From Leucobacter sp. cx-328 (lineage in GTDB: Bacteria; Actinomycetota; Actinomycetes; Actinomycetales; Microbacteriaceae), in NCBI RefSeq assembly GCF_014530035.1, contig NZ_JACVMX010000001.1:124001-188000 (forward strand): DNA of 64,000 bases, written 5' to 3'. Under the pieces are notes generated by a model. It had not been told where the DNA came from. It was given only the letters and a program-made list of their open reading frames with translations, and made no database searches. Of the stretch, positions 1 through 64,000 are shown piece after piece. The position numbers were made by a program, and so were the translations under genes. Position 1 is the first letter of the stretch. The number at the start of each line of letters is the position of its first letter.

Positions 1-1
1 A

Positions 2-2788
2 GATGCGCAAGGTGCCCGCGCGCACTTTGTTCAGGAACACAAGGTGGTCGCGCTCACGGGAGTCGAAGAGCCAGAACCCCAGGCAGCACACACGCTTGCG
101 CGCATGCTCGCACCCATAGTGGACGCCGCCGGGATTGACCGGGTAAGCGTTGAACTGTCAAACAAAGTGAATCTCAGAGACATCATGCAGCAGGACATTC
201 TGAGCGGGCCGGCCCCCATACAAGTTGCATGGCATCTTTCGGGGAGCCTGCACAGCAGCTGGGGAAGCCACCGTGCAGGCCAGACGGTGGCGCTCGCCGC
301 AACTGTGGGGCAGGGGCCGGCGGGGCCGATCCGCCTCGATTTGAAAGCGGACGGCCCGCACGCCCTGGTCGGAGGGACAACCGGTGCCGGGAAGTCGGAG
401 TTCCTGCAGACATGGATCATGAGCATGGCAGCGACGGTGAGTCCAGAGCGGCTGAACGTCTTGTTGGTCGACTACAAGGGTGGGGCGGCGTTTGCAGAAT
501 GCGTGGATCTCCCGCACACGGTGGGACTCGTGACCGATCTCAGCCCGCACCTCGTTAGGCGGGCACTCACCTCGCTCCGGGCGGAACTGCGGAAACGGGA
601 AGAGCTCCTCGCGGAGTACGGAGCCAAAGACCTCGCTGCGATGGAACGCGAGGGGAACCCGGCCGCGCCTCCGGCACTGGTCATCGTTATTGACGAGTTC
701 GCTGCGCTCGCCGCAGAGATCCCGGAGTTCATCGACGGCGTAATCGACATCGCTCAGCGCGGAAGATCTCTCGGACTGCACCTCATCATGGCGACCCAGC
801 GTCCGGCTGGCGTGATCAATGACAACCTTCGTGCAAATACCAACCTGCGGATCGCGCTCCGGATGGCCGACGAAGCCGACAGCAGAGACGTGGTTGGCAC
901 AACAGAGGCAGCGCTCTTTCCATCAGAATTCCCGGGGCGGGCGATGCTGAAAACCGGACCCGGTCGTGTGACCCACTTTCAGAGTGGCTACCTGGGCGGG
1001 ACCGCGAGCGAAGCCGACAAGCAGGAGATCATCATTCGCTCTTTTGGCACGAGCGAGGGTGAGCCGTGGCCGATCAGCCCGGAAGAACGGCGGACGCGGA
1101 AACGACGAAAGCAGGCACGAGATATCGAGCGGCTTCGTGATGCGATCATCGACGCGAATCGGGACGAGGGGATCGCGCCGCCGAGGAGACCGTGGCTTGA
1201 CGAACTACCTAATCGATTGACGCTTCAACAGCTACAGCGGGTGAGAGTTGCCGAATCCGCGTTCGAGAGTTACAAACCTGGCGACAAGCCCCTGATTGGG
1301 CTGTGTGACGACCCCGAGCAGCAAGCGCAGTATCCGATCGCGCTGCACTTCGAGGCCGAGGGGAACCTTGTGTTGTACGGGGCGAGCGGCGCGGGCAAAA
1401 CCACGGCGTTGGTGTCGATCGCCGCGGAACTCAGTGATGCCGACGGCGCTACCCCAGTCGAGATCTACGGGATCGACGCGAGCAACGGAGGGCTCGCGTT
1501 ACTCGCGACGCTGCCAACGGTTGGTGCAGTTGCGCCGCTGCATGACGAGGAGCTGGTCGAGCGGATCCTGCGCAGGCTCACGGAGTACATCTCCGATCGC
1601 GGAAACCGATTCGCCGCGGCGCGTGCGGCCTCGCTCTCGGCCTATCGGACGGCGCGACCGGCGGATCGGTTACCCCGGGTGTTCCTGCTCGTTGACGGCA
1701 TTGCGGCCTTCCGGCAGGTTACAGAGCGTGACAGCGAATCTGCCAAAGTTATGGATGCGCTCGAGAAAATCATGATGCATGGACGCTCGGTGGGTGTGCA
1801 CGTGGTGTTGACGGCGGATCGGCCGGCAAGTATCCCGCATCGACTCTCATCCCACGTGCAGCAGCAGTTCACCCTGCGCCTCGCAAACGCGATAGATTAC
1901 GCCGCCGTCGAGGTGAAAGGGGATGCGCTTGAGGACTCCTGCCCTGGGCGTGCAATGGCCGCTGGCGATACCCGGCTGTTTCAGCTCGCGCTACCCGTGG
2001 ATGCGCTCGAATTACAAGAGTTCGACGCAGAAATACGTCGTCGAGCAGAGCGCCTGCTCGCCGCGGGCATTGAGCCGGTGGCTCCGGTGAAGAAGGCGCC
2101 GACCGAGCTCCTACTGAAGGACCTTGGGGACTGGGTGCCCGGGAGACTTGTGCGGGAGGAACGGGCAGGGATCGGATTGCGGGTGCGCGAACTGTCGCTC
2201 GCGACGAAGCCGACCCGTGGGCTGGCGGTTGTTGCGGGCGGGAGCGGGCACGGCGTCTCCGAAGCGGCACTCGCTTGTGTGGCCGCGGCCGCCACCGAAT
2301 CACAAGAAACCGCGCTGCTCACATTCGCGCAGCCCGGGCTCGCGCACCGACTCCGTTGGGACCGAGTCGTCTCAGGTGCAGACGAGATAGCAACCGTGGC
2401 ACGAGAACTCGCAGACGAGTGCGCAGTTGATCAAGCCAGCAAAGGACGAATCATCGTGATTGAACGATCCGCGCTCGCTGAAGGCACCGCCGCGCTGGCA
2501 CCGCTCGCGGCGCTCTGCCAAGCCGCTAAGCGCGCCAAACACGCCAACATATTGGTGATTTGTGAGTTTGAATGCGGATCCGCGGGCGGAGTCTGGGAAC
2601 TCGCGCAAGTGGTGAAACAGCCGACCTGGGGCGTGCTGTTGCGACCGGAGGAGAACGAGATGCAGCATCCGTTCGCAGGGCTGGGGCGCGTGCCGAAAGG
2701 GGAGTATCCTCCAGGCCGCGGGCTTGTGATCGAAGACGGCAAGACCTATGCGGTGCAACTCGCCCGCGCCGCACCAAGCATCGATTGA
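2..2788 (+). CDS. FtsK/SpoIIIE-family multi-ATPase, EccC/EssC-like (5' partial)
   Basis: The frame is open from the first base, so the N-terminus lies outside the window; the first internal GTG (44) is not a credible start. The visible ~928 residues hold at least two FtsK/SpoIIIE ATPase modules: a Walker A (GGTTGAGKSE) about 125 residues in, with a Walker B-like ALVIVIDEFAAL, and a second (GASGAGKTTAL) about 460 residues in. A third module has a degenerate P-loop (GGSGHGVSE, no GKS/T). Tandem FtsK modules with degenerate late ones are typical of the EccC/EssC ATPase that drives type VII secretion of WXG100 proteins. The type VII assignment is inference: no other secretion gene is visible here. 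It lies about 110 bp before nusA, where rimP is normally found. Confidence 0.8.
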   Translation, partial: DAQGARAHFVQEHKVVALTGVEEPEPQAAHTLARMLAPIVDAAGIDRVSVELSNKVNLRDIMQQDILSGPAPIQVAWHLSGSLHSSWGSHRAGQTVALAATVGQGPAGPIRLDLKADGPHALVGGTTGAGKSEFLQTWIMSMAATVSPERLNVLLVDYKGGAAFAECVDLPHTVGLVTDLSPHLVRRALTSLRAELRKREELLAEYGAKDLAAMEREGNPAAPPALVIVIDEFAALAAEIPEFIDGVIDIAQRGRSLGLHLIMATQRPAGVINDNLRANTNLRIALRMADEADSRDVVGTTEAALFPSEFPGRAMLKTGPGRVTHFQSGYLGGTASEADKQEIIIRSFGTSEGEPWPISPEERRTRKRRKQARDIERLRDAIIDANRDEGIAPPRRPWLDELPNRLTLQQLQRVRVAESAFESYKPGDKPLIGLCDDPEQQAQYPIALHFEAEGNLVLYGASGAGKTTALVSIAAELSDADGATPVEIYGIDASNGGLALLATLPTVGAVAPLHDEELVERILRRLTEYISDRGNRFAAARAASLSAYRTARPADRLPRVFLLVDGIAAFRQVTERDSESAKVMDALEKIMMHGRSVGVHVVLTADRPASIPHRLSSHVQQQFTLRLANAIDYAAVEVKGDALEDSCPGRAMAAGDTRLFQLALPVDALELQEFDAEIRRRAERLLAAGIEPVAPVKKAPTELLLKDLGDWVPGRLVREERAGIGLRVRELSLATKPTRGLAVVAGGSGHGVSEAALACVAAAATESQETALLTFAQPGLAHRLRWDRVVSGADEIATVARELADECAVDQASKGRIIVIERSALAEGTAALAPLAALCQAAKRAKHANILVICEFECGSAGGVWELAQVVKQPTWGVLLRPEENEMQHPFAGLGRVPKGEYPPGRGLVIEDGKTYAVQLARAAPSID

Positions 2789-2831
2789 CCAGGCAATGAA
2801 CAGCGCGGTGCGGTAAGCTGAACGATCTGCT

Positions 2832-2855
2832 CGGGTGCGGTGGCGCATCCGAGTG
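2832..2855 (+). promoter_or_regulatory. Hairpin upstream of nusA
   Basis: CTCGGGTGCG and CGCATCCGAG form a 10-bp stem (one G-T pair) with a GTGG loop between the FtsK-like gene and nusA. No T-run follows, so it may be a leader structure or a weak terminator. Confidence 0.4.
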
Positions 2856-2895
2856 ACATCTGAATAGACATTTGAATATTTCATAGGAGGCCACG

Positions 2896-3891
2896 GTGAA
2901 GATCGAACTCGTCACTCTGCGACAGATCGAGCGCGAGAAGGAAATTCCCTTCGGCGAGCTGGTCGAGATCATCGAACAGGCAATCCAGCAGGCATACCTG
3001 CGTCACGCTGAAAACCAGAAGCTCCCCATCCCGGACGAGCGCGACGTGCGCGTTATCCTCGACCGCAAGAGCGGCGAGATCTCGGTGAAGGTTCCCGAGC
3101 TCGACGCTGAAGGCAGCGTCATCGGTGAAGCGTTTGTGACCGCAGACGAATTCGGCCGCGTCGCTTCGAGCGCGGCAAAGCAGGTTATCAACCAGCGACT
3201 CCGCGATCTTTCTGACGATGCAGTGCTCGGTCAGTTCAAGGACAAGGAAGGCCAGATCCTTTCGGGCGTCATTCAGCAGGGCCCCAACCCCCGCATGATT
3301 CACGTAGACCTTGGCGACGTCGAGGCAATCATCCCTCCTGAGGAGCAGATTGCAGGCGAAGAGTACACCCACGGTTCGCGCATCCGCGTCTACGTGACCG
3401 CAGTCGCAAAGGGCCAGAAGGGCCCGCAGGTAACCGTCTCGCGCACCCACCCGGGGCTCGTTCGTCGCCTCTTCGAGCGCGAGGTTCCCGAGATCGGTGA
3501 AGGCCTCGTTGAGATCGTTTCGCTCGCACGCGAGGCTGGGCACCGTTCAAAGGTTGCTGTCCGCGCAAAGCAGGCAGGCATCAACGCAAAGGGTACCTGC
3601 ATCGGCGAGATGGGTAGCCGCGTACGCGCTGTCATGAGCGAGCTTGGCGAAGAGAAGATCGACATCGTCGACTACTCGCCAGAGCTTCCCCGTTTCGTTG
3701 CAAACGCACTTTCGCCCGCAAAGGTGACCGATGTGTTCATGCTGAACGAGTCGCTCAAGCAGGTTCGTGCACTCGTTCCTGACTTCCAGCTCTCGCTGGC
3801 AATCGGCAAGGAAGGCCAGAACGCCCGCCTCGCTGCGAAGCTCACCGGCGCGAAGATCGACATCCAGCCAGATTCGATCATGAACGACTAA
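2896..3891 (+). CDS. nusA: Transcription termination/antitermination factor NusA
   Basis: NusA binds RNA polymerase and nascent RNA and modulates pausing, termination and antitermination. The 331-residue product has the NusA N-terminal domain (1-~125), an S1 domain (~130-200, SRTHPGLVRRLFEREVPEI follows it) and two KH domains (IGEMGSRVRAVMSEL; AIGKEGQNARLAAKLTG with its GKEG loop). The C-terminal acidic repeats of proteobacterial NusA are absent, as is usual in actinobacteria. The GTG start at 2896 is preceded by a strong AGGAGG. It heads the nusA-ylxR-infB block, but rimP is not upstream. Confidence 0.96.
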   Translation: MKIELVTLRQIEREKEIPFGELVEIIEQAIQQAYLRHAENQKLPIPDERDVRVILDRKSGEISVKVPELDAEGSVIGEAFVTADEFGRVASSAAKQVINQRLRDLSDDAVLGQFKDKEGQILSGVIQQGPNPRMIHVDLGDVEAIIPPEEQIAGEEYTHGSRIRVYVTAVAKGQKGPQVTVSRTHPGLVRRLFEREVPEIGEGLVEIVSLAREAGHRSKVAVRAKQAGINAKGTCIGEMGSRVRAVMSELGEEKIDIVDYSPELPRFVANALSPAKVTDVFMLNESLKQVRALVPDFQLSLAIGKEGQNARLAAKLTGAKIDIQPDSIMND

Positions 3892-3901
3892 AACCAAGCC
3901 C

Positions 3902-3946
3902 CTTTTCGGAGCCGCCACGCGTAAGCGCGAAGTCCCGAAAAGTAGC
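3902..3946 (+). promoter_or_regulatory. Inverted repeat after nusA
   Basis: CTTTTCGG and CCGAAAAG form a perfect 8-bp inverted repeat after the nusA stop. A second pair (GGGCTGG ... CCAGCCC, about 3954-3990) follows. They may attenuate transcription between nusA and ylxR; neither has a clear T-tract. Confidence 0.4.
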
Positions 3947-4031
3947 GGGTTCGAGGGCTGGCCTAGGATTCAACGTCCCAGACCAGCCCTAGGCCCCGAG
4001 CCTGAATGCATGCACTACGGAAGCTGGTAAG

Positions 4032-4289
4032 ATGGACGCGGTTCGAACATGCGTCGGATGTCGTGCTCGTGCGGAGCGCGACGAACTTCTGCGGGTGGCA
4101 GTAAGCGACAATCAGCTCATCGTTGATGATCGTGCGGTGCTTCCCGGTCGTGGATCATGGGTACACCCCACCGCGAAGTGTTTGAGCCAGGCAGTGCAGC
4201 GTCGTGCTTTTGCACGTGCGCTGAAAGTGTCTGGGCAACTGGACACAACACCCCTAGAGAACAGGCTGAAAACGCTGATGGATAAGTAA
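4032..4289 (+). CDS. ylxR: YlxR/RnpM family RNA-binding protein (DUF448)
   Basis: A small basic protein of 85 residues. It has the family start RTCVGCRARAERDELLRVAV and the nucleic-acid-binding segment VLPGRGSWVHPTAKC. YlxR is almost always encoded between nusA and infB, as here; in Bacillus the homologue (RnpM) modulates RNase P. ATG at 4032 gives the normal family length. No strong Shine-Dalgarno is visible. Confidence 0.93.
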   Translation: MDAVRTCVGCRARAERDELLRVAVSDNQLIVDDRAVLPGRGSWVHPTAKCLSQAVQRRAFARALKVSGQLDTTPLENRLKTLMDK

Positions 4290-4363
4290 TGAACGGCTCA
4301 CGATGAGGCCCGTCCGTTAATAATGGTTCTCGCCTGTCTGGCGTGAACCCAGACAGGAGAAAA

Positions 4364-7207
4364 GTGGCAAACCCACGCGTAAGCGAGATCGCCAAGAAGC
4401 TCGGCATCGAAAGCAAGACTGCTGTTGATGTTCTGAACAACGTACTGAATGAATACGTTAAGAGCCCGTCTTCGACGATCATGCCCCCCACCGAACGTAA
4501 GCTCAGCGCTTACGTCGACGAGCACCCCGAGCTCGTAAAGGCACCCTCGGCAGACGCTGCCGATGAAAAGCCCGCTGCCCCCAAGGGTGCAGCAAAGCCC
4601 GGCGCTCCCAAGCCCGGCCCCAAGCCTGCAGCGAAGCCCGCTGCAGCGAAGCCTGCTGCCGAAAAGGCAGAGAAGGCTGAGAAGCCTGCCGCTAAGGCAG
4701 CAGCGCCCAAGGTGGCTCCGAAGGCTGCGGCTCCCAAGGCTGCAGCTGACAAGCCCGCTCCCAAGACTGCTGCTCCCAAGGCGTCTTCGGCAAAGCCCGG
4801 CGCACCCGCGCCCAAGGCTCCCGAGGCAAAGCCTGCTGCTGGTAACCCTGCAGCGGCAAAGGGTGGCGCACCGAAGCCCGGTGCTCCCAAGCCCGCAGCT
4901 CCCAAGCCCGCTGGCCCCCGTCCGGGTAACAACCCGTTCGCGTCAAGCCAGGGCATGGGTATCCCGCGTCCTCCCCGCCCCGGTAACAACGCCTTCTCGG
5001 GTAACCAGGGTGGCGGCGCACGTGGCGGCAACCGTCCCAACCCGGGCAACATCCCCCGTCCCGCTCAGCGCCCCCAGGGTGGCGCTGGTGGTGGCCAGGG
5101 TCGCCCCGGCGGTCCCGGTCGTCCCGGTGGCGCAGGTCGTCCCGCTGGTGGCGGCGGCGGGTTCAACCGTCCCGGTGGTGGCACCGGCGGCGCTCCCGGT
5201 GCAGGTGGCGGCTTCGCTGGCCCCCGTCCCGGTGGTGGATTCGCAGGTCGCGGCCGTGGTGGCCGTGGCGCTGGCACCGCGGGTGCATTCGGTCGTGGCG
5301 GCTCCAAGAGCAAGGCACGTAAGTCGAAGCGGGCAAAGCGCGCTGAATTCGAGATGCGTCAGGCGCCGTCGATTGGCGGCGTTCAGGTACCTCGCGGCGA
5401 CGGAACCACTCCGATCCGCCTGCGTCGTGGCGCTTCGCTCTCGGACTTCGCAGACAAGATCAACACCAGTGCTTCGAACCTGGTGACGATTCTCTTCCAC
5501 CTCGGTGAGATGGCTACGGCAACGGAGTCGCTCGACGAGGCAACGTTCGAGATCCTTGGCGACGAGCTGGGCTACAAGATCCAGGTCGTTTCGCCCGAGG
5601 ATGAGGATCGCGAGATCCTCGAAGGCTTCGATATCGATATCGATGCTGAGCTCGAAGATGAGGGCGATGACGTCCTCGAGAAGCGTCCCCCGGTTATCAC
5701 CGTCATGGGCCACGTTGACCACGGTAAGACGCGTCTGCTTGACGCGATCCGCCGTGCAGACGTCGGCGGCGGCGAGGCTGGCGGTATTACCCAGCACATC
5801 GGTGCTTACCAGGTACGTACCACGCACGACGGCAACGACCGTGCCCTCACCTTCATCGATACCCCGGGTCACGAGGCGTTCACCGCTATGCGTGCCCGTG
5901 GTGCTCAGGTCACCGACGTTGCAATCCTCGTGGTTGCAGCAGACGACGGCATCATGCCCCAGACCATCGAGGCGCTCAACCACGCGCAGTCGGCAGGCGT
6001 TCCCATCGTGGTCGCTGTCAACAAGATCGATAAGGAAAGCGCGAAGCCTGACCAGGTTCGTCAGCAGCTCACCGAGTTCGGTCTCGTGCCTGAGGAATGG
6101 GGCGGCAACGCAATGTTCGTTGACGTTTCGGCGCGCAACAACATCGGCATCAACGAGCTCCTCGACGCTGTTCTGCTCACCGCAGACGCAGGTCTCGACC
6201 TCCGCGCGAACCCCAACAAGGCAGCACGTGGCGTCGCGATTGAGGCGAAGCTCGATAAGGGTCGCGGTGCAGTTGCTACCGTCCTGATCCAGTCGGGTAC
6301 CCTCCGCGTCGGCGACGCAATCGTTGCGGGCACCGCATACGGTCGCGTTCGTGCGATGGCAGATGAGAACGGCGATGCTGTTCTCGAAGCAACCCCGTCG
6401 CGTCCCGTCCAGGTTCAGGGCCTCTCGAGCGTTCCCCGTGCAGGCGACAACTTCATCGTTACCGCTGAAGACCGCACCGCACGTCAGATCGCTGAGAAGC
6501 GTGAAGCTGCAGAGCGTAACGCAATGCTCGCTAAGGCACGCAAGCGCCTCAGCCTCGAGGACTTCACCAAGGCGCTCGAGGACGGCAAGGTTGATTCGCT
6601 CAACCTCATCATCAAGGGTGACGTTTCGGGTGCTGTTGAGGCACTTGAAGAGTCGCTCATGAAGATCGAGGTCGACGATTCGGTTCAGCTCCGTATCCTC
6701 CACCGCGGTGTGGGTGCGATCACCGAGTCGGACATCGACCTCGCAACGATCGACAACGCAATCGTCATCGGCTTCAACGTGCGCCCCGACGTCAAGGCAC
6801 GCGAGCGTGCTCAGCGCGAGGGCATCGACGTTCGCTTCTACAACGTCATCTACAACGCGCTTGATGACATTGAGGCGTCGCTCACCGGCATGCTCAAGCC
6901 TGAGTACGAAGAGGTCCAGTCGGGCGTCGCGGAAATCCGCGAGGTCTTCCGCTCCTCGAAGTTCGGCAACATCGCAGGTGTTATCGTCCGCAGCGGTGTC
7001 ATCACCCGTAACGCGAAGGCTCGCGTTATCCGTGACGGCGTCGTGCTCGCAGACGGCCTCGCTATCGAGTCGCTGCGTCGCTTCAAGGACGACGTCACCG
7101 AGGTGAAGGTTGACTTCGAGTGCGGTATCGGACTCGGCAAGTTCAACGACATTCAGGAAGGCGACGAGATCGAGACCACCGAGATGGTTGAGAAGCCCCG
7201 CGCTTAA
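4364..7207 (+). CDS. infB: Translation initiation factor IF-2
   Basis: GTPase that places initiator tRNA on the 30S subunit and promotes subunit joining. From GTG at 4364 it has 947 residues. It begins [13 protein letters not shown] (IF-2 N-domain), followed by a long Ala/Pro/Lys-rich and then Gly/Arg-rich linker (~60-330). The GTPase domain has [14 protein letters not shown] and NKID (~445-600), and beta-barrel and C-terminal tRNA-binding domains follow. The start at 4364 is preferred over an in-frame GTG at 4343 because AGGAGAAA sits just before 4364 and the family begins at this point. A strong terminator follows. Confidence 0.96.
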
Positions 7208-7276
7208 CAGGTGCGAGCGCCCGGTGAGGGGCGCGGATCTTCACTGATCCAAGCCCCTCCGCCGGCTCGATTGCTA

Positions 7277-7332
7277 CAGCTGAGGGCTTGGCCCGGCATT
7301 ACGCCGGACCAAGCCCTCAGCTGTTTGTATTT
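7277..7332 (+). terminator. Intrinsic terminator of infB
   Basis: CAGCTGAGGGCTTGG (7277-7291) pairs perfectly with CCAAGCCCTCAGCTG (7309-7323), with an inner CCGGC/GCCGG stem and a TTTGTATTT tail. Confidence 0.92.
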
Positions 7333-7584
7333 GGGGGAGACAGGCTATCGGCAGGTCGCAGTGTGACCCAGCCTGGCGATCCACCAGATGCCCCCGCGTA
7401 GCAAGGTCTTTCTGCCGCAACCGCGCATGCAACGCTAGCCGTTGTCAGAACAAGCATGTGGCGTGAGTGTCATCTCGCCACAGGCAACAGGTCAACAGAT
7501 CAAAGGTCAACATCGCCACCGGTCCAGAACCCTGTGGCTGCGCGGTATCTTCCCCTTGAGATTAGGCGAGGGACGAACTACGAA
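7333..7584. other. Non-coding spacer with hairpin and short repeats
   Basis: No credible gene lies between the infB terminator and the DUF805 terminator. It holds a hairpin (GTGGCG 7458-7463 with CGCCAC 7476-7481) and imperfect tandem AGGTCAAC units near 7488-7512. No tRNA or known RNA was recognised. Confidence 0.5.
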
Positions 7585-7624
7585 GGGGCTGGCGGCAGAA
7601 CCAACAGGTTCCGCGGCCAGCCCC
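7585..7624 (-). terminator. Terminator-like hairpin of the DUF805 gene
   Basis: GGGGCTGGC and GCCAGCCCC form the outer stem; GAACC and GGTTC form a nested inner stem. It lies just past the stop of the minus-strand gene ending at 7644. Confidence 0.75.
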
Positions 7625-7643
7625 TCAGCGCTGCGCGAAGAAA

Positions 7644-8396
7644 CTACTTCGTCGAAGCGAAGCGACGACCTTCGGGTTTCGAAGGCAGGATCGTGAGGAC
7701 GAGGTAGCCGATGCTTGCAATCCAGCCCACGTAGTTGAGGAAGGGGATCATCGAAGCGATGTTCAGCAGCCAGAGCGTACCGGGCATGTTTGCGTCGTGG
7801 AGACGGCGCCATCCGATAGCGATGCTCGGGATGAGGGTTGCGAGGCCGACGATGCCCATGAGGATTCCGCCGAGAACTGCGAGAACGATCGTGCCGCTGC
7901 CAGCGGCAACTGCTGCGCTGTTGTTCATCTCAGAACCGAATGCAGCGGCTGCGACACCCATGAACCCGATGAAGAACAGGATGCCGGGAATCAGGCCGAT
8001 CAAGAACAGGAACAGCTGCGCGTACCAGTACTCGCTTCGCGACGCACGGCCGCTGAAGTTCGCGTAGTTCTTGAAGAAGCGACGCACTGCATCGCCGAAG
8101 GAGGCGCCGTACAGGGGGCGGGTGAGGTCGTCAGCATTGACCGCACCATCGAAGGGCTCGCCGGGGCCGGGAACGGGCAGCTGGCCGGGCGCAGCGTACT
8201 GCGGCGCAGCATACGGCTGCTGGGGCTGCTGTGGAGCGCCGTTGGGCTGCTGAGGTGCAGCGTACTGCGGCGGCACGGGTGCTGCGGGCGGCACGGGCGC
8301 CGCGGGCGGCACCGCACCAGCGGGCGGAACCTGCTGGTTATTAGGCTGCTCGTTGGGATCGACCGGGGGATCGGGGAAGCTCATTGATTCTGTCAC
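7644..8396 (-). CDS. DUF805 family membrane protein with Pro-rich N-terminus
   Basis: A membrane protein of 250 residues. Residues 1-~95 are a Pro/Ala/Gln-rich low-complexity tail. The DUF805 core follows: FFKNYANFSGRASRSEYWYAQLF, then transmembrane segments around LFLIGLIPGILFFIGFMGV, TIVLAVLGGILMGIVGLATL and a C-terminal segment after AIGWRRLHDANMPG. The molecular role of DUF805 is unknown. The GTG at 8396 is the longest start; the ATG at 8384 is a real alternative. It sits head-to-head with rbfA and splits the infB-rbfA pair. Confidence 0.85.
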   Translation of the reverse strand: MTESMSFPDPPVDPNEQPNNQQVPPAGAVPPAAPVPPAAPVPPQYAAPQQPNGAPQQPQQPYAAPQYAAPGQLPVPGPGEPFDGAVNADDLTRPLYGASFGDAVRRFFKNYANFSGRASRSEYWYAQLFLFLIGLIPGILFFIGFMGVAAAAFGSEMNNSAAVAAGSGTIVLAVLGGILMGIVGLATLIPSIAIGWRRLHDANMPGTLWLLNIASMIPFLNYVGWIASIGYLVLTILPSKPEGRRFASTK

Positions 8397-8550
8397 TTTC
8401 GGTAGCTGGGGCTGCCTATGGGAAGCCCATGTAATTTAGCGTATGACATCGGCGAGGATGGCGCGAGGAAAAAGACGTATCGTCGCCATTTTGCGACCTG
8501 GAATGAGTGGTGCCCCAGGTGCGCCAAGAGCCAAGTGTCGCAAGATCATC

Positions 8551-8556
8551 TAAAGT
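8551..8556 (+). promoter_or_regulatory. -10 box of rbfA (leaderless type)
   Basis: TAAAGT lies 7 nt before the rbfA ATG (8564), so the transcript would begin at or within 1-2 nt of the start codon. Confidence 0.6.
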
Positions 8557-8563
8557 GGTGAGT

Positions 8564-9085
8564 ATGAGTAATCCACGTGCCGGAAAAGTTGCCGAGCGCA
8601 TTCACCAGATCATTGCGCGTCGTCTGGAGAAAGGCCTGCGCGATCCGCGCCTCGGCTTTGTGACCATCACTGATGTTCGCGTCACGGGTGATCTGCAGCA
8701 CGCGAGCATTTTCTACACAGTGTTCGGCGATGATTCGGCTCAGGCTGACACTGCCGCTGCGTTGAAGGCTGCTACAGGCATGCTGCGCAAGGAAGTCGGC
8801 AAGCAGCTGGGCACGCGTCTGACCCCGTCGCTCGAATTCATTCACGATGAGCTTCCCGATACCGCGCAGCACATGAACGAGCTGCTCGCTGAAGCAAAGC
8901 GTCGTGACGAAGCAGCTGCCGCACTCGCGCAGGGTGCGTCATACGCTGGTGAAGCTGATCCTTACGAGAAGCCCCGCGATGCTGATGAGGACACCGTCGG
9001 CGGCTTCGACGAAGACGCATTCTTTGCAGCATCTGACGATGACGACGATGATGAAGAAGACGAGGCAGGGGGAGACGCCCGCTAG
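8564..9085 (+). CDS. rbfA: 30S ribosome-binding factor RbfA
   Basis: RbfA binds the 16S rRNA 5' region and helps the 30S subunit mature. From ATG 8564 it has 173 residues. It begins [21 protein letters not shown] and contains the family segment [24 protein letters not shown], the KH-like fold of RbfA. The ~45-residue C-terminal tail is very acidic ([10 protein letters not shown]) and is probably disordered, a common actinobacterial extension. An upstream in-frame start at 8507 would add 19 residues without family similarity and would run through the -10 box. Confidence 0.94.
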
Positions 9086-9104
9086 TCACCCCGTCTCACG
9101 CTCT

Positions 9105-9146
9105 GATGCGCTCCGACCTCACTGGCCGGGGCGCATCACTGTTTTT
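9105..9146 (+). terminator. Intrinsic terminator of rbfA
   Basis: GATGCGC (9105-9111) pairs with GCGCATC (9131-9137), followed by ACTGTTTTTC. Confidence 0.85.
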
Positions 9147-9177
9147 CTGGGTTTCTATGGGCGCGGATCAGCGCCTC

Positions 9178-9196
9178 CCGAAACCTCCTGTTTCGG
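9178..9196. repeat. Intergenic hairpin between rbfA and mutY
   Basis: CCGAAAC and GTTTCGG form a 7-bp stem with a 5-nt loop in the gene-free stretch 9147-9489. This stretch otherwise holds only the dispersed repeat listed next and GC-rich sequence. Confidence 0.5.
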
Positions 9197-9339
9197 CCCG
9201 TCGCTTCGTCCCCGGACCTATGAGGCAGCCAAGCAACGAGCAGCTCCAAATCCTGCCCACCCCATGCAGGGTCTTGGTTGATTCAATAGGGCCGCCCGGC
9301 CACCTGGCCGCCCCATTCTTTTCACCGACGTAGGCGGTG

Positions 9340-9478
9340 GTTGGTGGCCCGGTTTCGGCCTGCCGAGGCCGATTTCGCGGGGTCAACCCCTCGAGAAGCG
9401 CCCGTTCTGACACAGAGGCCCGTTTCATGCGCATGAAAGGCCTCGTTTCGGGAGAAAGACCCTGTTTCGTGGGGTTAG
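9340..9478 (-). repeat. Dispersed intergenic repeat, copy A
   Basis: Read on the minus strand it contains GAAACAG, then TTTCTCCCGA, then a 16-bp perfect palindrome TTTCATGCGCATGAAA (9423-9438), then CTTCTCGA. The same order and the same 14-bp spacing of the TCGG and CTGTTTC words recur at 53.5 kb, and a weaker copy lies at 55.45 kb. It is about 20 bp longer than copy B. Confidence 0.6.
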
Positions 9479-9489
9479 CGCCGAAAACC

Positions 9490-10398
9490 CTACGGCAACC
9501 GCACGGAGCCTTCGTACTCGACGATGAGGCCATCCGCGATGAGGGAATCGTAGGCGCGCTGGGCCTGATCCGCGGCCCCGGCAGCGTTGCTCACACCCGC
9601 AGCATCAGCACGACCAACACCAGCCCCAACGGCAACCTCCCGGGCAACCGGCCCGGATGCGGCGCGCATCGCGGCCATGATGCGACCGCGCACCTGGCGG
9701 TCGCTGCCCTCGAATTTGGCCTGCTTGGGGCGCTTCGCCGGGGCGTTATCCGGGAATCCTGATCCGCGCCACTCACAAAACTCTGCGATCGGGCAGGCGG
9801 GGCAGGCAGGCTTGCGGGCGGTGCAGACCACCGCTCCGAGCTCCATGGCTGCGGCGTTGAACACGGCTGCCTCAACAGGGTCTGCGGGCAGTAAAGCAGC
9901 CATGTCGTCAAGGTCGCGTGCGGCTGGCATGCCTGCAGCAGCTCGGCCATGCACCGCGCGTGCAATCACCCGTCGGGTATTGGTGTCGACGACCGGTTCT
10001 GGCGAGCCGAACGCAAACGCTGCGACAGCGCGCGCGGTGTACGGGCCGATGCCGGTGAGCGACAGCAACACCTCTACGTCGCTCGGTACCTCGTCACCGT
10101 GCTCTGAAGCGATCTGGCAGGCGGCCTGGTGCAGCCAGAGGGCTCGTCGCGGGTAGCCGAGCCGCTTCCACGCGCGCACCGCTTCACCCGGCGCATCGGC
10201 CGCGAGGTCAGAGGGCTTTGGCCACCGCGCCATCCACTCTTCCCAATGGGGAATGACGCGTTCGACCTGCGTCTGCTGCGACATAAACTCTGAAACGAGA
10301 ATTCCCCACGCAGACGTTGCCGGGTCACGCCATGGGAGATCGCGAGCGTTCGCTCTGAACCATGCGTTCAATACCTCAGAAATTTCGTTCGCAGCCAT
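9490..10398 (-). CDS. mutY: A/G-specific adenine DNA glycosylase MutY
   Basis: Removes adenine mispaired with 8-oxoguanine in base excision repair. In its 302 residues are the catalytic-Glu segment SEFMSQQTQVERV, the helix-hairpin-helix LTGIGPYTARAV with the downstream Asp in VVDTNTRRV, and the [4Fe-4S] cluster motif C-x6-C-x2-C-x5-C (CTARKPACPACPIAEFC). After the cluster only ~85 residues remain, Ala-rich, and no NUDIX-like 8-oxoG-reading domain is recognisable. Short MutY proteins are common in actinobacteria. It lies opposite to and between rbfA and truB. Confidence 0.92.
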   Translation of the reverse strand: MAANEISEVLNAWFRANARDLPWRDPATSAWGILVSEFMSQQTQVERVIPHWEEWMARWPKPSDLAADAPGEAVRAWKRLGYPRRALWLHQAACQIASEHGDEVPSDVEVLLSLTGIGPYTARAVAAFAFGSPEPVVDTNTRRVIARAVHGRAAAGMPAARDLDDMAALLPADPVEAAVFNAAAMELGAVVCTARKPACPACPIAEFCEWRGSGFPDNAPAKRPKQAKFEGSDRQVRGRIMAAMRAASGPVAREVAVGAGVGRADAAGVSNAAGAADQAQRAYDSLIADGLIVEYEGSVRLP

Positions 10399-10405
10399 CG
10401 CTCCC

Positions 10406-10411
10406 AGTGTA
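10406..10411 (-). promoter_or_regulatory. -10 box of mutY (leaderless type)
   Basis: TACACT on the minus strand, 7 nt before the mutY ATG at 10398. Confidence 0.6.
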
Positions 10412-10463
10412 ATAAGGAGCGTAGGCTCACACCTCGCCGGAGAAAGCCCAGGCGACCGCGGGG

Positions 10464-10469
10464 TAGGCT
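10464..10469 (+). promoter_or_regulatory. -10 box of truB (leaderless type)
   Basis: TAGGCT lies exactly 6 nt before the truB GTG at 10476; no Shine-Dalgarno is present in the gap. Confidence 0.65.
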
Positions 10470-10475
10470 ATTCGG

Positions 10476-11507
10476 GTGAGTATTGCAGCGGAATATCCCC
10501 AGGGCGGCATCCTGCTCGTTGACAAAGCCGGGGAATGGACAAGTCACGACGTCGTCGCCAGGTCGCGGCGCGCGCTCGGTACCCGCAAAGTCGGCCACGC
10601 TGGCACCCTCGACCCGATGGCTACCGGCCTTCTCGTGCTCGGTTTTGGGCCCGCGACCCGTCTGCTGACTCACCTCGTCGGTCTCGACAAGACGTATGAG
10701 ACCACGATTCGCCTCGGCGCGAACACCGTCACCGACGATCGCGAGGGCGAAGTCCTCGACATCGCAGATGCAGACGCTGTGAGCGCGATCGCAGCCGACA
10801 GTGCGCGGATCGCGGCCGGCATCACCGCCCTCACGGGCGCCATTGAGCAGGCCCCGAGCGCTGTCAGCGCCATCAAGGTCGACGGCGTGCGCGCGTACGA
10901 CCGAGTGCGCGCTGGCGAGCAGGTTGAACTAAAGAAGCGCCCGGTGACGATCCACCGATTTGCTGCAGGCGAGCCGCAGCTCACGGAGACAGCCGTTGGC
11001 CCGGCCGAGACTGCAGACGCCACCAGCACCACCGACACGGCACACACCGTCATCGACATCGATGCCGTCGTTGATTGTTCTTCTGGCACGTACATCCGCG
11101 CTCTCGCACGTGATCTCGGCGCATACCTGGGAATTGGCGGCCATCTCACGGCGCTCCGTCGCACGGCGGTCGGCCCGTTCCAGGTTGCAGACGCCAACCC
11201 GCTCGCCGAGCTCGCTGAGGGTCGCATTCGCACAATTCTCGGCCCGGCTGAGGTTGCAGCGACCCTGTTCCCGACCATCGAGCTTGATGCACAGCAGACG
11301 CTCGACCTCGGCAATGGCAAGCGTGTGGAGTTCGGCACGACCGACCATGACGCACCACTCGTTGCCGCGATCGGTCCCGCCATCAACCCGGCGGCAGGCC
11401 CCACCGAGCCCGCTGGTGCCCCGCGGCTCGTCGGTCTCATCGAGATCAAGCGCGGCCGTGCCCGCGTCATCACCAACTTCCCGGTTCCCGAAGGAAACGC
11501 AGCATGA
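10476..11507 (+). CDS. truB: tRNA pseudouridine(55) synthase TruB
   Basis: Converts U55 of the tRNA T-loop to pseudouridine. The 343-residue protein begins at GTG 10476 (SIAAEYPQGGILLVDKAGEWTS). It has the catalytic-Asp motif GHAGTLDPMATGLLVLG and the family segments KTYETTIRLG, SAIKVDGVRAYDRVRAGE and CSSGTYIRALARDLG. An insertion rich in Ala/Thr/Asp (~165-185) and a C-terminal TruB_C/PUA-like extension are actinobacterial features. Its last 4 bases (ATGA) overlap the next gene, implying translational coupling. Confidence 0.95.
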   Translation: MSIAAEYPQGGILLVDKAGEWTSHDVVARSRRALGTRKVGHAGTLDPMATGLLVLGFGPATRLLTHLVGLDKTYETTIRLGANTVTDDREGEVLDIADADAVSAIAADSARIAAGITALTGAIEQAPSAVSAIKVDGVRAYDRVRAGEQVELKKRPVTIHRFAAGEPQLTETAVGPAETADATSTTDTAHTVIDIDAVVDCSSGTYIRALARDLGAYLGIGGHLTALRRTAVGPFQVADANPLAELAEGRIRTILGPAEVAATLFPTIELDAQQTLDLGNGKRVEFGTTDHDAPLVAAIGPAINPAAGPTEPAGAPRLVGLIEIKRGRARVITNFPVPEGNAA

Positions 11508-11869
11508 TCCTCTGGTTCACCGTCGTCACGATCGCAGTCTCGCTTGTTGCGGCAGGCGTTTGTGCGGTCGCCGCTGCCAAGAAGCAGGGCCCGAACGACT
11601 ACACGCTCGGCTCGATGCTGCTCGTTGCATTGCTTCTGCTCGTGCAGATCATCATTTCGATTGTCGCTCCGATGACGGGCAATCACGCGCTTGGCGATCC
11701 GCTCGAATTTTGGATGTACCTCATCGTCGCCTTCATCATGCCGCTCGGTGCCGGATTCTGGGCACTCATCGACCGCACTCGCTGGGCAAACCTCGTGCTT
11801 GCTGTGATCGGCCTCGCTGTGGCCGTGATGACGTACCGCATGTGGGTCATCTGGGCGCTCGGTGCCTAA
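11504..11869 (+). CDS. Small four-helix membrane protein, unknown function
   Basis: A hydrophobic protein of 121 residues with about four predicted membrane helices (residues 2-25, 37-57, 68-90, 95-118) and no recognised catalytic motif. Its ATG overlaps the truB stop, so it is translated from the truB message. Similar small membrane proteins occur beside truB/ribF in related genomes, to my knowledge without an assigned function. Confidence 0.75.
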   Translation: MILWFTVVTIAVSLVAAGVCAVAAAKKQGPNDYTLGSMLLVALLLLVQIIISIVAPMTGNHALGDPLEFWMYLIVAFIMPLGAGFWALIDRTRWANLVLAVIGLAVAVMTYRMWVIWALGA

Positions 11870-11907
11870 CCAGCCACACGCACTCAGTTTCGCGCGCGCA
11901 CCTCAGC

Positions 11908-11913
11908 TAGACT
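11908..11913 (+). promoter_or_regulatory. -10 box of gene 11920 (leaderless type)
   Basis: TAGACT, 6 nt before the GTG at 11920. Confidence 0.6.
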
Positions 11914-11919
11914 GCTGAG

Positions 11920-12366
11920 GTGTCAAACATCGATCAGGTAACCACCGAATCTGGTGAAGCAGCTAAGTCAACGGAGCGCCTAGGCGGCCTGGGTAAAGTC
12001 CTTATCGCGGCCTACATTGTGCTCGCACTTGCTGCAACGTTCCGCTCGATCTACCAGATCATTTCGAAGTTTGATGAGGCGCCCGTCGCGTACTCACTGT
12101 CTGCGCTGGCTGGCGTTGTATATATCGTTGCGGCGATCGCGCTCATTAAGCGCCAGGGCGTCTGGCGTAATGTCGCGTGGGCTGCGCTCTCGTTCGAGCT
12201 CGCCGGCGTCATTATCGTTGGTGTGCTGAGCTACGCGGTCCCGCAGTACTTCGCGCACGCGTCGGTGTGGTCGCACTTCGGCTCGGGCTATGTGTGGATC
12301 CCCGTCGCTCTTCCGGTTCTTGGCCTGATTTGGCTGTGGCGTACGCGCCCAGACGCAAAGGCGTAA
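11920..12366 (+). CDS. Four-helix membrane protein, unknown function
   Basis: A protein of 148 residues. A short polar N-terminus precedes four predicted membrane helices (LIAAYIVLALAATFRSIYQI; LSALAGVVYIVAAIALI; NVAWAALSFELAGVIIVGVL; WIPVALPVLGLIWLW) and a basic tail. No enzyme motif is visible. It ends 3 bp before ribF, so it probably shares ribF's transcript. Starting at GTG 11920 leaves a leaderless-type -10 box 6 nt upstream. Confidence 0.75.
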   Translation: MSNIDQVTTESGEAAKSTERLGGLGKVLIAAYIVLALAATFRSIYQIISKFDEAPVAYSLSALAGVVYIVAAIALIKRQGVWRNVAWAALSFELAGVIIVGVLSYAVPQYFAHASVWSHFGSGYVWIPVALPVLGLIWLWRTRPDAKA

Positions 12367-12369
12367 TTC

Positions 12370-13311
12370 ATGCTTACTGTTCCATCGGCCGATCAGGTTC
12401 AGCCGGACATGGTCAGCGGCGGCTCCGTGGTCGCTGTTGGCAAGTTTGACGGTATCCACCTGGGGCACCGCAGCATTCTCGCTCGCATGCGTGCGGTTGC
12501 TGAGGCCGAGGGATTGACCTCGGCAGTGCTCACCTTCACAGATCATCCCATGCGGTTCTTGAACCCTGAGGCTTGTCCTGTCGCGCTCACGAGCCCGAAC
12601 CAGCGTCTCGAGCTGCTCGCTGAGATAGGTGTTGAGATCTGCGTTATGGTCGATTTCAATGCTGAGTTTGCTGCTATCCCGGCGGATCAGTTCATCTCAG
12701 ACGTGCTCGTTCGTGAACTCAATGCGAAGCACATCATTCTCGGCGCAGACTTTAGATTTGGCCACCGCGGCCAGGGCGATGCTGCCATGCTCGTTGCCGC
12801 GAGTGAGCAGTACGGTTTTACGGTCGAAGTAGTCGATGGTGTGGCGTGTCCAGGCGTCGGCAACGTGTCATCATCGATGATTCGTGAAGCGCTGCAGGTC
12901 GGCGACATGCAGACCGCTGCTGCGATGCTCGGTCGTACGTATGCTGTCCGCGCGACCGTCGTGCACGGTGATGCGCGCGGTCGTGAGATTGGATTCCCTA
13001 CCGCAAATCTCGGTGGCGAGGTCGAGGGCAAGGTGCCGGCAGACGGTGTCTACGCCGGTTGGGTCGTGCTCGACGGCAAGCGTTTCGATGCGGCAATTTC
13101 TGTGGGCAATAACCCGACGTTCACGCCGAATGCAGAGTCTCGTGTTGAAGCGTTCATTCTCGATTTCACCGGCGACCTGTATGGCAAGCCGATTGAAGTG
13201 CAGTTCTTGCAGCGCTTGCGTGGCATGGAGAAGTACGACTCGCTCGACGCGCTTCTCGAACAGATGGCAGAAGACGTCGTGCAGACGCGTAGGGTGCTAG
13301 AATCTGCGTAG
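12370..13311 (+). CDS. ribF: Bifunctional riboflavin kinase/FAD synthetase RibF
   Basis: Makes FMN from riboflavin and then FAD. The 313-residue product has an N-terminal FAD synthetase domain with the nucleotidyltransferase motif GKFDGIHLGH, the segment LGADFRFGHRGQGD, and a SSSMIR-like signature (SSSMIREAL). The C-terminal flavokinase domain (~185-313) has RGREIGFPTANL, VGNNPTF and VEAFILDF. The ATG follows the preceding stop by 3 bp. rpsO/pnp, often next in this block, are not here. Confidence 0.95.
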   Translation: MLTVPSADQVQPDMVSGGSVVAVGKFDGIHLGHRSILARMRAVAEAEGLTSAVLTFTDHPMRFLNPEACPVALTSPNQRLELLAEIGVEICVMVDFNAEFAAIPADQFISDVLVRELNAKHIILGADFRFGHRGQGDAAMLVAASEQYGFTVEVVDGVACPGVGNVSSSMIREALQVGDMQTAAAMLGRTYAVRATVVHGDARGREIGFPTANLGGEVEGKVPADGVYAGWVVLDGKRFDAAISVGNNPTFTPNAESRVEAFILDFTGDLYGKPIEVQFLQRLRGMEKYDSLDALLEQMAEDVVQTRRVLESA

Positions 13312-13373
13312 ACCGAGGTTTCGGTCGATCAGGTGTTGCGCCTCCGTGTTATTCACGTTGCTAGGCGCGCAAC
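13311..13373 (+). terminator. Hairpins between ribF and the SNF2 gene
   Basis: GACCGA-GGTT-TCGGTC (13311-13326) overlaps the ribF stop codon. A second inverted repeat pairs GTTGCGC (13335-13341) with GCGCAAC (13367-13373). There is no T-tract, so they are either Rho-independent-like stops of ribF or leader structures of the helicase gene. Confidence 0.45.
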
Positions 13374-13400
13374 AGCACACCCCGCCGATCAGGAGATCCA

Positions 13401-15542
13401 TTGGCAAGCAACGCTGGTACGCGCAAGTCTGCTGCGAAGAGTTCGTCGCGCTCGAATGGCCGTCGCAAACACACGCATAACGAGGGCATCATTCCGCTGC
13501 TCGCCCGTGCGGTGCGCGAGGTGGAGTCATCTGCTCAGCGTGGGAAAGCCACACCGCAGAACCGTGCGAAGTTCCAGGCGATTGCCCTCCTCATGCGCGA
13601 AGAGCGTGCCCGTGTGAAGTCTGACGAGCAGGTCAGCGCAGCAGAGCGCGCAGAGACGTTGAAGCGTCTCGACGGCGTCGCCTCGATCCTCGCGAAGACC
13701 GCGGCTCGCGATACGAGCCTCATCACCCTCCTCGAGCCGGCAGCAAACGTTCCCGAAGCAACTCGTGCGCTGAAGCGCAAGATGCTCGTGCAAGCAGGCA
13801 TTGACGTTCCCGAGGAGGTGCCAGCGCCCGTCGAGACCGCCGTCGCAAAGGTCGTTCCCGCTGAGCTCGCAGAACGCCAGGTTGAGCCAGAGGGCATCGA
13901 AGCCCGCATGCTTTCCAATCCGTTCCTCGCCCCCGGCCTCACCGCACAGCGCGGCCCGACGCCCGTGGTTCGTCTCGCGAACTGGGAGCTGCTGAGCCCG
14001 CTACTCAAGTCGTTCGAACAGGGTGGCCAGGGTGCTGCGTGCATGGCGCTGCCCGATCCGCCCATTCCCGATCGCCTCGCGCCAAAGGGTCGAGAGCTGA
14101 TGCAGCACCAGGCGAAGTTCCTCGCGAGCGTGCGTGATGGCCACCGCAGCTTCTTGCTCGCTGATGAGCCCGGTCTCGGCAAGACCGCGCAGTCGGTACT
14201 TGCGGCGTCGGTCGCAGATGCTTACCCGCTGCTCGTTGTCGTGCCCAACGTTGTGAAGATGAACTGGGCGCGTGAGGTTGAACGCTGGACGCCGCAGCGC
14301 AGCGTCACCGTCATCCACGGTGATGGCCGCGACATGGACGCGTTCGCTGACGTCTTCGTCGTGAACTACGACATTCTTGATCGCCACCTCAGCTGGATCT
14401 CGCGATTTGGCTTCAAGGGAATGGTCGTCGATGAGGCGCACATGATCAAGAACGTGCAGTCGCAGCGTTCAAAGGCTGTGCTGTCGATTGCTGAGAGCAT
14501 CCGCGAGCGCACTCCCGGTGTAAAGCCGCTCACGATCGCGTTGAGCGGTACGCCGCTCATCAACGAGGTCGATGACTTCCGTGCGATCTGGCGTTTCCTC
14601 GGCTGGACCGACGCTGAAAAGCCCGGCCCCGAGCTCATGGCCAAGCTGGAGAACAACGGCTGGACCCCGGCCGATCCAGCGTTCTACCCCGCAGCGCGTG
14701 AGAGCGTGGTGTCGATGGGTATCGTGCGTCGTCGCAAGATTGACGTTGCAGCCGATCTTCCCGCGAAGCGCGTGGTTGACCTTCCCGTTGAGCTTGACGA
14801 TGATCTCGGTCGCGGCATTCGCGATGCCGAGACGAAGCTCGCTCGCAAGCTCCTCGAACGCTTCACGACCATCAAGGGCGGCAAGCTCGGAGCGAAGCTG
14901 TCGGACGATGCGATCATTCGCATGGTCTGCATGCAGGAGCTCGAAGAGGCGAACGCTTCGGCAGACGGCCTGAACGTCTTCTCGATGGTTCGTACGATTG
15001 GCGAGGCCAAGGCGTCGCTCGCTGTCGATTACACTGCGCAGCTCGCGCGCTCGGTCGGCAAGGTCGTATTCTTCGCGAAGCATATTCACGTAATGGACCG
15101 CGCAGAGGCGCAGCTGGCCGAGATGGGTCTGAAGACTGTGTCGATCCGTGGCGATCAGACCGCGACGTTCCGTCAGGAGCAGATCGACGCGTTCAACAAG
15201 GATCCCGAGGTCGCGGTCGCAGTCTGCTCGCTCACCGCGGCAGGTGTCGGCGTCAACCTGCAGGCATCGTCGAACGTTGTGCTCGCAGAGCTCAGCTGGA
15301 CCGACGCAGAACAGACCCAGGCGATCGACCGCGTGCACCGCATCGGCCAGGTCGAGCCGGTGACCGCTTGGCGCATCATCGCCGCACAGACCATTGATGC
15401 GCGGATCGCCGAACTCATCGACGGCAAGGCCGGTCTCGCGGCGCGTGCGCTCGACGGTGCTCCTGCACAGGAAGAGAACGCTGACCCGGTTCAGCTACTC
15501 GCGCTCATCAGCGTGCTTGAGCGTGCGATCGCTGAGGCGTAA
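13401..15542 (+). CDS. SNF2-family DEAH helicase/translocase
   Basis: A predicted dsDNA-translocating ATPase of 713 residues. Residues 1-~210 are a basic, unassigned N-terminus. The SNF2 core then has motif I (LADEPGLGKTAQSVLA), motif II (VVDEAHMIKN), motif III (LSGTPLIN) and the helicase C-lobe with VKVVFFAKHI-like strand, VSIRGD, AAGVGVNL and motif VI (DRVHRIGQ). The TTG start at 13401 is chosen because AGGAGA lies 5 nt upstream and no ATG/GTG fits. No nuclease domain or partner gene is nearby, so a repair or chromosome-maintenance role is only a guess. Confidence 0.9.
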   Translation: MASNAGTRKSAAKSSSRSNGRRKHTHNEGIIPLLARAVREVESSAQRGKATPQNRAKFQAIALLMREERARVKSDEQVSAAERAETLKRLDGVASILAKTAARDTSLITLLEPAANVPEATRALKRKMLVQAGIDVPEEVPAPVETAVAKVVPAELAERQVEPEGIEARMLSNPFLAPGLTAQRGPTPVVRLANWELLSPLLKSFEQGGQGAACMALPDPPIPDRLAPKGRELMQHQAKFLASVRDGHRSFLLADEPGLGKTAQSVLAASVADAYPLLVVVPNVVKMNWAREVERWTPQRSVTVIHGDGRDMDAFADVFVVNYDILDRHLSWISRFGFKGMVVDEAHMIKNVQSQRSKAVLSIAESIRERTPGVKPLTIALSGTPLINEVDDFRAIWRFLGWTDAEKPGPELMAKLENNGWTPADPAFYPAARESVVSMGIVRRRKIDVAADLPAKRVVDLPVELDDDLGRGIRDAETKLARKLLERFTTIKGGKLGAKLSDDAIIRMVCMQELEEANASADGLNVFSMVRTIGEAKASLAVDYTAQLARSVGKVVFFAKHIHVMDRAEAQLAEMGLKTVSIRGDQTATFRQEQIDAFNKDPEVAVAVCSLTAAGVGVNLQASSNVVLAELSWTDAEQTQAIDRVHRIGQVEPVTAWRIIAAQTIDARIAELIDGKAGLAARALDGAPAQEENADPVQLLALISVLERAIAEA

Positions 15543-15555
15543 CTCCCACTGTCCT

Positions 15556-15572
15556 TAGGGAGACACTCCCTA
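15556..15572 (+). terminator. Short hairpin between SNF2 gene and pfkA
   Basis: TAGGGAG-ACA-CTCCCTA; perfect 7-bp stem but only a 3-nt loop and no T-tract. Confidence 0.4.
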
Positions 15573-15590
15573 TCTGGGCTGTGTAATCGC

Positions 15591-15596
15591 TAGGCT
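15591..15596 (+). promoter_or_regulatory. -10 box of pfkA (leaderless type)
   Basis: TAGGCT, exactly 6 nt before the pfkA ATG. Confidence 0.65.
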
Positions 15597-15602
15597 GGCG
15601 CC

Positions 15603-16616
15603 ATGAGAATTGGTGTCTTGTGCTCGGGTGGCGACAGCCCCGGAATGAACGCTGCGATCCGCGGAGCCGTCTTGCGCGGCACCGAGGTGCACGGTTTTGA
15701 GATGGTCGGCTTCATTGACGGTTGGCGTGGTTTTCACGAGAACGAGTTCGTCACGCTCGATCGCAGTGCTGTGCGTGGTCTGTCACCGCGCGGTGGTGTG
15801 TTTATTGGTACGAGTCGCCGGTCTCCGTTCCCGTCGAAAGACGGTACGGAAGAAGAATTCGCGGATCTGCGCACGAAGATGGACGAGTATGGCCTCGACG
15901 GCATGATCCTCATCGGCGGCGACGGAACTCAGCGCGTAGCTGGCCTTCTGGACCGCGTCGGGTTCAATGTGATCGGTCTCCCGAAGACGATTGACAACGA
16001 TCTCGCGGGGACGGACTACACCTTCGGCTTCGACACGGCAGTCGGTATTGCGACCGAGGCAATTGACCGGCTGCGCACGACAGGAGAATCACACAACCGC
16101 TGCATGGTGCTCGAGGTGATGGGCCGAGATGCGGGCTGGATCGCCCTGCATGCCGGCATCGCAGGTGGCGCCCACGTCATGCTCATTCCCGAGCAGCCGG
16201 AGACGCTCGACCAGGTGTGTGCCTGGGTAACGCATGTCACCAACCGTGACCGTTCAGCGCTTGTTGTCGTCGCAGAGGGCTTCGATTTTGCGGGCGAAGA
16301 ACCTGCCGAACTGCGCGGCGGCGCTCATGGCATCGGTGACCTTCTCGCTCAGCGCATTGAAGCTTGCACGGGCATCGAGACTCGTGCGACTGTGCTTGGC
16401 CACCTCCAACGGGGCGGATCACCTTCGGCATTCGACCGCGTGCTCGCCACTCGCACCGGAATTGCAGGCGCAGACGCGATCGCCGAGGGGGAGTGGGGCA
16501 ATCTTATGGCGCTGCGCGGCGACGAGATTGTCGCTGTTCCCATCATGGAAATTGCCGGCAAGCTCAAGCGAGTGCCCGAGACGCGGTACTCAGCCGTGCG
16601 CGCAAACTTTGGGTGA
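15603..16616 (+). CDS. pfkA: 6-phosphofructokinase
   Basis: Phosphorylates fructose 6-phosphate to fructose 1,6-bisphosphate, the committed step of glycolysis. The 337-residue protein has CSGGDSPGMNAAIRG (phosphoryl-donor binding), IGGDGTQRVA with Gly at the position that favours ATP over pyrophosphate, the catalytic PKTIDNDL, VMGRDAGWIALHAG, and LGHLQRGGSPSAFDR. The Lys in PKTIDND replaces the Gly of E. coli PfkA; this Gly/Lys pair is common in actinobacterial enzymes. The donor is probably ATP but not proven by sequence. A leaderless-type promoter precedes it. Confidence 0.93.
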   Translation: MRIGVLCSGGDSPGMNAAIRGAVLRGTEVHGFEMVGFIDGWRGFHENEFVTLDRSAVRGLSPRGGVFIGTSRRSPFPSKDGTEEEFADLRTKMDEYGLDGMILIGGDGTQRVAGLLDRVGFNVIGLPKTIDNDLAGTDYTFGFDTAVGIATEAIDRLRTTGESHNRCMVLEVMGRDAGWIALHAGIAGGAHVMLIPEQPETLDQVCAWVTHVTNRDRSALVVVAEGFDFAGEEPAELRGGAHGIGDLLAQRIEACTGIETRATVLGHLQRGGSPSAFDRVLATRTGIAGADAIAEGEWGNLMALRGDEIVAVPIMEIAGKLKRVPETRYSAVRANFG

Positions 16617-16625
16617 CCAGGAAAG

Positions 16626-16667
16626 ACGTGTGGGGCGGATCTGAACTATCGGATCCGCCCCACACGT
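16626..16667. terminator. Bidirectional terminator of pfkA and the mycoredoxin-like gene
   Basis: ACGTGTGGGGCGGATC pairs perfectly over 16 bp with GATCCGCCCCACACGT. Two genes converge on it. Confidence 0.85.
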
Positions 16668-16693
16668 ATGAGCGTCGGTAGACGCCGATAAAT

Positions 16694-16969
16694 CTATGCG
16701 CCGAGGCGTGCCTGGACGTCTTGCAGCGAGGGGTTCGTTGCAGTCGTTCCGTCGGGGAAGACAACGGTCGGCACAACAGCGTTGCCGCCGTTGACAGCCT
16801 TCACGAGCTCTTCCGTGCCCTCGGTGTTTTCAATGTCAACAATCTCGTAGGGGATGCCGGTCTTGTCAAGCATGGTCTTCAGACGCTTGCAGTAGCTGCA
16901 CCAGCTCGTCGAGAACATCGTGATTGCGCCGCTTTCGGGGGTGAAATCGGCAATTTCAGCTGCACTCAT
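16694..16969 (-). CDS. Mycoredoxin-like glutaredoxin-family protein
   Basis: A thioredoxin-fold protein of 91 residues. The active site is WCSYCKRLK (CxxC); the cis-Pro segment VVPTVVFPDG and the C-terminal NPSLQDVQARL match actinobacterial mycoredoxin-1, which reduces mixed disulfides with mycothiol. Mycoredoxins usually carry CGYC or CPYC; here it is CSYC. The presence of mca in this window supports a mycothiol-using cell. GAAAGGAGC lies before the ATG. Confidence 0.88.
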   Translation of the reverse strand: MSAAEIADFTPESGAITMFSTSWCSYCKRLKTMLDKTGIPYEIVDIENTEGTEELVKAVNGGNAVVPTVVFPDGTTATNPSLQDVQARLGA

Positions 16970-17185
16970 GGCGTGCTCCTTTCAGGGCGTTTCAAGCCAA
17001 TTCCCAGTTTATGATTCTCTGCCTGTGAGCGCTTGGATTTTTTGGATCTTCGGACGTGCGCGCTCAGCTTGACCTCTGGTTACTGAGGTGGAAACATTAA
17101 GTGACGAGCGTATGACGAGATGGCTACATCGGCTGGCTTTCGCGCGCGTCGACATTTCGCATTACATGCAAACGAAAAGAGACCG

Positions 17186-18484
17186 GTGGAACTCACGATC
17201 GTCGTCTTGCTAGTCATCGTGCTAGCGCTTTTCTTCGACTTCACGAACGGCTTCCATGACACCGCAAACGCGATGGCTACGCCCATCGCAACCGGTGCAC
17301 TGAAGCCGAAGACCGCAGTCGCTTTGGCTGCAATCTTGAATCTTGTCGGCGCGTTCCTCTCAACGGAGGTCGCCAAGACAATTTCAAACGGTCTCATCAA
17401 CGAGGGCGATGGTGGCGTACTTATTACGCCAGAAATGATCTTTGCGGGCCTCATCGGCGCCGTTGTCTGGAACCTCGTGACCTGGCTGTACGGTCTGCCC
17501 TCGAGCTCGTCGCACGCGCTCTTCGGTGGCCTGATTGGTGCCGCGGTTGTGGGTGCTGGCTTCGGTGCAATTAACACTGGCGGCCTGGTCTCGAAGATCC
17601 TGTTGCCCGCGCTTGCCGCACCGCTCACCGCTGGCATCGTTGCGTTTGCCGCGACAAAGACTGCGTATGCAATTACTCGTCGTCATGACGGTAAGAAGGA
17701 CGGCCGCGGCCGCTTCCGCTACGCACAGATCGTGTCTTCATCACTGATTGCGCTTGCGCACGGTACGAACGACGCGCAGAAGACCATGGGCGTCATCACC
17801 CTGACGCTTGTTGCTGCGAACATGCAAGATCCTGACACCGGTCCCCATCTCTGGGTCATCATCGCTTGTGCACTCGCGATTGCGATTGGTACGTACTCGG
17901 GCGGCTGGCGAATCATCCGCACCATGGGTTCGGGCCTCACCGATGTGAAGCCTGCGCAGGGCTTCGCAGCAGAGGTTTCGACCGCTGCAACGATTCTTGC
18001 TTCGAGCCACCTCGGCTTCGCGCTCTCGACGACTCAGGTCGCTTCGGGCTCGGTCATCGGTTCTGGTCTCGGCCGCCGTGGTTCGACCGTTCGCTGGCGC
18101 ACCGTTGGCCGAATCGCTTCCGGCTGGCTCTTCACGCTTCCCGCAGCTGGCCTCGTTGGCGCACTCGCAGCAGTGATTGCTCACCTCGGCATGGTCGGCA
18201 TCATCATCGACGCGGTCGTAGGTGCGCTCGTGATCGCGTTCATTTTCTTCCGTTCACGCCGCAACGCAGTGACCGCTTCGAACGCAATCGCTGACGTAGC
18301 TGAAGCAGGCCACGCCGTCCGTATTCGTAAGAGCAAGGTCAAGCGCGTTCGCACCAAGACCGGCACCATCCCGCCGCTCACTCCCGTTGCACAGAGCGCA
18401 GTGCGTTCTGACAAGGCAGCGCGTGAAGCTGAGAAGGCAGCACGTGCTACAGAAAAGCAGCAGAAGAAGGACGGCGACAAATGA
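17186..18484 (+). CDS. pit: Inorganic phosphate transporter, PiT family
   Basis: Low-affinity phosphate/cation symporter of the cytoplasmic membrane. The two PiT half-signatures are present: FDFTNGFHDTANAMATPIATGAL at the N-terminus and ALAHGTNDAQKTMGVITLTL in the second half. About ten membrane helices alternate with a basic cytoplasmic loop (~155-170) and a Lys/Ala-rich tail. GTG 17186 (432 residues) starts at the family's usual point (ELTIVVLLVIVLALFFDFTN); an in-frame start at 17120 would add 22 basic residues. The next gene overlaps its stop. Confidence 0.92.
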   Translation: MELTIVVLLVIVLALFFDFTNGFHDTANAMATPIATGALKPKTAVALAAILNLVGAFLSTEVAKTISNGLINEGDGGVLITPEMIFAGLIGAVVWNLVTWLYGLPSSSSHALFGGLIGAAVVGAGFGAINTGGLVSKILLPALAAPLTAGIVAFAATKTAYAITRRHDGKKDGRGRFRYAQIVSSSLIALAHGTNDAQKTMGVITLTLVAANMQDPDTGPHLWVIIACALAIAIGTYSGGWRIIRTMGSGLTDVKPAQGFAAEVSTAATILASSHLGFALSTTQVASGSVIGSGLGRRGSTVRWRTVGRIASGWLFTLPAAGLVGALAAVIAHLGMVGIIIDAVVGALVIAFIFFRSRRNAVTASNAIADVAEAGHAVRIRKSKVKRVRTKTGTIPPLTPVAQSAVRSDKAAREAEKAARATEKQQKKDGDK

Positions 18485-18777
18485 CCATCGACTGGATCGC
18501 ATTCGTTCAGGTCTTCGGAGCAGCGCTCTTCGCGTCGGTCTTCGTAGTCGCCCTGTACTCGTTCGGTATTCGTTTCCTCGCAACGCCGAAGCCTGCGCCC
18601 CGTCTTGCCGACGGTTCGAAGGCTCCCAACGGCCCTTCACGAGACGCAGAGGACGACGACCTTGAAGAGGACGGCCGTCCAGGCTGGGCAACTGCCGGCG
18701 CATACGTGTGCTTCGCGCTCTCAGCTGTTGTCGTGCTCGTGGGTATCTACCTGATTGTCCCTGCGCTGCACGGCTAA
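18481..18777 (+). CDS. Small two-helix membrane protein partner of PiT
   Basis: A protein of 98 residues with two membrane helices (WIAFVQVFGAALFASVFVVALYSFGI and GAYVCFALSAVVVLVGIYLIV) flanking an acidic cytoplasmic-type loop (RDAEDDDLEED). ATGA overlap with pit implies coupled translation. Its position suggests an accessory role to the phosphate transporter, but no function is known to me. Confidence 0.78.
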   Translation: MTIDWIAFVQVFGAALFASVFVVALYSFGIRFLATPKPAPRLADGSKAPNGPSRDAEDDDLEEDGRPGWATAGAYVCFALSAVVVLVGIYLIVPALHG

Positions 18778-18790
18778 TCACACGATTTTT

Positions 18791-18830
18791 GGGGCGGATC
18801 GGCGAATGCTGGTCCGCCTCTTTTCGTTTT
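18791..18830 (+). terminator. Terminator of the pit operon
   Basis: GGGGCGGATC pairs with GGTCCGCCTC (two G-T pairs), followed by TTTTCGTTTT; an ATTTTT run precedes it. Confidence 0.82.
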
Positions 18831-18886
18831 GCCGATCCGCGCCCAGTTGCTGTGAAATACATGCGCCACACGGAGTAGCACGTCAG

Positions 18887-18892
18887 TAGACT
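18887..18892 (+). promoter_or_regulatory. -10 box of the AI-2E family gene (leaderless type)
   Basis: TAGACT, 7 nt before the GTG at 18900. Confidence 0.6.
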
Positions 18893-18899
18893 GACCATT

Positions 18900-20105
18900 G
18901 TGGAAGAACAACGTGGTGGATCCTCGGGCGAACCGGGAGACGAGCGCAACGCAACTTACGAGCTACCGCTCGGTATTCGTGTTGCCGCGGCCTGGTCATG
19001 GCGACTGATTATTATCGCTCTGGCCTCTGCAGCCCTGCTCTGGGGCATTGTGCAGGTACGCATTATTGTCGTGCCCGTCCTGATTGCAATACTGCTGACG
19101 GCGCTGTTGATGCCGATCGTGAGCTGGTTCGAACGACGTGGCCTGCCGCGTTGGTCGGGTGTGCTCTCCTCGCTCATCCTGCTGTTTGCGACGCTGTGGG
19201 TGTTGATTACCCTCATCGTTTCGCAGCTGAAGAACGGGCTTAACGATCTCGTGACCCGTTCTGAGCAGGTGTGGCAAGAGTCCCTGCTCTGGATCTCGCA
19301 TAACAGCTGGGGGCTCCCGGTCGACGAGATGAAGAATTGGCTGCAAGATCTCCTCGCAAGCCTTTCGCAGTACCAGGGTGAGATTTGGAGCGGCGCCATG
19401 GGCGTCGCAGTCTCAGCCGGTCAGGTCATCACCGGTGCGTTGCTCACATTCTTTACGCTCATTTTCTTGCTCATCGACGGCCGTCGAATCTGGATCTGGG
19501 TGATTGGCTTCCTGCCGGCGAAGGCTCACTCGCCAGTTGACGCCGCTGGTCGTGCGGGCTGGCTATCGGTCGGTCAGTACGTCCGTGTGCAGATCTTCGT
19601 GGCATTCGTTGACGCGTTTGGCATCGGTCTCGGCGCTGCGATCCTTGGGGTTCCGCTTCCCATTCCGATCGCGATTCTCGTGTTCCTTGGCTCGTTTATT
19701 CCATTCCTCGGTGCAATCACGACCGGTATGCTCGCCGCGTTTATCGCCCTCGTTTACAACGGTCCGATTAACGCGCTGCTGATGCTCGGCGTTGTCATCC
19801 TCGTCAACCAGATCGAGGGCCACGTGCTGCAGCCGCTCGTCATGGGCAATGCCGTTCGGGTACACCCGCTCGGTGTTGTCCTAGCTGTATCGGCCGGTGC
19901 GCTTCTCGCGGGTATTCCGGGAGCGCTGTTCGCGGTTCCGCTCGCAGCTTCTGCGAACGCTATTGTGAACACACTCGTGCAGAAGAAATGGGACCCAAAC
20001 ATAGACCCGGCAGCGGAGTTTCATCGAAGAGACCACGTGAAGCACGAAGCTAAATCTCGGGCGAAATACATTGCGCGTCTGACGCGTGGAGGAGGAAACG
20101 CATGA
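18900..20105 (+). CDS. AI-2E family transporter
   Basis: A polytopic membrane protein of 401 residues. Family features are paired N-terminal helices, the amphipathic central stretch LKNGLNDLVTRSEQVW, and the conserved C-terminal block IGLGAAILGVPLPIPIAILVFLGSFIPFLGA and VNQIEGHVLQPLVMGNAVRVHPL. Members of the family export autoinducer-2 (TqsA) or act in Na+/H+ exchange; the substrate here cannot be deduced. Its last 4 bases overlap the ATG of ilvA. Confidence 0.88.
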   Translation: MEEQRGGSSGEPGDERNATYELPLGIRVAAAWSWRLIIIALASAALLWGIVQVRIIVVPVLIAILLTALLMPIVSWFERRGLPRWSGVLSSLILLFATLWVLITLIVSQLKNGLNDLVTRSEQVWQESLLWISHNSWGLPVDEMKNWLQDLLASLSQYQGEIWSGAMGVAVSAGQVITGALLTFFTLIFLLIDGRRIWIWVIGFLPAKAHSPVDAAGRAGWLSVGQYVRVQIFVAFVDAFGIGLGAAILGVPLPIPIAILVFLGSFIPFLGAITTGMLAAFIALVYNGPINALLMLGVVILVNQIEGHVLQPLVMGNAVRVHPLGVVLAVSAGALLAGIPGALFAVPLAASANAIVNTLVQKKWDPNIDPAAEFHRRDHVKHEAKSRAKYIARLTRGGGNA

Positions 20106-21346
20106 CCTGGCAGAACGGTACCCCCGAGCTCGCCGACTTCGAACGGACGCTCGGTGTGGTGCACCAGGTAACCCGTAAGACGCCGCTCGAATCTTCACGC
20201 TACCTCGCTGACATTCTTGAGGTTCCGAACGTGTTCCTCAAGTGCGAGAACCTGCAGCGCACTGGTGCATACAAGCTTCGCGGTGCGTACAACCGACTCT
20301 CGCAGCTCACTGCCGAGGAGCGTGCGCGCGGCGTTGTTGCCGCATCGGCAGGCAACCATGCGCAGGGCGTAGCGTTCGCGGCACGCGAGCTTGGCATCAA
20401 GGCGACCATCTTCATGCCGCTCGGTGTTGCACTGCCGAAGCTGCAGGCAACCCGCGGCTACGGTGCGAACGTTGAGCTTGTCGGCCAGACCTTTGACGCG
20501 ACGAATGCGGCAGCGCAGGCGTTCGTCAAGGAGCAGGGTGCGATTTTCATCCCGCCGTTCGATGACCCCGCGGTCGTTGAGGGACAGGGTACGGTCGCAC
20601 TCGAGATGCTCGAGGTTGAGCCCGGCATTGAAAACTTTGTCGTGCCGATCGGCGGCGGCGGCCTCATTGCCGGTATCGCGGTCGCTGCGAAGAAGTGGGC
20701 GGCTGAGCACGGCCGCACGATTCGTGTGATTGGTGTGCAGGCTGAGAACGCTGCTCCCTACCCCGTCTCGCTTGAGGCAGGCGAGCCTGTGACGATCCAG
20801 ACGCGTCCCACCATCGCAGACGGCATCGCTGTCGCACGCCCTGGCACGTTGAACTTTGATCTGATCCGCGACTTCGTTGATGAAGTTGTGACTGTGAGCG
20901 ACGACGATATCGCGCGCGCAATCGTCATGCTTATTGAGCGCACCAAGCTCGTCGTCGAGCCCGCAGGAGCCGCTGGTGTTGCTGCGATGCTTGCAGGCAA
21001 GATCAAGGTCGAGGGCAAGACTGCGACCATCCTCTCGGGTGGAAACATCGATCCGCTGCTGCTGCAGCGTGTTATCGGTCACGGCCTGGCGGCGTCGAAG
21101 CGTTACCTCAAGCTCCGCATTCTGCTCCCCGATGTACCTGGCCAGCTCGTGCGCACGGCTTCTATCGTGGCTGAGCACAATGCAAACGTTGTCGAGGTGC
21201 TGCACACTCGTCACGCGACCGAGCTTCCCATTAGTGAGGTCGAGCTCGAGCTGCACATCGAGACCCGTGGCTCAGAGCACGGCGTCGAGGTCGTTGAGGC
21301 GCTTCGCGCCGAAGGCTACACGGTGCGCGTAGGCGAGCGCTACTAG
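20102..21346 (+). CDS. ilvA: Threonine ammonia-lyase (threonine deaminase)
   Basis: PLP enzyme that converts threonine to 2-oxobutanoate and ammonia, feeding isoleucine synthesis. Lys58 in TGAYKLRGAYN is the PLP lysine; SAGNHAQGVAFAA and the Gly-rich phosphate loop PIGGGGLIAG are present. A single C-terminal ACT-like domain (~330-414, LRILLPDVPGQLVRTASIVAEHNANVVEV) makes it the ~410-residue actinobacterial form; whether isoleucine inhibits it cannot be read directly. It is coupled to the upstream AI-2E-family gene by an ATGA overlap. Confidence 0.93.
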   Translation: MTWQNGTPELADFERTLGVVHQVTRKTPLESSRYLADILEVPNVFLKCENLQRTGAYKLRGAYNRLSQLTAEERARGVVAASAGNHAQGVAFAARELGIKATIFMPLGVALPKLQATRGYGANVELVGQTFDATNAAAQAFVKEQGAIFIPPFDDPAVVEGQGTVALEMLEVEPGIENFVVPIGGGGLIAGIAVAAKKWAAEHGRTIRVIGVQAENAAPYPVSLEAGEPVTIQTRPTIADGIAVARPGTLNFDLIRDFVDEVVTVSDDDIARAIVMLIERTKLVVEPAGAAGVAAMLAGKIKVEGKTATILSGGNIDPLLLQRVIGHGLAASKRYLKLRILLPDVPGQLVRTASIVAEHNANVVEVLHTRHATELPISEVELELHIETRGSEHGVEVVEALRAEGYTVRVGERY

Positions 21347-21352
21347 TCCTGT

Positions 21353-21407
21353 AACGCACTGTGGGGGTGATCCGAACCAAGCGTTCGGATCACCCCCACA
21401 GTGCGTT
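21353..21407. terminator. Very long bidirectional terminator between ilvA and the surface-protein gene
   Basis: A perfect 25-bp stem (21353-21377 with 21383-21407) closes a 5-nt loop; the stem includes GTGGGGGTGATCCGAAC. AT-rich ends on both sides suit converging genes. Confidence 0.9.
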
Positions 21408-21416
21408 ATTGCAGGT

Positions 21417-23084
21417 TTAGCTGTTTCGGGTGCGGCGTCGAAGCAAGAAGACGATCGCGCCGCCGGCTACGAGCACGGCCGCGCTCGCGATGCCTACGAG
21501 CATCGGTTCGCTACCGGTTCTTGCGAGCTTTGACCCGCCCGTCACCGTGGTGGTCGGGTCGACCGGCTTGATCGGCTTCACGGGTTCGGTTGGTGGGTCA
21601 ATGACCGGTTTCACCGGGACGTCTTGCCACTGCGCATAGAGGGTCGTAGCGCCAGCGGGAAGAACAAAAGTGTCACCGATGGCGTAGGACTTTCCGGCAC
21701 CATTGGCAAGCATGTTCCAGCTAGCCAGCTTGGCGTTCAGGAGTTCAAACGTTGACTCGGTCAGCGTGAATTTCTTGTTCGCTGTGCTCTGAATCGTGAT
21801 GGGATCGCCTGCTCCACCGTTCGGGTTGAGCGTGAGAGTTGCATGCCTCTGCCAGAGGTATGTCTCAGTGTTGTCGTCCCGTTCTCTTGATTGGGTGCGC
21901 GTAATCAGCTCTTCGGTGGTGCCTTCCCAATCGCCCGAAACGTCCCACTTGCCGGTGAAATCCTCATCCTGCAGGGGAGAACCGAGAGCGCTCTCGTCAG
22001 CCAAAAGCATGTGGTTCGGGATGGTTAGCGACCGAAGCGGTGTGCGCGCAAACATATCCGTCTGGTCGACGCTTTTTCCAAGGGGTGAAACGCCTAAATC
22101 GCTCCAGCCACTCAGATCAAGCTCTGTGAGCGAACTTAAACCGGCAAACATTTCATTGACAGAGGCGAAGCCAGTGGTATCCCAGGTCGAGACATCGATG
22201 GTCTCGAGTGACGTCATGTCCGCAAACATCCCGCCCATGACTTCAAACTTTGACGTTTTCCAGCCAGACATGTCCAGAGACGTCACCGATGACACGCCAT
22301 GAAACATCTCTCTAGTCTGGATCAGATTTTCGGTGTTCCAGCCACTGACGTCTAGGGCAGCTACGGAACTCATACCTTGGAACATTTGGGCTGCGGAGGT
22401 CAGAGCGCCTGTGGTCCAGCTGCCAACATCGAGCGTCGTGAGAGAGGAAACGTCACCAAACATTCTGAACGCGTCTTGGAGAACTTCCGTGTTCCAACCC
22501 GAAACATCAAGCGTCGTGAGCGCAGTCATGCCAGCGAACATTGCTGAGGCATTCTCTAGAGCCCCGGTGTCCCAATCGCTGACATCCAAGGAAGTTAGTG
22601 AAGTCGCGTTCCAGAACATCTGGTCGGCATTCACTACATTTGAGACATCCCAGTCGGAGATATCGAGAGATTCGAGTTTCCGGGTTGAGGCGAACATAAA
22701 GCCCATGTCTGTAACGCCACTCACGTCAACGTCATTGATGCCCTCAATCGTACGGACGTTGGCTGCCGAGAACATGTATCGAGGAGTTCCAACAATTGCA
22801 GTGTGTGTTGGGTCGGTAAAAATGATCTTGTCTACGTTCCAGAGGCTCTTGCTCCAGGGGATGCTGTCGCCAGGAGCAAAGGTAAACGTACCCGGGCCGA
22901 TGGTGAGAATGTTTTCAGCGATGTTCCACTCAGGAGTGGCTGCTGGTGCTTCGCTGCGCATTGGCGCTGCACTGAACTCGACGTTTCCGGGAGCATTGAG
23001 TGCCAACACGGGTGTTCCCGCTGGGAAAGCAGCAATGCCGATCGCGAATACGATCGCTGCACCGCCTACTTTGACTTGCTTCAT
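21417..23084 (-). CDS. BspA-type repeat surface protein with LPxTG-like sorting signal
   Basis: A secreted, wall-anchored protein of 555 residues. A hydrophobic signal (AIVFAIGIAAFPAGTPVLA) is followed by a run of ~24-residue DUF285/BspA repeats (~100-360), with recurring units such as LTTLDVSGWNT and MFAGMTAL. Next come an InlB B-repeat-like domain (LTLNPNGGAGDPITI ... LYAQW), a Pro/Lys/Thr spacer, LARTG, a membrane helix and a basic tail (RRRTRNS). LARTG is a variant of the sortase motif LPxTG. BspA-type proteins act in adhesion. The gene and its upstream region look less GC-rich than the neighbours, suggesting acquisition. No sortase is in the window. Confidence 0.88.
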   Translation of the reverse strand: MKQVKVGGAAIVFAIGIAAFPAGTPVLALNAPGNVEFSAAPMRSEAPAATPEWNIAENILTIGPGTFTFAPGDSIPWSKSLWNVDKIIFTDPTHTAIVGTPRYMFSAANVRTIEGINDVDVSGVTDMGFMFASTRKLESLDISDWDVSNVVNADQMFWNATSLTSLDVSDWDTGALENASAMFAGMTALTTLDVSGWNTEVLQDAFRMFGDVSSLTTLDVGSWTTGALTSAAQMFQGMSSVAALDVSGWNTENLIQTREMFHGVSSVTSLDMSGWKTSKFEVMGGMFADMTSLETIDVSTWDTTGFASVNEMFAGLSSLTELDLSGWSDLGVSPLGKSVDQTDMFARTPLRSLTIPNHMLLADESALGSPLQDEDFTGKWDVSGDWEGTTEELITRTQSRERDDNTETYLWQRHATLTLNPNGGAGDPITIQSTANKKFTLTESTFELLNAKLASWNMLANGAGKSYAIGDTFVLPAGATTLYAQWQDVPVKPVIDPPTEPVKPIKPVDPTTTVTGGSKLARTGSEPMLVGIASAAVLVAGGAIVFLLRRRTRNS

Positions 23085-23169
23085 AAGTTGTACTGCTTCC
23101 TTCGTGAGTCGTTTCGCTTTTCGATGAATTGGAGATCAGAGAAAGTGAGTAGCCAAATCACATCATCTG

Positions 23170-23198
23170 CTCAGCAAAAACTCAAGGATTTAATTGAG
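23170..23198. promoter_or_regulatory. CTCA half-sites upstream of the response regulator
   Basis: CTCAGC (23170) and CTCAAG (23181) are direct repeats 11 bp apart, and TTGAG (23194-23198) mirrors the second. The same CTCAAG word is repeated four times before gluA. They lie between the divergent surface-protein gene and the two-component operon and could serve either. Confidence 0.5.
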
Positions 23199-23257
23199 AA
23201 AGGTATCTGAGGTCGAGTCATGCAGGAATCTTCTTATGCTGCAGCCGTATTCCCCTC

Positions 23258-23263
23258 TAAGGT
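23258..23263 (+). promoter_or_regulatory. -10 box of the two-component operon
   Basis: TAAGGT lies inside CCCCTCTAAGGTGAGGGG (23253-23270), a perfect 6-bp inverted repeat. The core CTAAsGTGAGGG recurs at the gluA promoter (26470-26481). Confidence 0.5.
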
Positions 23264-23301
23264 GAGGGGTGAAGGGGGCACAACAGAGAGGTGTACTTCC
23301 G

Positions 23302-23973
23302 GTGGAAATTCTGGTTGTCGAAGATGACGAACGGGTGTCTGACGCGCTGAGCGCCTTCATCGGGAAGGCCGGCTACAGCACGGTGCAAGCCGCAGACGGC
23401 GCGTCTGCGATTGACGCAGTTTCGCCAGAAACGGCCGCGGTGATACTTGATCTGGGCCTGCCCGATATCGATGGCCTTGATGTGTGTCGGCGGATCCGCG
23501 CATTCTCCGGCGTCCCTATCATCATTGCGACTGCGCGAAGTCAGGTCGAGGAACGCATCCGTGGGTTGCATGCGGGCGCGGATGATTTCGTAGTGAAACC
23601 ATATGACGTGCGTGAGCTTGTTGCCAGGATCGAAGCAGTGACGCGCAGGTCGCGCGCGGTACCGGTCGCCGCTGAACTTGGCCTGGTGATCGATGTGCAC
23701 GACGTCTATATCGACATCACCAACAGGCACGCCACAGTGGCTTCGGCAGCGGTTGAACTCACACCGAAAGAATTTGAGATCTTGGAGGTTCTCGCGCGGT
23801 ATCCGGGGGTTGCGGTTCCACGAGATCGCATCATCCGGGAAGTGTGGGGTACCGACTGGGCAGGGTTCAACCGATCGCTTGAGGTACACGTCGGGGCTAT
23901 CCGTCGCAAGCTTGACCGAGAATCACTCATCGATACCGTGCGGGGGCTTGGGTATCGGCTTGCAGTGAGTTGA
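23302..23973 (+). CDS. OmpR/PhoB-family response regulator (GluR-like)
   Basis: A DNA-binding regulator of 223 residues. The receiver domain has the acidic pocket VVEDDE, phospho-acceptor Asp50 (VILDLGLPD), Thr in IIIATAR and Lys in VVKPYD. The winged-helix output domain has VELTPKEFEILEVLA and the recognition region RSLEVHVGAIRRKL. GTG 23302 is chosen because AGAGAGG lies about 9 nt upstream and the receiver begins there; the longer frame adds 11 unrelated residues. It is followed by its kinase and a TAXI protein, then by gluABCD. In Streptomyces a comparable pair, GluR-GluK, controls gluABCD; equivalence here is inference. Confidence 0.9.
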   Translation: MEILVVEDDERVSDALSAFIGKAGYSTVQAADGASAIDAVSPETAAVILDLGLPDIDGLDVCRRIRAFSGVPIIIATARSQVEERIRGLHAGADDFVVKPYDVRELVARIEAVTRRSRAVPVAAELGLVIDVHDVYIDITNRHATVASAAVELTPKEFEILEVLARYPGVAVPRDRIIREVWGTDWAGFNRSLEVHVGAIRRKLDRESLIDTVRGLGYRLAVS

Positions 23974-23976
23974 TCG

Positions 23977-25356
23977 ATGCGTAAGCGATTTGTTGTCGCC
24001 TTTCTGACGCCGCTGATCGTCGTGTTGATGACACTCGGCGGCGCATACGGGTGGAGCCTTGCGCGCACTGCAGAACAACAGCATTCCAACCAGCAGTTGG
24101 GCGATGCGTCCTACTTCCTTTCGGCGGCGCGGCAGGCGCTCTCCGACAACAACCCTGCCGCGCTCGAAGCCGACATGCGACGATACGGCGACCTCTACGA
24201 CGCCGAGATTGCCGTGTTCGATCAGACCGGTGAGGTCTGGGCTACGACGAACGAACACGCTGTGGAAACGTCTGCAGAGATGCAGGCCGCGGTCGGCCTC
24301 GCGCTGTCTGGTAGACGCGGTGAGGTTGCGGTTGGCCCGCTGCCCTGGTCCCGCCAACCGGCGACGATTGTGGAACCCATCGTGAACGACGGATTTGTCG
24401 CCGGCGCCATCTACATTGGTGCGAGCGTGGATCAGACGAACCGCAGCATCTGGGGCCAGTGGCTGCTGCTTGGCGCGATTTCGCTCGTCATCGTCGGCCT
24501 CGCAACCCTGGTCATTTTCCAGCTCTCTCGCTGGGTACTTGCTCCGTTGCGGCGAGTAGACGAGGCGATGCAGGCCTTTGCCAGGGGTGAAACGGAGGCA
24601 CGCATCGCGGACACAACGGGGCCGCCAGAACTCCAGTCCCAAATCAAGCTCTTTAACACCATGGCGGCCGAGATTGACCAGGTGGTCACCCGGCAGCAGG
24701 AGTTCGTGCTGAATGCATCGCACGAGCTGCGAAATCCGCTCGGTGCGCTGCTCATGCGAGTTGAAGTCTTGGCTACGGGGCTCGGCGAAGAATGGACTGC
24801 CGACATCGAAAAGACCCGTGAAGACGGCAAACGAATGACACAAATCTTGGACACGCTCCTGCGGCTGGCCCGCACTACCCAGTCTGAACCCACGTGCTTG
24901 CTGGTTGATCTCGGCGAGATCGCTCACAGCCGGGCCCATGCGTGGCGCGCTGTCGCAAGTCAGCGCCTCATTAAAATCTCGGTGTTTGCCGAATCCGGAC
25001 TTATGTTGGTCGCTGATCGCACGGTCATAGAGAGTGCGCTCGACGCCGTGCTCGACAACGCGGTGAAGTTCTCGCCGCGCGGCGGGCGCATCGACGTGCG
25101 GGCAGAACGTACCGATGATGGGGCGCGGATCAGCGTCCGCGACTCCGGCCCCGGGCTCGAACCCGCTGACCTTGAGCGGGCAAAGACTCGCTTCTGGCGG
25201 AACACACGTGACCAGAACATCGCTGGCTCGGGACTCGGACTGTCAATCGCGAATCAGCTGCTGGAAAGCGCGAGCGGCCAACTCGTTTTGAGCTCGCCGG
25301 AGGGCGAAGGGTTGCACGTGGAACTGCTGTTCACTGCGGAAGGTGAACGCGAATGA
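23977..25356 (+). CDS. Sensor histidine kinase (GluK-like)
   Basis: A membrane kinase of 459 residues. A first helix (VAFLTPLIVVLMTLGGAYGW), an extracytoplasmic sensor of about 130 residues and a second helix (LLLGAISLVIVGLATLVIF) are followed by a HAMP linker. The dimerisation domain has phospho-acceptor His249 (NASHELRNPLG). The ATPase domain has the N box DNAVKFSPRGG, RDSGPGL and GSGLGLSIANQLL. It starts 3 bp after the response regulator and overlaps the next gene by 4 bp (ATGA), so the three genes form one unit. Confidence 0.92.
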   Translation: MRKRFVVAFLTPLIVVLMTLGGAYGWSLARTAEQQHSNQQLGDASYFLSAARQALSDNNPAALEADMRRYGDLYDAEIAVFDQTGEVWATTNEHAVETSAEMQAAVGLALSGRRGEVAVGPLPWSRQPATIVEPIVNDGFVAGAIYIGASVDQTNRSIWGQWLLLGAISLVIVGLATLVIFQLSRWVLAPLRRVDEAMQAFARGETEARIADTTGPPELQSQIKLFNTMAAEIDQVVTRQQEFVLNASHELRNPLGALLMRVEVLATGLGEEWTADIEKTREDGKRMTQILDTLLRLARTTQSEPTCLLVDLGEIAHSRAHAWRAVASQRLIKISVFAESGLMLVADRTVIESALDAVLDNAVKFSPRGGRIDVRAERTDDGARISVRDSGPGLEPADLERAKTRFWRNTRDQNIAGSGLGLSIANQLLESASGQLVLSSPEGEGLHVELLFTAEGERE

Positions 25357-26351
25357 CCACACACTGGGTACGCAGATTGACCACGGCGGCGGCGCTGTGC
25401 GTGGGGCTATTGTTGTTCACGGCGTGCAGCGGTCCGCATGCCCCCGGTGTCATTGCTGGCGGCAATCCCGGCGGCGTCTACCACGCGTACGGCACGGCTT
25501 TGGCGAACGAGCTTTCGACGCACACTGAGCGTGAGGTGACGCTGGCTGAGACTGACGGGTCGGTCGACAACTTGCAGCGCATCGGCCGGGGAGAGGCGCT
25601 CCTTGGTTTCGCGCAGGGGGACACCGTTGCAGATGCGCTGGCTGGCGAGGGTGACTTTGCCGAGCCGCTCGAGCTCGCGGCGGTCTCGCGGCTGTATGAC
25701 GAGTACGTGCACATCGTGGTGGCAGAAAACTCAAGCTTTGAAGCGCTCGCCGACCTTGCAGATGCGCGTATCTCCCTTGGCTCACCCGGCTCTGGCGTGC
25801 AGGTGATTGCGCATCGCATCCTCGAAGCCGCCGGCATCAGTGAGCGTGAAGTCGGAGCTGAGGCCGAGACGGAGGCCGACACCGACACCGACACCACACC
25901 GCGCTGGGTCACCCTGGGTACACAGCCCGCTGCAGAGGCGCTACGAGCCGGCGAGATCGATGCGTTCTTCTGGGTCGGCGCTATTCCGACCCCCGGCGTC
26001 GCTGACCTCGCAGCCGAGTTTCCGATCCGCATTCTGCCAGTGACGCCCGAGATTCTTGACCAGTTAAACGCGGATCACGCAGACGTGTACGGGCTGTCTG
26101 AGCTCCCGCGCGGCACCTACGGAATCGAAGATCAGACTCGCACCATGACAATTCCGAACTACCTGGTTACGGGGGCTGACGCGGACCGCGGTGAGATTCG
26201 AGAAGTGGCTGAGACGCTGTTTGCTGAGCGCGCCGCGATCGCGCGCAAAGTGCCCGTTGCGGCACTGCTCGATACACGTGAGGCCATCTTCACCGACCCC
26301 ATGCCGTTGCATCCGGGGGTCGCAGATTACTTCAGATCGCAACGCCGTTGA
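25353..26351 (+). CDS. TAXI-family solute-binding lipoprotein
   Basis: An extracytoplasmic binding protein of 332 residues. The signal peptide ends in a lipobox (LLFTACSG). The TAXI (TRAP-associated) fold is seen in GGNPGGVYHAYGTALANEL, ISLGSPGSGVQVIA and the late segments LPRGTYGIEDQTRTMTIPNYLV. An acidic insert (EAETEADTDTDT, ~165-175) is unusual. TAXI proteins normally deliver substrates to TRAP permeases, but no TRAP permease gene is nearby. Coupling to the kinase gene (ATGA) suggests it presents a ligand, possibly glutamate-like, to the sensor. That role is inference. Confidence 0.87.
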   Translation: MTTHWVRRLTTAAALCVGLLLFTACSGPHAPGVIAGGNPGGVYHAYGTALANELSTHTEREVTLAETDGSVDNLQRIGRGEALLGFAQGDTVADALAGEGDFAEPLELAAVSRLYDEYVHIVVAENSSFEALADLADARISLGSPGSGVQVIAHRILEAAGISEREVGAEAETEADTDTDTTPRWVTLGTQPAAEALRAGEIDAFFWVGAIPTPGVADLAAEFPIRILPVTPEILDQLNADHADVYGLSELPRGTYGIEDQTRTMTIPNYLVTGADADRGEIREVAETLFAERAAIARKVPVAALLDTREAIFTDPMPLHPGVADYFRSQRR

Positions 26352-26403
26352 CCTCTGCGAACACCTCGAATTGACCATCAATCTCACCTGGCAACGAGCG
26401 AAC

Positions 26404-26443
26404 CTCAAGTAACGCTCAAGGCGTTCCTCAAGATCAGCTCAAA
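26404..26443 (+). promoter_or_regulatory. Four direct repeats with 11-12 bp period upstream of gluA
   Basis: CTCAAG at 26404, 26415 and 26427 and CTCAAA at 26438 recur at intervals of 11, 12 and 11 bp. Head-to-tail half-sites at 11-bp spacing are the classic binding pattern of OmpR/PhoB-type regulators. The array ends just upstream of the -35 region of the putative promoter at 26471, as expected for activation. Confidence 0.72.
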
Positions 26444-26470
26444 GCTCTGAACTGGAGGAACAACCACCCC

Positions 26471-26476
26471 TAACGT
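26471..26476 (+). promoter_or_regulatory. -10 box of the gluABCD operon
   Basis: TAACGT within CTAACGTGAGGG, the same core as at the two-component promoter. It predicts a start near 26483 and a leader of about 145 nt. Confidence 0.55.
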
Positions 26477-26487
26477 GAGGGTCTGAC

Positions 26488-26563
26488 CGGTTCAACGAAG
26501 AAGCGATCGACCCCCTGATAGCGCGAGGCCCAAAGTGTCTCGCGGTGCCTCTGCGTTGAACCG
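26488..26563 (+). ncRNA. Structured 5' leader of gluABCD
   Basis: CGGTTCAACG (26488-26497) pairs perfectly with CGTTGAACCG (26554-26563). Enclosed is a second perfect stem, CGCGAG (26522-26527) with CTCGCG (26539-26544). The outer stem begins about 5 nt after the predicted transcription start. It is not a riboswitch class I recognise; it could be a regulatory leader or a stabilising structure. Confidence 0.5.
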
Positions 26564-26626
26564 TCGAATGACCAACGTCTCCAGCGTGACCCGCTGCGGA
26601 CGAACGAATCCAACGGTGGAGGCAAG

Positions 26627-27373
26627 ATGAGCGCGGAAGAACCGCTTGTCGTCGTAGCGAACGTGCAGAAGCACTATGGCGAGTTTCAGGCACTGACTGA
26701 TGTAGACCTGTCGGTGCACGCCGGCGAGGTCGTCGTGATCGTTGGGCCGTCAGGTTCAGGCAAGTCGACCCTGTGCCGCACGATCAATCGGTTGGAGACG
26801 ATTACAAGCGGATCGATCCGCATCGACGGCACAGAACTCCCGGCAGATGGGCGCGGGCTTGCCCAACTGCGCGCCGATGTTGGCATGGTATTCCAGTCGT
26901 TCAACCTGTTCGCCCACCTCACGATTCTGGAGAATGTGACGCTGGGGCCGATCCGCGTCCGAGGCATGAAGCAAGCAGATGCCGAGCGCGAGGCGATGGA
27001 ACTCCTCGCCCGCGTTGGCGTTGACAAGCAGGCGGCGAAGCTCCCTGCACAGCTCTCCGGCGGGCAGCAGCAGCGCGTGGCAATTGCTCGGGCACTTGCG
27101 ATGCAGCCAAAGGTCATGCTCTTCGATGAGCCGACGTCTGCGCTTGATCCGGAGATGATCACCGAGGTGCTCGATGTCATGGTGCAGCTCGCGCAGCAGG
27201 GCATGACGATGATCGTGGTTACACACGAGATGGGTTTTGCGCGCAAGGCGGCTGATCGCGTGGTGTTCATGGCAGATGGCCGCATCATCGAGCAGGCGAC
27301 GCCAGACGAGTTCTTCTTGAACCCGCAGAGCGACCGCGCCAAAGACTTTCTCTCCAAACTCATTACCCACTAA
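26627..27373 (+). CDS. gluA: Glutamate-type amino-acid ABC transporter, ATP-binding protein
   Basis: The 248-residue ATPase powers amino-acid uptake. Walker [14 protein letters not shown]-loop [18 protein letters not shown], signature [16 protein letters not shown], Walker [15 protein letters not shown] and the switch His in [10 protein letters not shown] are complete. The ATG at 26627 has GGAGG 7 nt upstream. It is the first gene of a four-gene importer (gluA-B-C-D) whose order matches the glutamate uptake operon of Corynebacterium and Streptomyces. Glutamate as substrate is inferred from that order and from family resemblance. Confidence 0.92.
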
Positions 27374-27426
27374 GCCCCGTGTGCTGGCCACCCCGCGGCC
27401 GGCGCACACCATGAAAGGAAGACATC

Positions 27427-28332
27427 ATGCGACGTACACGTCTCATTGCAGGGCTCGGCATTGTCGCCGCGCTCGCGCTCACCGGCTGCGCAAGCGGCAG
27501 CCCGACCGATGGTGCGAAGGAGCCAGCAACTGACGGCTCGACCACCAGCAGCACACCGTGGGAGGTCGCGACTGACGTGTCACTCACGGGCAGTCCTACC
27601 TATGACGCGATGGTGAAGCGCGGTGGCGTTATTGTCGGCGTGAAGGAAGATCAGCCTGGTCTTGGCTACCTCGATGTAACCACGCAGGAGCGCACTGGCT
27701 TCGACGTTGACACCGCTCGCTGGATCGCTGCGTCGCTCGGGTTCGACGAAGACCAGATCGAGTTCAAGGCCATCGCTTCGGTGAACCGTGAGCAGTCGAT
27801 CAAGAACGGTGACATCGACTACTACGTCGGTACATATTCGATCAACGACAAGCGTAAACAAGACATCGACTTTGCCGGCCCGTACTTCGAGACTGGTCAG
27901 GGCCTGCTCGTAGCGAAGGATGCCGAAGAGGTCACCAAGATCGAGGAGCTCGAAGGCAAGACCGTGTGTTCGGCGACCGGGTCGACTCCGATTCAGAACA
28001 TCAAGGCCAACTTCCCCGGAATTAAGACCCAGGAGTATGACCTGTACTCGGCATGTGTGGAAGACCTCATCAACGGTCAGGTTGACGCGGTCACCACTGA
28101 CCAGGCCATCCTCATTGGTTACGCAGCACAGTACCCAGATGACATCAAAGTCACAGGTGGCCTCTTTACTCAAGAGCTCTACGGCGTTGGCCTCCCGAAG
28201 GGTGATGACGCGCTTCGTTCGTGGATCAACACCGTACTGACCGATGGTGGCGACGTCTGGAAGGCAATCTTCGAGAACAACCTTGGCTCCTCCGGCATTG
28301 TTGTCGACCAGCCCAAGGTCGACGCCTACTAG
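27427..28332 (+). CDS. gluB: Glutamate-type ABC transporter, substrate-binding lipoprotein
   Basis: Lipoprotein of 301 residues that captures the substrate outside the membrane. The signal peptide LIAGLGIVAALALTGCAS ends in a lipobox Cys. The SBP family 3 fold is seen in YDAMVKRGGVIVGVKEDQPGLGYLD, GFDVDTARWIAASLG, VNREQSIKNGDIDYYVGTYSI and VDAVTTDQAIL. AAGGAAG precedes the ATG. A strong hairpin separates it from gluC and probably favours excess binding protein over permease. Confidence 0.92.
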   Translation: MRRTRLIAGLGIVAALALTGCASGSPTDGAKEPATDGSTTSSTPWEVATDVSLTGSPTYDAMVKRGGVIVGVKEDQPGLGYLDVTTQERTGFDVDTARWIAASLGFDEDQIEFKAIASVNREQSIKNGDIDYYVGTYSINDKRKQDIDFAGPYFETGQGLLVAKDAEEVTKIEELEGKTVCSATGSTPIQNIKANFPGIKTQEYDLYSACVEDLINGQVDAVTTDQAILIGYAAQYPDDIKVTGGLFTQELYGVGLPKGDDALRSWINTVLTDGGDVWKAIFENNLGSSGIVVDQPKVDAY

Positions 28333-28357
28333 GCGGCACCGGTTTCTTACTGTCCCT

Positions 28358-28385
28358 GAGTGTGGGGCGGGCTCGCCCCACACTC
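28358..28385 (+). promoter_or_regulatory. Intercistronic hairpin between gluB and gluC
   Basis: GAGTGTGGGGCG pairs perfectly with CGCCCCACACTC across a GGCT tetraloop (12 bp). No T-tract follows, so partial termination or mRNA stabilisation of the gluB 3' end is likelier than full termination. Confidence 0.75.
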
Positions 28386-28409
28386 GACCTGTTTGAGAGA
28401 GGACGACCC

Positions 28410-29066
28410 ATGGACGTCATCTTCGGCAACCTCGATCTGTGGGGTACCGCAACGAAGAACACCCTCATCGTGTTCTTGGGTGGTGGCATTATCGCGCTCA
28501 TCCTCGGAAGCATCATCGGAGCCATGCGGGTATCGCCGGTTCCCATCGCCCGTGGGGTAGGCGCAGCGTACGTTAACATCATTCGAAATACGCCGCTGAC
28601 CCTGGTGTTTTTCTTCTTCGTGCTCGGGTATCCCGCGCTCGGACTTCCCAAGCTCAGCACGATCGTATTGTGTGTCATCGCGATCGGCATGTATACGGCC
28701 ACCTACGTCGCAGAGGTGCTGCGCGCGGGCATCTCGACGGTGCCGGTGGGGCAGGCCGAAGCCGCACGCGCCATTGGCCTCCCGTTCGGTCAGGTCATGA
28801 CGCTCGTGGTACTTCCGCAGGCGTTCCGCTCGGTCGTGCCACCGATGATGAGTGTCTTTATCGCGCTACTGAAGAACACGACGATCGCGGCCGGATTCTC
28901 GGTCGCCGAACTCGCTGCGTTGCGGGCCACGATCAACGATGCGGCGGATCGCCCAGGCAGCCCAATGGAAGTACTCCTGTGGGTCGCAGCCGTGTTCGTG
29001 GCGCTCGTATTCATCTTGAGCTTTATGCAAAACCGACTTGAGAAGAAGTGGAGGATCGCGCGATGA
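28410..29066 (+). CDS. gluC: Glutamate-type ABC transporter, permease
   Basis: Inner-membrane permease of 218 residues. It has the His/Glu/Gln-family features: NTLIVFLGGGIIALILGSIIGAMR at the N-terminus, IIRNTPLTLVFFFFVLGYP, and the ATPase-contact EAA loop VGQAEAARAIGLPFGQ. ATG 28410 is preceded by GAGAGGACG and gives the family's start; an upstream in-frame start at 28221 would overlap gluB and the hairpin. Its last 4 bases overlap gluD. Confidence 0.92.
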   Translation: MDVIFGNLDLWGTATKNTLIVFLGGGIIALILGSIIGAMRVSPVPIARGVGAAYVNIIRNTPLTLVFFFFVLGYPALGLPKLSTIVLCVIAIGMYTATYVAEVLRAGISTVPVGQAEAARAIGLPFGQVMTLVVLPQAFRSVVPPMMSVFIALLKNTTIAAGFSVAELAALRATINDAADRPGSPMEVLLWVAAVFVALVFILSFMQNRLEKKWRIAR

Positions 29067-29971
29067 CCGCAATCTTGTACGACGTCCCAGGCCCGAAGGC
29101 GGTGCGACGCAACCGCGTGCTCGCGGTGATCACGGTCGCGGTGGTCGTGGCCATCATAGGTGCTATTGTCTACCGCTTCGCGCTGTCAGGCCAGTTCTCT
29201 GCCGCAAAATGGCAGGTCTTCACGTACACAACGGTGTGGGTGCAGATCGCGCAGGCCCTCGGGAAGACGCTTGCCGCGTTCGCCGCGGCCGCCGTACTGA
29301 GTATGGTCTTCGGGTTTGTGCTCGCGATCGGTCGACTCTCAGACCACGCGTGGGTACGACGGCCAGTGCTCGTCATCACCGAGATCTGCCGAGCCGTTCC
29401 CGTGCTCGTCATGATGATGCTGCTCTACTACGGCCTGCCAAGTGTCGGCATCCGTATGGATCCGTACTGGGCAGTCGTACTCGCGCTCATGGTCTACAAC
29501 GGATCGGTGATTGCGGAGACTATCCGTGCTGGTGTTGAGGCGCTTCCGAAGGGGCAGGCCGAAGCCGGGTACTCGATTGGCCTGCGCAAGAATGGCGTGA
29601 TGCGGTTGATCCTCCTGCCGCAGGCGATCCGCGCCATGCTCCCGGTGCTCGTCGCGCAGTTGGTTGTCACCATGAAAGACACCGCCCTTGGCTTCATCAT
29701 CACCTACCCCGAGTTGCTGTACTTGGCGAAGCTCATGAGCAGCTCACCCGGGCGCCCGCTGCTGCAGTCGGCGTTCGTGATCGGTGGCATCTACATTGTG
29801 CTCTGCATCATTCTGTCTGCGTGCGCGAGCCTCGTTGAACGGCGCATGCGGCAGTCTCACTCGCGGGTGACGGCCGGTGGCACCGATGAACGTGATCCGC
29901 GCCACCATGAGCGCCCCGTGACCGAGGTGCTTGCTGTGCAGTACCTCGAGGATGAGCGCGATCGCTCCTAG
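29063..29971 (+). CDS. gluD: Glutamate-type ABC transporter, permease
   Basis: Second permease of 302 residues. A ~65-residue N-terminal part with one helix precedes the permease core (WVQIAQALGKTLAAFAAAAVLSMVFGFVLA, VITEICRAVPVLVMMMLLYYGLP, EAA loop KGQAEAGYSIGLRKNGVM). A hydrophilic ~45-residue tail after ERRMRQSH is characteristic of GluD proteins. ATG 29063 overlaps the gluC stop (ATGA), with GGAGG upstream. It ends the operon, before a strong terminator. Confidence 0.92.
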   Translation: MTAILYDVPGPKAVRRNRVLAVITVAVVVAIIGAIVYRFALSGQFSAAKWQVFTYTTVWVQIAQALGKTLAAFAAAAVLSMVFGFVLAIGRLSDHAWVRRPVLVITEICRAVPVLVMMMLLYYGLPSVGIRMDPYWAVVLALMVYNGSVIAETIRAGVEALPKGQAEAGYSIGLRKNGVMRLILLPQAIRAMLPVLVAQLVVTMKDTALGFIITYPELLYLAKLMSSSPGRPLLQSAFVIGGIYIVLCIILSACASLVERRMRQSHSRVTAGGTDERDPRHHERPVTEVLAVQYLEDERDRS

Positions 29972-29998
29972 AGCGCGGATCACCCCGACCCAAACACG

Positions 29999-30044
29999 AG
30001 AGACGCCCCGGTGGCTGCCAGTTGGCAAGCACCGGGGCGTCTCT
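29999..30044. terminator. Bidirectional terminator of gluABCD and greA
   Basis: AGAGACGCCCCGGTG pairs perfectly with CACCGGGGCGTCTCT, with an inner TGCCA/TGGCA stem. The two genes converge here. Confidence 0.9.
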
Positions 30045-30058
30045 GCGTGTGCGGGGGA

Positions 30059-30544
30059 TTAGCCCTGGTAAGTCTCGACTGCGAGCACCTTCACGGGAAT
30101 CTGGTTGCCGTTGGGTGCAGCGTAGCTGACCTCAGCGCCAACCTTCAGGCCAAGGATGGCCTTGCCGAGGGGACTCTCAGCGCTGTACACGTCGAGGTCA
30201 GAACCATCAGCGAGCTCGCGGCTGCCAAGCAGGAAGCGAGTCTCTTCGCCGAAGATCTCAGCGGTGATGATTGTGCCGATCTCAACGATGCCCTGCGCCT
30301 TGGGAGCTTCGCCAACGACGACGGTCTTGAGGAGCGCTTCGATGTCGCGGATACGCGCTTCCATCTTGCCCTGCTCGTCTTTCGCGGCGTGGTAACCGCC
30401 GTTCTCCTTGAGGTCGCCTTCTTCGCGCGCAGCTTCGATGCGTGCTGCGATGTCCTTGCGGCCGGGGCCCGACAGTTCGTCGAGCTCTGCCTGCAGTCGG
30501 TCAAATGCCTCCTGGGTCAGCCAGGTCTGCGTGGGGTCTGCCAT
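30059..30544 (-). CDS. greA: Transcription elongation factor GreA
   Basis: Rescues backtracked RNA polymerase by stimulating transcript cleavage. From the ATG at 30544 it has 161 residues: the N-terminal coiled coil with the acidic tip in EEGDLKENGGYHAAKDEQGKM (Asp and Glu near residue 50) and the C-terminal domain with SPLGKAILGLKVGAEVSYAAPNG. A longer in-frame start at 30631 would add 29 residues that no GreA has. A palindrome CTGCGAATTTCGCAG lies about 60 bp upstream. Confidence 0.94.
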   Translation of the reverse strand: MADPTQTWLTQEAFDRLQAELDELSGPGRKDIAARIEAAREEGDLKENGGYHAAKDEQGKMEARIRDIEALLKTVVVGEAPKAQGIVEIGTIITAEIFGEETRFLLGSRELADGSDLDVYSAESPLGKAILGLKVGAEVSYAAPNGNQIPVKVLAVETYQG

Positions 30545-30680
30545 GTGATGGGCTCCATTTTCGTGGGGAGTTGTGCCCGCTAAATGCGGGAGCGCGCCCG
30601 GTCTGCGAATTTCGCAGTGGACGCGCGGCATGCTCGGGGATGATTACCCGGGCTCCAACCAGGGTATCAGCGAGCGCCGA

Positions 30681-30686
30681 TAAGGT
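30681..30686 (+). promoter_or_regulatory. Putative -10 box before gene 30695
   Basis: TAAGGT lies 8 nt before the ATG at 30695; the same bases (AAGG, GGGAAG) could instead act as a ribosome-binding site. Confidence 0.4.
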
Positions 30687-30694
30687 GGGAAGTA

Positions 30695-31342
30695 ATGTCC
30701 ATGAAGCTTGCGATTGCCGATCACGCCACCCGAGATGACCTTCGAATTTTCCTCGAACGTCTCCAAAGAGCAGGGGAGAGCGAAGTGCGGATCACCACAC
30801 GTGATGCCGTGCTCGCCGTCTACGGGTGCACCCAAGCACCGTCGTCCCTGCTCGATTCGTCGCCTGTTGTGCTCGTCATGCGAGCCTTCGCGTTGAAAGA
30901 GGCGCCAGAGGTTCCTGTCGATGTCGTCGTTCAGGGCCGTGCGTTGCTCGACAGGATCGCGCACATGGGCATGATCGGCTTGAGCCTCGACGTTCCCGAC
31001 GTGACCGCAATGGCCGCGTGGACCGGCGTGCTGCCGCCCACCGCGGGCTGGGAGCCAGTGTGCGCTATCGATGCGCAGTCGCTCGCGACCGTCGCTGAGC
31101 AGGGCATCGAGCGCGTAAACGCTGCGCTGCCAGAGTCCCCGGGCGAAGCGGTCGTGCAGCAGGTGCGCCGTTCGGTGTGGGGCGCGGAAATTGCGCCTGG
31201 TCTGCCGGCAGCCGCAGCGTTTGCCGCAGAAACCATGGGTTTCCTGCGGGATGAAGAGACGCTGCGCGTCGTGAAGTCGCGCACCTGGACCCGCATGTCA
31301 GGCTCACGCGGGCACGTGTTGATTCGTACGTCGGCGCTGTAG
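30695..31342 (+). CDS. Conserved actinobacterial hypothetical protein
   Basis: A soluble-looking protein of 215 residues with no signal peptide or membrane segment. It has alternating strands and helices such as RITTRDAVLAVYGC, SSPVVLVMRAFAL and VPVDVVVQGRALLDRI. The C-terminus is basic and compact (VVKSRTWTRMSGSRGHVLIRT). I do not recognise a catalytic motif. It lies divergently from greA and converges on the DUF4307 gene with a 9-bp gap. Confidence 0.78.
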   Translation: MSMKLAIADHATRDDLRIFLERLQRAGESEVRITTRDAVLAVYGCTQAPSSLLDSSPVVLVMRAFALKEAPEVPVDVVVQGRALLDRIAHMGMIGLSLDVPDVTAMAAWTGVLPPTAGWEPVCAIDAQSLATVAEQGIERVNAALPESPGEAVVQQVRRSVWGAEIAPGLPAAAAFAAETMGFLRDEETLRVVKSRTWTRMSGSRGHVLIRTSAL

Positions 31343-31351
31343 CGCGCCGCG

Positions 31352-31756
31352 CTACTTCGCGTCGAAGACCCAGCACTCGTGCGCGGCAGCTGAGACGGCG
31401 GGGCCGGTCGTCTTGATCGTTGCCGTGACCTTGTGGTTCGTTGCCTGGCCAGTGGGGATCTCAACGATCTGCCAACCGACAGTTGCCTTGGCTCGGTTGA
31501 GCGCCTCAACCGAGCATGCGACCTTGGCGTCGGCAGGTGCGGTAACCGAGAAACGCGCTGAAGCGGTCTGGTCATCGATGATGTCCATGCCGATGTTCTG
31601 CATGTTCACCTGGTTGTTCTGCTGCCAACCGCCGAAGAGCACCACGGCGAGACCCGCGAGAATTGCAATGACTGCGATGGTCCAACCGACTCGGCGATCG
31701 ATCCGCTTATTGCGGCCGGTGCCATAACGATCGGCGAGGGCGTCATGCGACGTCAC
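31352..31756 (-). CDS. DUF4307 family membrane protein
   Basis: A single-helix membrane protein of 134 residues. The N-terminus LADRYGTGRNKRIDRRVGW is typical of DUF4307, followed by a helix (TIAVIAILAGLAVVLFGGW) and an extracytoplasmic domain with two Cys residues (KVACSVEALN and HECWVF) that may form a disulfide. GTG 31756 is chosen because GGAGG lies 6 nt upstream. The gene is divergent from mca, a pairing that is conserved in actinobacteria; its role is unknown. Confidence 0.85.
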   Translation of the reverse strand: MTSHDALADRYGTGRNKRIDRRVGWTIAVIAILAGLAVVLFGGWQQNNQVNMQNIGMDIIDDQTASARFSVTAPADAKVACSVEALNRAKATVGWQIVEIPTGQATNHKVTATIKTTGPAVSAAAHECWVFDAK

Positions 31757-31849
31757 GGGAACCTCCAGCTTGATAGATTTTGGTTGACTACAATGAGTCC
31801 AGTTGCCAGCGTAGCGGTCTCTCCCGGGAGAGACATGGAAGGGATGCGG

Positions 31850-32716
31850 ATGACGCTCAGGCTTATCGCGGTGCATGCGCACCCTGACGACGAGTCAAGC
31901 AAGGGTGCAGCGACGTACGCGCACTACCTCGAACAGGGTGTAGAAGTGCTCATCGTGAGCTGTACTGGTGGTGAGCGCGGCGACGTGCTCAACGAGCTGG
32001 TTGCTCGCGATCCGCGCAGCCGGCGTGACCTCGCTGGCTTGCGCCGCGCCGAGATGGAGCGCGCGCAGGAAATCATCGGCTTCGAGCACAAGTGGCTCGG
32101 CTACGAAGATTCGGGCCTGCCTGAGTCGGGCGATCCGCTGCCCGAAAACTGCTTCGCAAAGGTCCCCACCGAGATTTCGGCGGAGGTACTGGTGAGCATC
32201 GTGCGTGACTTCAAACCGCACGTCATGATCACCTACAACGAGCAGGGTGGCTACCCGCACCCCGATCACATTCGCTGCCACGAGATCAGCAAGATTGCGT
32301 GGGATCTCTCCGGTGACGCAGAGTCGTTCCCCGAGGCAGGCGAGCCGTGGACGATCAAGAAGATGTACTACGAAGAGATCTTCAACTCAGAGCGCGTCAA
32401 CGCCGTGTACGACTGGCTGGAGGCGCACGATCCTGAGTCGGAGCTGCTGCCGCAGTTCCGCGAGCTGCGTGAGTGGATGAGCAAGCGCGGCTACTCCGGT
32501 ACCGCGAAGGTCGATGTGAGCCGCTTCTTCGAGAAGCGCGATGAGGCGCTCCGCGCTCACGCGAGCCAGGTCGCTCCCGACAGCAACTTCTTCTTCTGGC
32601 CGAACGACCTGCAGCGTCAGGCGTGGCCGTTCGAGGACTACCGCCTCGCTGCATCCCGCGTGATGACAAGCGAATTTGAGACTGATCTGTTCCAAGGAAT
32701 TGAGGAGAACGCGTGA
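31850..32716 (+). CDS. mca: Mycothiol S-conjugate amidase Mca
   Basis: Zinc amidase that cleaves mycothiol adducts of toxins to a mercapturic acid and GlcN-inositol. The LmbE/PIG-L zinc motif AHPDDESSKGA is at the N-terminus, the second zinc site is GYPHPDH, and the Mca-type C-terminus is present (FFFWPNDLQRQAWPFEDYRLA). From ATG 31850 it has 288 residues; ATGs at 31835 and 31844 are possible alternatives. GAAGGG lies 6 nt before 31850. It shows the cell makes mycothiol. The next gene overlaps its stop (GTGA). Confidence 0.93.
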   Translation: MTLRLIAVHAHPDDESSKGAATYAHYLEQGVEVLIVSCTGGERGDVLNELVARDPRSRRDLAGLRRAEMERAQEIIGFEHKWLGYEDSGLPESGDPLPENCFAKVPTEISAEVLVSIVRDFKPHVMITYNEQGGYPHPDHIRCHEISKIAWDLSGDAESFPEAGEPWTIKKMYYEEIFNSERVNAVYDWLEAHDPESELLPQFRELREWMSKRGYSGTAKVDVSRFFEKRDEALRAHASQVAPDSNFFFWPNDLQRQAWPFEDYRLAASRVMTSEFETDLFQGIEENA

Positions 32717-32979
32717 GCATCTACGCACTGACCACCTGGGCGCTTGAGAGCGAGCCGGAGTTCGACGCGAACGCGGTTTCGCCCGGCGTTGAGGGCTTCA
32801 TCTTTACGGCGGTCTTCGCGGCTGCGGTCATCGTGCTCGGCTTCCTGCTGGTGCGTCGTATTCGTCGCAGCCAGTACCGTCACGAGGTGCGCGAGGAAAT
32901 CGCGAACGAGCTGGCTGAGGCTGAGCGCAACGATGAGGGCACCGCTCCGGCTGAGCCCGACGCGAAGCCGACCGCGTAA
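32713..32979 (+). CDS. Small membrane protein downstream of mca
   Basis: A protein of 88 residues. A short extracytoplasmic N-terminus and one helix ([20 protein letters not shown]) are followed by a charged cytoplasmic tail ([28 protein letters not shown]). GTG overlaps the mca stop. Proteins of this shape follow mca in many actinobacteria, but no function is known to me. Confidence 0.8.
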
Positions 32980-32987
32980 CCCAGCCC

Positions 32988-34880
32988 ATGACTGACCTCG
33001 GGGTGCCCATCGGGCATGTTTCGGCGATCCCCGAGGCAGCGACCCCGCAGTCTGTGCTGCGTGACGTCTTCGGCTACGAGGCGTTCCGCGGCGAGCAGGC
33101 GGAGATCATCGATCACGTCGTCGCTGGTGGCGATGCGGTCGTGCTCATGCCGACCGGCGGCGGTAAGTCGCTGTGCTACCAGATCCCCGCGCTTGTGCGT
33201 GAGGGGACCGGCGTCGTGCTCTCGCCGCTCGTTGCGCTCATGCACGATCAAGTGATGGCACTACGCCTCGCTGGCGTGAACGCTGGCGCACTGAACTCAG
33301 CGATGTCGCCAGAGGAGCGTGCCGACGTGGAACGACAGTTCCTCGCGGGCACTCTCGAGGTGCTCTACATCGCGCCCGAGCGGCTTGCCGTGCCAGCGAC
33401 CGTGGAATTCTTGCTGCGCGGCAATATCTCGCTGTTCGCGATCGATGAGGCACACTGTGTCTCGCAGTGGGGTCACGACTTCCGTCCTGACTACCTTCGT
33501 CTCGGCATGCTGGCTGAGCACTGGCCAGATGTGCCGCGGATCGCCCTCACCGCAACAGCCACCCCAGCAACGCACCAGGAGCTCACTGAGCGCCTCCACC
33601 TGGGTAACGCCAGGCACTTCGTTTCGAGCTTTGACCGCCCGAACATTAAGTACCAGATCGCGTCAAAGCAGAATGCGCGAGCGCAACTCATTTCGTTCGT
33701 ACGTGACAATCACTCCGGCGACGCTGGCATCGTCTACGCGCTGAGTCGCAAGAAGGTCGAGCAGACCGCGACGGCCCTGCGCCAGGCGGGCATCGACGCG
33801 ATGCCGTACCACGCTGGCCTGCCGGCCGAGCAGCGTCTGAATACGCAGCGCCGCTTCCTCAGCGAAGACGGCGTCGTAGTCGTCGCAACGATCGCGTTTG
33901 GCATGGGCATTGATAAGCCGGATGTGCGCTTCGTTGCACACATTGACCTTCCCAAGTCCATCGAGGGCTACTACCAGGAGACGGGTCGTGCAGGCCGCGA
34001 CGGCGCCCCCTCGGAAGCTTGGATGGCGTACGGCCTGCAGGACGTTGTTCAGCAGCGCCAGATGATCGAGAACAACGACGGCGACCTCGCCACGAAGCTC
34101 AATCAGACCCAGCACCTCGGCCACATGCTCGCGCTCTGCGAGACGGTTACGTGCCGCCGCAGCTTCCTGCTGCGCTACTTCGGCGACACCTCGCGCCAGG
34201 TCGACGAGAACTGTGGCAATTGTGATGTGTGCCTTGATCCGCCAAAGCTCTGGGACGCAACCATTCCCGCGCAGAAACTGCTGTCGACCGTGATTCGTAT
34301 TCAGCGCGAGCGTGGGCGCACGTTCGCTGCCGGCCAGCACATCGATGTCTTGCGCGGCACCGCCTCGGAGCGCGTGAGTCAGCTGAAGCTGGATGAAATT
34401 TCAACGTGGGGGATCGGCAAAGATCTCTCCGTTGCGCAGTGGCGCGGGGTCGTGCGACACCTCATTGCGGCCGGCATTATCGAATCCCGCGGTGAGTGGG
34501 GCGTGCTCTACCCCACGGAAGACGCTATCGCCGTCCAGCGCGGTGAGCGCACCGTCATGATGCGCGAGGAAGTGCTTGCGCGTGCGGCCTCGTCAGGCTC
34601 GTCACGTGGCGGATCCGGCGGCACCGCGAAACGATCCGCCGCGGCCGCCGAACTCGATCCCGAGCAGACCGAGGTCTTCGAGCGCCTGCGCATCTGGCGG
34701 GCTGGCGAGGCGAAGGAGCAGGGAGTGCCGGGCTACGTCGTCTTTGGTGATGCCACACTCGCTGCGCTTGCGAAGCACCAGCCGCAGGATGACGTTGGAC
34801 TGCTCGCGATCTCGGGCATTGGCGAGGTCAAGCTTGAGCGCTACGGCGCAGCCGTGCTGCAGGTGATTGGCGGACGTTAA
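32988..34880 (+). CDS. recQ: ATP-dependent DNA helicase RecQ
   Basis: 3'-5' helicase for recombination and repair, 630 residues. Helicase core: [16 protein letters not shown] (motif I), [17 protein letters not shown] (motif II), TATATPAT (III), GRAGRDG (VI). The RecQ-Ct zinc site is [12 protein letters not shown] followed by [10 protein letters not shown] winged-helix RQC region and a C-terminal HRDC domain (~555-625, [20 protein letters not shown]) follow. A Ser/Gly/Ala-rich linker precedes HRDC. It starts 8 bp after the preceding gene. Confidence 0.95.
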
Positions 34881-34884
34881 CCCG

Positions 34885-35688
34885 TTACCGCAGATAGAAC
34901 GGGTCGAGGGCGAGCAACAGCGCCGAGGTCCAGTGGCACATGAACGCAAGCACCGTCAGCGTGTGGAAGATCTCGTGGAAGCCGAAGACGCCTGGCACCG
35001 GGTTCGGGCGCTTGAGGGCGTAGACGACCGATCCTGCTGAGTAGAGCAGGCCACCGGTGACGACAAGAATCATTGCGGCAGGGCTCGCGCGGTAGATATC
35101 GCCGAGGTACATGACAGCGACCCAGCCGAGCGCGAGATAGAGCGGCACGTAGAGCCAGCGTGGGGCGTTGATCCAGAAGACGCGGAAGCCGATGCCGAGC
35201 AAAGCTCCAGCCCAGATGACGCACAGCAGAATCACGCCGGTGTTCAGCGGGAGTGCGAGGAGCGCGATCGGCGTGTACGTGCCCGCGATGAGGAGGAAGA
35301 TGTTCGCGTGATCGAGGCGGCGGAAGAGCTGCTTCGTCGAATCCTTCCAATTGATGCGGTGGTAGAGCGCGGAGACACCGAAGAGTAGCGCGCTCGACAG
35401 CAGATAGACCGCCGCAGCCCACTTTGCGATGGGGCCGTGCGCGAGCGCGATGAGCACGATGCCCGCCGCGACCGCGATGGGAAATGTGCCAGCGTGAATC
35501 CAGCCGCGCCACGCTGGCTTCGGCTGGCCGTGTACGTCGAGGGCGACAGGTTTGTGCGCGGAGTGCTCGAGTGCTTCGGTGAGGAGGGGGAGCGAGAGCG
35601 TGTCAGGCTCTGGGAACCGGCGCTCCTCGTGACCAGGCGTGCCAGAAACGTCGTCGGGCTGTTGGTTCGAAGCGCCTGAAGTGGTCAT
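34885..35688 (-). CDS. trhA: Hemolysin III/TrhA (PAQR) family membrane protein
   Basis: A seven-helix membrane protein of 267 residues. A ~60-residue polar N-terminus precedes the PAQR core, which has SALYHRINW (first metal-site His), LFRRLDHANIFLLIAGTYTPIAL (Asp and His), and FGFHEIFHTLTVLAFMCHW (the two C-terminal His). Despite the hemolysin name, characterised bacterial members act in membrane-lipid homeostasis. It is divergent from the prenyltransferase gene, a conserved actinobacterial pairing. Confidence 0.9.
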   Translation of the reverse strand: MTTSGASNQQPDDVSGTPGHEERRFPEPDTLSLPLLTEALEHSAHKPVALDVHGQPKPAWRGWIHAGTFPIAVAAGIVLIALAHGPIAKWAAAVYLLSSALLFGVSALYHRINWKDSTKQLFRRLDHANIFLLIAGTYTPIALLALPLNTGVILLCVIWAGALLGIGFRVFWINAPRWLYVPLYLALGWVAVMYLGDIYRASPAAMILVVTGGLLYSAGSVVYALKRPNPVPGVFGFHEIFHTLTVLAFMCHWTSALLLALDPFYLR

Positions 35689-35694
35689 GTGATG

Positions 35695-35700
35695 AGTGTA
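35695..35700 (-). promoter_or_regulatory. -10 box of the hemolysin-III gene (leaderless type)
   Basis: TACACT on the minus strand, exactly 6 nt before the ATG at 35688. Confidence 0.6.
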
Positions 35701-35787
35701 AGTTCTCTACAGTTTTCGATGGGCATATATGTTGGCGACCACCAGCCAATCTTCAGCTCAGCCGGGCTTGTCCAGGAAGCGGACAGA

Positions 35788-35793
35788 TAGACT
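35788..35793 (+). promoter_or_regulatory. -10 box of the prenyltransferase gene (leaderless type)
   Basis: TAGACT, exactly 6 nt before the GTG at 35800, with no Shine-Dalgarno in between. Confidence 0.6.
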
Positions 35794-35799
35794 TTCCCT

Positions 35800-36585
35800 G
35801 TGACGAAAACTCCATCAGAGCCGCGTACCGGGCTGCTGTACCGCATTTATCAGCGGCGGCTCCGGCGCGAGATTGACGTGGCGCGTGTGCCAAAGCACGT
35901 CGCGGTCATCGTCGACGGCAATCGTCGCTGGGCAAAGCTGCGCCTGCAAGAGCGCGCGGCGTTCGGCCACCGCGCTGGCGCTCGCAAGATTCCTGAGTTC
36001 CTTGGCTGGTGCGAAGAATCGGGTATCGAAGTCGTCACCCTGTACTTGCTGTCGGCAGACAATCTGAAGGGGCGCGACAACGTCGAGCTTGATGACCTCT
36101 TCGGCATCATCGCGGAGCTCGCAACGCTGCTCTCTGAGCATCCCGGCTGGAAGGTGCAACACGTCGGTGCGAGCGAGGGCCTCGCACCCGAGCTCGCCGA
36201 TTCGCTCGTCGCGGCAGAGAAGCGCACGAAAGACCGCACTGGCCTGCACATTAACCTTGCGGTCGGCTACGGCGGCCGCAGCGAGATCGCCGCGGCGATG
36301 CGCAGCGTGATTGCTGAGCACGAGGCAGCTGGCGGCTCGATCGATACGCTCGGCGAGCGCATGACACCCGAGCTCATTGGTGAGCACCTCTGGACGAGTG
36401 GTCAGCCCGATCCCGACCTGGTGATTCGCACCTCGGGTGAGCAGCGCCTCTCTGACTTCATGATCTGGCAGGCAGCGCACTCGGAGTTCTACTTCGTTGA
36501 CGCGCTGTACCCCGACCTTCGAGAGGTCGACTTCCTGCGCGCGCTCCGTGACTTTTCCACACGCAACCGTCGGATGGGTGCGTAG
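35800..36585 (+). CDS. uppS: Isoprenyl transferase (cis-prenyltransferase, UppS family)
   Basis: Condenses isopentenyl diphosphate in cis onto an allylic diphosphate to give the lipid carrier for cell-wall synthesis, or a shorter cis product. The 261-residue enzyme has VDGNRRWAK with the catalytic Asp, GHRAGARK, LYLLSADNLKGR, and the C-terminal RTSGEQRLSDFMIWQAAHSEFYF. Actinobacteria carry two such genes (short- and long-chain); chain length is not decided here. A leaderless-type promoter precedes the GTG. Confidence 0.9.
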   Translation: MTKTPSEPRTGLLYRIYQRRLRREIDVARVPKHVAVIVDGNRRWAKLRLQERAAFGHRAGARKIPEFLGWCEESGIEVVTLYLLSADNLKGRDNVELDDLFGIIAELATLLSEHPGWKVQHVGASEGLAPELADSLVAAEKRTKDRTGLHINLAVGYGGRSEIAAAMRSVIAEHEAAGGSIDTLGERMTPELIGEHLWTSGQPDPDLVIRTSGEQRLSDFMIWQAAHSEFYFVDALYPDLREVDFLRALRDFSTRNRRMGA

Positions 36586-36600
36586 ATCTTCCCGCCCCGC

Positions 36601-36606
36601 TAGCCT
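36601..36606 (+). promoter_or_regulatory. -10 box of the amidohydrolase gene (leaderless type)
   Basis: TAGCCT, exactly 6 nt before the ATG at 36613. Confidence 0.65.
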
Positions 36607-36612
36607 GGCGGT

Positions 36613-37908
36613 ATGACTGAGCACACGGTTCTTCGCGCCGCAGCAATGCTGACGCCAGCGGGCGTCGTCACTGACGCAGAGATTGCCTGGGATGCCGATG
36701 GGTGGATCACCTACGCCGGCCCCGCTCGCACCGATTCGGTGCCCGACCGTGTGCTCGCTGAGCAGCTTCTCATGCCGGGTCTGACGAACGGGCACACGCA
36801 CTCCGCGATGACCCTCATGCGCGGTATCTCAGACGATGACGGCTTCATGCCGTGGCTCGAAGCAGTTCAGGCAGCTGAGCAGCAGCTCACGCCAGAAGAC
36901 ATCGCGGCGGGCCTCGACCTCGCACTCGTCGAAATGATCGAGACGGGCACAACCGCGTTTGCTGACCTCTACACCTGGGATGCCGCCCTGATCGAGCGGG
37001 TGCGCGCCTCGGGCATGCGGGTGTTCGCCTCTCTCGCGGCAACCGCGTTTGATCAGGCGCCCTTCCCAATGGTCTCACCGCAGACCGGCCGCGAGATTCT
37101 TGCGGCGACCGTCGCGTTGGCGACGCAGTACGGCGCGGATCCGCAGGTGCGCATCGGCTTCGGCCCGCACGCGCCGTACTCGTGCACCCCGGAGTTCCTG
37201 CGGGAGGTGCGTGACCTCGCCGTGCAACACGGGGTGCCCGTGCACACGCACATTGCAGAGTCGGTCGCCGAGGTTGAAACGATTCGCGCGGAGTACGACG
37301 CGACGCCCGTGGAGTTTCTCGCCGGGCTCGGTTTCTTCGATGCAGACGTGCACGCCGCGCACTGTGTGCAGCTCGCGGTGGGGGAGCCCGCAGCGCTCGC
37401 CGCTGCCGGCGTCTCTGTGAGTCACAACCCGGTGTCGAATCTCAAGCTTGGCTGCGGCATCGCGCCATTCGCCGACCTGATTGCCGCAGGCGTTGAGCTT
37501 GCGCTCGGCACTGACTCGGTGGCGAGCAACAACTCGCTCGACCTCTTTGAAGAGATCAAGCTCGCGGCCTTGTTGGCGCGGCGAGAGCCTGGTCAGACGG
37601 TGACTGCCGCGCAGGCGTTGCACGCGGCGACGGCAGGGGGATCCGCCGCCATTGGATTCCCAGACGCCGGTGCACTGGAAGTTGGCAAGCACGCAGATCT
37701 CATCGCGATCGATCTCGGGGCAACTGCGGCAGCCCCCATCGCGGCGAGCGGGGCGACTGCGTTCCTCGGCTACGGTGCCACCGGGGCAGACGTACGCGAG
37801 GTCTGGGTCGCTGGCCGCCACCTCTACACAAACGGAAAGCACCTCACACTGAATAAGCGTGAGGTGCTTGAGCGCGCCAGATTGGCGCGTGAACGTCTAA
37901 TCGGTTAG
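36613..37908 (+). CDS. Amidohydrolase, SAH/MTA-deaminase or TRZ/ATZ type
   Basis: A metal-dependent deaminase of 431 residues. Metal and catalytic motifs are in order: GHTHSAMTLMRG (HxH), FGPHAPYSC, PVHTHIAES (His, Glu), AAHCVQL and LGTDSVASNN (Asp). The final beta-sandwich is HADLIAIDL to VWVAGRHLYTNG. The family deaminates S-adenosylhomocysteine, methylthioadenosine, guanine analogues or similar purines. A purine-nucleoside substrate is likely, and a nucleosidase gene lies 650 bp downstream. The exact substrate is not visible. Confidence 0.85.
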   Translation: MTEHTVLRAAAMLTPAGVVTDAEIAWDADGWITYAGPARTDSVPDRVLAEQLLMPGLTNGHTHSAMTLMRGISDDDGFMPWLEAVQAAEQQLTPEDIAAGLDLALVEMIETGTTAFADLYTWDAALIERVRASGMRVFASLAATAFDQAPFPMVSPQTGREILAATVALATQYGADPQVRIGFGPHAPYSCTPEFLREVRDLAVQHGVPVHTHIAESVAEVETIRAEYDATPVEFLAGLGFFDADVHAAHCVQLAVGEPAALAAAGVSVSHNPVSNLKLGCGIAPFADLIAAGVELALGTDSVASNNSLDLFEEIKLAALLARREPGQTVTAAQALHAATAGGSAAIGFPDAGALEVGKHADLIAIDLGATAAAPIAASGATAFLGYGATGADVREVWVAGRHLYTNGKHLTLNKREVLERARLARERLIG

Positions 37909-38195
37909 GCGGCGATCGCGAGTTCGCGGCGCGTCAGCGAGATGCGTGCGCCCTCGCCAAGCGGCTCTACGTCAACGTCCCAACCGGCGCGCGAAATCGT
38001 CGCCAGGTCAGTACGTGCCTCATCGAGGTCAGCAGTTTCTACGATGTAGAGAGTGCGGCCCTCGGCGCGATACACCGATCGCTTTTCAGCCCACGCTGGA
38101 ATCTGGACGACTCCTGCTTTGGTGTCCTGATCAAGTGCGTGGTACGGAGTACGTGCGATTCGCTGCGGAGCAGAAATGTTCTTGTAGGTGTGCAT
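37905..38195 (-). CDS. Small hypothetical protein
   Basis: A soluble protein of 96 residues. It has RTPYHALDQDTKAGVVQIPAWAEKRSVYRAEGR and a C-terminus with a regular alpha/beta pattern (LDEARTDLATISRAGWDVDVEPL). No family is recognised. ATG 38195 is chosen because AAAGGAC lies 6 nt upstream; a longer start at 38219 adds 8 residues. It overlaps the end of the amidohydrolase gene by 4 bp, tail to tail. Confidence 0.7.
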   Translation of the reverse strand: MHTYKNISAPQRIARTPYHALDQDTKAGVVQIPAWAEKRSVYRAEGRTLYIVETADLDEARTDLATISRAGWDVDVEPLGEGARISLTRRELAIAA

Positions 38196-38559
38196 GAGAA
38201 GTCCTTTCTTCTTGTGCAATTGGGTTCGTGTGATTACGGAGAACCAGTGAGCGGTTATACCGCGTGAGGTTCGCCGAAACCGAGCCGGATGCTCGGTGGA
38301 GTCGAAAGTCAGGAGCCTGGTGAACGAGAGCGCGTGGGCCCGGGAGGCGGACCAGTCTCAGTTCGAGAAAATGTGCGAAAGCAGCGATTTCGAGTTGTAG
38401 GCGACTTCTGTAAGAGAGGAAGTCTGTGGAAGAATTCGAGCTGCGAAACGCAAACTCCGACTTAGCCTGTAAGAATAGAACAGGTCTTCGATGCGTGTCA
38501 AGCAAAATCTTTCCACGAAGAACACTTCGAAGCAGAATTTCAACTCAGAGGAGCTCCCA
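38196..38559. other. Divergent promoter region, non-coding
   Basis: This 364-bp stretch is relatively AT-rich towards 38400-38560. It has short hairpins (CGAGC-CGGAT-GCTCG near 38280; GACTTC ... GAAGTC at 38402-38423) and must drive the small minus-strand gene and the nucleosidase. No tRNA or gene is evident. Confidence 0.5.
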
Positions 38560-39123
38560 ATGGCAGCACAGAACACCCTGCTCGTCTTCGCCCACAGCGA
38601 TGAAGCGGCAGCGTTTGAGAACGTCCCGCACCTGGTGACCGGTGTGGGTAAGATCAACGCTGCAGTAGGCCTCGCAGATGTGCTCGCAGAGGGAGTCATC
38701 GACCGTGTCGTCGTGCTCGGCACTGCAGGCGTCGTAGGCGATGGCGACGACCGCCTCGACCTCGACACGATCTATCAGGTGACCGGTTTTGTGCAGCATG
38801 ACTTCGAGCTTGAGTCGCCTACGATCGAGCCTGATGCTGAGGTGATTGTTCCCGCAGAACACACTACGGTCATGGCGACCGGTGATCAGTTCGTGAGTGA
38901 CGATTCGCAGCGTGCGACCATTTCGGGCCTCGGCGCGAAGCTGTGCGACATGGAGGGCTACGCCTACGCAGCAATGTGTGAGCGATTCAACGTGCCGCTT
39001 CAGGTATTCAAGGTGCCCTCTGACTTCGCCGACAGCTCGACCACGCAGGACGAGTGGGACCAGATCGTCTTCCATAAGAGCGAGCAGCTGCGCGCGTTCT
39101 GGGACGAGCGTTTCGCAGCGTAA
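38560..39123 (+). CDS. Nucleosidase, MTA/SAH-nucleosidase-like
   Basis: A phosphorylase/nucleosidase-fold protein of 187 residues from ATG 38560. Family features: VTGVGKINAAVGLADVL (Gly-rich), VVVLGTAGVVG, the substrate-binding CDMEGYAYAAMCERF (Met-Glu pair) and the catalytic-Asp region KVPSDFADSS. Such enzymes cleave the N-glycosidic bond of methylthioadenosine, S-adenosylhomocysteine or related nucleosides. GAGGAG sits upstream of 38560; a start at 38491 would add 23 residues with no family match. Its neighbour deaminase suggests a shared salvage route. Confidence 0.87.
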   Translation: MAAQNTLLVFAHSDEAAAFENVPHLVTGVGKINAAVGLADVLAEGVIDRVVVLGTAGVVGDGDDRLDLDTIYQVTGFVQHDFELESPTIEPDAEVIVPAEHTTVMATGDQFVSDDSQRATISGLGAKLCDMEGYAYAAMCERFNVPLQVFKVPSDFADSSTTQDEWDQIVFHKSEQLRAFWDERFAA

Positions 39124-39141
39124 CCGCTGCGGTCGTCGCGA

Positions 39142-39582
39142 CTACTCAGCCGTGGCGTAGGGCGGAACGAGCCCGAGTTCGGCGATGCGACGCTCGACGA
39201 ACTCGGGGATGCCCTGTTGTACCGTCTCGACGTCTTCAGGAGTGCCAAAAATCTCGAACCGATAGAGCAGCGGAATCTGGAGCTTGTTCGAGATGATGTC
39301 ACCCGCGATGCCGAAGGCCTCGCCGAAGTTGGTGTTGCCCGCACCGATGACCCCGATGACCAGGTCACGATTTTCCTTGATGTTCAGAAACTCAATGACT
39401 TGCTTCGGGACTGCCTTTGTCGCGGGGCCCGCACCGTACGTTGGCACGATGAGTACTGATGGCTCGGTAATGCGTAGCATCCCCTCAACGCGGGGGCGGA
39501 TCGGGATGCGACGCGCAGGAATGCCAAGCTTTTCAACGAACCGGTGGGTGTACCCGCTCACCGACGAAAAGTAGACAATCAT
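39142..39582 (-). CDS. nrdI: Class Ib ribonucleotide reductase flavodoxin NrdI
   Basis: Flavodoxin-like protein of 146 residues that supplies the oxidant for assembling the Mn-tyrosyl cofactor of NrdF. The FMN-phosphate loop [14 protein letters not shown] is at the N-terminus, VPTYGAG and [14 protein letters not shown] bind the flavin, and the NrdI-typical C-terminus is present. AGGAGC precedes the ATG. NrdI is normally encoded with nrdH, nrdE and nrdF; none of these is adjacent. Confidence 0.92.
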
Positions 39583-39643
39583 GCTGCTCCTGACCTCGTG
39601 TGTCCCATCAGCCTAGTCCCGTTACTTGGAAGCCCCGGGAGCG

Positions 39644-40309
39644 TCAGTGACTTGCCGTACTATCTTCGTCATGCACCCGAATCTGGCGTTGTAGCTCGTC
39701 GACAAGCGCCGCGAAACGACCATTGCTTTCGGTGATCGCAGCGCGCAGCTGGGCGGTATTTTCTGCGGTCGGAGCCGTCTCCTGAGAGATCGCACAGTCA
39801 CGCACGAGGTCGAGCTGGATCGCGATCTGTGCAACGTGTAGCAAGACCGGATCATCGTCGCTATTGGTGGCGAGGAATTCTGCCCACGAGCTCAGCGCTC
39901 GCGAGAGATCCTGGCGGTCACGCAATGCTTGGGTGCGTAGGGCCTCAAGCTCATCGTGGGTGGGCTGATCCGCCCCATCTCGCGTGGCGAGGGAGAGTGA
40001 ACGCGCGACAACGATGCCGCGCGAAAGCTCACTGCGTTGCTCATCCGCAATGGCGTGCAGAAACTCCGTCAGCGCAAGTCGATTCACCGGCGCCCAGCGG
40101 CGTGCATTGGCGCGCGCGAGCGTGCTGCGCAGGACGAACGCCGTCAGCAGGAACGTGATGAGGCCACCGACAATACCGGAGAGGACGACGACCTCGCTCC
40201 AGAGCCCCGTGCGCACGTCGATCCACAGCACCACCAAACACGCGATTACCGCGAGCGCCGAGACAATATTTTGGCGGATCACCTGACGTCGTACCGTCTG
40301 TCGCGTCAT
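39644..40309 (-). CDS. Hypothetical membrane protein with two N-terminal helices
   Basis: A protein of 221 residues. Two helices (NIVSALAVIACLVVLWIDVRTGLW and VVVLSGIVGGLITFLLTAFVL) are followed by a long helical cytoplasmic region rich in Glu, Arg, Ala and Gln (~75-215), probably coiled coil. No family motif is recognised. AAAGGAGTG precedes the ATG. Confidence 0.72.
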   Translation of the reverse strand: MTRQTVRRQVIRQNIVSALAVIACLVVLWIDVRTGLWSEVVVLSGIVGGLITFLLTAFVLRSTLARANARRWAPVNRLALTEFLHAIADEQRSELSRGIVVARSLSLATRDGADQPTHDELEALRTQALRDRQDLSRALSSWAEFLATNSDDDPVLLHVAQIAIQLDLVRDCAISQETAPTAENTAQLRAAITESNGRFAALVDELQRQIRVHDEDSTASH

Positions 40310-40332
40310 CAGTCACTCCTTTGAAAAGCCGA

Positions 40333-40370
40333 ACCCCTCGCAGGCCACCATATATGGGGCTGCGAGAGGT
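40333..40370 (-). terminator. Terminator of nagB
   Basis: CTCGCAG and CTGCGAG form the stem, with inner CCATATATGG. On the minus strand it is followed by a CTTTTC tract. Confidence 0.75.
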
Positions 40371-40397
40371 GCGAAGGAGGCTGAGCGTGGCGGGGCG

Positions 40398-41138
40398 TTA
40401 TGCTCCGACGAGCTCGGCTGGCAGCTGCGAGGCTGCCGCGGTGTCGAGGCACCAGATGACGTTGGGGTGGCGCTGCAGGATGCTCGCGGGCATGTCGGTC
40501 GTGACATCGCCGGTGATTGCAGCGGCAACGGCCGCAGCCTTGGACTCGCCGGTAGCGATCACGAGTGCGATGCGCGAATCGAGGATCGTGCCGAGACCCT
40601 GGGTGATTGCTTCGGTCGGAACCTCGTCGACCGAGTCGAAGAAGCGCGCATTGTCTGCGATCGTCTCAGGAGTGAGGCTGATGCGGTGTGTGCGTGAATC
40701 GAATTCGGTGCCGGGCTCATTGAAGCCAAGGTGACCGTTGCGACCAATGCCGAGAATCTGCAGATCGATACCGCCAGCGGCCTTGATCGCATCGTCATAC
40801 TCGGCGGCATCAGCGTCAGTGGCCGACGACGGCGGAACACGGACGAACTCAGGGGTCAGACCTACCGGGATTACGACCTCGTTCGTGATGACCGAGCGGT
40901 AGCTTTCGGGATGCTCGGGTGAGATACCTGCGTACTCATCAAGGGCGAACCCGCGGACCTGGGAGACGTCGAGCTGCGACTCAGCAACCGAAGTTGCCCA
41001 CGCGCGATACAGCGGGAGGGGAGTCGAACCGGTTGCGAGACCGATGACTGCCTGTGGATTGCGTTCGATCGCTGCGACGACGTGCGACGCTGCGAGCGCA
41101 CCAAGCTCCTGCGGATCTGCGATGACGTGAATCTCCAT
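40398..41138 (-). CDS. nagB: Glucosamine-6-phosphate deaminase NagB
   Basis: Converts glucosamine 6-phosphate to fructose 6-phosphate and ammonia. The 246-residue protein has the substrate-phosphate loop GLATGSTPLPLYRAW, the catalytic Asp in GFALDEYAGI, and ILGIGRNGHLGFNEPGTEFDSRTH. It stands alone, without nagA or an amino-sugar transporter beside it. A perfect inverted repeat in its promoter region (41160-41174) is a candidate operator. Confidence 0.93.
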   Translation of the reverse strand: MEIHVIADPQELGALAASHVVAAIERNPQAVIGLATGSTPLPLYRAWATSVAESQLDVSQVRGFALDEYAGISPEHPESYRSVITNEVVIPVGLTPEFVRVPPSSATDADAAEYDDAIKAAGGIDLQILGIGRNGHLGFNEPGTEFDSRTHRISLTPETIADNARFFDSVDEVPTEAITQGLGTILDSRIALVIATGESKAAAVAAAITGDVTTDMPASILQRHPNVIWCLDTAAASQLPAELVGA

Positions 41139-41159
41139 ATGGAAACGAGGTCCTCTCCT

Positions 41160-41174
41160 GTGTGAACTTCACAC
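41160..41174 (-). promoter_or_regulatory. Candidate operator upstream of nagB
   Basis: GTGTGAA-C-TTCACAC is a perfect 7-bp inverted repeat about 20 bp before the nagB start. A TAAGCT -10-like box lies just upstream on the minus strand. It does not match the DasR/NagR consensus. Confidence 0.5.
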
Positions 41175-41250
41175 GAATTGCTGCGTAAAGCTTATGGGAA
41201 ATGCAGGCGATGCAAGCCGTATGCGCGCTGATAACCCCAAGATAAAACGC

Positions 41251-41283
41251 AAGCGCCCGGAGGCGGGTAGCCTCCGGGCGCTT
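41251..41283 (-). terminator. Intrinsic terminator of ppa
   Basis: AAGCGCCCGGAGG pairs perfectly with CCTCCGGGCGCTT. On the minus strand GCGTTTTATC follows. Confidence 0.9.
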
Positions 41284-41295
41284 GGCTGGCTGGGC

Positions 41296-41790
41296 TTAGT
41301 GGCCCTCTGCCTGCAGGCGCTCCTGCGCCTCGATGATGAGCTTCTCAGCGTCTGCTGCCGAGCCCCATGCGTCAACCTTGACCCACTTGTTGGGCTCGAG
41401 ATCCTTGTAGTGCTCGAAGAAGTGCTCGATCTCCTTGCGGGTGTACTCAGGGATGTCAGCGACGTCCTGAATGTGTGCCCAACGGGGATCCTTGACCTGA
41501 ACAGCGATGACCTTGTCGTCGCCGCCAGCCTCGTCGCTCATCTTGAGAACGCCGACGGGGCGAACCTTGATGCCGACGCCGGGGAAGACCGGGTAGTCAA
41601 GCAGTACGAGGACGTCGAGCGGATCGCCGTCTTCGCCAAGGGTCTCCTCGAAGAAACCGTAGTCGGTGGGGTAGACGAAGCCGGTGTAGAGCACGCGGTC
41701 GAGGTATACCCGGCCAGTCTCGTGATCTACCTCGTACTTGTTACGGCTTCCCTTGGGAATCTCGATGACTGCGTCGAATCCGGCGGCCAT
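41296..41790 (-). CDS. ppa: Inorganic pyrophosphatase
   Basis: Hydrolyses pyrophosphate to phosphate, pulling biosynthetic reactions forward. The 164-residue family I enzyme has [25 protein letters not shown], and the metal-binding signature [17 protein letters not shown] lies before the ATG at 41790; a start at 41838 would add 16 residues beyond the family's N-terminus. It is head-to-head with tilS. Confidence 0.95.
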
Positions 41791-41880
41791 GGGCGCTCCT
41801 TCAGACTGGTCTGGGCGGTGAACCGCCGTGGTGTGCAAATGTGCAAAAGCGTTCCAATCGTACCCGACGCGAGGTGCGAG

Positions 41881-41886
41881 TACCTT
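41881..41886 (+). promoter_or_regulatory. -10 box of tilS (leaderless type)
   Basis: TACCTT, exactly 6 nt before the ATG at 41893. Confidence 0.55.
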
Positions 41887-41892
41887 AGAAGC

Positions 41893-42930
41893 ATGCCTCT
41901 ACTTGTGCGTTCCGCCGCCGGAATGCGGATCCGTGCCGCGATCCGCCCGGTGCTGCGCGCACACGCAAATGGGACATTCATTGTCGCGCTGTCTGGCGGA
42001 GCTGACTCGCTCGCACTCCTCGTTGCGTGCGCAGAAGAGGTCGCCTCGGCGGCATTCCGGGGGAGTGGGGTGCGGATCCGCGCTGCTGTCATTGACCACG
42101 GTCTGCAGGCGGATTCCGCCGAAATCGCCGAGCGCGCCGCTGCGCACGCGCGCAGCTACGGTGTTCCGGTCGATGTGCGCCGGATCGACGTGTCGACCGC
42201 ACCTGGGTCTGGTGGCACTGAGGCGGCCGCGCGATCCGCCCGCTATGACGCGCTTGTCGCGATTGCTACGGAGCGCGCGGCAACGGTCGTGCTCACCGCG
42301 CATACCCGCGACGACCAGGCAGAACAGGTGCTGCTCGCGCTGGCCCGCGGTTCTGGGACGCGTTCGCTCGCGGGTATCCCTGCCGAACGCGAGCTCGCAC
42401 CTGGGGTACAGATTATGCGCCCGTTGCTCACAGAATCCGCGGGAATCACGCGTGCCGACACCGTGGCGTCATGCGCGGATCATGAGCTTGACCCCTGGCA
42501 GGATCCGCACAACAACGACACGGTCTTTGCCCGCGTGCGTGCGCGCCGGGTCGCGCTCCCGATGCTCGAGACAGAATTTGGCCCTGGCGTGGCTGCTGCG
42601 TTTGCCCGCACCGCCGATATCGCGCGTGAGGATGCCGATGCGCTTGATGCGCTCGCGAGCGAAGCCCTCGTTGCGATAGCGGCGGCGCGCGGTGCAGACG
42701 ATTCCGGAGATGAGCTTCCCATTGCGGCGGTGGCGGATCTCTTGCCCGCCGTCCGCAATCGCGTGATTCGCGGATTTGCCGCGGCACTGTGCGGTGCGCA
42801 ACTCACGCGTGAACACACGCAACAGGTGGTTTCGCTTGTCACTGACTGGCGGGGGCAGAGCGGTGTAAACGCTGCGGGTGTTTCCGTGCAACGTGTCGCA
42901 GGCAACCTCGTGTTCCTGCCGCACGGCTGA
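41893..42930 (+). CDS. tilS: tRNA(Ile)-lysidine synthetase TilS
   Basis: Attaches lysine to C34 of the tRNA(Ile) that reads AUA. The 345-residue protein has the PP-loop [47 protein letters not shown] and the downstream helical substrate-binding domain. ATG 41893 is used; upstream in-frame codons belong to the antisense of ppa. This gene is unusually rich in the heptamer GCGGATC/GATCCGC (about seven in 1 kb). It starts the conserved tilS-hpt-ftsH-fol order. Confidence 0.93.
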
Positions 42931-42956
42931 TGCTGCAGATGTCCAGCTCGGGCGAG

Positions 42957-42962
42957 TAATAT
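42957..42962 (+). promoter_or_regulatory. -10 box of hpt (leaderless type)
   Basis: TAATAT, close to the consensus TATAAT, lies exactly 6 nt before the hpt ATG at 42969. Confidence 0.65.
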
Positions 42963-42968
42963 ATATGC

Positions 42969-43523
42969 ATGGATTCAAAGCAACTGGGTGACGATCTCAC
43001 AACCGTTCTCCACACGGAAGCGGAGCTCCACCAGCGCCTCGCTGAAATGGCACGCGAAATTGAAGCAGACTACGGCGATGAGCCGCCGCTGCTCGTCGGT
43101 GTTCTCAAGGGAGCTGTCATGGTGATGGCAGATCTCGCACGCGAACTGCGCTTCCACGCGCAGATGGACTGGATGGCAGTCTCGTCATACGGCAAGAGCA
43201 CGAAGTCGAGCGGTGTCGTCAAGATTCTGAAGGACCTTGACGCTGACATCACCGGTCGAGACGTGCTGATCGTTGAGGACATCATCGATTCTGGCCTCAC
43301 CCTCGCGTGGCTGAAGGAGAACCTCGAGAGCCGTGGCGCAAAGTCGGTGCGTATTTGCACCATGCTGCGCAAGCCCGAGGCGCTCAAGGTTGACGTTGAC
43401 GTTGCGTACGTCGGCTACGACATCCCCGTTGAGTTCGTCGTTGGTTACGGCCTTGACTATGCGGAGGATTACCGCAACCTGCGTGACGTCGCGATTCTCG
43501 CGCCGCACGTGTACGAGGACTAA
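42969..43523 (+). CDS. hpt: Hypoxanthine phosphoribosyltransferase
   Basis: Salvages hypoxanthine/guanine to IMP/GMP using PRPP. The 184-residue protein has the PRPP-binding motif VLIVEDIIDSGLTL, the flexible loop after MDWMAVSSYGKSTKSSG, and the C-terminal VGYGLDYAEDYRNL. It is followed by a clear terminator, so ftsH has its own promoter. Confidence 0.94.
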   Translation: MDSKQLGDDLTTVLHTEAELHQRLAEMAREIEADYGDEPPLLVGVLKGAVMVMADLARELRFHAQMDWMAVSSYGKSTKSSGVVKILKDLDADITGRDVLIVEDIIDSGLTLAWLKENLESRGAKSVRICTMLRKPEALKVDVDVAYVGYDIPVEFVVGYGLDYAEDYRNLRDVAILAPHVYED

Positions 43524-43565
43524 TGTAACTGCGCTCCCCGAAGCGGGAAGCAGTGCAGTAGTAGT

Positions 43566-43597
43566 GAGCGGGTGGGGCCGATGACCCCCACCCGCTC
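43566..43597 (+). terminator. Intrinsic terminator of hpt
   Basis: GAGCGGGTGGGG pairs perfectly with CCCCACCCGCTC, followed by TGTCATTTCTC. Confidence 0.85.
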
Positions 43598-43739
43598 TGT
43601 CATTTCTCACATCCTGCACCCAGACACGATCCGCCCTGAGCGGAAACGGCGACGAGATGAAGCCGACTGTCAGCGGTTCGGGATACGCTAAACGACGTGC
43701 CGAGACCCGCCGGCACAACGATCCCGGAAAGGCCCGGAC

Positions 43740-45788
43740 TTGGCTAACAACGCAAACCAGGCACCCGCAAAGCGGAAGAGCATCTTCCGCGGCCCGCTCG
43801 TCTACTTGATCCTTGCACCGCTCATCGTGTTGCTGGGTTGGTCGCTGCTCTCGGGCAGCGATACCCGTGAGGTATCGACTGATCGCGGTCTTGCGATGAT
43901 CGCAGACGGCGCGGTGAAGAAGGCCGAGATCGTTGACGGCGATCAGCGCGTGAACCTTGAGCTCACGAAGGCTGACAAGAAGACCGGCACCGAAAAGGTG
44001 TACTTCTACTACGTTGAGCCGCGCGGTGACGCTATTGTCAGCGCGATCGATGAGGCATCGCCCAAGGACGGCTTCACCGATAAGGTGCCGAAGCCGAACC
44101 CGCTGTGGTCGCTGCTGGGCTTCCTCCTTCCGATGCTGCTGATTGGCCTGCTGCTGTGGTGGATGCTGTCGTCCATGCAGGGTGGCGGCCGCGGGGTCAT
44201 GCAGTTCGGCAAGAACAAGGCAAAGCTCGTCTCGAAAGACACCCCGAAGGTCACCTTCGCTGATGTCGCTGGTGCAGACGAGGCTGTTGAAGAACTCGGT
44301 GAAATCAAAGACTTCCTCCAGGACGCGACTCGCTTCCAGGCCGTCGGCGCCAAGATTCCGAAGGGCGTGCTGCTCTACGGCCCTCCCGGCACCGGCAAGA
44401 CGCTGCTCGCTCGCGCTGTCGCTGGCGAGGCCGGCGTTCCGTTCTACTCGATCTCGGGTTCTGACTTCGTTGAGATGTTCGTCGGTGTCGGCGCAAGTCG
44501 CGTGCGTGACCTCTTCAAGGAAGCAAAAGCGAACGCGCCCGCGATCATCTTCATCGATGAGATCGATGCGGTTGGTCAGCGCCGCGGCCAGGGAATGGGC
44601 GGCGGTCACGACGAACGTGAGCAAACCCTGAACCAGCTACTCGTTGAGATGGATGGCTTCGACCCCAAGGCGAACGTCATCATGATCGCGGCGACGAACC
44701 GTCCCGACATGCTTGACCCTGCGCTGCTCCGTCCCGGTCGTTTCGACCGTCAGGTCGGCGTAGATGCGCCTGACATGAAGGGCCGTCTGCAGATTCTGCA
44801 GGTGCACGCGAAGGGCAAGCCGCTCTCGAAGAACGTTGATCTCGATGTTGTTGCACGTAAAACACCTGGTTTCTCTGGTGCTGACCTGGCAAACGTGCTG
44901 AACGAGGCCGCGCTTTTGACCGCGCGCTCGAACGCTCAGCTTATTGACGACCGTGCGCTTGACGAGGCAATCGATCGCGTCATCGCTGGTCCCCAGCGCC
45001 GTACTCGCGTCATGAAAGACCAGGAGCGTTTGGTCACGGCGTACCACGAAGGTGGACACGCACTCGTTGCTGCTGCGATGAACCACACCGATCCCGTCAC
45101 AAAAATCACCATTCTGCCGCGCGGTCGCGCACTCGGTTACACCATGGTGATTCCGCTCGAAGACAAGTATTCGGTTTCGCGCAATGAGCTGCAAGACCAG
45201 ATCGCGTATGCGCTCGGCGGCCGCGTTGCGGAAGAGATCGTGTTCCACGATCCCACCACCGGTGCAGGCAATGACATCGAGAAGGCGACATCGACCGCCC
45301 GCAAGATGGTCACTGACTACGGCATGTCTGCAAAGCTCGGCCCGATCAAGCTCGGTCAGGCACAGCAGGGTGCGTTCCTCGGTGACTTCGGTCAGACCCG
45401 CGACTACTCGGAGGGTGTCGCGGTGACGATCGATAGCGAGGTTCGCGACATCCTTGAGCAGGCACACAACGAGGCCTACGAGGTACTGAACCTCAACCGC
45501 GAGATTCTTGATGACCTCGCACGCGAGCTCCTTGAGAAGGAAACGCTTGATCACAACCAGATCGCTGAGATCTTTAAGCACGTGAAGAAGCTTCCCGAGC
45601 GCAAAACCTGGCTGTCGCACGAGGACCGCCCGGTGTCTGATCGACCACCGATCGAGGTACCCGAAGCGCTGCGTTCTGACCAGCCGATTGCGTCGACTGA
45701 AGCGCCCGCAGAAACCGAAACTGGTACGGCAACTGCCGCAACAGACGGTACTGTCGAAGGCGAAGCTTCAGCTGAGGTAAACGACTAA
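43740..45788 (+). CDS. ftsH: ATP-dependent zinc metalloprotease FtsH
   Basis: Membrane-anchored AAA+ protease for membrane and regulatory proteins, 682 residues. Two membrane helices (~20-40 and ~120-140) frame an extracytoplasmic domain. The AAA domain has [18 protein letters not shown] and the arginine-finger region RPGRFDRQ. The protease domain has the zinc motif HEGGH. The tail is Pro/Ala/Thr/Glu-rich. TTG 43740 is chosen because GGAAAGG lies 7 nt upstream and [18 protein letters not shown] begins the family; no closer ATG/GTG exists. Confidence 0.95.
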
Positions 45789-45800
45789 GGACGCATTCCG

Positions 45801-46385
45801 GTGACTGCACCAATCGACAGAGCACGGATCGCGGCGGCAGTTCGAGAACTGCTCGCCGCGATTGGTGCTGACCCCGAAAGCCAAGAACTTGAGGCGACTC
45901 CGACCCGCGTGGCCGAGTCGTACGCCGAGTTCTTTTCGGGTGTCGGCGAAGACCCTGAACAGTTCTTAACCGATGCCATCCCCGTTGAGGGTGGCATCGG
46001 TGAGATCGTCATCATGCGCGATATTGAGCTGCGTTCGATGTGCGAGCACCACCTGCTCCCGTTCCGCGGTCGAGCACACGTGGCGTACCGCCCCGGCACC
46101 AAGATCGTCGGGCTCAGCGCCCTTCCGAAGGTTGTTGGCAGCCTCGCGTCACGCCCCCAGGTGCAGGAGCGCCTCGGAGAGCAGATCGCGCAGGCACTCG
46201 AGAACGGGCTCGCTCCAGAGGGCGTGCTCGTTGTGCTCGAAGCACATCATGGCTGCGTCGCAGACCGTGGCGTGCGTGAGTCACACGCAGTGGCGATTAC
46301 TGTTGCTGCACGTGGAACACTCGCGGAGCCAGCGGCCCGCGCAGAAGCAATCGCGCTTATCGCGCCTGGCCGTAAGGACTCGTAA
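45801..46385 (+). CDS. folE: GTP cyclohydrolase I
   Basis: Opens GTP to 7,8-dihydroneopterin triphosphate, the first step of folate synthesis. The 194-residue protein has the zinc/catalytic residues in MCEHHLLPFRGRAHVAY and HHGCVADRGVRE, plus IVGLSALPKVV. GTG 45801 lies 12 bp after ftsH, with AAGGAC upstream. It begins the folE-folPB-folK operon. Confidence 0.95.
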   Translation: MTAPIDRARIAAAVRELLAAIGADPESQELEATPTRVAESYAEFFSGVGEDPEQFLTDAIPVEGGIGEIVIMRDIELRSMCEHHLLPFRGRAHVAYRPGTKIVGLSALPKVVGSLASRPQVQERLGEQIAQALENGLAPEGVLVVLEAHHGCVADRGVRESHAVAITVAARGTLAEPAARAEAIALIAPGRKDS

Positions 46386-46387
46386 CC

Positions 46388-47659
46388 ATGACCGAAGCGC
46401 TCATCATGGGGGTGCTGAACGTCACGCCCGATTCCTTTAGCGATGGCGGTTCGTACGTTGACCTCGAAACTGCGGTCGCACGAGCTGAACTGCTCGTTGC
46501 ACAAGGCGCTGACATCATCGATGTGGGCGGTGAGTCTACGCGCCCAGGTTCGACGAGGGTCACTCCTGCCGACGAGCTTGCTCGTGTGATGCCTGTGATC
46601 CAGGCGCTCACCGCGCGCGGGTTTTCGGTCTCGATTGACACACTGAACGCCTCGACCGCTGCGGCAGCAGTCTCGGTCGGCGTTGACTATATCAATGACG
46701 TCTCAGGCGGTCTCTATGACCCCGAGATGCTTACCGTCGCAGCCAACGCGAGCGCGAAGCTTGACGTCACGTTCATCGCGGGGCACTGGCGCGGCATCCC
46801 AGACCCGAACCATAGCCGCTCTGACTACGACGATGTCGTGGCAGAGGTGCGAGAGGCCCTCGGTAGGTGTGCACACAATGCCATCAACGCTGGCGTTGAT
46901 CCGGAAAACATCGTGCTCGATCCCGGCTTCGGCTTCGACAAGACAGGCGCTCAGGCATGGGAACTGCTCGCCAACCTGTCTCAACTGACAGATCTCGGCT
47001 TCCCTGTGCTCATCGGTACGTCACGAAAGAGGATGCTCGGCGAAGTGCTCGCTGAGGTGCCCGAGGCGGCTCGTGACCTTGGGCTCGCCCACGATCGCGA
47101 CCTGACGACCGCCGTGTCCTCGGTGTTCGCCGCGCAGGCTGGGGCATGGGGTGTGCGCGTGCACGACGCGGCAAGTTCAGCGCAGGCGTTCGCGGTGTTG
47201 CGGGCGTTTGAAGCGGCGCCGATCCGCGCAACGGAGCCTGCACTGACCGTGGCCGAAGCTCAGCAGACCAAGACGGCCAGCAAACCGCTCGACCGCGTGA
47301 CGCTTACCGGCCTTGAGGTGTTTGCGCACCACGGCGTGTTCGACTTCGAACGCGAACAAGGGCAGCGGTTCTTGATTGACGCAGACGTTGCGGTTGACCT
47401 GCGTGCGGCTGCATCAGGCGACGACCTCGCGGCAACCGTGCACTACGGCGAGCTCGCCGAAGCGATCGTGGCAGCGGTTGAGAATGATCCGGTCGACCTC
47501 ATTGAGACAGTCGCCGAGCGCGTCGCTGACGTTACCCTCGGCTTCTCGGGCGTGCACAGCGCTCGCATCACGGTACACAAACCACAGGCTCCGATTGACG
47601 CGGTGTTCGCCGACGTTTCGGTGAGCGTAGAACGATTCGCGAAGGGTGTTGCACGTTGA
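46388..47659 (+). CDS. folP: Fused dihydropteroate synthase/dihydroneopterin aldolase (FolP-FolB)
   Basis: One 423-residue chain carries two folate enzymes. Residues 1-~270 are dihydropteroate synthase: MGVLNVTPDSFSDGG, DVGGESTRPGS, YINDVSGG, LDPGFGFDKT and IGTSRKRMLGEVL. The usual MHWRG is AGHWRG here. A ~30-residue linker leads to residues ~300-423, dihydroneopterin aldolase: LEVFAHHGVFDFEREQGQRF, HYGELAEAI and a C-terminal Lys (ITVHKPQAPI). In most relatives folP and folB are separate genes. It lies 2 bp after folE, and its stop overlaps folK. Confidence 0.93.
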   Translation: MTEALIMGVLNVTPDSFSDGGSYVDLETAVARAELLVAQGADIIDVGGESTRPGSTRVTPADELARVMPVIQALTARGFSVSIDTLNASTAAAAVSVGVDYINDVSGGLYDPEMLTVAANASAKLDVTFIAGHWRGIPDPNHSRSDYDDVVAEVREALGRCAHNAINAGVDPENIVLDPGFGFDKTGAQAWELLANLSQLTDLGFPVLIGTSRKRMLGEVLAEVPEAARDLGLAHDRDLTTAVSSVFAAQAGAWGVRVHDAASSAQAFAVLRAFEAAPIRATEPALTVAEAQQTKTASKPLDRVTLTGLEVFAHHGVFDFEREQGQRFLIDADVAVDLRAAASGDDLAATVHYGELAEAIVAAVENDPVDLIETVAERVADVTLGFSGVHSARITVHKPQAPIDAVFADVSVSVERFAKGVAR

Positions 47660-48204
47660 ACGCTGCTGTCGATGCCGTCATCCCCGTCGAGGTAGTGCTC
47701 GCCTTTGGTGCGAACCTTGGTGATCGTGGAGCGACGATCCGCGCAGCCCAGCGCGAGATAGCCGCGAGTGCAGAAATCATGTCATTCGATGCCTCGCCCC
47801 TGCGTGAAACGATCGCGATGACGTTGGCTGGCCCCGACCCGGACGCGCCGCGGTACATCAACGGTGTCGCTCGCCTCACGACCACGCTTGCTCCGCTTGA
47901 CCTGCTCGACCTTGTTCAAGGCATCGAGACCGCGCACGGCCGCGTACGTGACGTACGGTGGGGCGATCGCACCCTCGACATTGATGTGATTACGTATGGC
48001 GAACAGGTGAGTGCTGATGAGCGTTTGGAGGTGCCGCATCCGCGCGCGCACCTGCGCGACTTCGTACTGTCACCGTGGGTCTTGCTCGACGCATCGGCTG
48101 TGCTTCCAGGGCGCGGATCAGTCGCTACCCTGCTCGCGCAGACCGGCGACACGACGTCCCCGCTTGATGAGTCGCTGACCGATTCCCACAACGAGGAGGC
48201 GTAA
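47656..48204 (+). CDS. folK: 6-hydroxymethyl-7,8-dihydropterin pyrophosphokinase
   Basis: Transfers pyrophosphate from ATP to the pterin that FolP uses. The 182-residue protein has VVLAFGANLGDRGATIRAAQ, YINGVARLTTTLAPLDLLDLVQGIE and the catalytic RWGDRTLDIDVITYG. The TTG at 47656 overlaps the folPB stop (TTGA), and no better start lies before the family's N-terminus. The three fol genes are thus translationally linked. Confidence 0.93.
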   Translation: MNAAVDAVIPVEVVLAFGANLGDRGATIRAAQREIAASAEIMSFDASPLRETIAMTLAGPDPDAPRYINGVARLTTTLAPLDLLDLVQGIETAHGRVRDVRWGDRTLDIDVITYGEQVSADERLEVPHPRAHLRDFVLSPWVLLDASAVLPGRGSVATLLAQTGDTTSPLDESLTDSHNEEA

Positions 48205-48205
48205 C

Positions 48206-48742
48206 GTGCGACCCATGCAACGACTGAGTCAACTGGCACTCTGGGCAGCGCTGAGCATTGGCGCTGCAATTGGACTGTTTGTGCAGTTCTTCCTTGCCTC
48301 GCGAGGACTTGCTCCGCTGTCGCCGCCCCTGTCGATGCCGCTTATGCTGGTGTTGCTTGTGGCGCTCCTCCTGATCTTCGGGCTTCGCCTGCGGCAGCAG
48401 ATCCGCAGGGGAACCGGCGCGGTCAACCCGTTCCAAGCCGTGCGCGTGCTGGCACTCGCGCGTGCTGGGCAGCTCGTGGGCTCGGTCTTCGGGGGCTTCG
48501 GCATCGGCTTGCTGCTGTCGCTCATTGGTCGCACGGTGCCGGCATCGGTATCTGTCTGGCTGCCGATGCTCCTGACGGTCATCGCGGGTCTCGCGCTTGC
48601 GATTTGCGGTGTCATCATTGAGCGGATCTGCCAGATCCCGCCTGGAGACGACCCCGAAACCACCGACAGCAGCTCGCTGAGTCGTGGTGCCGAGGGCGCT
48701 GGAAACGATCAGCCTGCGTTCCGTGACGGTGGTGCTGACTAA
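48206..48742 (+). CDS. DUF3180 family membrane protein
   Basis: A four-helix membrane protein of 178 residues (helices around 10-30, 40-58, 85-110, 115-140) with a polar C-terminal tail of ~35 residues. The middle segment VNPFQAVRVLALARAGQLVGSVFGGFGIG is characteristic of DUF3180, which occurs after folK in many actinobacteria; function unknown. The GTG at 48206 has GGAGG 6 nt upstream. Confidence 0.88.
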   Translation: MRPMQRLSQLALWAALSIGAAIGLFVQFFLASRGLAPLSPPLSMPLMLVLLVALLLIFGLRLRQQIRRGTGAVNPFQAVRVLALARAGQLVGSVFGGFGIGLLLSLIGRTVPASVSVWLPMLLTVIAGLALAICGVIIERICQIPPGDDPETTDSSSLSRGAEGAGNDQPAFRDGGAD

Positions 48743-48745
48743 GGT
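48740..48745 (+). promoter_or_regulatory. -10 box of PH-domain gene 48753 (leaderless type)
   Basis: TAAGGT overlaps the preceding stop codon and lies 7 nt before the ATG at 48753; AAGG could also serve as a ribosome-binding site. Confidence 0.45.
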
Positions 48746-48752
48746 AGAAAGC

Positions 48753-49271
48753 ATGACGCACAACGCCATGCCGCCAGAAGTTCAGCAAGATACCCCCCAA
48801 GACGGGTGGCATCGAATCTCGTCACGCTATGTGTGGTCAGATTTGATCTTCAACCTGCTGTGGGTCGTTGTGATCGTTGCGGTCGTCGCCGTGATCGTGC
48901 GTTTCTCCGGTGATGAAGAAGCATCGAATGGTGCCCTCATCATTGGCGGCATCCTCGTGGCATTCAGTATTTTGAGCGCATTCTTCTCATTCCGCCGTAT
49001 GCGTTCGATCGGTTACCAGCTGCGCGAGGACGACTTCCTCTTCCGCCGCGGTTTCATGTTTGAGCGAATCGTCGCGGTGCCCTACGGCCGTCTCCAGCTC
49101 GTCGATATGAACCGCGGTCCCATCGCGCGCATGCTCGGTCTCGCGACGCTGAAGTTTGTGACGGCATCTGCAGCGACCGGCGTGAACCTCCCAGGACTCG
49201 AGGTCGCTGAGGCCGAGGCGCTGCGCGACAGGCTCGTCGAGCTTGCTGAGACCCGCAGGTCAGGACTGTGA
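48753..49271 (+). CDS. PH-domain membrane protein (YdbS-like)
   Basis: A membrane protein of 172 residues. Two helices (IFNLLWVVVIVAVVAVIV and ALIIGGILVAFSILSAFFSF) are followed by a bacterial PH domain (YQLREDDFLFRRGFMFERIVAVPYGRLQLVDMNRGP). The YdbS/YdbT pair in Bacillus contributes to resistance to cell-wall-active compounds; whether that applies here is unknown. ATG 48753 is used. It overlaps the next, larger PH protein by 4 bp. Confidence 0.88.
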   Translation: MTHNAMPPEVQQDTPQDGWHRISSRYVWSDLIFNLLWVVVIVAVVAVIVRFSGDEEASNGALIIGGILVAFSILSAFFSFRRMRSIGYQLREDDFLFRRGFMFERIVAVPYGRLQLVDMNRGPIARMLGLATLKFVTASAATGVNLPGLEVAEAEALRDRLVELAETRRSGL

Positions 49272-51055
49272 GCGAGCAGCAGCCTGGCGCCGTCGCGCTC
49301 CCAGGTAAAGCCGACGCTGACGGCTGGCGTCATCTCCATCCACTGTCACCGCTTCTGCGTGGTGGCCTTGCGCTCATTGTTATTGCCGGCATCATCATCG
49401 CGAACCTTCGAGACCGTGTCATCCAGTTCTTCATGAATGATGCGTTCTCAGAAGGTGAACTGCCAGCCGGCTCGATCGACGGCTCTGGCGACCCCATTGA
49501 TTTCATCGTGGAGCGCCAGCTCGTACCGCTCGCGCTCGGTGGCGCGCTCGGGCTCGTGCTGCTCATCGTGTTGTTCTCGTGGATCGTCTGGAAATTCCAG
49601 ACCTACCGCATCACGACCGACACCGTCGAAGAACGGAGTGGTGTGATCTCGAAGAAGCACCGCCGTGCTCCGCTCGAGCGCGTGCAGAGTGTGAACCTGC
49701 AGCGCAGTTTGTTCGCACGCATTCTCGGCCTCGCAAAGGTCGAAGTCGTCACGGCAGGCCAGGGCGGCAAAGTCGAACTGGCATATCTTTCCTTTACCGA
49801 TGCGAAGCTCGTGCGAGGAGAGATCTTGCGACGCGCTGCCGCGATCCGCGCCGGCAAGATCGCGCCGGCGGCTCCCGGCATTCCGGTTGAGCTCGCGTCC
49901 GCTGACCCTGCAGTTGCAGCTGCAGCTGCAACTGCAGCTGTGCACGCTGATCACGCCCAGGGTGAACCGAAGCTGTTGAGTGCGGCGGGCCTCTCAGGTC
50001 ACGTTGATTCCATTCTCGACACAGATATCTCGCCGGAAGCCATCGCTGAGCAGACCCTCGTGAAAGTGCCGGTCGGGCGTCTGATCGCGTCGGTGCTGCT
50101 CGGCTGGGAGAGCGTGTTGCTTATCGCGTTCGTGCTGCTCGCCGGCGGTGGATTCGTATTCGGTGCGTTCAAGCTCCTTATCTCGGGCGATGGGGCGGCA
50201 GCCGGAATCGCAGCCGCTGTGCTGTTCACGGCCGTGCCGATGGTGATTGTCTTCGCTTCGATTCTGATTGCACAGTTCAATAAGGGGTACGGCTTCACGC
50301 TGTCACGCGGGGCCGACTCCGTACGTATTGGTTCTGGCCTTACCTCGACCGTCACCGAGTCGATTCCCTTCGGTAAAGTGCACGCTGTTGAAGCACGCCA
50401 GCCGCTGTTTTGGCGCCCGCTCGGCTGGTGGAAGGTGCGCATTACGCTTGCCGGCCAGACCGTCGCGCAGGGCGGCCAGAACGCGACCTCGCAGAACCTC
50501 ATTCTTCCCGTCGGCAAGCTCGACGATGTGATTCGCGTCATTGAAACGATCATGCCTGGCCTCGGTGGCGAGCAGGCAGCCGCGGGCCTCGTCGATGCGC
50601 TTGTCGGCACTGGCGAGGGATACCTGGGTGCTGGGCCGCGATCCGCGCCCGTGCTCTGGTTCGGTAAGCGCCGCGCGGGTGTGCGGATCGAGACTCCCAA
50701 CCTCTCGAGTTCTATGACCGCTGTAGGTCTGGCTGCGGCTCCCGCGCACGCTCCGGTGCCGAGCGAGGGGGAAGACGCGACGCTGCGGATTCGCCGCGGT
50801 GCGCTGAACCGTGTGCTGGTCATTATGCCGCTTGTTCGTGCACAGTCGGTGAGTTTCCGACAGCCGTTCGTGCATCGGTTCCTCGGGCTTGCGTCGGTGC
50901 AGGCACACACCGTGCTTGGGCCTGTGCGCGTAGAAATGCGGGGCCTGGCCAATGCTGACGCTCGCGCGCTGTTCACGGATCTTGAGCACGCAGTCCTTGA
51001 TGCGCAACTACAAGATTCACAGCAGCGAGCTGCACTACGGAGGAATCACGCATGA
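49268..51055 (+). CDS. PH-domain membrane protein (YdbT-like)
   Basis: A larger partner of 595 residues. Three PH-type modules are visible (YRITTDTVEERSGVISKKHRRAPLERVQSV; GYGFTLSRGADSVRIGSG; LRIRRGALNRVLVIMPLVRAQSVSF), separated by two pairs of membrane helices. An Ala-rich linker (~215-225) is encoded by a 30-bp perfect DNA palindrome. GTG overlaps the previous stop (GTGA), and its own stop overlaps the next gene (ATGA). Confidence 0.88.
   Translation: MSEQQPGAVALPGKADADGWRHLHPLSPLLRGGLALIVIAGIIIANLRDRVIQFFMNDAFSEGELPAGSIDGSGDPIDFIVERQLVPLALGGALGLVLLIVLFSWIVWKFQTYRITTDTVEERSGVISKKHRRAPLERVQSVNLQRSLFARILGLAKVEVVTAGQGGKVELAYLSFTDAKLVRGEILRRAAAIRAGKIAPAAPGIPVELASADPAVAAAAATAAVHADHAQGEPKLLSAAGLSGHVDSILDTDISPEAIAEQTLVKVPVGRLIASVLLGWESVLLIAFVLLAGGGFVFGAFKLLISGDGAAAGIAAAVLFTAVPMVIVFASILIAQFNKGYGFTLSRGADSVRIGSGLTSTVTESIPFGKVHAVEARQPLFWRPLGWWKVRITLAGQTVAQGGQNATSQNLILPVGKLDDVIRVIETIMPGLGGEQAAAGLVDALVGTGEGYLGAGPRSAPVLWFGKRRAGVRIETPNLSSSMTAVGLAAAPAHAPVPSEGEDATLRIRRGALNRVLVIMPLVRAQSVSFRQPFVHRFLGLASVQAHTVLGPVRVEMRGLANADARALFTDLEHAVLDAQLQDSQQRAALRRNHA
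49908..49937. repeat. 30-bp perfect palindrome inside the PH-domain gene
   Basis: The half-arm CTGCAGTTGCAGCTG is followed immediately by its exact reverse complement, built from CTGCA/GCAGCT units. It encodes part of a poly-Ala linker. Confidence 0.85.
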
Positions 51056-51780
51056 GTTTCGGAGCGAGTCGCCTCGGCGTCGGAATCGTTGGCGCAGGAA
51101 ACGTCGGCCCGGTGCTTGGTAGAGCCCTCGCCGGAGCGGGGCACGCCATCACCGGCGTCAACGCGACGGGGGACGAAGCGCGTGAACGCGTGGAAGCAAT
51201 GCTTCCTGGAGTGCCGATTCTTGAGGTACCCGAGATTGTCCGGCGATCTGAGCTCGTGCTGTTCGCGGTCCCTGGCAGCGAACTCCCTGGAATCATCGAG
51301 GGGCTCACGAAGCTCAGCGCATGGCAGCCGGGGCAGCTTGCGATCCACACGGCGCCCGAATACGGCGCCGGGGTGTTCGCTGCTGCGCCGGGGGTCATCC
51401 CTATCGCACTTACACCCGCGATCGTCTTCACCGGCACGAGCCTCGACCTTGCCCGATTGTCAGGTGCGGCCGTCGCCGTGACCGCTCCCGCACCGGTGCT
51501 CCCGATCGGTCAGGCACTCGCGGTCGAGATGGGGGCCGAACCCGTGGTCGTGGCGGAGGCGGATCGCCCCACCTACGCTCGCGCACTCGACGCCGCACTG
51601 AGCTCAGCACGGGCAGCTGTCGCGACCCCAGCTGCGATTCTCGCGAGCATCGGTATCTCTCGCCCCGACCTGTTGCTCGGTGGTGTCGTGACCTCCGCGA
51701 TTGACGAAGAACTGCGAAATGTCGCGGGTATCGAGGCTGAACCTCGGGAGCCAGAAGAAACCTGGGGCGAGCGCGGCTAA
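51052..51780 (+). CDS. Rossmann-like/DUF2520 protein
   Basis: A soluble protein of 242 residues with an N-terminal Rossmann fold (LGVGIVGAGNVGPVLGRALAGAGHAITGV) resembling reductases, then a DUF2520-type helical domain. In actinobacteria this family usually sits before panC and lysS; here lysS follows with no panC. An oxidoreductase role linked to pantothenate synthesis has been assumed from context only. Confidence 0.88.
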   Translation: MSFGASRLGVGIVGAGNVGPVLGRALAGAGHAITGVNATGDEARERVEAMLPGVPILEVPEIVRRSELVLFAVPGSELPGIIEGLTKLSAWQPGQLAIHTAPEYGAGVFAAAPGVIPIALTPAIVFTGTSLDLARLSGAAVAVTAPAPVLPIGQALAVEMGAEPVVVAEADRPTYARALDAALSSARAAVATPAAILASIGISRPDLLLGGVVTSAIDEELRNVAGIEAEPREPEETWGERG

Positions 51781-51849
51781 GATGGTGGGGTGCGTTGACA
51801 CGAGAGTGTTCGGCGCGCTTCAAAATCGATTTGACGGAGGAACCCGCCC

Positions 51850-53388
51850 ATGAGCGAGCAGACCGCGCCCACCACCCCGGCCGAGACCGAGGAAGATGTC
51901 TTCGAACAGAAGCGGGTGCGACTGGAGAAGCGTGACAAGCTCAACGCCTCCGGTGATCTCGCTGGCGGCGCATACCCCGTAGCTGTTCCCGTAACCACCA
52001 CGATTCCCGCAGTGCGCGCACAGTGGGGTCACCTTGAGGAGACCCCCGATACCGCTTCGGGTGAGATCGTTGGCATCGCAGGCCGCGTCGTGTTCCAGCG
52101 CAACACTGGCAAGCTGTGCTTTGTGTCGCTGCAGGCAGGCGACGGCAGCCGCATCCAGGGCATGGTGAGCTTCGCCGAGGTCGGCGAAGAGTCGCTCGCT
52201 TCGTATAAGGAGCTTGTAGACCTCGGTGATCACCTCTTCATCCAGGGTGAGGTTATCTCGAGCCGCCGCGGTGAGCTCTCGATCATGGCGACCGGCTGGC
52301 AGATCGCATCGAAGGCGCTCGCTCCGCTCCCCAACATGTACGCAGAGCTGAACGAGGAGACTCGCGTTCGCGCGCGCTACCTCGACCTCATCCAGCGCGA
52401 GCAGGCACGCATCAATGTCGTGACTCGCGCACGCACCATGGAGAGCCTGCGCAAGACCTTCGCATCGCACGACTTCCTCGAAGTCGAGACCCCGATGCTT
52501 CAGACGATGCACGGCGGAGCTTCGGCTCGCCCGTTCATCACCCACTCGAACGCGTTCGACATGGAGCTCTACCTGCGCATCGCGCCCGAGCTCTTCCTCA
52601 AGCGCGCAGTTGTCGGTGGCCTCGAGCGCGTCTTCGAGATCAACCGTAACTTCCGTAACGAGGGCGCTGACTCGACCCACAGCCCCGAGTTCGCAATGCT
52701 CGAGTCGTACCAGGCGTACACCGACTACAACGGTATTGCTGACCTCACGCAGGAGCTCATTCAGAATGCAGCGCTCGCTGCAAACGCTGGCACCGAGCGC
52801 GAAGGCTCGCACGTTGTGAAGTGGGCAGACGGCACCCTCTTCGACCTCGGCGGCAACTGGGACCGCATCTCGATGTACGGCACCCTCTCTGAGGCATGCG
52901 GCAAGGAGATCACCCCCAAGACTTCGGTCGAGGAGCTCCAGACGATCGCAGATGCCGAAGGTGTCCAGGTAAAGCTTCCCAACCACGGCAAGCTTGTCGA
53001 GGAACTCTGGGAGCACTTCGTAAAAGACGGTCTCACCGCGCCGACCTTCGTCATGGACTTCCCGGTTGAGACCAGCCCGCTCACCCGACACCACCGCTCG
53101 ATCGACGGTGTCGTTGAGAAGTGGGACCTCTACGTGCGCGGCTTTGAGCTTGCTACCGGCTACTCGGAGCTCATTGACCCCGTCGTGCAGCGAGACCGTT
53201 TCGTCCAGCAGGCAGCAGAGGCCGCACGCGGCGACGATGAGGCAATGGGCGTTGACGAAGAATTCCTGCGCGCGCTCGAGCACGCAATGCCGCCGTCGGG
53301 TGGCATGGGCATGGGCATGGACCGCCTGCTCATGGCTCTCACCGGCCTCGGTATTCGCGAGACCATTCTCTTCCCGCTCGTGAAGTAA
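51850..53388 (+). CDS. lysS: Lysine--tRNA ligase (class II)
   Basis: Charges tRNA(Lys), 512 residues. An N-terminal extension of ~55 residues is followed by the OB-fold anticodon-binding domain (EIVGIAGRVVFQRNTGKLCFVSLQ) and the catalytic domain: motif 1 (FLEVETPMLQTMHGGASARPF), motif 2 (FRNEGADSTHSPEFAMLE) and motif 3 (GGMGMGMDRLLMAL). GGAGG precedes the ATG. Actinobacterial lysS is often followed by lsr2 and clpC; here 10 kb of other genes intervene. Confidence 0.96.
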   Translation: MSEQTAPTTPAETEEDVFEQKRVRLEKRDKLNASGDLAGGAYPVAVPVTTTIPAVRAQWGHLEETPDTASGEIVGIAGRVVFQRNTGKLCFVSLQAGDGSRIQGMVSFAEVGEESLASYKELVDLGDHLFIQGEVISSRRGELSIMATGWQIASKALAPLPNMYAELNEETRVRARYLDLIQREQARINVVTRARTMESLRKTFASHDFLEVETPMLQTMHGGASARPFITHSNAFDMELYLRIAPELFLKRAVVGGLERVFEINRNFRNEGADSTHSPEFAMLESYQAYTDYNGIADLTQELIQNAALAANAGTEREGSHVVKWADGTLFDLGGNWDRISMYGTLSEACGKEITPKTSVEELQTIADAEGVQVKLPNHGKLVEELWEHFVKDGLTAPTFVMDFPVETSPLTRHHRSIDGVVEKWDLYVRGFELATGYSELIDPVVQRDRFVQQAAEAARGDDEAMGVDEEFLRALEHAMPPSGGMGMGMDRLLMALTGLGIRETILFPLVK

Positions 53389-53403
53389 GTTCTTTGCTGG
53401 CTG

Positions 53404-53447
53404 GCGCCGTCGGTTCCCCGTGTGGGAGCCGGCGGCGCTTTGCGTTG
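53404..53447 (+). terminator. Terminator of lysS
   Basis: A 15-bp stem with two G-T pairs (5' arm 53404-53418, 3' arm 53424-53438) and a 5-nt loop, followed by TTTGCGTTG. Confidence 0.82.
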
Positions 53448-53527
53448 TGCGGCGCTTGTGGTCCCGGCCGCCTGGCCTCGCCCTCGCTGCGCGCCTGGCC
53501 TACCGACTTCTCGCCGCCACCTTCACG

Positions 53528-53616
53528 AGATTGATGGTTTCTGTCGAGAAGGGGTGTTTCTGCGCGTTGCAACGGGTGATCTCGGCAGAAACCGTCTGTT
53601 TCGCGCGGTTGAGGGG
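53528..53616 (-). repeat. Dispersed intergenic repeat, copy B
   Basis: On the minus strand: GAAACAG, 3 nt, TTTCTGCCGAGATC, then CAGAAAC, CTTCTCGA and CAGAAACC. TCGG and CTGTTTC (plus strand) are 14 bp apart exactly as in copy A, and TCGAGAAG is shared too. It fills most of the gene-free stretch between the lysS terminator and gene 53701. Confidence 0.65.
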
Positions 53617-53687
53617 AAGAACTGGAACGCCTACTGCCGTAGACACGCGGTGGCGCGAGTTCACAGGATTCCCCCGGGGCGGCTGGC

Positions 53688-53693
53688 TAGGCT
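53688..53693 (+). promoter_or_regulatory. -10 box of gene 53701 (leaderless type)
   Basis: TAGGCT, 7 nt before the ATG at 53701. Confidence 0.6.
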
Positions 53694-53700
53694 TAGGAAT

Positions 53701-53877
53701 ATGGATAACTGGTGGGTGAACGCAGTCTGGTCGCTGATTCCGACTGTCGTGATCGGTATCTTCTTCTGGCTGGTCATTCGACTCATCCTCCGCGCAGATC
53801 GTACAGAACGACGCATCTATCGCGAGATTGAGACGGAAGAGCGCGCCAAGGCTGGTCTGCCCGCCCGCGAAGAATAG
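53701..53877 (+). CDS. Small single-helix membrane protein
   Basis: A protein of 58 residues: one helix (VWSLIPTVVIGIFFWLVIRLIL) and a highly charged tail (RADRTERRIYREIETEERAKAG). Similar small proteins follow lysS in related actinobacteria. Function unknown. ATG 53701 is supported by the upstream -10 box; the longer frame from 53422 would run through the lysS terminator and the repeat. Confidence 0.75.
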   Translation: MDNWWVNAVWSLIPTVVIGIFFWLVIRLILRADRTERRIYREIETEERAKAGLPAREE

Positions 53878-53886
53878 CCGAACCCT

Positions 53887-53931
53887 GCCCTCCACCGATA
53901 CAGTTGACAGGAACTGTACCGGCAGGAGGGC
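53887..53931 (+). promoter_or_regulatory. Hairpin burying the Shine-Dalgarno of cls
   Basis: GCCCTCC (53887-53893) pairs with GGAGGGC (53925-53931), CCG with CGG, and TACAGTT (53899-53905) with AACTGTA (53912-53918), giving an almost continuous 17-bp stem. The 3' arm is the AGGAGG that should recruit ribosomes to cls at 53938. Because CATTTTG follows, it could alternatively terminate the upstream gene. Confidence 0.7.
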
Positions 53932-53937
53932 ATTTTG

Positions 53938-55407
53938 GTGGCGGATGTGAACTGGGCTTACGTCTGGGCAATTTCGATCCTTTCGATCGAAATCGTCATT
54001 CGAATCGTTGCCCTCTTTGTCGTCCCGCGAAACCGCCGCCCAACCTCGGGGATGGCGTGGCTTCTGGCCATCTTCCTGCTCCCGATTCCGGGACTCATTC
54101 TCTTTCTCATTATTGGCAGCAAACGACTTCCCAAGAAGCGTGAGCTGAAGCAAGAGGCGATTAACAAGTTCGTCTCGGGTATTTCAGAGATCGACGGTGG
54201 TCGGCTCACGACAGATCCAGAGGACCTGCAAATTGGCGTCCTGAACGCCGTCGAACTCGGCAGCTCACTCGGCGCCCAGCCGATGCTTCGAGGAAACCGC
54301 GCAAGTATGTGCATCGACTACGAGCGATCGTTCGCGTGGATGGCAGATGCGATCCGCTCGGCGAAGCGCTACGTGCATATTGAGTTCTACATTCTCGTGC
54401 ATGACGCTTCGACCGACGTGATTTTCCAAGCGATGCGCGAGGCCCGTGCACGGGGCGTCGAGGTTCGCGTGCTGCTTGACCATATTTCTGCGGTGCGTAA
54501 CCCCGGGGCGAAGAAGACCCGCGAAACCCTTGACGAAATCGGTGCGGAGTGGGCTTACTTGCTTCCCGTTCGGCCGTGGCGCGGTGAGTATCAGCGCCCT
54601 GACCTGCGCAACCACCGAAAGCTCATCGTGGTTGACGGCCGTGTTGGCTTCATGGGATCGCAGAACATCGTTGACTCGAGTTACAACAAGAAGTCAAACA
54701 TCCGCAGGGGGCTGCACTGGCGCGACATCATGGTGCGCGTCGAGGGACCAATCGTGCTCGGCCTCGAGGCAGTGTTCCAGGGCGACTGGTACCTCGAAAC
54801 CGGCGAATACCTCGAACACTTGAACCTGCCCGAGCTCACGCCGTCGTTCCCCGGCACGCTCGATTGCCAGATCGTGCCGAGCGGTCCGGGATACGCGGCC
54901 GAAAATAACCTTCAGGTCTTTGTCTCGTTGCTCTACACCGCGCAGGACCGCATCAGCATCACGAGCCCCTACTTCGTTCCCGAGGGGTCGATCATGAATG
55001 CGCTCCGCGCAGCGACTGCACGCGGCGTCGAGGTAGAGCTGTTCGTTTCTGAGACCGGCGACCAAGCCATGGTCTATCACGCACAGCGTTCGTACTATGA
55101 GGAGCTGCTTCAGGCAGGGGTGCGGATCTGGATGTTCCGTCCGCCATACATCCTGCATTCCAAGCACTTCACGGTCGACCGGTCGGTCGCTGTGATTGGT
55201 TCTTCCAACATGGATCAGCGCTCGTTTGGTCTGAACATGGAGATCTCCATGGTGGTCTACGGTGAAAGTTTCATTAGCGATCTTGACCAGGTCACCGAGT
55301 ACTACCGCGACAATTCACGCGAGCTCACGATCGAGGAATGGTCAAAGCAGCCGCTTCGCTCGCAGCTACTCGACGGACTTGCCCGCCTGACGAGCGCGCT
55401 GCAGTAG
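53938..55407 (+). CDS. cls: Cardiolipin synthase (PLD superfamily)
   Basis: Condenses phosphatidylglycerol into cardiolipin in the membrane, 489 residues. Two N-terminal helices (YVWAISILSIEIVIRIVALFVV; GMAWLLAIFLLPIPGLILFLII) precede two phospholipase-D HKD motifs, HRKLIVVDGRVGFMGSQN and HSKHFTVDRSVAVIGSSN, as in bacterial Cls. GTG 53938 has AGGAGG about 8 nt upstream; the TTG at 53935 is less likely. A strong hairpin occludes that ribosome-binding site. Confidence 0.93.
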   Translation: MADVNWAYVWAISILSIEIVIRIVALFVVPRNRRPTSGMAWLLAIFLLPIPGLILFLIIGSKRLPKKRELKQEAINKFVSGISEIDGGRLTTDPEDLQIGVLNAVELGSSLGAQPMLRGNRASMCIDYERSFAWMADAIRSAKRYVHIEFYILVHDASTDVIFQAMREARARGVEVRVLLDHISAVRNPGAKKTRETLDEIGAEWAYLLPVRPWRGEYQRPDLRNHRKLIVVDGRVGFMGSQNIVDSSYNKKSNIRRGLHWRDIMVRVEGPIVLGLEAVFQGDWYLETGEYLEHLNLPELTPSFPGTLDCQIVPSGPGYAAENNLQVFVSLLYTAQDRISITSPYFVPEGSIMNALRAATARGVEVELFVSETGDQAMVYHAQRSYYEELLQAGVRIWMFRPPYILHSKHFTVDRSVAVIGSSNMDQRSFGLNMEISMVVYGESFISDLDQVTEYYRDNSRELTIEEWSKQPLRSQLLDGLARLTSALQ

Positions 55408-55439
55408 CGAGCCCCTACGTCTACGGCTAGCCTCGCCAA

Positions 55440-55525
55440 ACACCGTCGTTCCCCCGAGATCGCCACCTTCAGGCGCCAGAAAGTGACAATCTTGGAAGAA
55501 AGTGTTGATCTCGCGAAGTTCTGGG
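55440..55525 (+). repeat. Dispersed intergenic repeat, copy C (diverged)
   Basis: On the plus strand CCGAGATC, then CCAGAAA, ATCTTGG and AGAAAGTG follow the order of the minus-strand reading of copy B (CCGAGATC, CAGAAAC, CTTCTCGA, CAGAAAC). Similarity is weaker than between copies A and B. Confidence 0.45.
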
Positions 55526-55538
55526 CGCGACTCGGGCG

Positions 55539-56621
55539 CTAGCTGATATAGCTGCCGAACTTCGGAATTCGCTGCAACAACCATGCAACGCAAGCACTTG
55601 GCACCAGAATCGCAAGTGTCAGCAAGGGGACCGAGATGATCGTCGGCGCGAATGCTGCTGTGAAGTCGAACTGCTGGTACAGCCACTGGAAGAACGGGTG
55701 CACCAGGTAGATGCCGAAAGAGAGCTTACCAATCAGTGCAATGATCGGATGCGGGGGTACGTCTGCCTGGAAGCCGCGTTCACTCAGAGCACGCACGCCG
55801 ATGAACACCGCAATAGCTGCGACCACCACATTTGGTGTGAGGTAATCGTAGAAGAACGCGTTTGGAGTCCCCGCCCCCTGTGAGACGAGCGCCGTGAGAG
55901 CAGCGGTGGCGACGACACCGCAGACGCCGAGTACGCTGATGAGTGCGACACGCTTGAGGGTGAGTAGCATCGTGCTGAGGAGATAGCCCAGAACGAAGAA
56001 AAGTGTGTACCCGAGCACAAGGTGCATGCGAGTCGTTTCGAGCACGCCAGCGATGAGGTAACCGACCTGCGGCAGATGTGTGAGCAGGGGCAGCACCGAG
56101 GCGAAGATGAACGCCAATACAACGAAGTACCAGGCATTCTTTCTGTCTGCTGTTATCGCGCGGAGCAGCGGCGTCACCAAATACAGTCCACCGAGGACGA
56201 ACAAGAACCACAGGTGATAGTGGCCGAGCACGAACTGCTCGACAAGCGTGCGAAGTGAACCAGTGCCGCCCGGACCAAACGTGGCGAGCCCTGCATAAAA
56301 CGCTGACCAAAGTACGTAGGCGACCAAGATGCGAGGAATGTACTTGCGGAAGATCGATGCCAACGTAATGTTGCGCGCTGGCTGGAGGAACAGTGCGCCA
56401 CTCACCATGAAGAATACCGGAACACAGAAGCGGACGATGCTGTCATAAACGTTGAGCACCTGCCAGTCGAGGGTGTCAACAGGAGTTCTGTACCAGTTCC
56501 ACGCCGCAGCATGCAGCAGTACGACCGCAATGATTGCGAGCGAGCGCAACGTATCAAGGTACGGAATTCGCTGAGGTCGAGCTGCCGGAGGTCGGGGAGC
56601 GATCGACGAAGAAGCGGTCAT
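55539..56621 (-). CDS. Acyltransferase 3 family membrane protein (WecH-like)
   Basis: A membrane enzyme of 360 residues with about ten helices. It begins with the family motif RIPYLDTLRSLAIIAVVLLHAAAW, which holds the catalytic-type His. FCVPVFFMVSGALFL and GHYHLWFLFVLGGLYLVTPLL are the next conserved blocks. Such proteins transfer acetyl or other acyl groups to surface sugars, peptidoglycan or antibiotics. The acceptor is unknown. It is last in the minus-strand series, 100 bp after the histidine phosphatase gene. Confidence 0.87.
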   Translation of the reverse strand: MTASSSIAPRPPAARPQRIPYLDTLRSLAIIAVVLLHAAAWNWYRTPVDTLDWQVLNVYDSIVRFCVPVFFMVSGALFLQPARNITLASIFRKYIPRILVAYVLWSAFYAGLATFGPGGTGSLRTLVEQFVLGHYHLWFLFVLGGLYLVTPLLRAITADRKNAWYFVVLAFIFASVLPLLTHLPQVGYLIAGVLETTRMHLVLGYTLFFVLGYLLSTMLLTLKRVALISVLGVCGVVATAALTALVSQGAGTPNAFFYDYLTPNVVVAAIAVFIGVRALSERGFQADVPPHPIIALIGKLSFGIYLVHPFFQWLYQQFDFTAAFAPTIISVPLLTLAILVPSACVAWLLQRIPKFGSYIS

Positions 56622-56721
56622 GATGCAGCAGCTTTCAGCTCAGAGAGTACAGTTCACCGACAACTTGCGCTGGGAAGCGCAGGTTGTCCGTCAACTAGCG
56701 TACTGAGTGCACGATGAATCG

Positions 56722-57348
56722 TTACGCTAGCGACAGCCCGGCCGTCGTTCTTGCGCGCCTGACCGAGAAGGGGCTAGCGAGGTTGCCGGTGCCGACACCA
56801 TCCGAATCACGCCGCAACAACCAGATCTCACCGTTCAAGATACGGGGGACTTCGGTGTTGGTGATCCGCGCCAAACCTGCTCGCAGCATGGCGCCGTGAG
56901 CGACGACGATCGAGCCGGGAGCGGTCGTCAGGACGCGCTCGAATTCGCGGGCGGTGCGATCGGCGAGCACGTCGAGGGATTCTGCTCCCGGGATGATGAG
57001 GCCTGGCCAGCGGTCCATCGCTTCTGCAACATCCAAGCCTTCGGCTGGACCAAAGTCGCGCTCGATGAACGCGTGGTCAATGGCCGGGGGAGTGAGGCCG
57101 AGGGATTGCGCGATGATGGCCGCGGTCTCGTGCGCGCGGCCGAGCGGCGACGAGACGACGGAGTGCCAGGCGACTGACAGATCAAGCGCGGCAAGTAGCT
57201 CGCCTGTCGCTCGCGCCTGGGCGCGGCCGGTCTCGTTCAACGGTACCTCGGTGCGGCCCTGGATGCGGCGGGCGCTATTCCAATCGGTCTCACCGTGGCG
57301 AACGAGTGCAATTACCTCGGGCGAATCAGCGGGCGTGAACTCAGTCAT
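56722..57348 (-). CDS. Histidine phosphatase family protein
   Basis: A 208-residue phosphatase of the phosphoglycerate-mutase superfamily. The catalytic loop LVRHGETDWN is at the N-terminus, the Arg in SSPLGRAHETA and the second His in SIVVAHGAMLRAG complete the site. The substrate is unknown. Its ATG overlaps the stop of the upstream ABC ATPase gene by 4 bp, so it can be co-translated with the transporter. A TAGCCT box 6 nt before the ATG would also allow separate transcription. Confidence 0.9.
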   Translation of the reverse strand: MTEFTPADSPEVIALVRHGETDWNSARRIQGRTEVPLNETGRAQARATGELLAALDLSVAWHSVVSSPLGRAHETAAIIAQSLGLTPPAIDHAFIERDFGPAEGLDVAEAMDRWPGLIIPGAESLDVLADRTAREFERVLTTAPGSIVVAHGAMLRAGLARITNTEVPRILNGEIWLLRRDSDGVGTGNLASPFSVRRARTTAGLSLA

Positions 57349-58451
57349 GCCGCAAGGCTAGCTGGTTCGCGCGTCTGCGTCGAAGGCTGGGGCATTGGTG
57401 TCGGCTGGGAGTCGGACGGGTACAGCGTGCCGCCGGTGATCTCGATGCGCACGCGATCGCCGACCGCTGCGCGAGTTCCGCTCACTCTGCTGCGCAGGGA
57501 AAGGCCGGCCCAGTCGAGCATGATGTCGTCACATTCGCGGCCGAAGAGTGCGGATCGTACGATGGCAGGCCCTGCCGGGTCGAGCACCACACGCACGTCT
57601 TCTGGGCAAATCGCGAGCTCCACGGCACCGCACGCGAGTGTGGAGTCGAGCACTTCGGCAGGAACTCGCAGCTCGTGTCCTGCGGCAACGAAGCGGTGAC
57701 GGGTGAGCGCCCCCGGCACGATCGTCGCGTCGGCGATGAACTTGGCGACGAACGGCGTCGCGGGTTGCGCAAGCAATTCGGCTGGGGTGGACTGCTGTTG
57801 GATGCGTCCGCCGTCGAGTACGACGACCCGATCCGCGATCGCGAGCGCTTCGCCGCGGTCGTGCGTGACAAAAATGACCGTGAGGCCGAGCTCCCGCGTG
57901 AGTGCACGCAGCTCGAGCCGCAACCGATCGCGCAGCGGCTCATCGAGCGCCGAAAGCGCCTCGTCGAGCAACAGCACCCGGGGTCGCGCGACGATGGCGC
58001 GGGCGATCGCCACTCGCTGCCGCTGCCCGCCAGAGAGTGTCGCTGGGTTTCGCTTCTCGGTGCCAGCGAGCCCGACGAGTTCGAGCACCTCGGCTACTCG
58101 GCGGTCCCGCTCGGCGCGGCTGACACCAGCGCGCTTGAGCGGGTAGGCGACATTGCGCCCGACGTTCCAGTGCGGCCAGATCGCGTGCTGCTGGAAGACC
58201 ATGCCGAGCCCACGATGCTCTGGCTCAATCGCACGGTCTGCGCTTGCGACGATCTCGTCACCGATGCGGATCGTGCCAGCGGTCGGCCGGGCAAACCCTG
58301 CGACGGCACGCAGCAGGGTGGTTTTGCCAGAGCCAGAGGGGCCGACGAGGGCGATGAACTCGCCGTCACCGATGGTGAGGTCGATATCGGCGAGACCGAG
58401 ATGACCGTCTGGGAATGCGAGACTGACGGATTCAAGGGCGACAGATGACAT
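57345..58451 (-). CDS. ABC importer ATP-binding protein (FbpC/PhnT-like)
   Basis: A 368-residue ATPase: Walker [14 protein letters not shown]-loop [12 protein letters not shown], signature [15 protein letters not shown], Walker [14 protein letters not shown], switch His in [14 protein letters not shown], and a C-terminal TOBE-type domain (~270-350). The class feeds on iron, polyamines, sulfate or organophosphonates. The start at 58451 begins [15 protein letters not shown]; the frame continues upstream but belongs to the permease's antisense frame. It follows the permease gene by 8 bp. Confidence 0.9.
57355..57360 (-). promoter_or_regulatory. -10 box of the histidine phosphatase gene (leaderless type)
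   Basis: TAGCCT on the minus strand, exactly 6 nt before the ATG at 57348 and inside the 3' end of the ABC ATPase gene. Confidence 0.5.
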
Positions 58452-58459
58452 GCGTAAAC

Positions 58460-60136
58460 CTAACGAGGGGTGCGCGCGGTGAGGCCGAGTCCGGCCAAGC
58501 CGACGAGCGCGACGATGAGCGACAGCGCCGAGGACGCGTTGTACGCCCCGGCCTGTTGCAGGTTGAAGATGACGACACCGAGAGTCTGTGATCCCGGCGA
58601 AAGCAGCAGCACGGAGAGCGTGAGCTCGCGCACAGCGGTGAGGCCGACGAGGACGGCCCCAGAGATCGCGGCGGGCACGGCCATACGGCAAGAGATGTCC
58701 CAGAGGGCGCGGATCCTGGAGGCGCCAGAAATTCGTGCAGCTTCTTCGGCAGTGGTTGGCGTTGCAGAGAGCGGCGCACTCACCGACTGCACCACGAGGG
58801 CGAGGAATGAGGTGAGGTAGGCGCAGAGGATGATCCACGGGGTATCGCGGAGCCCGATGTACGGCGCGATGACGAGCCATGCGACGGCGATCACGAGCCC
58901 GGGGATTGCTTGTGGCAGGAGCGCGAGCCCGAGCATCGCCGGGTTTGCGCGGGACTGGGTGCGGGTGACGAGCGTGCCGATCGCGAGTCCGAGCACACCG
59001 CAGATGAGCGCGGCGGTGATTGCGAGGAACAGCGAGTTCGAGACACCGGTGAGCGTGCCAGACGCGGTGAGTGCGCGGGCGAAGCTGTCGAGCGTGATGT
59101 TCTCTGGGGTGAACGGTACACCCGGTGCGGGCAAGAGCGCCTGCATTGCGAGGGTCACGAGCGGCAGCACGGTGAGTGCCGCGATGCTGAGCGTCGCAAT
59201 CACACCGACCAGGCCGCGTGCGCGACCGAGGGGCAGTAGCGCGGGGGCTGCGGCCTGCACGTCAAGCTCGACCCTGGTCTGCGCGCGCAAGAGATCAACA
59301 ATTACGCCGAGCAGTGCGATAACGAGCAATACAAAACCGATGGCGGCAACGACCGCGAGCGGGTCTTCGACCGTGCCCGACTGCAGGTAGCGATACACGA
59401 GCGTTGACAGGGTCGCGTACTTTCCGGGCGACCCAACGAGCGAAGGGATGCCGAAGTCTGCGAGGTTCGCGACGGCAACGAGGGTGAACGCTGACAACAT
59501 CGCGGGACGCAGGAGGGGGACGGTGACCTCCCACAGCGAGCGGATCGCCGAGGACCCTGCGATGCGGGCTGCCTGCTCGAGATCCGCCGGGACGCGTTTG
59601 AGGGCTGCGGTCACGATCATCATGGCGATGGGGAAGCTGTGCAGAGTGAGTAGGAAGATGACGCCGTCGCCGCCATAGAGATTCCACAACGGCTGACCGA
59701 ACTGACTCTCCCACCACCGGTTGAGCGCAGAGCTCGGGCCGAGGAGACTCAGCCAAGCGATCGCACCAACGAACGGCGGAATGAGCATGGGGCTGAGCGC
59801 CAGCACACGGAGTGCGCGACGCCCAGGAAGATCGGTGCGTTCGAGCAGGATCGCGAGGAACGTGCCTACGACGACCGCGAGCGCACCAGACAGGGTGGCC
59901 GAGACGAGCGAATTCACCGCTGCCTCAAACACAGTCGACGAGAGCAGTTCACGCCACCCGCCGCCCGTCGCCGCAAGTACGATGATCGCGCCGATCGGTA
60001 CAACGACGAGCGCGGTGAGTGCGAGCCAGAGTGCTCCGCGCGTGAGCGTCAGCCCATCAGCGCGACGCACCCCGGCACGGGGGAGGCCCAGTCGAGCCAC
60101 CCCCGCAACCGGAAACGTATTACTGGAAGAGGCCAT
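58460..60136 (-). CDS. ABC importer permease, double-domain (FbpB-like)
   Basis: A 558-residue permease made of two fused six-helix units, each with an EAA-type loop (DLEQAARIAGSSAIRSLWEVTVPLL; TAEEAARISGASRIRALWD). Fused permeases are typical of the iron(III)/2-aminoethylphosphonate-type importers. The N-terminus (~30 residues) is basic and cytoplasmic. Its start overlaps the end of the binding-protein gene by 17 bp. The substrate is not fixed by sequence. Confidence 0.9.
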   Translation of the reverse strand: MASSSNTFPVAGVARLGLPRAGVRRADGLTLTRGALWLALTALVVVPIGAIIVLAATGGGWRELLSSTVFEAAVNSLVSATLSGALAVVVGTFLAILLERTDLPGRRALRVLALSPMLIPPFVGAIAWLSLLGPSSALNRWWESQFGQPLWNLYGGDGVIFLLTLHSFPIAMMIVTAALKRVPADLEQAARIAGSSAIRSLWEVTVPLLRPAMLSAFTLVAVANLADFGIPSLVGSPGKYATLSTLVYRYLQSGTVEDPLAVVAAIGFVLLVIALLGVIVDLLRAQTRVELDVQAAAPALLPLGRARGLVGVIATLSIAALTVLPLVTLAMQALLPAPGVPFTPENITLDSFARALTASGTLTGVSNSLFLAITAALICGVLGLAIGTLVTRTQSRANPAMLGLALLPQAIPGLVIAVAWLVIAPYIGLRDTPWIILCAYLTSFLALVVQSVSAPLSATPTTAEEAARISGASRIRALWDISCRMAVPAAISGAVLVGLTAVRELTLSVLLLSPGSQTLGVVIFNLQQAGAYNASSALSLIVALVGLAGLGLTARTPR

Positions 60137-61142
60137 TGAACGTCTGTACTGCGTCAGCCTGGGTCGCGCGGATCATCTCAAGATCGGGCGAGAGGAACGT
60201 GATGTCGGAGACCTTCGGCGCACCCGCGGGGCCGGTGACGTCTTCGCGGATCGGCAGGTACGACTGCGTTGCCGCGATCTCCTGGCCCTCCTTGCTGATG
60301 AGGAAGTCAACGAAGAGCTTCGCTGCCTCGGGCTCGTCAGTGTTCTCGAAGATGCCTACGGGCTGGGTGACGTAGGGGACACCCTCCGACGGGTAGACCG
60401 CCTCGATGGGGGAGCCAGCAGCCGAGAGGTCACGGACGAGCGAGTCGACCACGATGCCTACCGGGTTGCTGCCGTCAGCGACTGCCTGCGAGACGGGGCC
60501 GTTGCTGTCAGCGATGAGCGGCTCGTTCTTGGCGAGCGCCTCGAGCCAGGTCTTGCCCAGCTTGTCATTGTCAAGCCAGACCGCAGCGTTGTACGCTGCC
60601 GCACCCGAAACATCGGGGTTCGGCATCGCAATCTTGCCCGCGTACTGTGCGTCGGTGAGATCCTGCCACGAGGTCGGCGCGTCAGTGACGATGTTCGTGT
60701 TCACCGCGATGACGGTCGGCAACAGGCGGGTGCCAACGTAGAAGCCCTCGGGATCTGACATCTCAGGCATGATGTTCTCGGCTTCAGCTGACTCGTACTG
60801 CAGCAGCAGGTCACGCGCCGCGTAATCCTCGAATGTGGCAGCGTCAGCAGCGAGCAGCAGATCCGCGCCAATGTCGCCCGACTTCTCCTCGGCCGCGATA
60901 CGAGCGGTGAGGTCACCGGTACCCGCGCGGAACACCTCGACCTCGATCTCGGGGTGCACGGTGCCGAACGCTGAGACGAGCTCGTCGATCTTCTCCTGCG
61001 GCTCCGAGGTGTACAGGGTGAGCGATGCTGGCTCAGCGTCCTTCGCGGGCTCTGCGTCAGCAGCCGGCGACGAGCAACCCGTCAGCGCGATCGTGCCGAG
61101 AGTGAGCGCGGCAATCGCACCGAAAGCGTGCTTGCGAATCAT
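60120..61142 (-). CDS. ABC importer substrate-binding lipoprotein
   Basis: A lipoprotein of 340 residues with a signal peptide ending in LTGCSS and a periplasmic-binding-protein type II fold (LTLYTSEPQEKIDELVSAFGTVHPEIEVEVFRAG; VSGAAAYNAAVWL; AAKLFVDFLISKEGQEIAA). Fold and neighbours resemble iron/phosphonate binding proteins of the FbpA/PhnS group; the Tyr-Tyr iron pair typical of FbpA is not evident. AGGAGA lies 6 nt before the ATG. Confidence 0.9.
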   Translation of the reverse strand: MIRKHAFGAIAALTLGTIALTGCSSPAADAEPAKDAEPASLTLYTSEPQEKIDELVSAFGTVHPEIEVEVFRAGTGDLTARIAAEEKSGDIGADLLLAADAATFEDYAARDLLLQYESAEAENIMPEMSDPEGFYVGTRLLPTVIAVNTNIVTDAPTSWQDLTDAQYAGKIAMPNPDVSGAAAYNAAVWLDNDKLGKTWLEALAKNEPLIADSNGPVSQAVADGSNPVGIVVDSLVRDLSAAGSPIEAVYPSEGVPYVTQPVGIFENTDEPEAAKLFVDFLISKEGQEIAATQSYLPIREDVTGPAGAPKVSDITFLSPDLEMIRATQADAVQTFNGLFQ

Positions 61143-61200
61143 GTGGTTCTCCTAAATAACAAGAAATGAGATGTACGGGAAAGACAGAAAGAACAAACCG

Positions 61201-62028
61201 TCAACGCTCAGTAAGCGCCGCGGAAGCTGATGCGCTCGCCGCAGAGGTGAGCGGTTTCCGGAAGAGCGGCTGCGGTTCACACAGGCTCACGGTGGCGACG
61301 CTGACCTCGTGAGACGTCAGTCTGACGAGCGAAAACATGGGGGAGTCGTGGCCGGCGACGGAATTGGGATCCGCGTCCATCACCTGGTGATAGGCGAGCG
61401 AGGGGCCGACAAAGACCGGGATGCCATCGGCGGTCGCACTCAGCGGGTGATGGAAGTGGCCAGCAAGGAGGGCGCGCACGTCGCTTCCGCGCAGCACACG
61501 CAAGAGCTCGTCAGCATCGCGCAACCCCTGCTTGCGGAGCGCCGGCAACGGCGAATCAAGCGGCGCATGATGGATCGCGATGATCGTTCCACGGCCATAC
61601 GGGGCGCGGATCGTGTCAGCTAGCCAGGCGAGCTGCTCGCCTCCGAGACTGCCCGTGTGGGAATCGAGCCGAACGAAGCGGAAATCCTCGATGTGCGTGA
61701 CGCCGAAGTGGCTTGTCTCGTGCCCGGTGAGTGTGCGAGCGGCGACCGGATCATCGTGGTTGCCGAGCACCGTGAGTACGGGAGCGCCGAGCTCGTGCTC
61801 GAGTCGGCGGCACGCGAGTTCAAATGCTGCGTACGCGCCAGGGTTCTCGCGCTGCACGAGGTCGCCGGTGATAAGCACGACCTCCGGTGTGATGCCCGCC
61901 TCGGTTGCGTAGTCGCTCACGCTCCGTAGGCGTGCAAGGCCATCGACCGCACCGTAGAGTTCACCCGACTCCGTCGCGTGGACATCGCTGAGGTGCAGCA
62001 CCGTGAAGCGACCGGTCGCGCGACTCAT
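61201..62028 (-). CDS. Calcineurin-like metallophosphoesterase (CpdA/GpdQ-like)
   Basis: A 275-residue cytoplasmic phosphoesterase. All metal-site motifs are present in order: LSDVHAT (Asp, His), ITGDLVQ (Asp), LGNHDD (Asn, His), AIHHAPLD (His), AGHFHHPL (His pair). The family hydrolyses phosphodiesters such as cAMP or glycerophosphodiesters. There is no signal peptide, so its substrate must be inside the cell. ATGA overlap with the upstream phosphatase gene and a 58-bp gap to the transporter link it to both. Confidence 0.9.
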   Translation of the reverse strand: MSRATGRFTVLHLSDVHATESGELYGAVDGLARLRSVSDYATEAGITPEVVLITGDLVQRENPGAYAAFELACRRLEHELGAPVLTVLGNHDDPVAARTLTGHETSHFGVTHIEDFRFVRLDSHTGSLGGEQLAWLADTIRAPYGRGTIIAIHHAPLDSPLPALRKQGLRDADELLRVLRGSDVRALLAGHFHHPLSATADGIPVFVGPSLAYHQVMDADPNSVAGHDSPMFSLVRLTSHEVSVATVSLCEPQPLFRKPLTSAASASASAALTER

Positions 62029-62711
62029 CGAATTGCTCCGGCGAGGGCGCGGGACTGCAGCGCGTTGAGCGCCTCCCGCGGTGTGCCGTTCGCGAGCAGG
62101 TATTCGGTGGCGCCGCCGAGCGCGTCGAGCTCATCGAGTGCGAGGCTCAGGGCTGCGGCGGGGCTGTCGAGGTGGAGGCGTTCGGCGGCTGCCCGATCCG
62201 CTCCCGCAATTCCTAGGCCGTTGAGCTGACGCGTCACCAGGTCGATGCGCTGCGGGCGGACGCGGTCACCGGAGAGCTCGTAGTCGGCAACGACCGTCGC
62301 GCGGTCATCGCCAGCTGCGAGCCGGGCGAGTGCCACGACGAGACCCGTACGGTCCTTGCCCGCTGCACAGTGCACGAGGCTGGCTCCCTCGGTCACTGCG
62401 AGCTGCGTGACCGCGAGGGCGAGCGCCCGCCCGCTGTTGCGGAGGAGGCCGAGGTAGACCGCTTCGAGCGTGCCATCGGCCGGCGGGGCTGCGCCGTACA
62501 GTGGCACCGAGACGACCGGGAGTGAGTGACTGCGCGGCGCGTGCTCCGAGGTCTCGCGCAGGTCAATGATCTGAGTGACACCGAGGTCGCGCAGCTGGTG
62601 TTCGTCGGCTGCGGTGAGCGTATCGACCGCTGCGGTGCGCACGAGCCAGGGGGTGCGCGGATCGCCAATGCTGCGTGCGTTGTAGGTCCCCTGCAGGGTG
62701 AGCTCGTTCAC
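62025..62711 (-). CDS. Cys-based tyrosine/lipid phosphatase (MptpB-like)
   Basis: A 228-residue phosphatase with the active-site loop HCAAGKDRTG (CX5R). The extra Lys-Asp is typical of MptpB-type enzymes that also attack phosphoinositides. Upstream are TYNARSIG and VTQIIDLRETSEH, conserved in this family. GTG 62711 (about 8 nt after CTGGAGAC) is preferred; the ATG at 62762 would add 17 residues. There is no signal peptide. It is the first structural gene of the minus-strand operon. Confidence 0.88.
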   Translation of the reverse strand: MNELTLQGTYNARSIGDPRTPWLVRTAAVDTLTAADEHQLRDLGVTQIIDLRETSEHAPRSHSLPVVSVPLYGAAPPADGTLEAVYLGLLRNSGRALALAVTQLAVTEGASLVHCAAGKDRTGLVVALARLAAGDDRATVVADYELSGDRVRPQRIDLVTRQLNGLGIAGADRAAAERLHLDSPAAALSLALDELDALGGATEYLLANGTPREALNALQSRALAGAIR

Positions 62712-62768
62712 CAAGTGCGTCTCCAGATTCTTCGTGTGATTCGTGATGCACCGCCGTTTCATGTGGGA

Positions 62769-62782
62769 TGAAATGCGTTACA
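62769..62782. promoter_or_regulatory. Candidate RpiR-type operator
   Basis: TGAAATGCGTTACA is an imperfect palindrome (TGAAA ... TTACA), the half-site style used by RpiR/HexR-type regulators. It lies between the regulator gene and the phosphatase gene it probably controls. Confidence 0.5.
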
Positions 62783-62866
62783 GGAATCACTCTCACGGGT
62801 GCATATGACCGCTCGGTGAATCGGGAGGGAACCCGGAGTGAAGACTCGGGGCGTGGTGTGAACTTG

Positions 62867-63733
62867 CTAGTCAGCGGAGTCTGACAGTGCCGTAGCGACG
62901 ACGTCAAACATGCCGGTTGCGTCGCCGCGGCCTGCGAGCTCCGTATACGCGGTAAGGAGCGCGTGCAGCGCGACCGAGTGGTTCACACGCGAGAAAAATG
63001 GGTCAACTGCCTGCTGGGAGCTGCGCGATCCTGTCGCGATGACGGTGTCGGCAAGCTCTGGAATCGGTGCGTGGGAATAGCTGCACACCACGATGACGGT
63101 GGCGCCAGCCTGCTGCGCCGCGCGCACGGTCGCCAGGGTGTGCGCATTGGCGCCGGAGTGCGTGAGCGCGAGGCACACGTCGTCGGGGCCGAGGGTGTGC
63201 GCGGTGAACTGCTGCGCCAAAATGTCGAGTGGTGACTCGACGGGGCGTCCAACCGTTGCGAAACGCATTGCCGCATCTTGGAGTGGTGGTGCAGAGAAGC
63301 CATTTGCCGTAAACATAATTCGGTTGGCGCCCAACAGCGTCTGCGCCGCCCGCATCACGGTCGAACGGTCAATTGCCGCCGCGCTCAGCCGCAACGCTTC
63401 CTGCGCCCCAGTGAACGACTGCGTGACGGCATCCAGGCTCGCGCTCGTCCCCGCTGACTGCAGGGGAGCGCCCTCGCGCGCCAACTCAAGTCGCAGGTGC
63501 TGGTACCCGCGGAACCCGAGCCGCTGGCAAGCGCGCACCACCGTAGCGGCAGAGGTGCCAGCGGCGGCCGCCAATTCCTGCGTCGACCAATCAGGGATTT
63601 CGGCGCAACGATCCAAGATCACTCCCGCCACAGCGCCCTCACTCGGGCCCAGGCTCGGTTTCAGGGCGCGGATCAGTGCAAGTGTTGGCGGGACAACGCC
63701 GGCTGGCGAAGAAACTTCAGAGGATCGCTGCAT
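62867..63733 (-). CDS. MurR/RpiR-family regulator with SIS domain
   Basis: A 288-residue regulator: N-terminal RpiR helix-turn-helix (STQELAAAAGTSAATVVRACQRLGFRGYQHLRLEL) and a C-terminal SIS domain (ANRIMFTANGFSAPPLQDAAMRF; CLALTHSGANAHTLATVRAAQQAGATVIVV) that binds phosphorylated sugars or polyols. ATG 63733 is chosen because TACCGT lies 6 nt upstream and the longer frame (63862) adds residues unlike the family. It precedes and runs the same way as the phosphatase/ABC cluster. Confidence 0.92.
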   Translation of the reverse strand: MQRSSEVSSPAGVVPPTLALIRALKPSLGPSEGAVAGVILDRCAEIPDWSTQELAAAAGTSAATVVRACQRLGFRGYQHLRLELAREGAPLQSAGTSASLDAVTQSFTGAQEALRLSAAAIDRSTVMRAAQTLLGANRIMFTANGFSAPPLQDAAMRFATVGRPVESPLDILAQQFTAHTLGPDDVCLALTHSGANAHTLATVRAAQQAGATVIVVCSYSHAPIPELADTVIATGSRSSQQAVDPFFSRVNHSVALHALLTAYTELAGRGDATGMFDVVATALSDSAD

Positions 63734-63739
63734 GGCAGC

Positions 63740-63745
63740 ACGGTA
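63740..63745 (-). promoter_or_regulatory. -10 box of the RpiR-family gene (leaderless type)
   Basis: TACCGT on the minus strand, exactly 6 nt before the ATG at 63733. Confidence 0.55.
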
Positions 63746-63940
63746 AGTAGCTTGCGTGATCCGCGCATCCTCGCACGCCGTGCGTTGCCAGCTGTTCACC
63801 GGCCGGACAGTCTGTTGGGAAATTGAGGGAAGCTTGCACGCCTCTGGCGAACAAATCCCCACGCCGCAATATCACCGCGTAGCCTGGTTTTATCGACCGG
63901 GAGGCTACCGCCATGTGTCCCCGGAAACAGGAGGTATTCG

Positions 63941-64000
63941 ATGTTTGAGAGATTCACAGACCGCGCTCGCCGCGTCATCGTTCTCGCCCAAGAAGAGGCG
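63941..64000 (+). CDS. clpC: ATP-dependent Clp protease ATPase ClpC (3' partial)
   Basis: Only the first 20 codons are in the window, but MFERFTDRARRVIVLAQEEA is the standard N-terminus of actinobacterial ClpC, the AAA+ unfoldase that feeds ClpP. The ATG has AGGAGG about 7 nt upstream. In relatives clpC lies close to lysS; here they are 10 kb apart. Confidence 0.9.
   Translation, partial: MFERFTDRARRVIVLAQEEA

What the first reader, a model, noticed from the sequence alone, without database searches (positions are those of the whole stretch)
56722..63733. Candidate organophosphate uptake and dephosphorylation system under an RpiR/SIS regulator
Seven minus-strand genes are packed together: RpiR-SIS regulator, CX5R phosphatase, metallophosphoesterase, binding lipoprotein, fused permease, ABC ATPase, histidine phosphatase. 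Several overlap by a few bases. Three unrelated phosphate-ester hydrolase folds with no signal peptides sit with one importer. This suggests that an intact phosphoester (glycerophosphodiester, phospho-polyol or inositol phosphate are possible) is imported and stripped inside the cell, with the SIS domain sensing a phosphorylated intermediate. The MptpB-like active site makes an inositol-type substrate worth testing. I know of no characterised system with this exact set.
Basis: partly seen in the sequence, partly recalled or inferred. Interest (0 to 1): 0.72.

Follow-up and report, generated by a model that had tools for sequence, protein, structure and literature searches.

The report
Organophosphate import-and-dephosphorylation operon in Leucobacter
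A conserved but uncharacterised seven-gene unit in actinobacteria such as Leucobacter appears to import an intact phosphate-bearing nutrient and strip its phosphate inside the cell with three different hydrolases, and a second, apparently independently assembled operon of similar design points the same way.

Summary
Observation confirmed: seven minus-strand genes, RpiR-SIS > PTP (PF13350) > class III metallophosphodiesterase (MPE) > SBP > fused permease > ATPase > histidine phosphatase. Of 35 loci with an SBP of 50% identity or more, 25 hold all seven and 33 hold PTP+MPE; no other gene family recurs beside them across genera. In Leucobacter, SBP, MPE and PTP orthologues lie in the same 20 of 54 genomes. 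The SBP's nearest solved relatives by sequence bind organophosphates (VcA0625, AfuA, P5PA); it keeps most of AfuA's phosphate site, not its sugar site. A palindromic operator precedes PTP, its only exact copy in the genome. Other Leucobacter genomes carry a second RpiR+PTP+MPE operon with a Ugp-like importer; its MPE and PTP belong to other branches, suggesting independent assembly. On 10 of 19 examined plasmid loci, SBP relatives lie with an MBL-fold hydrolase, 9 of these also with a phosphatase. Best reading: intact import of an organophosphate, probably a diester, then intracellular diesterase and phosphatase steps, as in agrocinopine catabolism. Substrate unknown; inositol neither shown nor excluded.

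The parts
62867..63733 (-). RpiR/MurR-type regulator, HTH_6 + SIS domain (288 aa); probable repressor of the operon
   Evidence: Pfam HTH_6 and SIS; start refined; homologue at the head of the unit in 29 of 35 loci
62756..62774 (-). palindromic operator ATTTCA-N7-TGAAAC, 44 b upstream of the PTP start; preceded by a further half-site TGTAAC
   Evidence: only exact match of RTTTCAN7TGWAAC in the 2.64 Mb genome; 12 of 12 matches to a related pattern upstream of PTP in 19 of 29 relatives
62025..62711 (-). CX5R phosphatase (PF13350, atypical-lipid-phosphatase type, P-loop HCAAGKDRTG), first gene of the operon
   Evidence: Pfam; P-loop residues H, C, G, K, D, R, T, G invariant in 18 of 18 operon members aligned; only PDB match MptpB 1ywf
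61201..62028 (-). class III metallophosphodiesterase (Rv0805/SpdA type), probably cytoplasmic
   Evidence: phmmer to Rv0805 E 2.2e-36; motif residues D15 H17 D56 N90 H91 D92 H154 H191 H193 invariant in 17 of 17 aligned
60120..61142 (-). substrate-binding lipoprotein of the AfuA/P5PA-like type
58460..60136 (-). fused (two-half) ABC permease, 558 aa
   Evidence: two BPD_transp_1 stretches; PhnU2-like 150 bits versus cutoff 593
57345..58451 (-). ABC importer ATPase
   Evidence: Pfam ABC_tran; PhnT2-like 295 bits versus cutoff 458
56722..57348 (-). histidine phosphatase (branch 1)
   Evidence: Pfam PF00300; R17 H18 G19 and H151 invariant in 13 of 13 aligned

Best explanation
The operon is a dedicated uptake-and-catabolism unit for an intact organophosphate, most probably a phosphodiester of a sugar or polyol. 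The lipoprotein SBP captures the phosphorylated compound outside the cell. The fused permease and ATPase import it unhydrolysed. In the cytoplasm the class III metallophosphodiesterase splits the diester, and the ALP-type PTP and the histidine phosphatase remove phosphate from the resulting monoester(s), giving an alcohol or sugar plus Pi. RpiR represses the operon at the palindrome before PTP and is released when its SIS domain binds a phosphorylated intermediate. Shown here: gene set, conservation, operator conservation, homology and predicted fold of the SBP, intact catalytic motifs. Inferred: diester rather than monoester, order of steps, intact import, RpiR binding at the palindrome, ligand of the SIS domain, identity of the substrate.
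For: Conserved unit; same 20 of 54 Leucobacter genomes for SBP, MPE and PTP, adjacent in each. The three nearest solved SBPs by sequence bind organophosphates: 8x1a/VcA0625 (G6P; PDB title), AfuA (G6P/F6P/S7P) and P5PA (pyridoxal phosphate) (PMC4546632 and PMC8427247 read as passages). AfuA phosphate-site positions S37, G38, S148, G149, G185 are T75, G76, S179, G180, G215 here, and helices start at 75, 180 and 214 in the model, as in P5PA where three helix N-termini face the phosphate. MPE and PTP motifs are intact. Recurrence: a Ugp-like importer with RpiR+PTP+MPE in 7 of 7 fetched regions (12 of 54 genomes have this second pair), with MPE and PTP on other branches. SBP relatives of 34-43% identity: 10 of 19 hand-picked plasmid loci lie with an MBL-fold hydrolase, 9 of these with a phosphatase (four folds); DeoR, SorC or LacI regulators lie next to five of the ten (L019, L020, L102, L109, L151). 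Distant SBP homologues: 1 of 45 loci has any such hydrolase.
Confidence: 0.62

Rival explanations
1. Monoester scavenger: the importer takes up a sugar- or vitamin-phosphate monoester (AfuABC/P5PA style) and the hydrolases simply remove the phosphate; the MPE acts as a phosphomonoesterase or on a side product.
For: Nearest solved SBPs bind phosphomonoesters. Most phosphate-site residues conserved. The Aerococcus relative lies beside PTS genes, a HAD phosphatase and a fructose-6-phosphate aldolase.
Against: An enzyme with the class III diesterase motif accompanies the importer in 33 of 35 actinobacterial loci, and an MBL-fold hydrolase (a fold with known diesterases, recalled) in 10 of 19 plasmid loci. 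AfuA His205 and Glu229 positions are V232 and V258, and Tyr103 is R/K in 24 of 24.
Confidence: 0.22
2. Nucleotide salvage: the ligand is a 2',3'-cyclic nucleotide or short RNA breakdown product, opened by MPE and dephosphorylated to a nucleoside.
For: Rv0805 and SpdA, the nearest characterised enzymes, prefer 2',3'-cyclic nucleotides; other-phylum clusters hold SurE 5'/3'-nucleotidase, a PNKP-type HAD and an MBL protein weakly like RNase J and aCPSF1; the Devosia locus has a nucleoside hydrolase gene some 3 kb away.
Against: No nucleosidase recurs next to the actinobacterial unit (recurrent families only); regulators are RpiR-SIS, DeoR, SorC and LacI types, which as families mostly sense sugars or sugar phosphates (recalled); SpdA's Km of 3.7 mM suggests cyclic nucleotides may not be the true substrate of such enzymes.
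Confidence: 0.1
3. 2-aminoethylphosphonate (or another phosphonate) importer, as the best NCBIfam models say.
For: Best models PhnS2, PhnU2, PhnT2.
Against: Scores 133/393, 150/593 and 295/458, all below cutoff; the only recurrent partners are the phosphoesterases and RpiR, which are not C-P bond enzymes (family knowledge). The genome was not searched for phosphonate genes elsewhere.
Confidence: 0.03
4. Ferric iron importer with unrelated phosphatases carried along.
For: Iron binders share the fold; databases annotate such permeases as iron transporters (for example).
Against: The adjacent tyrosines of FbpA-type proteins are S234 and L235 here (alignment to 7w3w; ligand role recalled; most relatives have Tyr then Leu or another residue); co-conservation with phosphoesterases.
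Confidence: 0.02

Closest known systems
Agrocinopine catabolism (acc) of Agrobacterium: AccR, AccA-E, AccF, AccG (PMC4526662, passages read)
   Same: ABC import of an intact sugar phosphodiester, cytoplasmic phosphodiesterase (AccF), putative phosphatase (AccG), repressor that senses the phosphorylated cleavage product and not the imported compound
   Different: Different regulator, importer and enzyme families (Acc family assignments recalled, not compared by a call); substrate here unknown; extra histidine phosphatase
AfuABC hexose/heptose-phosphate importer and P5PAB pyridoxal-phosphate importer (PMC4546632, PMC8427247, passages read)
   Different: No dedicated hydrolases mentioned in the passages read; sugar-site residues His205 and Glu229 and Tyr103 differ here
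UgpABCE glycerophosphodiester/glycerol-3-phosphate importer (recalled)
   Same: Organophosphate import; the second Leucobacter operon has a Ugp-like importer with PTP+MPE+RpiR
   Different: The window importer scores best against PhnS2/U2/T2 models, not Ugp; regulator is RpiR-type
Rv0805/SpdA class III phosphodiesterases (PMC4222275, passages read)
   Same: MPE is of this type, motif complete
   Different: Operon MPEs form one side of a 100/100 branch against 17 other family members
Atypical lipid phosphatases such as MptpB (PMC3091653, passages read) and Pho16B (PMC6409689, passages read)
   Same: P-loop HCXXGKDR[TA]G, PF13350
   Different: No sign of export, unlike secreted MptpB and Pho16B; predicted role here catabolic

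Membership tests
AfuA-type sugar-phosphate SBP | sugar-coordinating His205, Asp206, Glu229 of AfuA | tested here: not met
   V232, D233, V258 in the profile alignment, one of three kept; in the ungapped pairwise alignment none is kept
AfuA/P5PA organophosphate-binding SBP group (broad) | phosphate-site residues (AfuA 37, 38, 60, 148, 149, 150, 185) and helix N-termini | tested here: met
   Five of seven kept or conservative: T75, G76, S179, G180, G215; Thr60 and Thr150 are D100 and A181. Helices start at 75, 180, 214
Ferric-binding protein FbpA | adjacent tyrosine pair (195/196 in H. influenzae FbpA, ligand role recalled) | tested here: not met
   S234, L235 at these positions (alignment to 7w3w)
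2-aminoethylphosphonate transporter PhnS2/U2/T2 | NCBIfam curated cutoffs | tested here: not met
   133 vs 393, 150 vs 593, 295 vs 458 bits
Class III cyclic nucleotide phosphodiesterase | D-Xn-GD-Xn-GNH[E/D]-Xn-H-Xn-GHXH (PMC4222275) | tested here: met
   D15, G55-D56, G89-N90-H91-D92, H154, G190-H191-x-H193 invariant in 17 of 17
SpdA / CpdA equivalogs | NCBIfam equivalog cutoffs | tested here: not met
   71 vs 400 and 68 vs 225 bits: same superfamily type, no named equivalog
Atypical lipid phosphatase | P-loop HCXXGKDR[TA]G (PMC3091653) | tested here: met
   H131 C132 G135 K136 D137 R138 T139 G140 (numbered from the old start) invariant in 18 of 18
Atypical lipid phosphatase | activity on phosphoinositides | not testable with these tools
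   needs an assay
Alpha-ribazole phosphatase CobC | NCBIfam TIGR03162 cutoff | tested here: not met
   88.7 vs 162.9 bits; a histidine phosphatase of unassigned substrate
Agrocinopine-type catabolic operon | importer + cytoplasmic diesterase + phosphatase + product-sensing repressor | tested here: inconclusive
   gene types present; diester substrate and product sensing untested

The most novel reading that the evidence does not exclude
The unit is a new class of environmental phosphodiester-nutrient pathway: an AfuA-like importer branch specialised, with an Arg/Lys in place of AfuA Tyr103, for a still unknown sugar or polyol phosphodiester, spread across phyla, and assembled repeatedly with non-homologous diesterase-type (MPE or MBL fold) and phosphatase (PTP, HPase, HAD, SurE, DSP) partners; the same enzyme pair also joins a second, Ugp-like kind of importer.
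Probability: 0.35. Interest if true: 0.76.

Novelty: new variant of a known kind. Interest (0 to 1): 0.6.

Why it matters
Phosphodiesters are a large, poorly traced part of environmental organic phosphorus, and few bacterial systems are known to import them intact (Ugp, agrocinopine; general knowledge). A conserved unit with its own regulator, operator and three hydrolases, plus a second assembly of similar parts, gives a directly testable route to a new nutrient class. It also suggests that 'iron ABC transporter permease' annotations in this SBP branch are wrong, and it offers a bacterial metabolic role for ALP-type phosphatases, known mainly as virulence factors.

Tried and rejected
Rfam search of the window: nothing. 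Mobile origin: the SBP has only three weak phage hits and plasmid relatives are all under 60% identity. Further operator sites in the own genome: apart from the exact site, one-mismatch sites only; the neighbours of six of them (labels by eye) included a peptide-type SBP gene, an amino-acid-type importer and a peptidase, and gave no substrate hint. Other recurrent neighbours across genera: none under the rule used, two or more genus groups and four or more loci. Histidine phosphatase near the type-B operons: judged separate, since its distance varies. Literature searches returned no paper; others (20 of 25 listed; 12 of 17,772 listed; 4; 15 of 47 listed) showed none describing this set in titles and abstract starts. 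Searches supplied the papers read. Xanthosan uptake (PMC12807533, passages read) was considered only as another sugar phosphodiester used as a nutrient; its putative TonB-dependent transporter and 2H-phosphoesterase are unlike these genes.

Selection notes: the 35 near loci are all loci with SBP identity of 50% or more (L021-L054 and L058); the other 45 of 80 were the distant controls, which come from other taxa. Plasmid loci were 19 records picked by hand for spread of genera out of 101 at E 1e-25, so the k of 19 counts are not a random sample; L108 is cut by the record end. Type-B regions: 7 of 12 fetched; in L164 RpiR lies about 2 kb from the ATPase; one search read six of the seven. Trees used the window, 19 of the 33 loci with MPE and PTP, 7 type-B and 10 other rows (for PTP one of 11 others, the own-genome paralogue L184, dropped out by the length or E-value filter); L172 is itself an adjacent PTP+MPE pair but was labelled 'other'. 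In one search the window's own operator scored 7 of 12 because the extracted stretch stopped at the old ATG; searches show the exact site. The operator pattern was written from these same sequences, so its shuffles overstate significance. AfuA numbering was mapped by counting on the printed alignment (chain index minus 2).
Full report
WHAT IS THERE. The operon lies between cls and an acyltransferase-like gene on one side and clpC on the other (these three labels by eye). Seven minus-strand genes were confirmed by Pfam and NCBIfam. The PTP start is probably GTG at 62711, not the ATG at 62762: most relatives align from there, and the upstream ATG falls inside a conserved palindrome.

IS IT A REAL UNIT. 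One search gave 80 loci; 35 have an SBP of 50% identity or more (Leucobacter, Microbacterium, Agrococcus, Homoserinimonas, Yaniella, Auritidibacter, Paeniglutamicibacter, Arthrobacter, Nesterenkonia and a Micrococcaceae MAG). Of these 35, 25 hold all seven genes, 33 hold PTP and MPE, 29 RpiR and 28 HPase. Two of the ten incomplete loci end with the contig (L030, L042). In four loci (L043, L045, L046, L048) HPase has moved in front of RpiR but stays in the unit. L044 and L054 hold the transporter alone. An all-against-all comparison of open frames found no family other than the seven, apart from shadow frames over the same genes, present in two or more genus groups and four or more loci. In 15 of 16 Leucobacter loci the unit sits near cls, lysS or clpC, but none of these was found beside it in the 19 loci of other genera. 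Presence is patchy: 20 of 54 Leucobacter genomes, 8 of 120 family genomes at E below 1e-100, 6 of 297 order genomes at E 1e-60, 5 of 296 phylum genomes with the wider profile at E 1e-70. The same 20 Leucobacter genomes hold the strong MPE and PTP orthologues, next to the SBP. Among the 8 family genomes, MPE is adjacent in 7 and PTP in 6; G064 has neither and G116 no PTP. The own genome has one full MPE of this type besides a weak partial hit, and at least two other PF13350-like hits.

HYDROLASES. MPE is a class III phosphodiesterase nearest to Rv0805 with the motif residues invariant in 17 of 17. PTP has the atypical-lipid-phosphatase P-loop, invariant in 18 of 18 (motif from PMC3091653). HPase keeps RHG and its second His in 13 of 13. 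None looks exported. MPE-type enzymes are common in the family (88 of 120 genomes), PF13350 relatives less so (32 of 120).

REGULATION. A 19-b palindrome RTTTCA-N7-TGWAAC ends 44 b before the PTP start. It is the only exact match in 2.64 Mb; with up to one mismatch 19 matches were found, two of them the site itself on its two strands, against 5 for the reversed control pattern. A slightly wider pattern scores 12 of 12 upstream of PTP in 19 of 29 relatives, where at most 1 of 200 shuffles reached it. Ten loci, six Micrococcaceae and four Agrococcus, do not reach it. RpiR binding is inferred from position and conservation.

A SECOND ASSEMBLY. Searching MPE and PTP in 54 Leucobacter genomes also gave a weaker adjacent MPE+PTP pair in 12 genomes, two of which (G412, G443) have both kinds. 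Seven of the 12 were fetched. All seven hold RpiR, ATPase, SBP, PTP, MPE, permease, permease in this order; in L164 RpiR is about 2 kb off. The importer is Ugp-like, judged on one protein of each kind from three genomes: UgpC 429 bits against a cutoff of 432, UgpE 142/297, UgpA 94/335, UgpB 38/411, the SBP scoring slightly better with a carbohydrate SBP model; so it is not a certified Ugp. Six of the regions were read before the ATPase and carry their own inverted repeat, roughly GTTTCCT...AGGAAAC. In trees of 37 rows each, type-A MPEs form one side of a 100/100 branch, and type-B MPEs (100/99) lie on the other side among ordinary family paralogues. Type-B PTPs group with 8 of 10 other PTPs (95/92), while type-A PTPs do not form one group: the Micrococcaceae ones stand apart, and two other PTPs fall among the rest. 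The trees are unrooted. The two operons thus look independently assembled, which argues that importer + RpiR + diesterase + ALP phosphatase is a functional combination and not an accident.

OTHER PHYLA. SBP relatives of 34-43% identity occur on many plasmid records. Among 19 loci looked at, 10 hold an MBL-fold hydrolase next to the importer, and 9 of these also a phosphatase: histidine phosphatase, PNKP-type HAD, SurE or a dual-specificity phosphatase. DeoR, SorC or LacI regulators lie beside five of the ten. Six of 19 hold none of the tested hydrolases, though L146 has a PhoX phosphatase, and three have hits outside the unit. Among 45 loci with distant SBP homologues only one had any hydrolase hit; these come from other taxa, so the control is imperfect.

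MECHANISM AND LIMITS. The best-supported picture is intact import, then diesterase, then phosphatase, with derepression by a phosphorylated product, as shown for agrocinopine where AccR binds the cleavage product and not agrocinopine (PMC4526662). Diester rather than monoester is favoured because a diesterase-type enzyme accompanies the importer in two enzyme folds, but no experiment here shows it. Inositol remains possible, not favoured over other polyols or sugars. I found no description of this set in the searches named under Tried and rejected; the library holds open-licence papers only.

Noticed in passing
L158-L164 (unnamed Leucobacter genomes G412, G450, G457, G421, G424, G443, G411): A second RpiR + PTP + MPE operon built around a Ugp-like ABC importer; six of the seven regions were read upstream and carry their own inverted repeat before the ATPase gene.
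   Followed up: partly
L019 12647-14717, L102 10686-12702, L145 9625-11260, L151 9632-12270: Alphaproteobacterial AfuA-like importers followed by an MBL-fold hydrolase and a phosphatase of varying fold (HPase and HAD, SurE, DSP).
   Followed up: partly
L148 755-6613 (Phyllobacterium plasmid): Next to the SBP and permease genes and transcribed the other way is a second ABC importer cluster with a LacI regulator and a gene annotated phosphodiesterase that matches MPE (26% identity).
   Followed up: no
L033 (Leucobacter celer), between RpiR and PTP: A perfect inverted repeat with 27-b arms and one base between them ends about 270 b before PTP; origin unknown, perhaps a mobile-element remnant or terminator.
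   Followed up: no
G000:C7:282283-282301 (L131): A one-mismatch copy of the operator palindrome lies about 200 b upstream of a gene that looks like an oligopeptide-type binding protein (by eye); could be a second target or chance.
   Followed up: partly
H81/H82, Acinetobacter phage MD-2021a records: Records of 329 and 379 kb labelled phage carry a gene annotated afuA; perhaps host DNA in the record.
   Followed up: no
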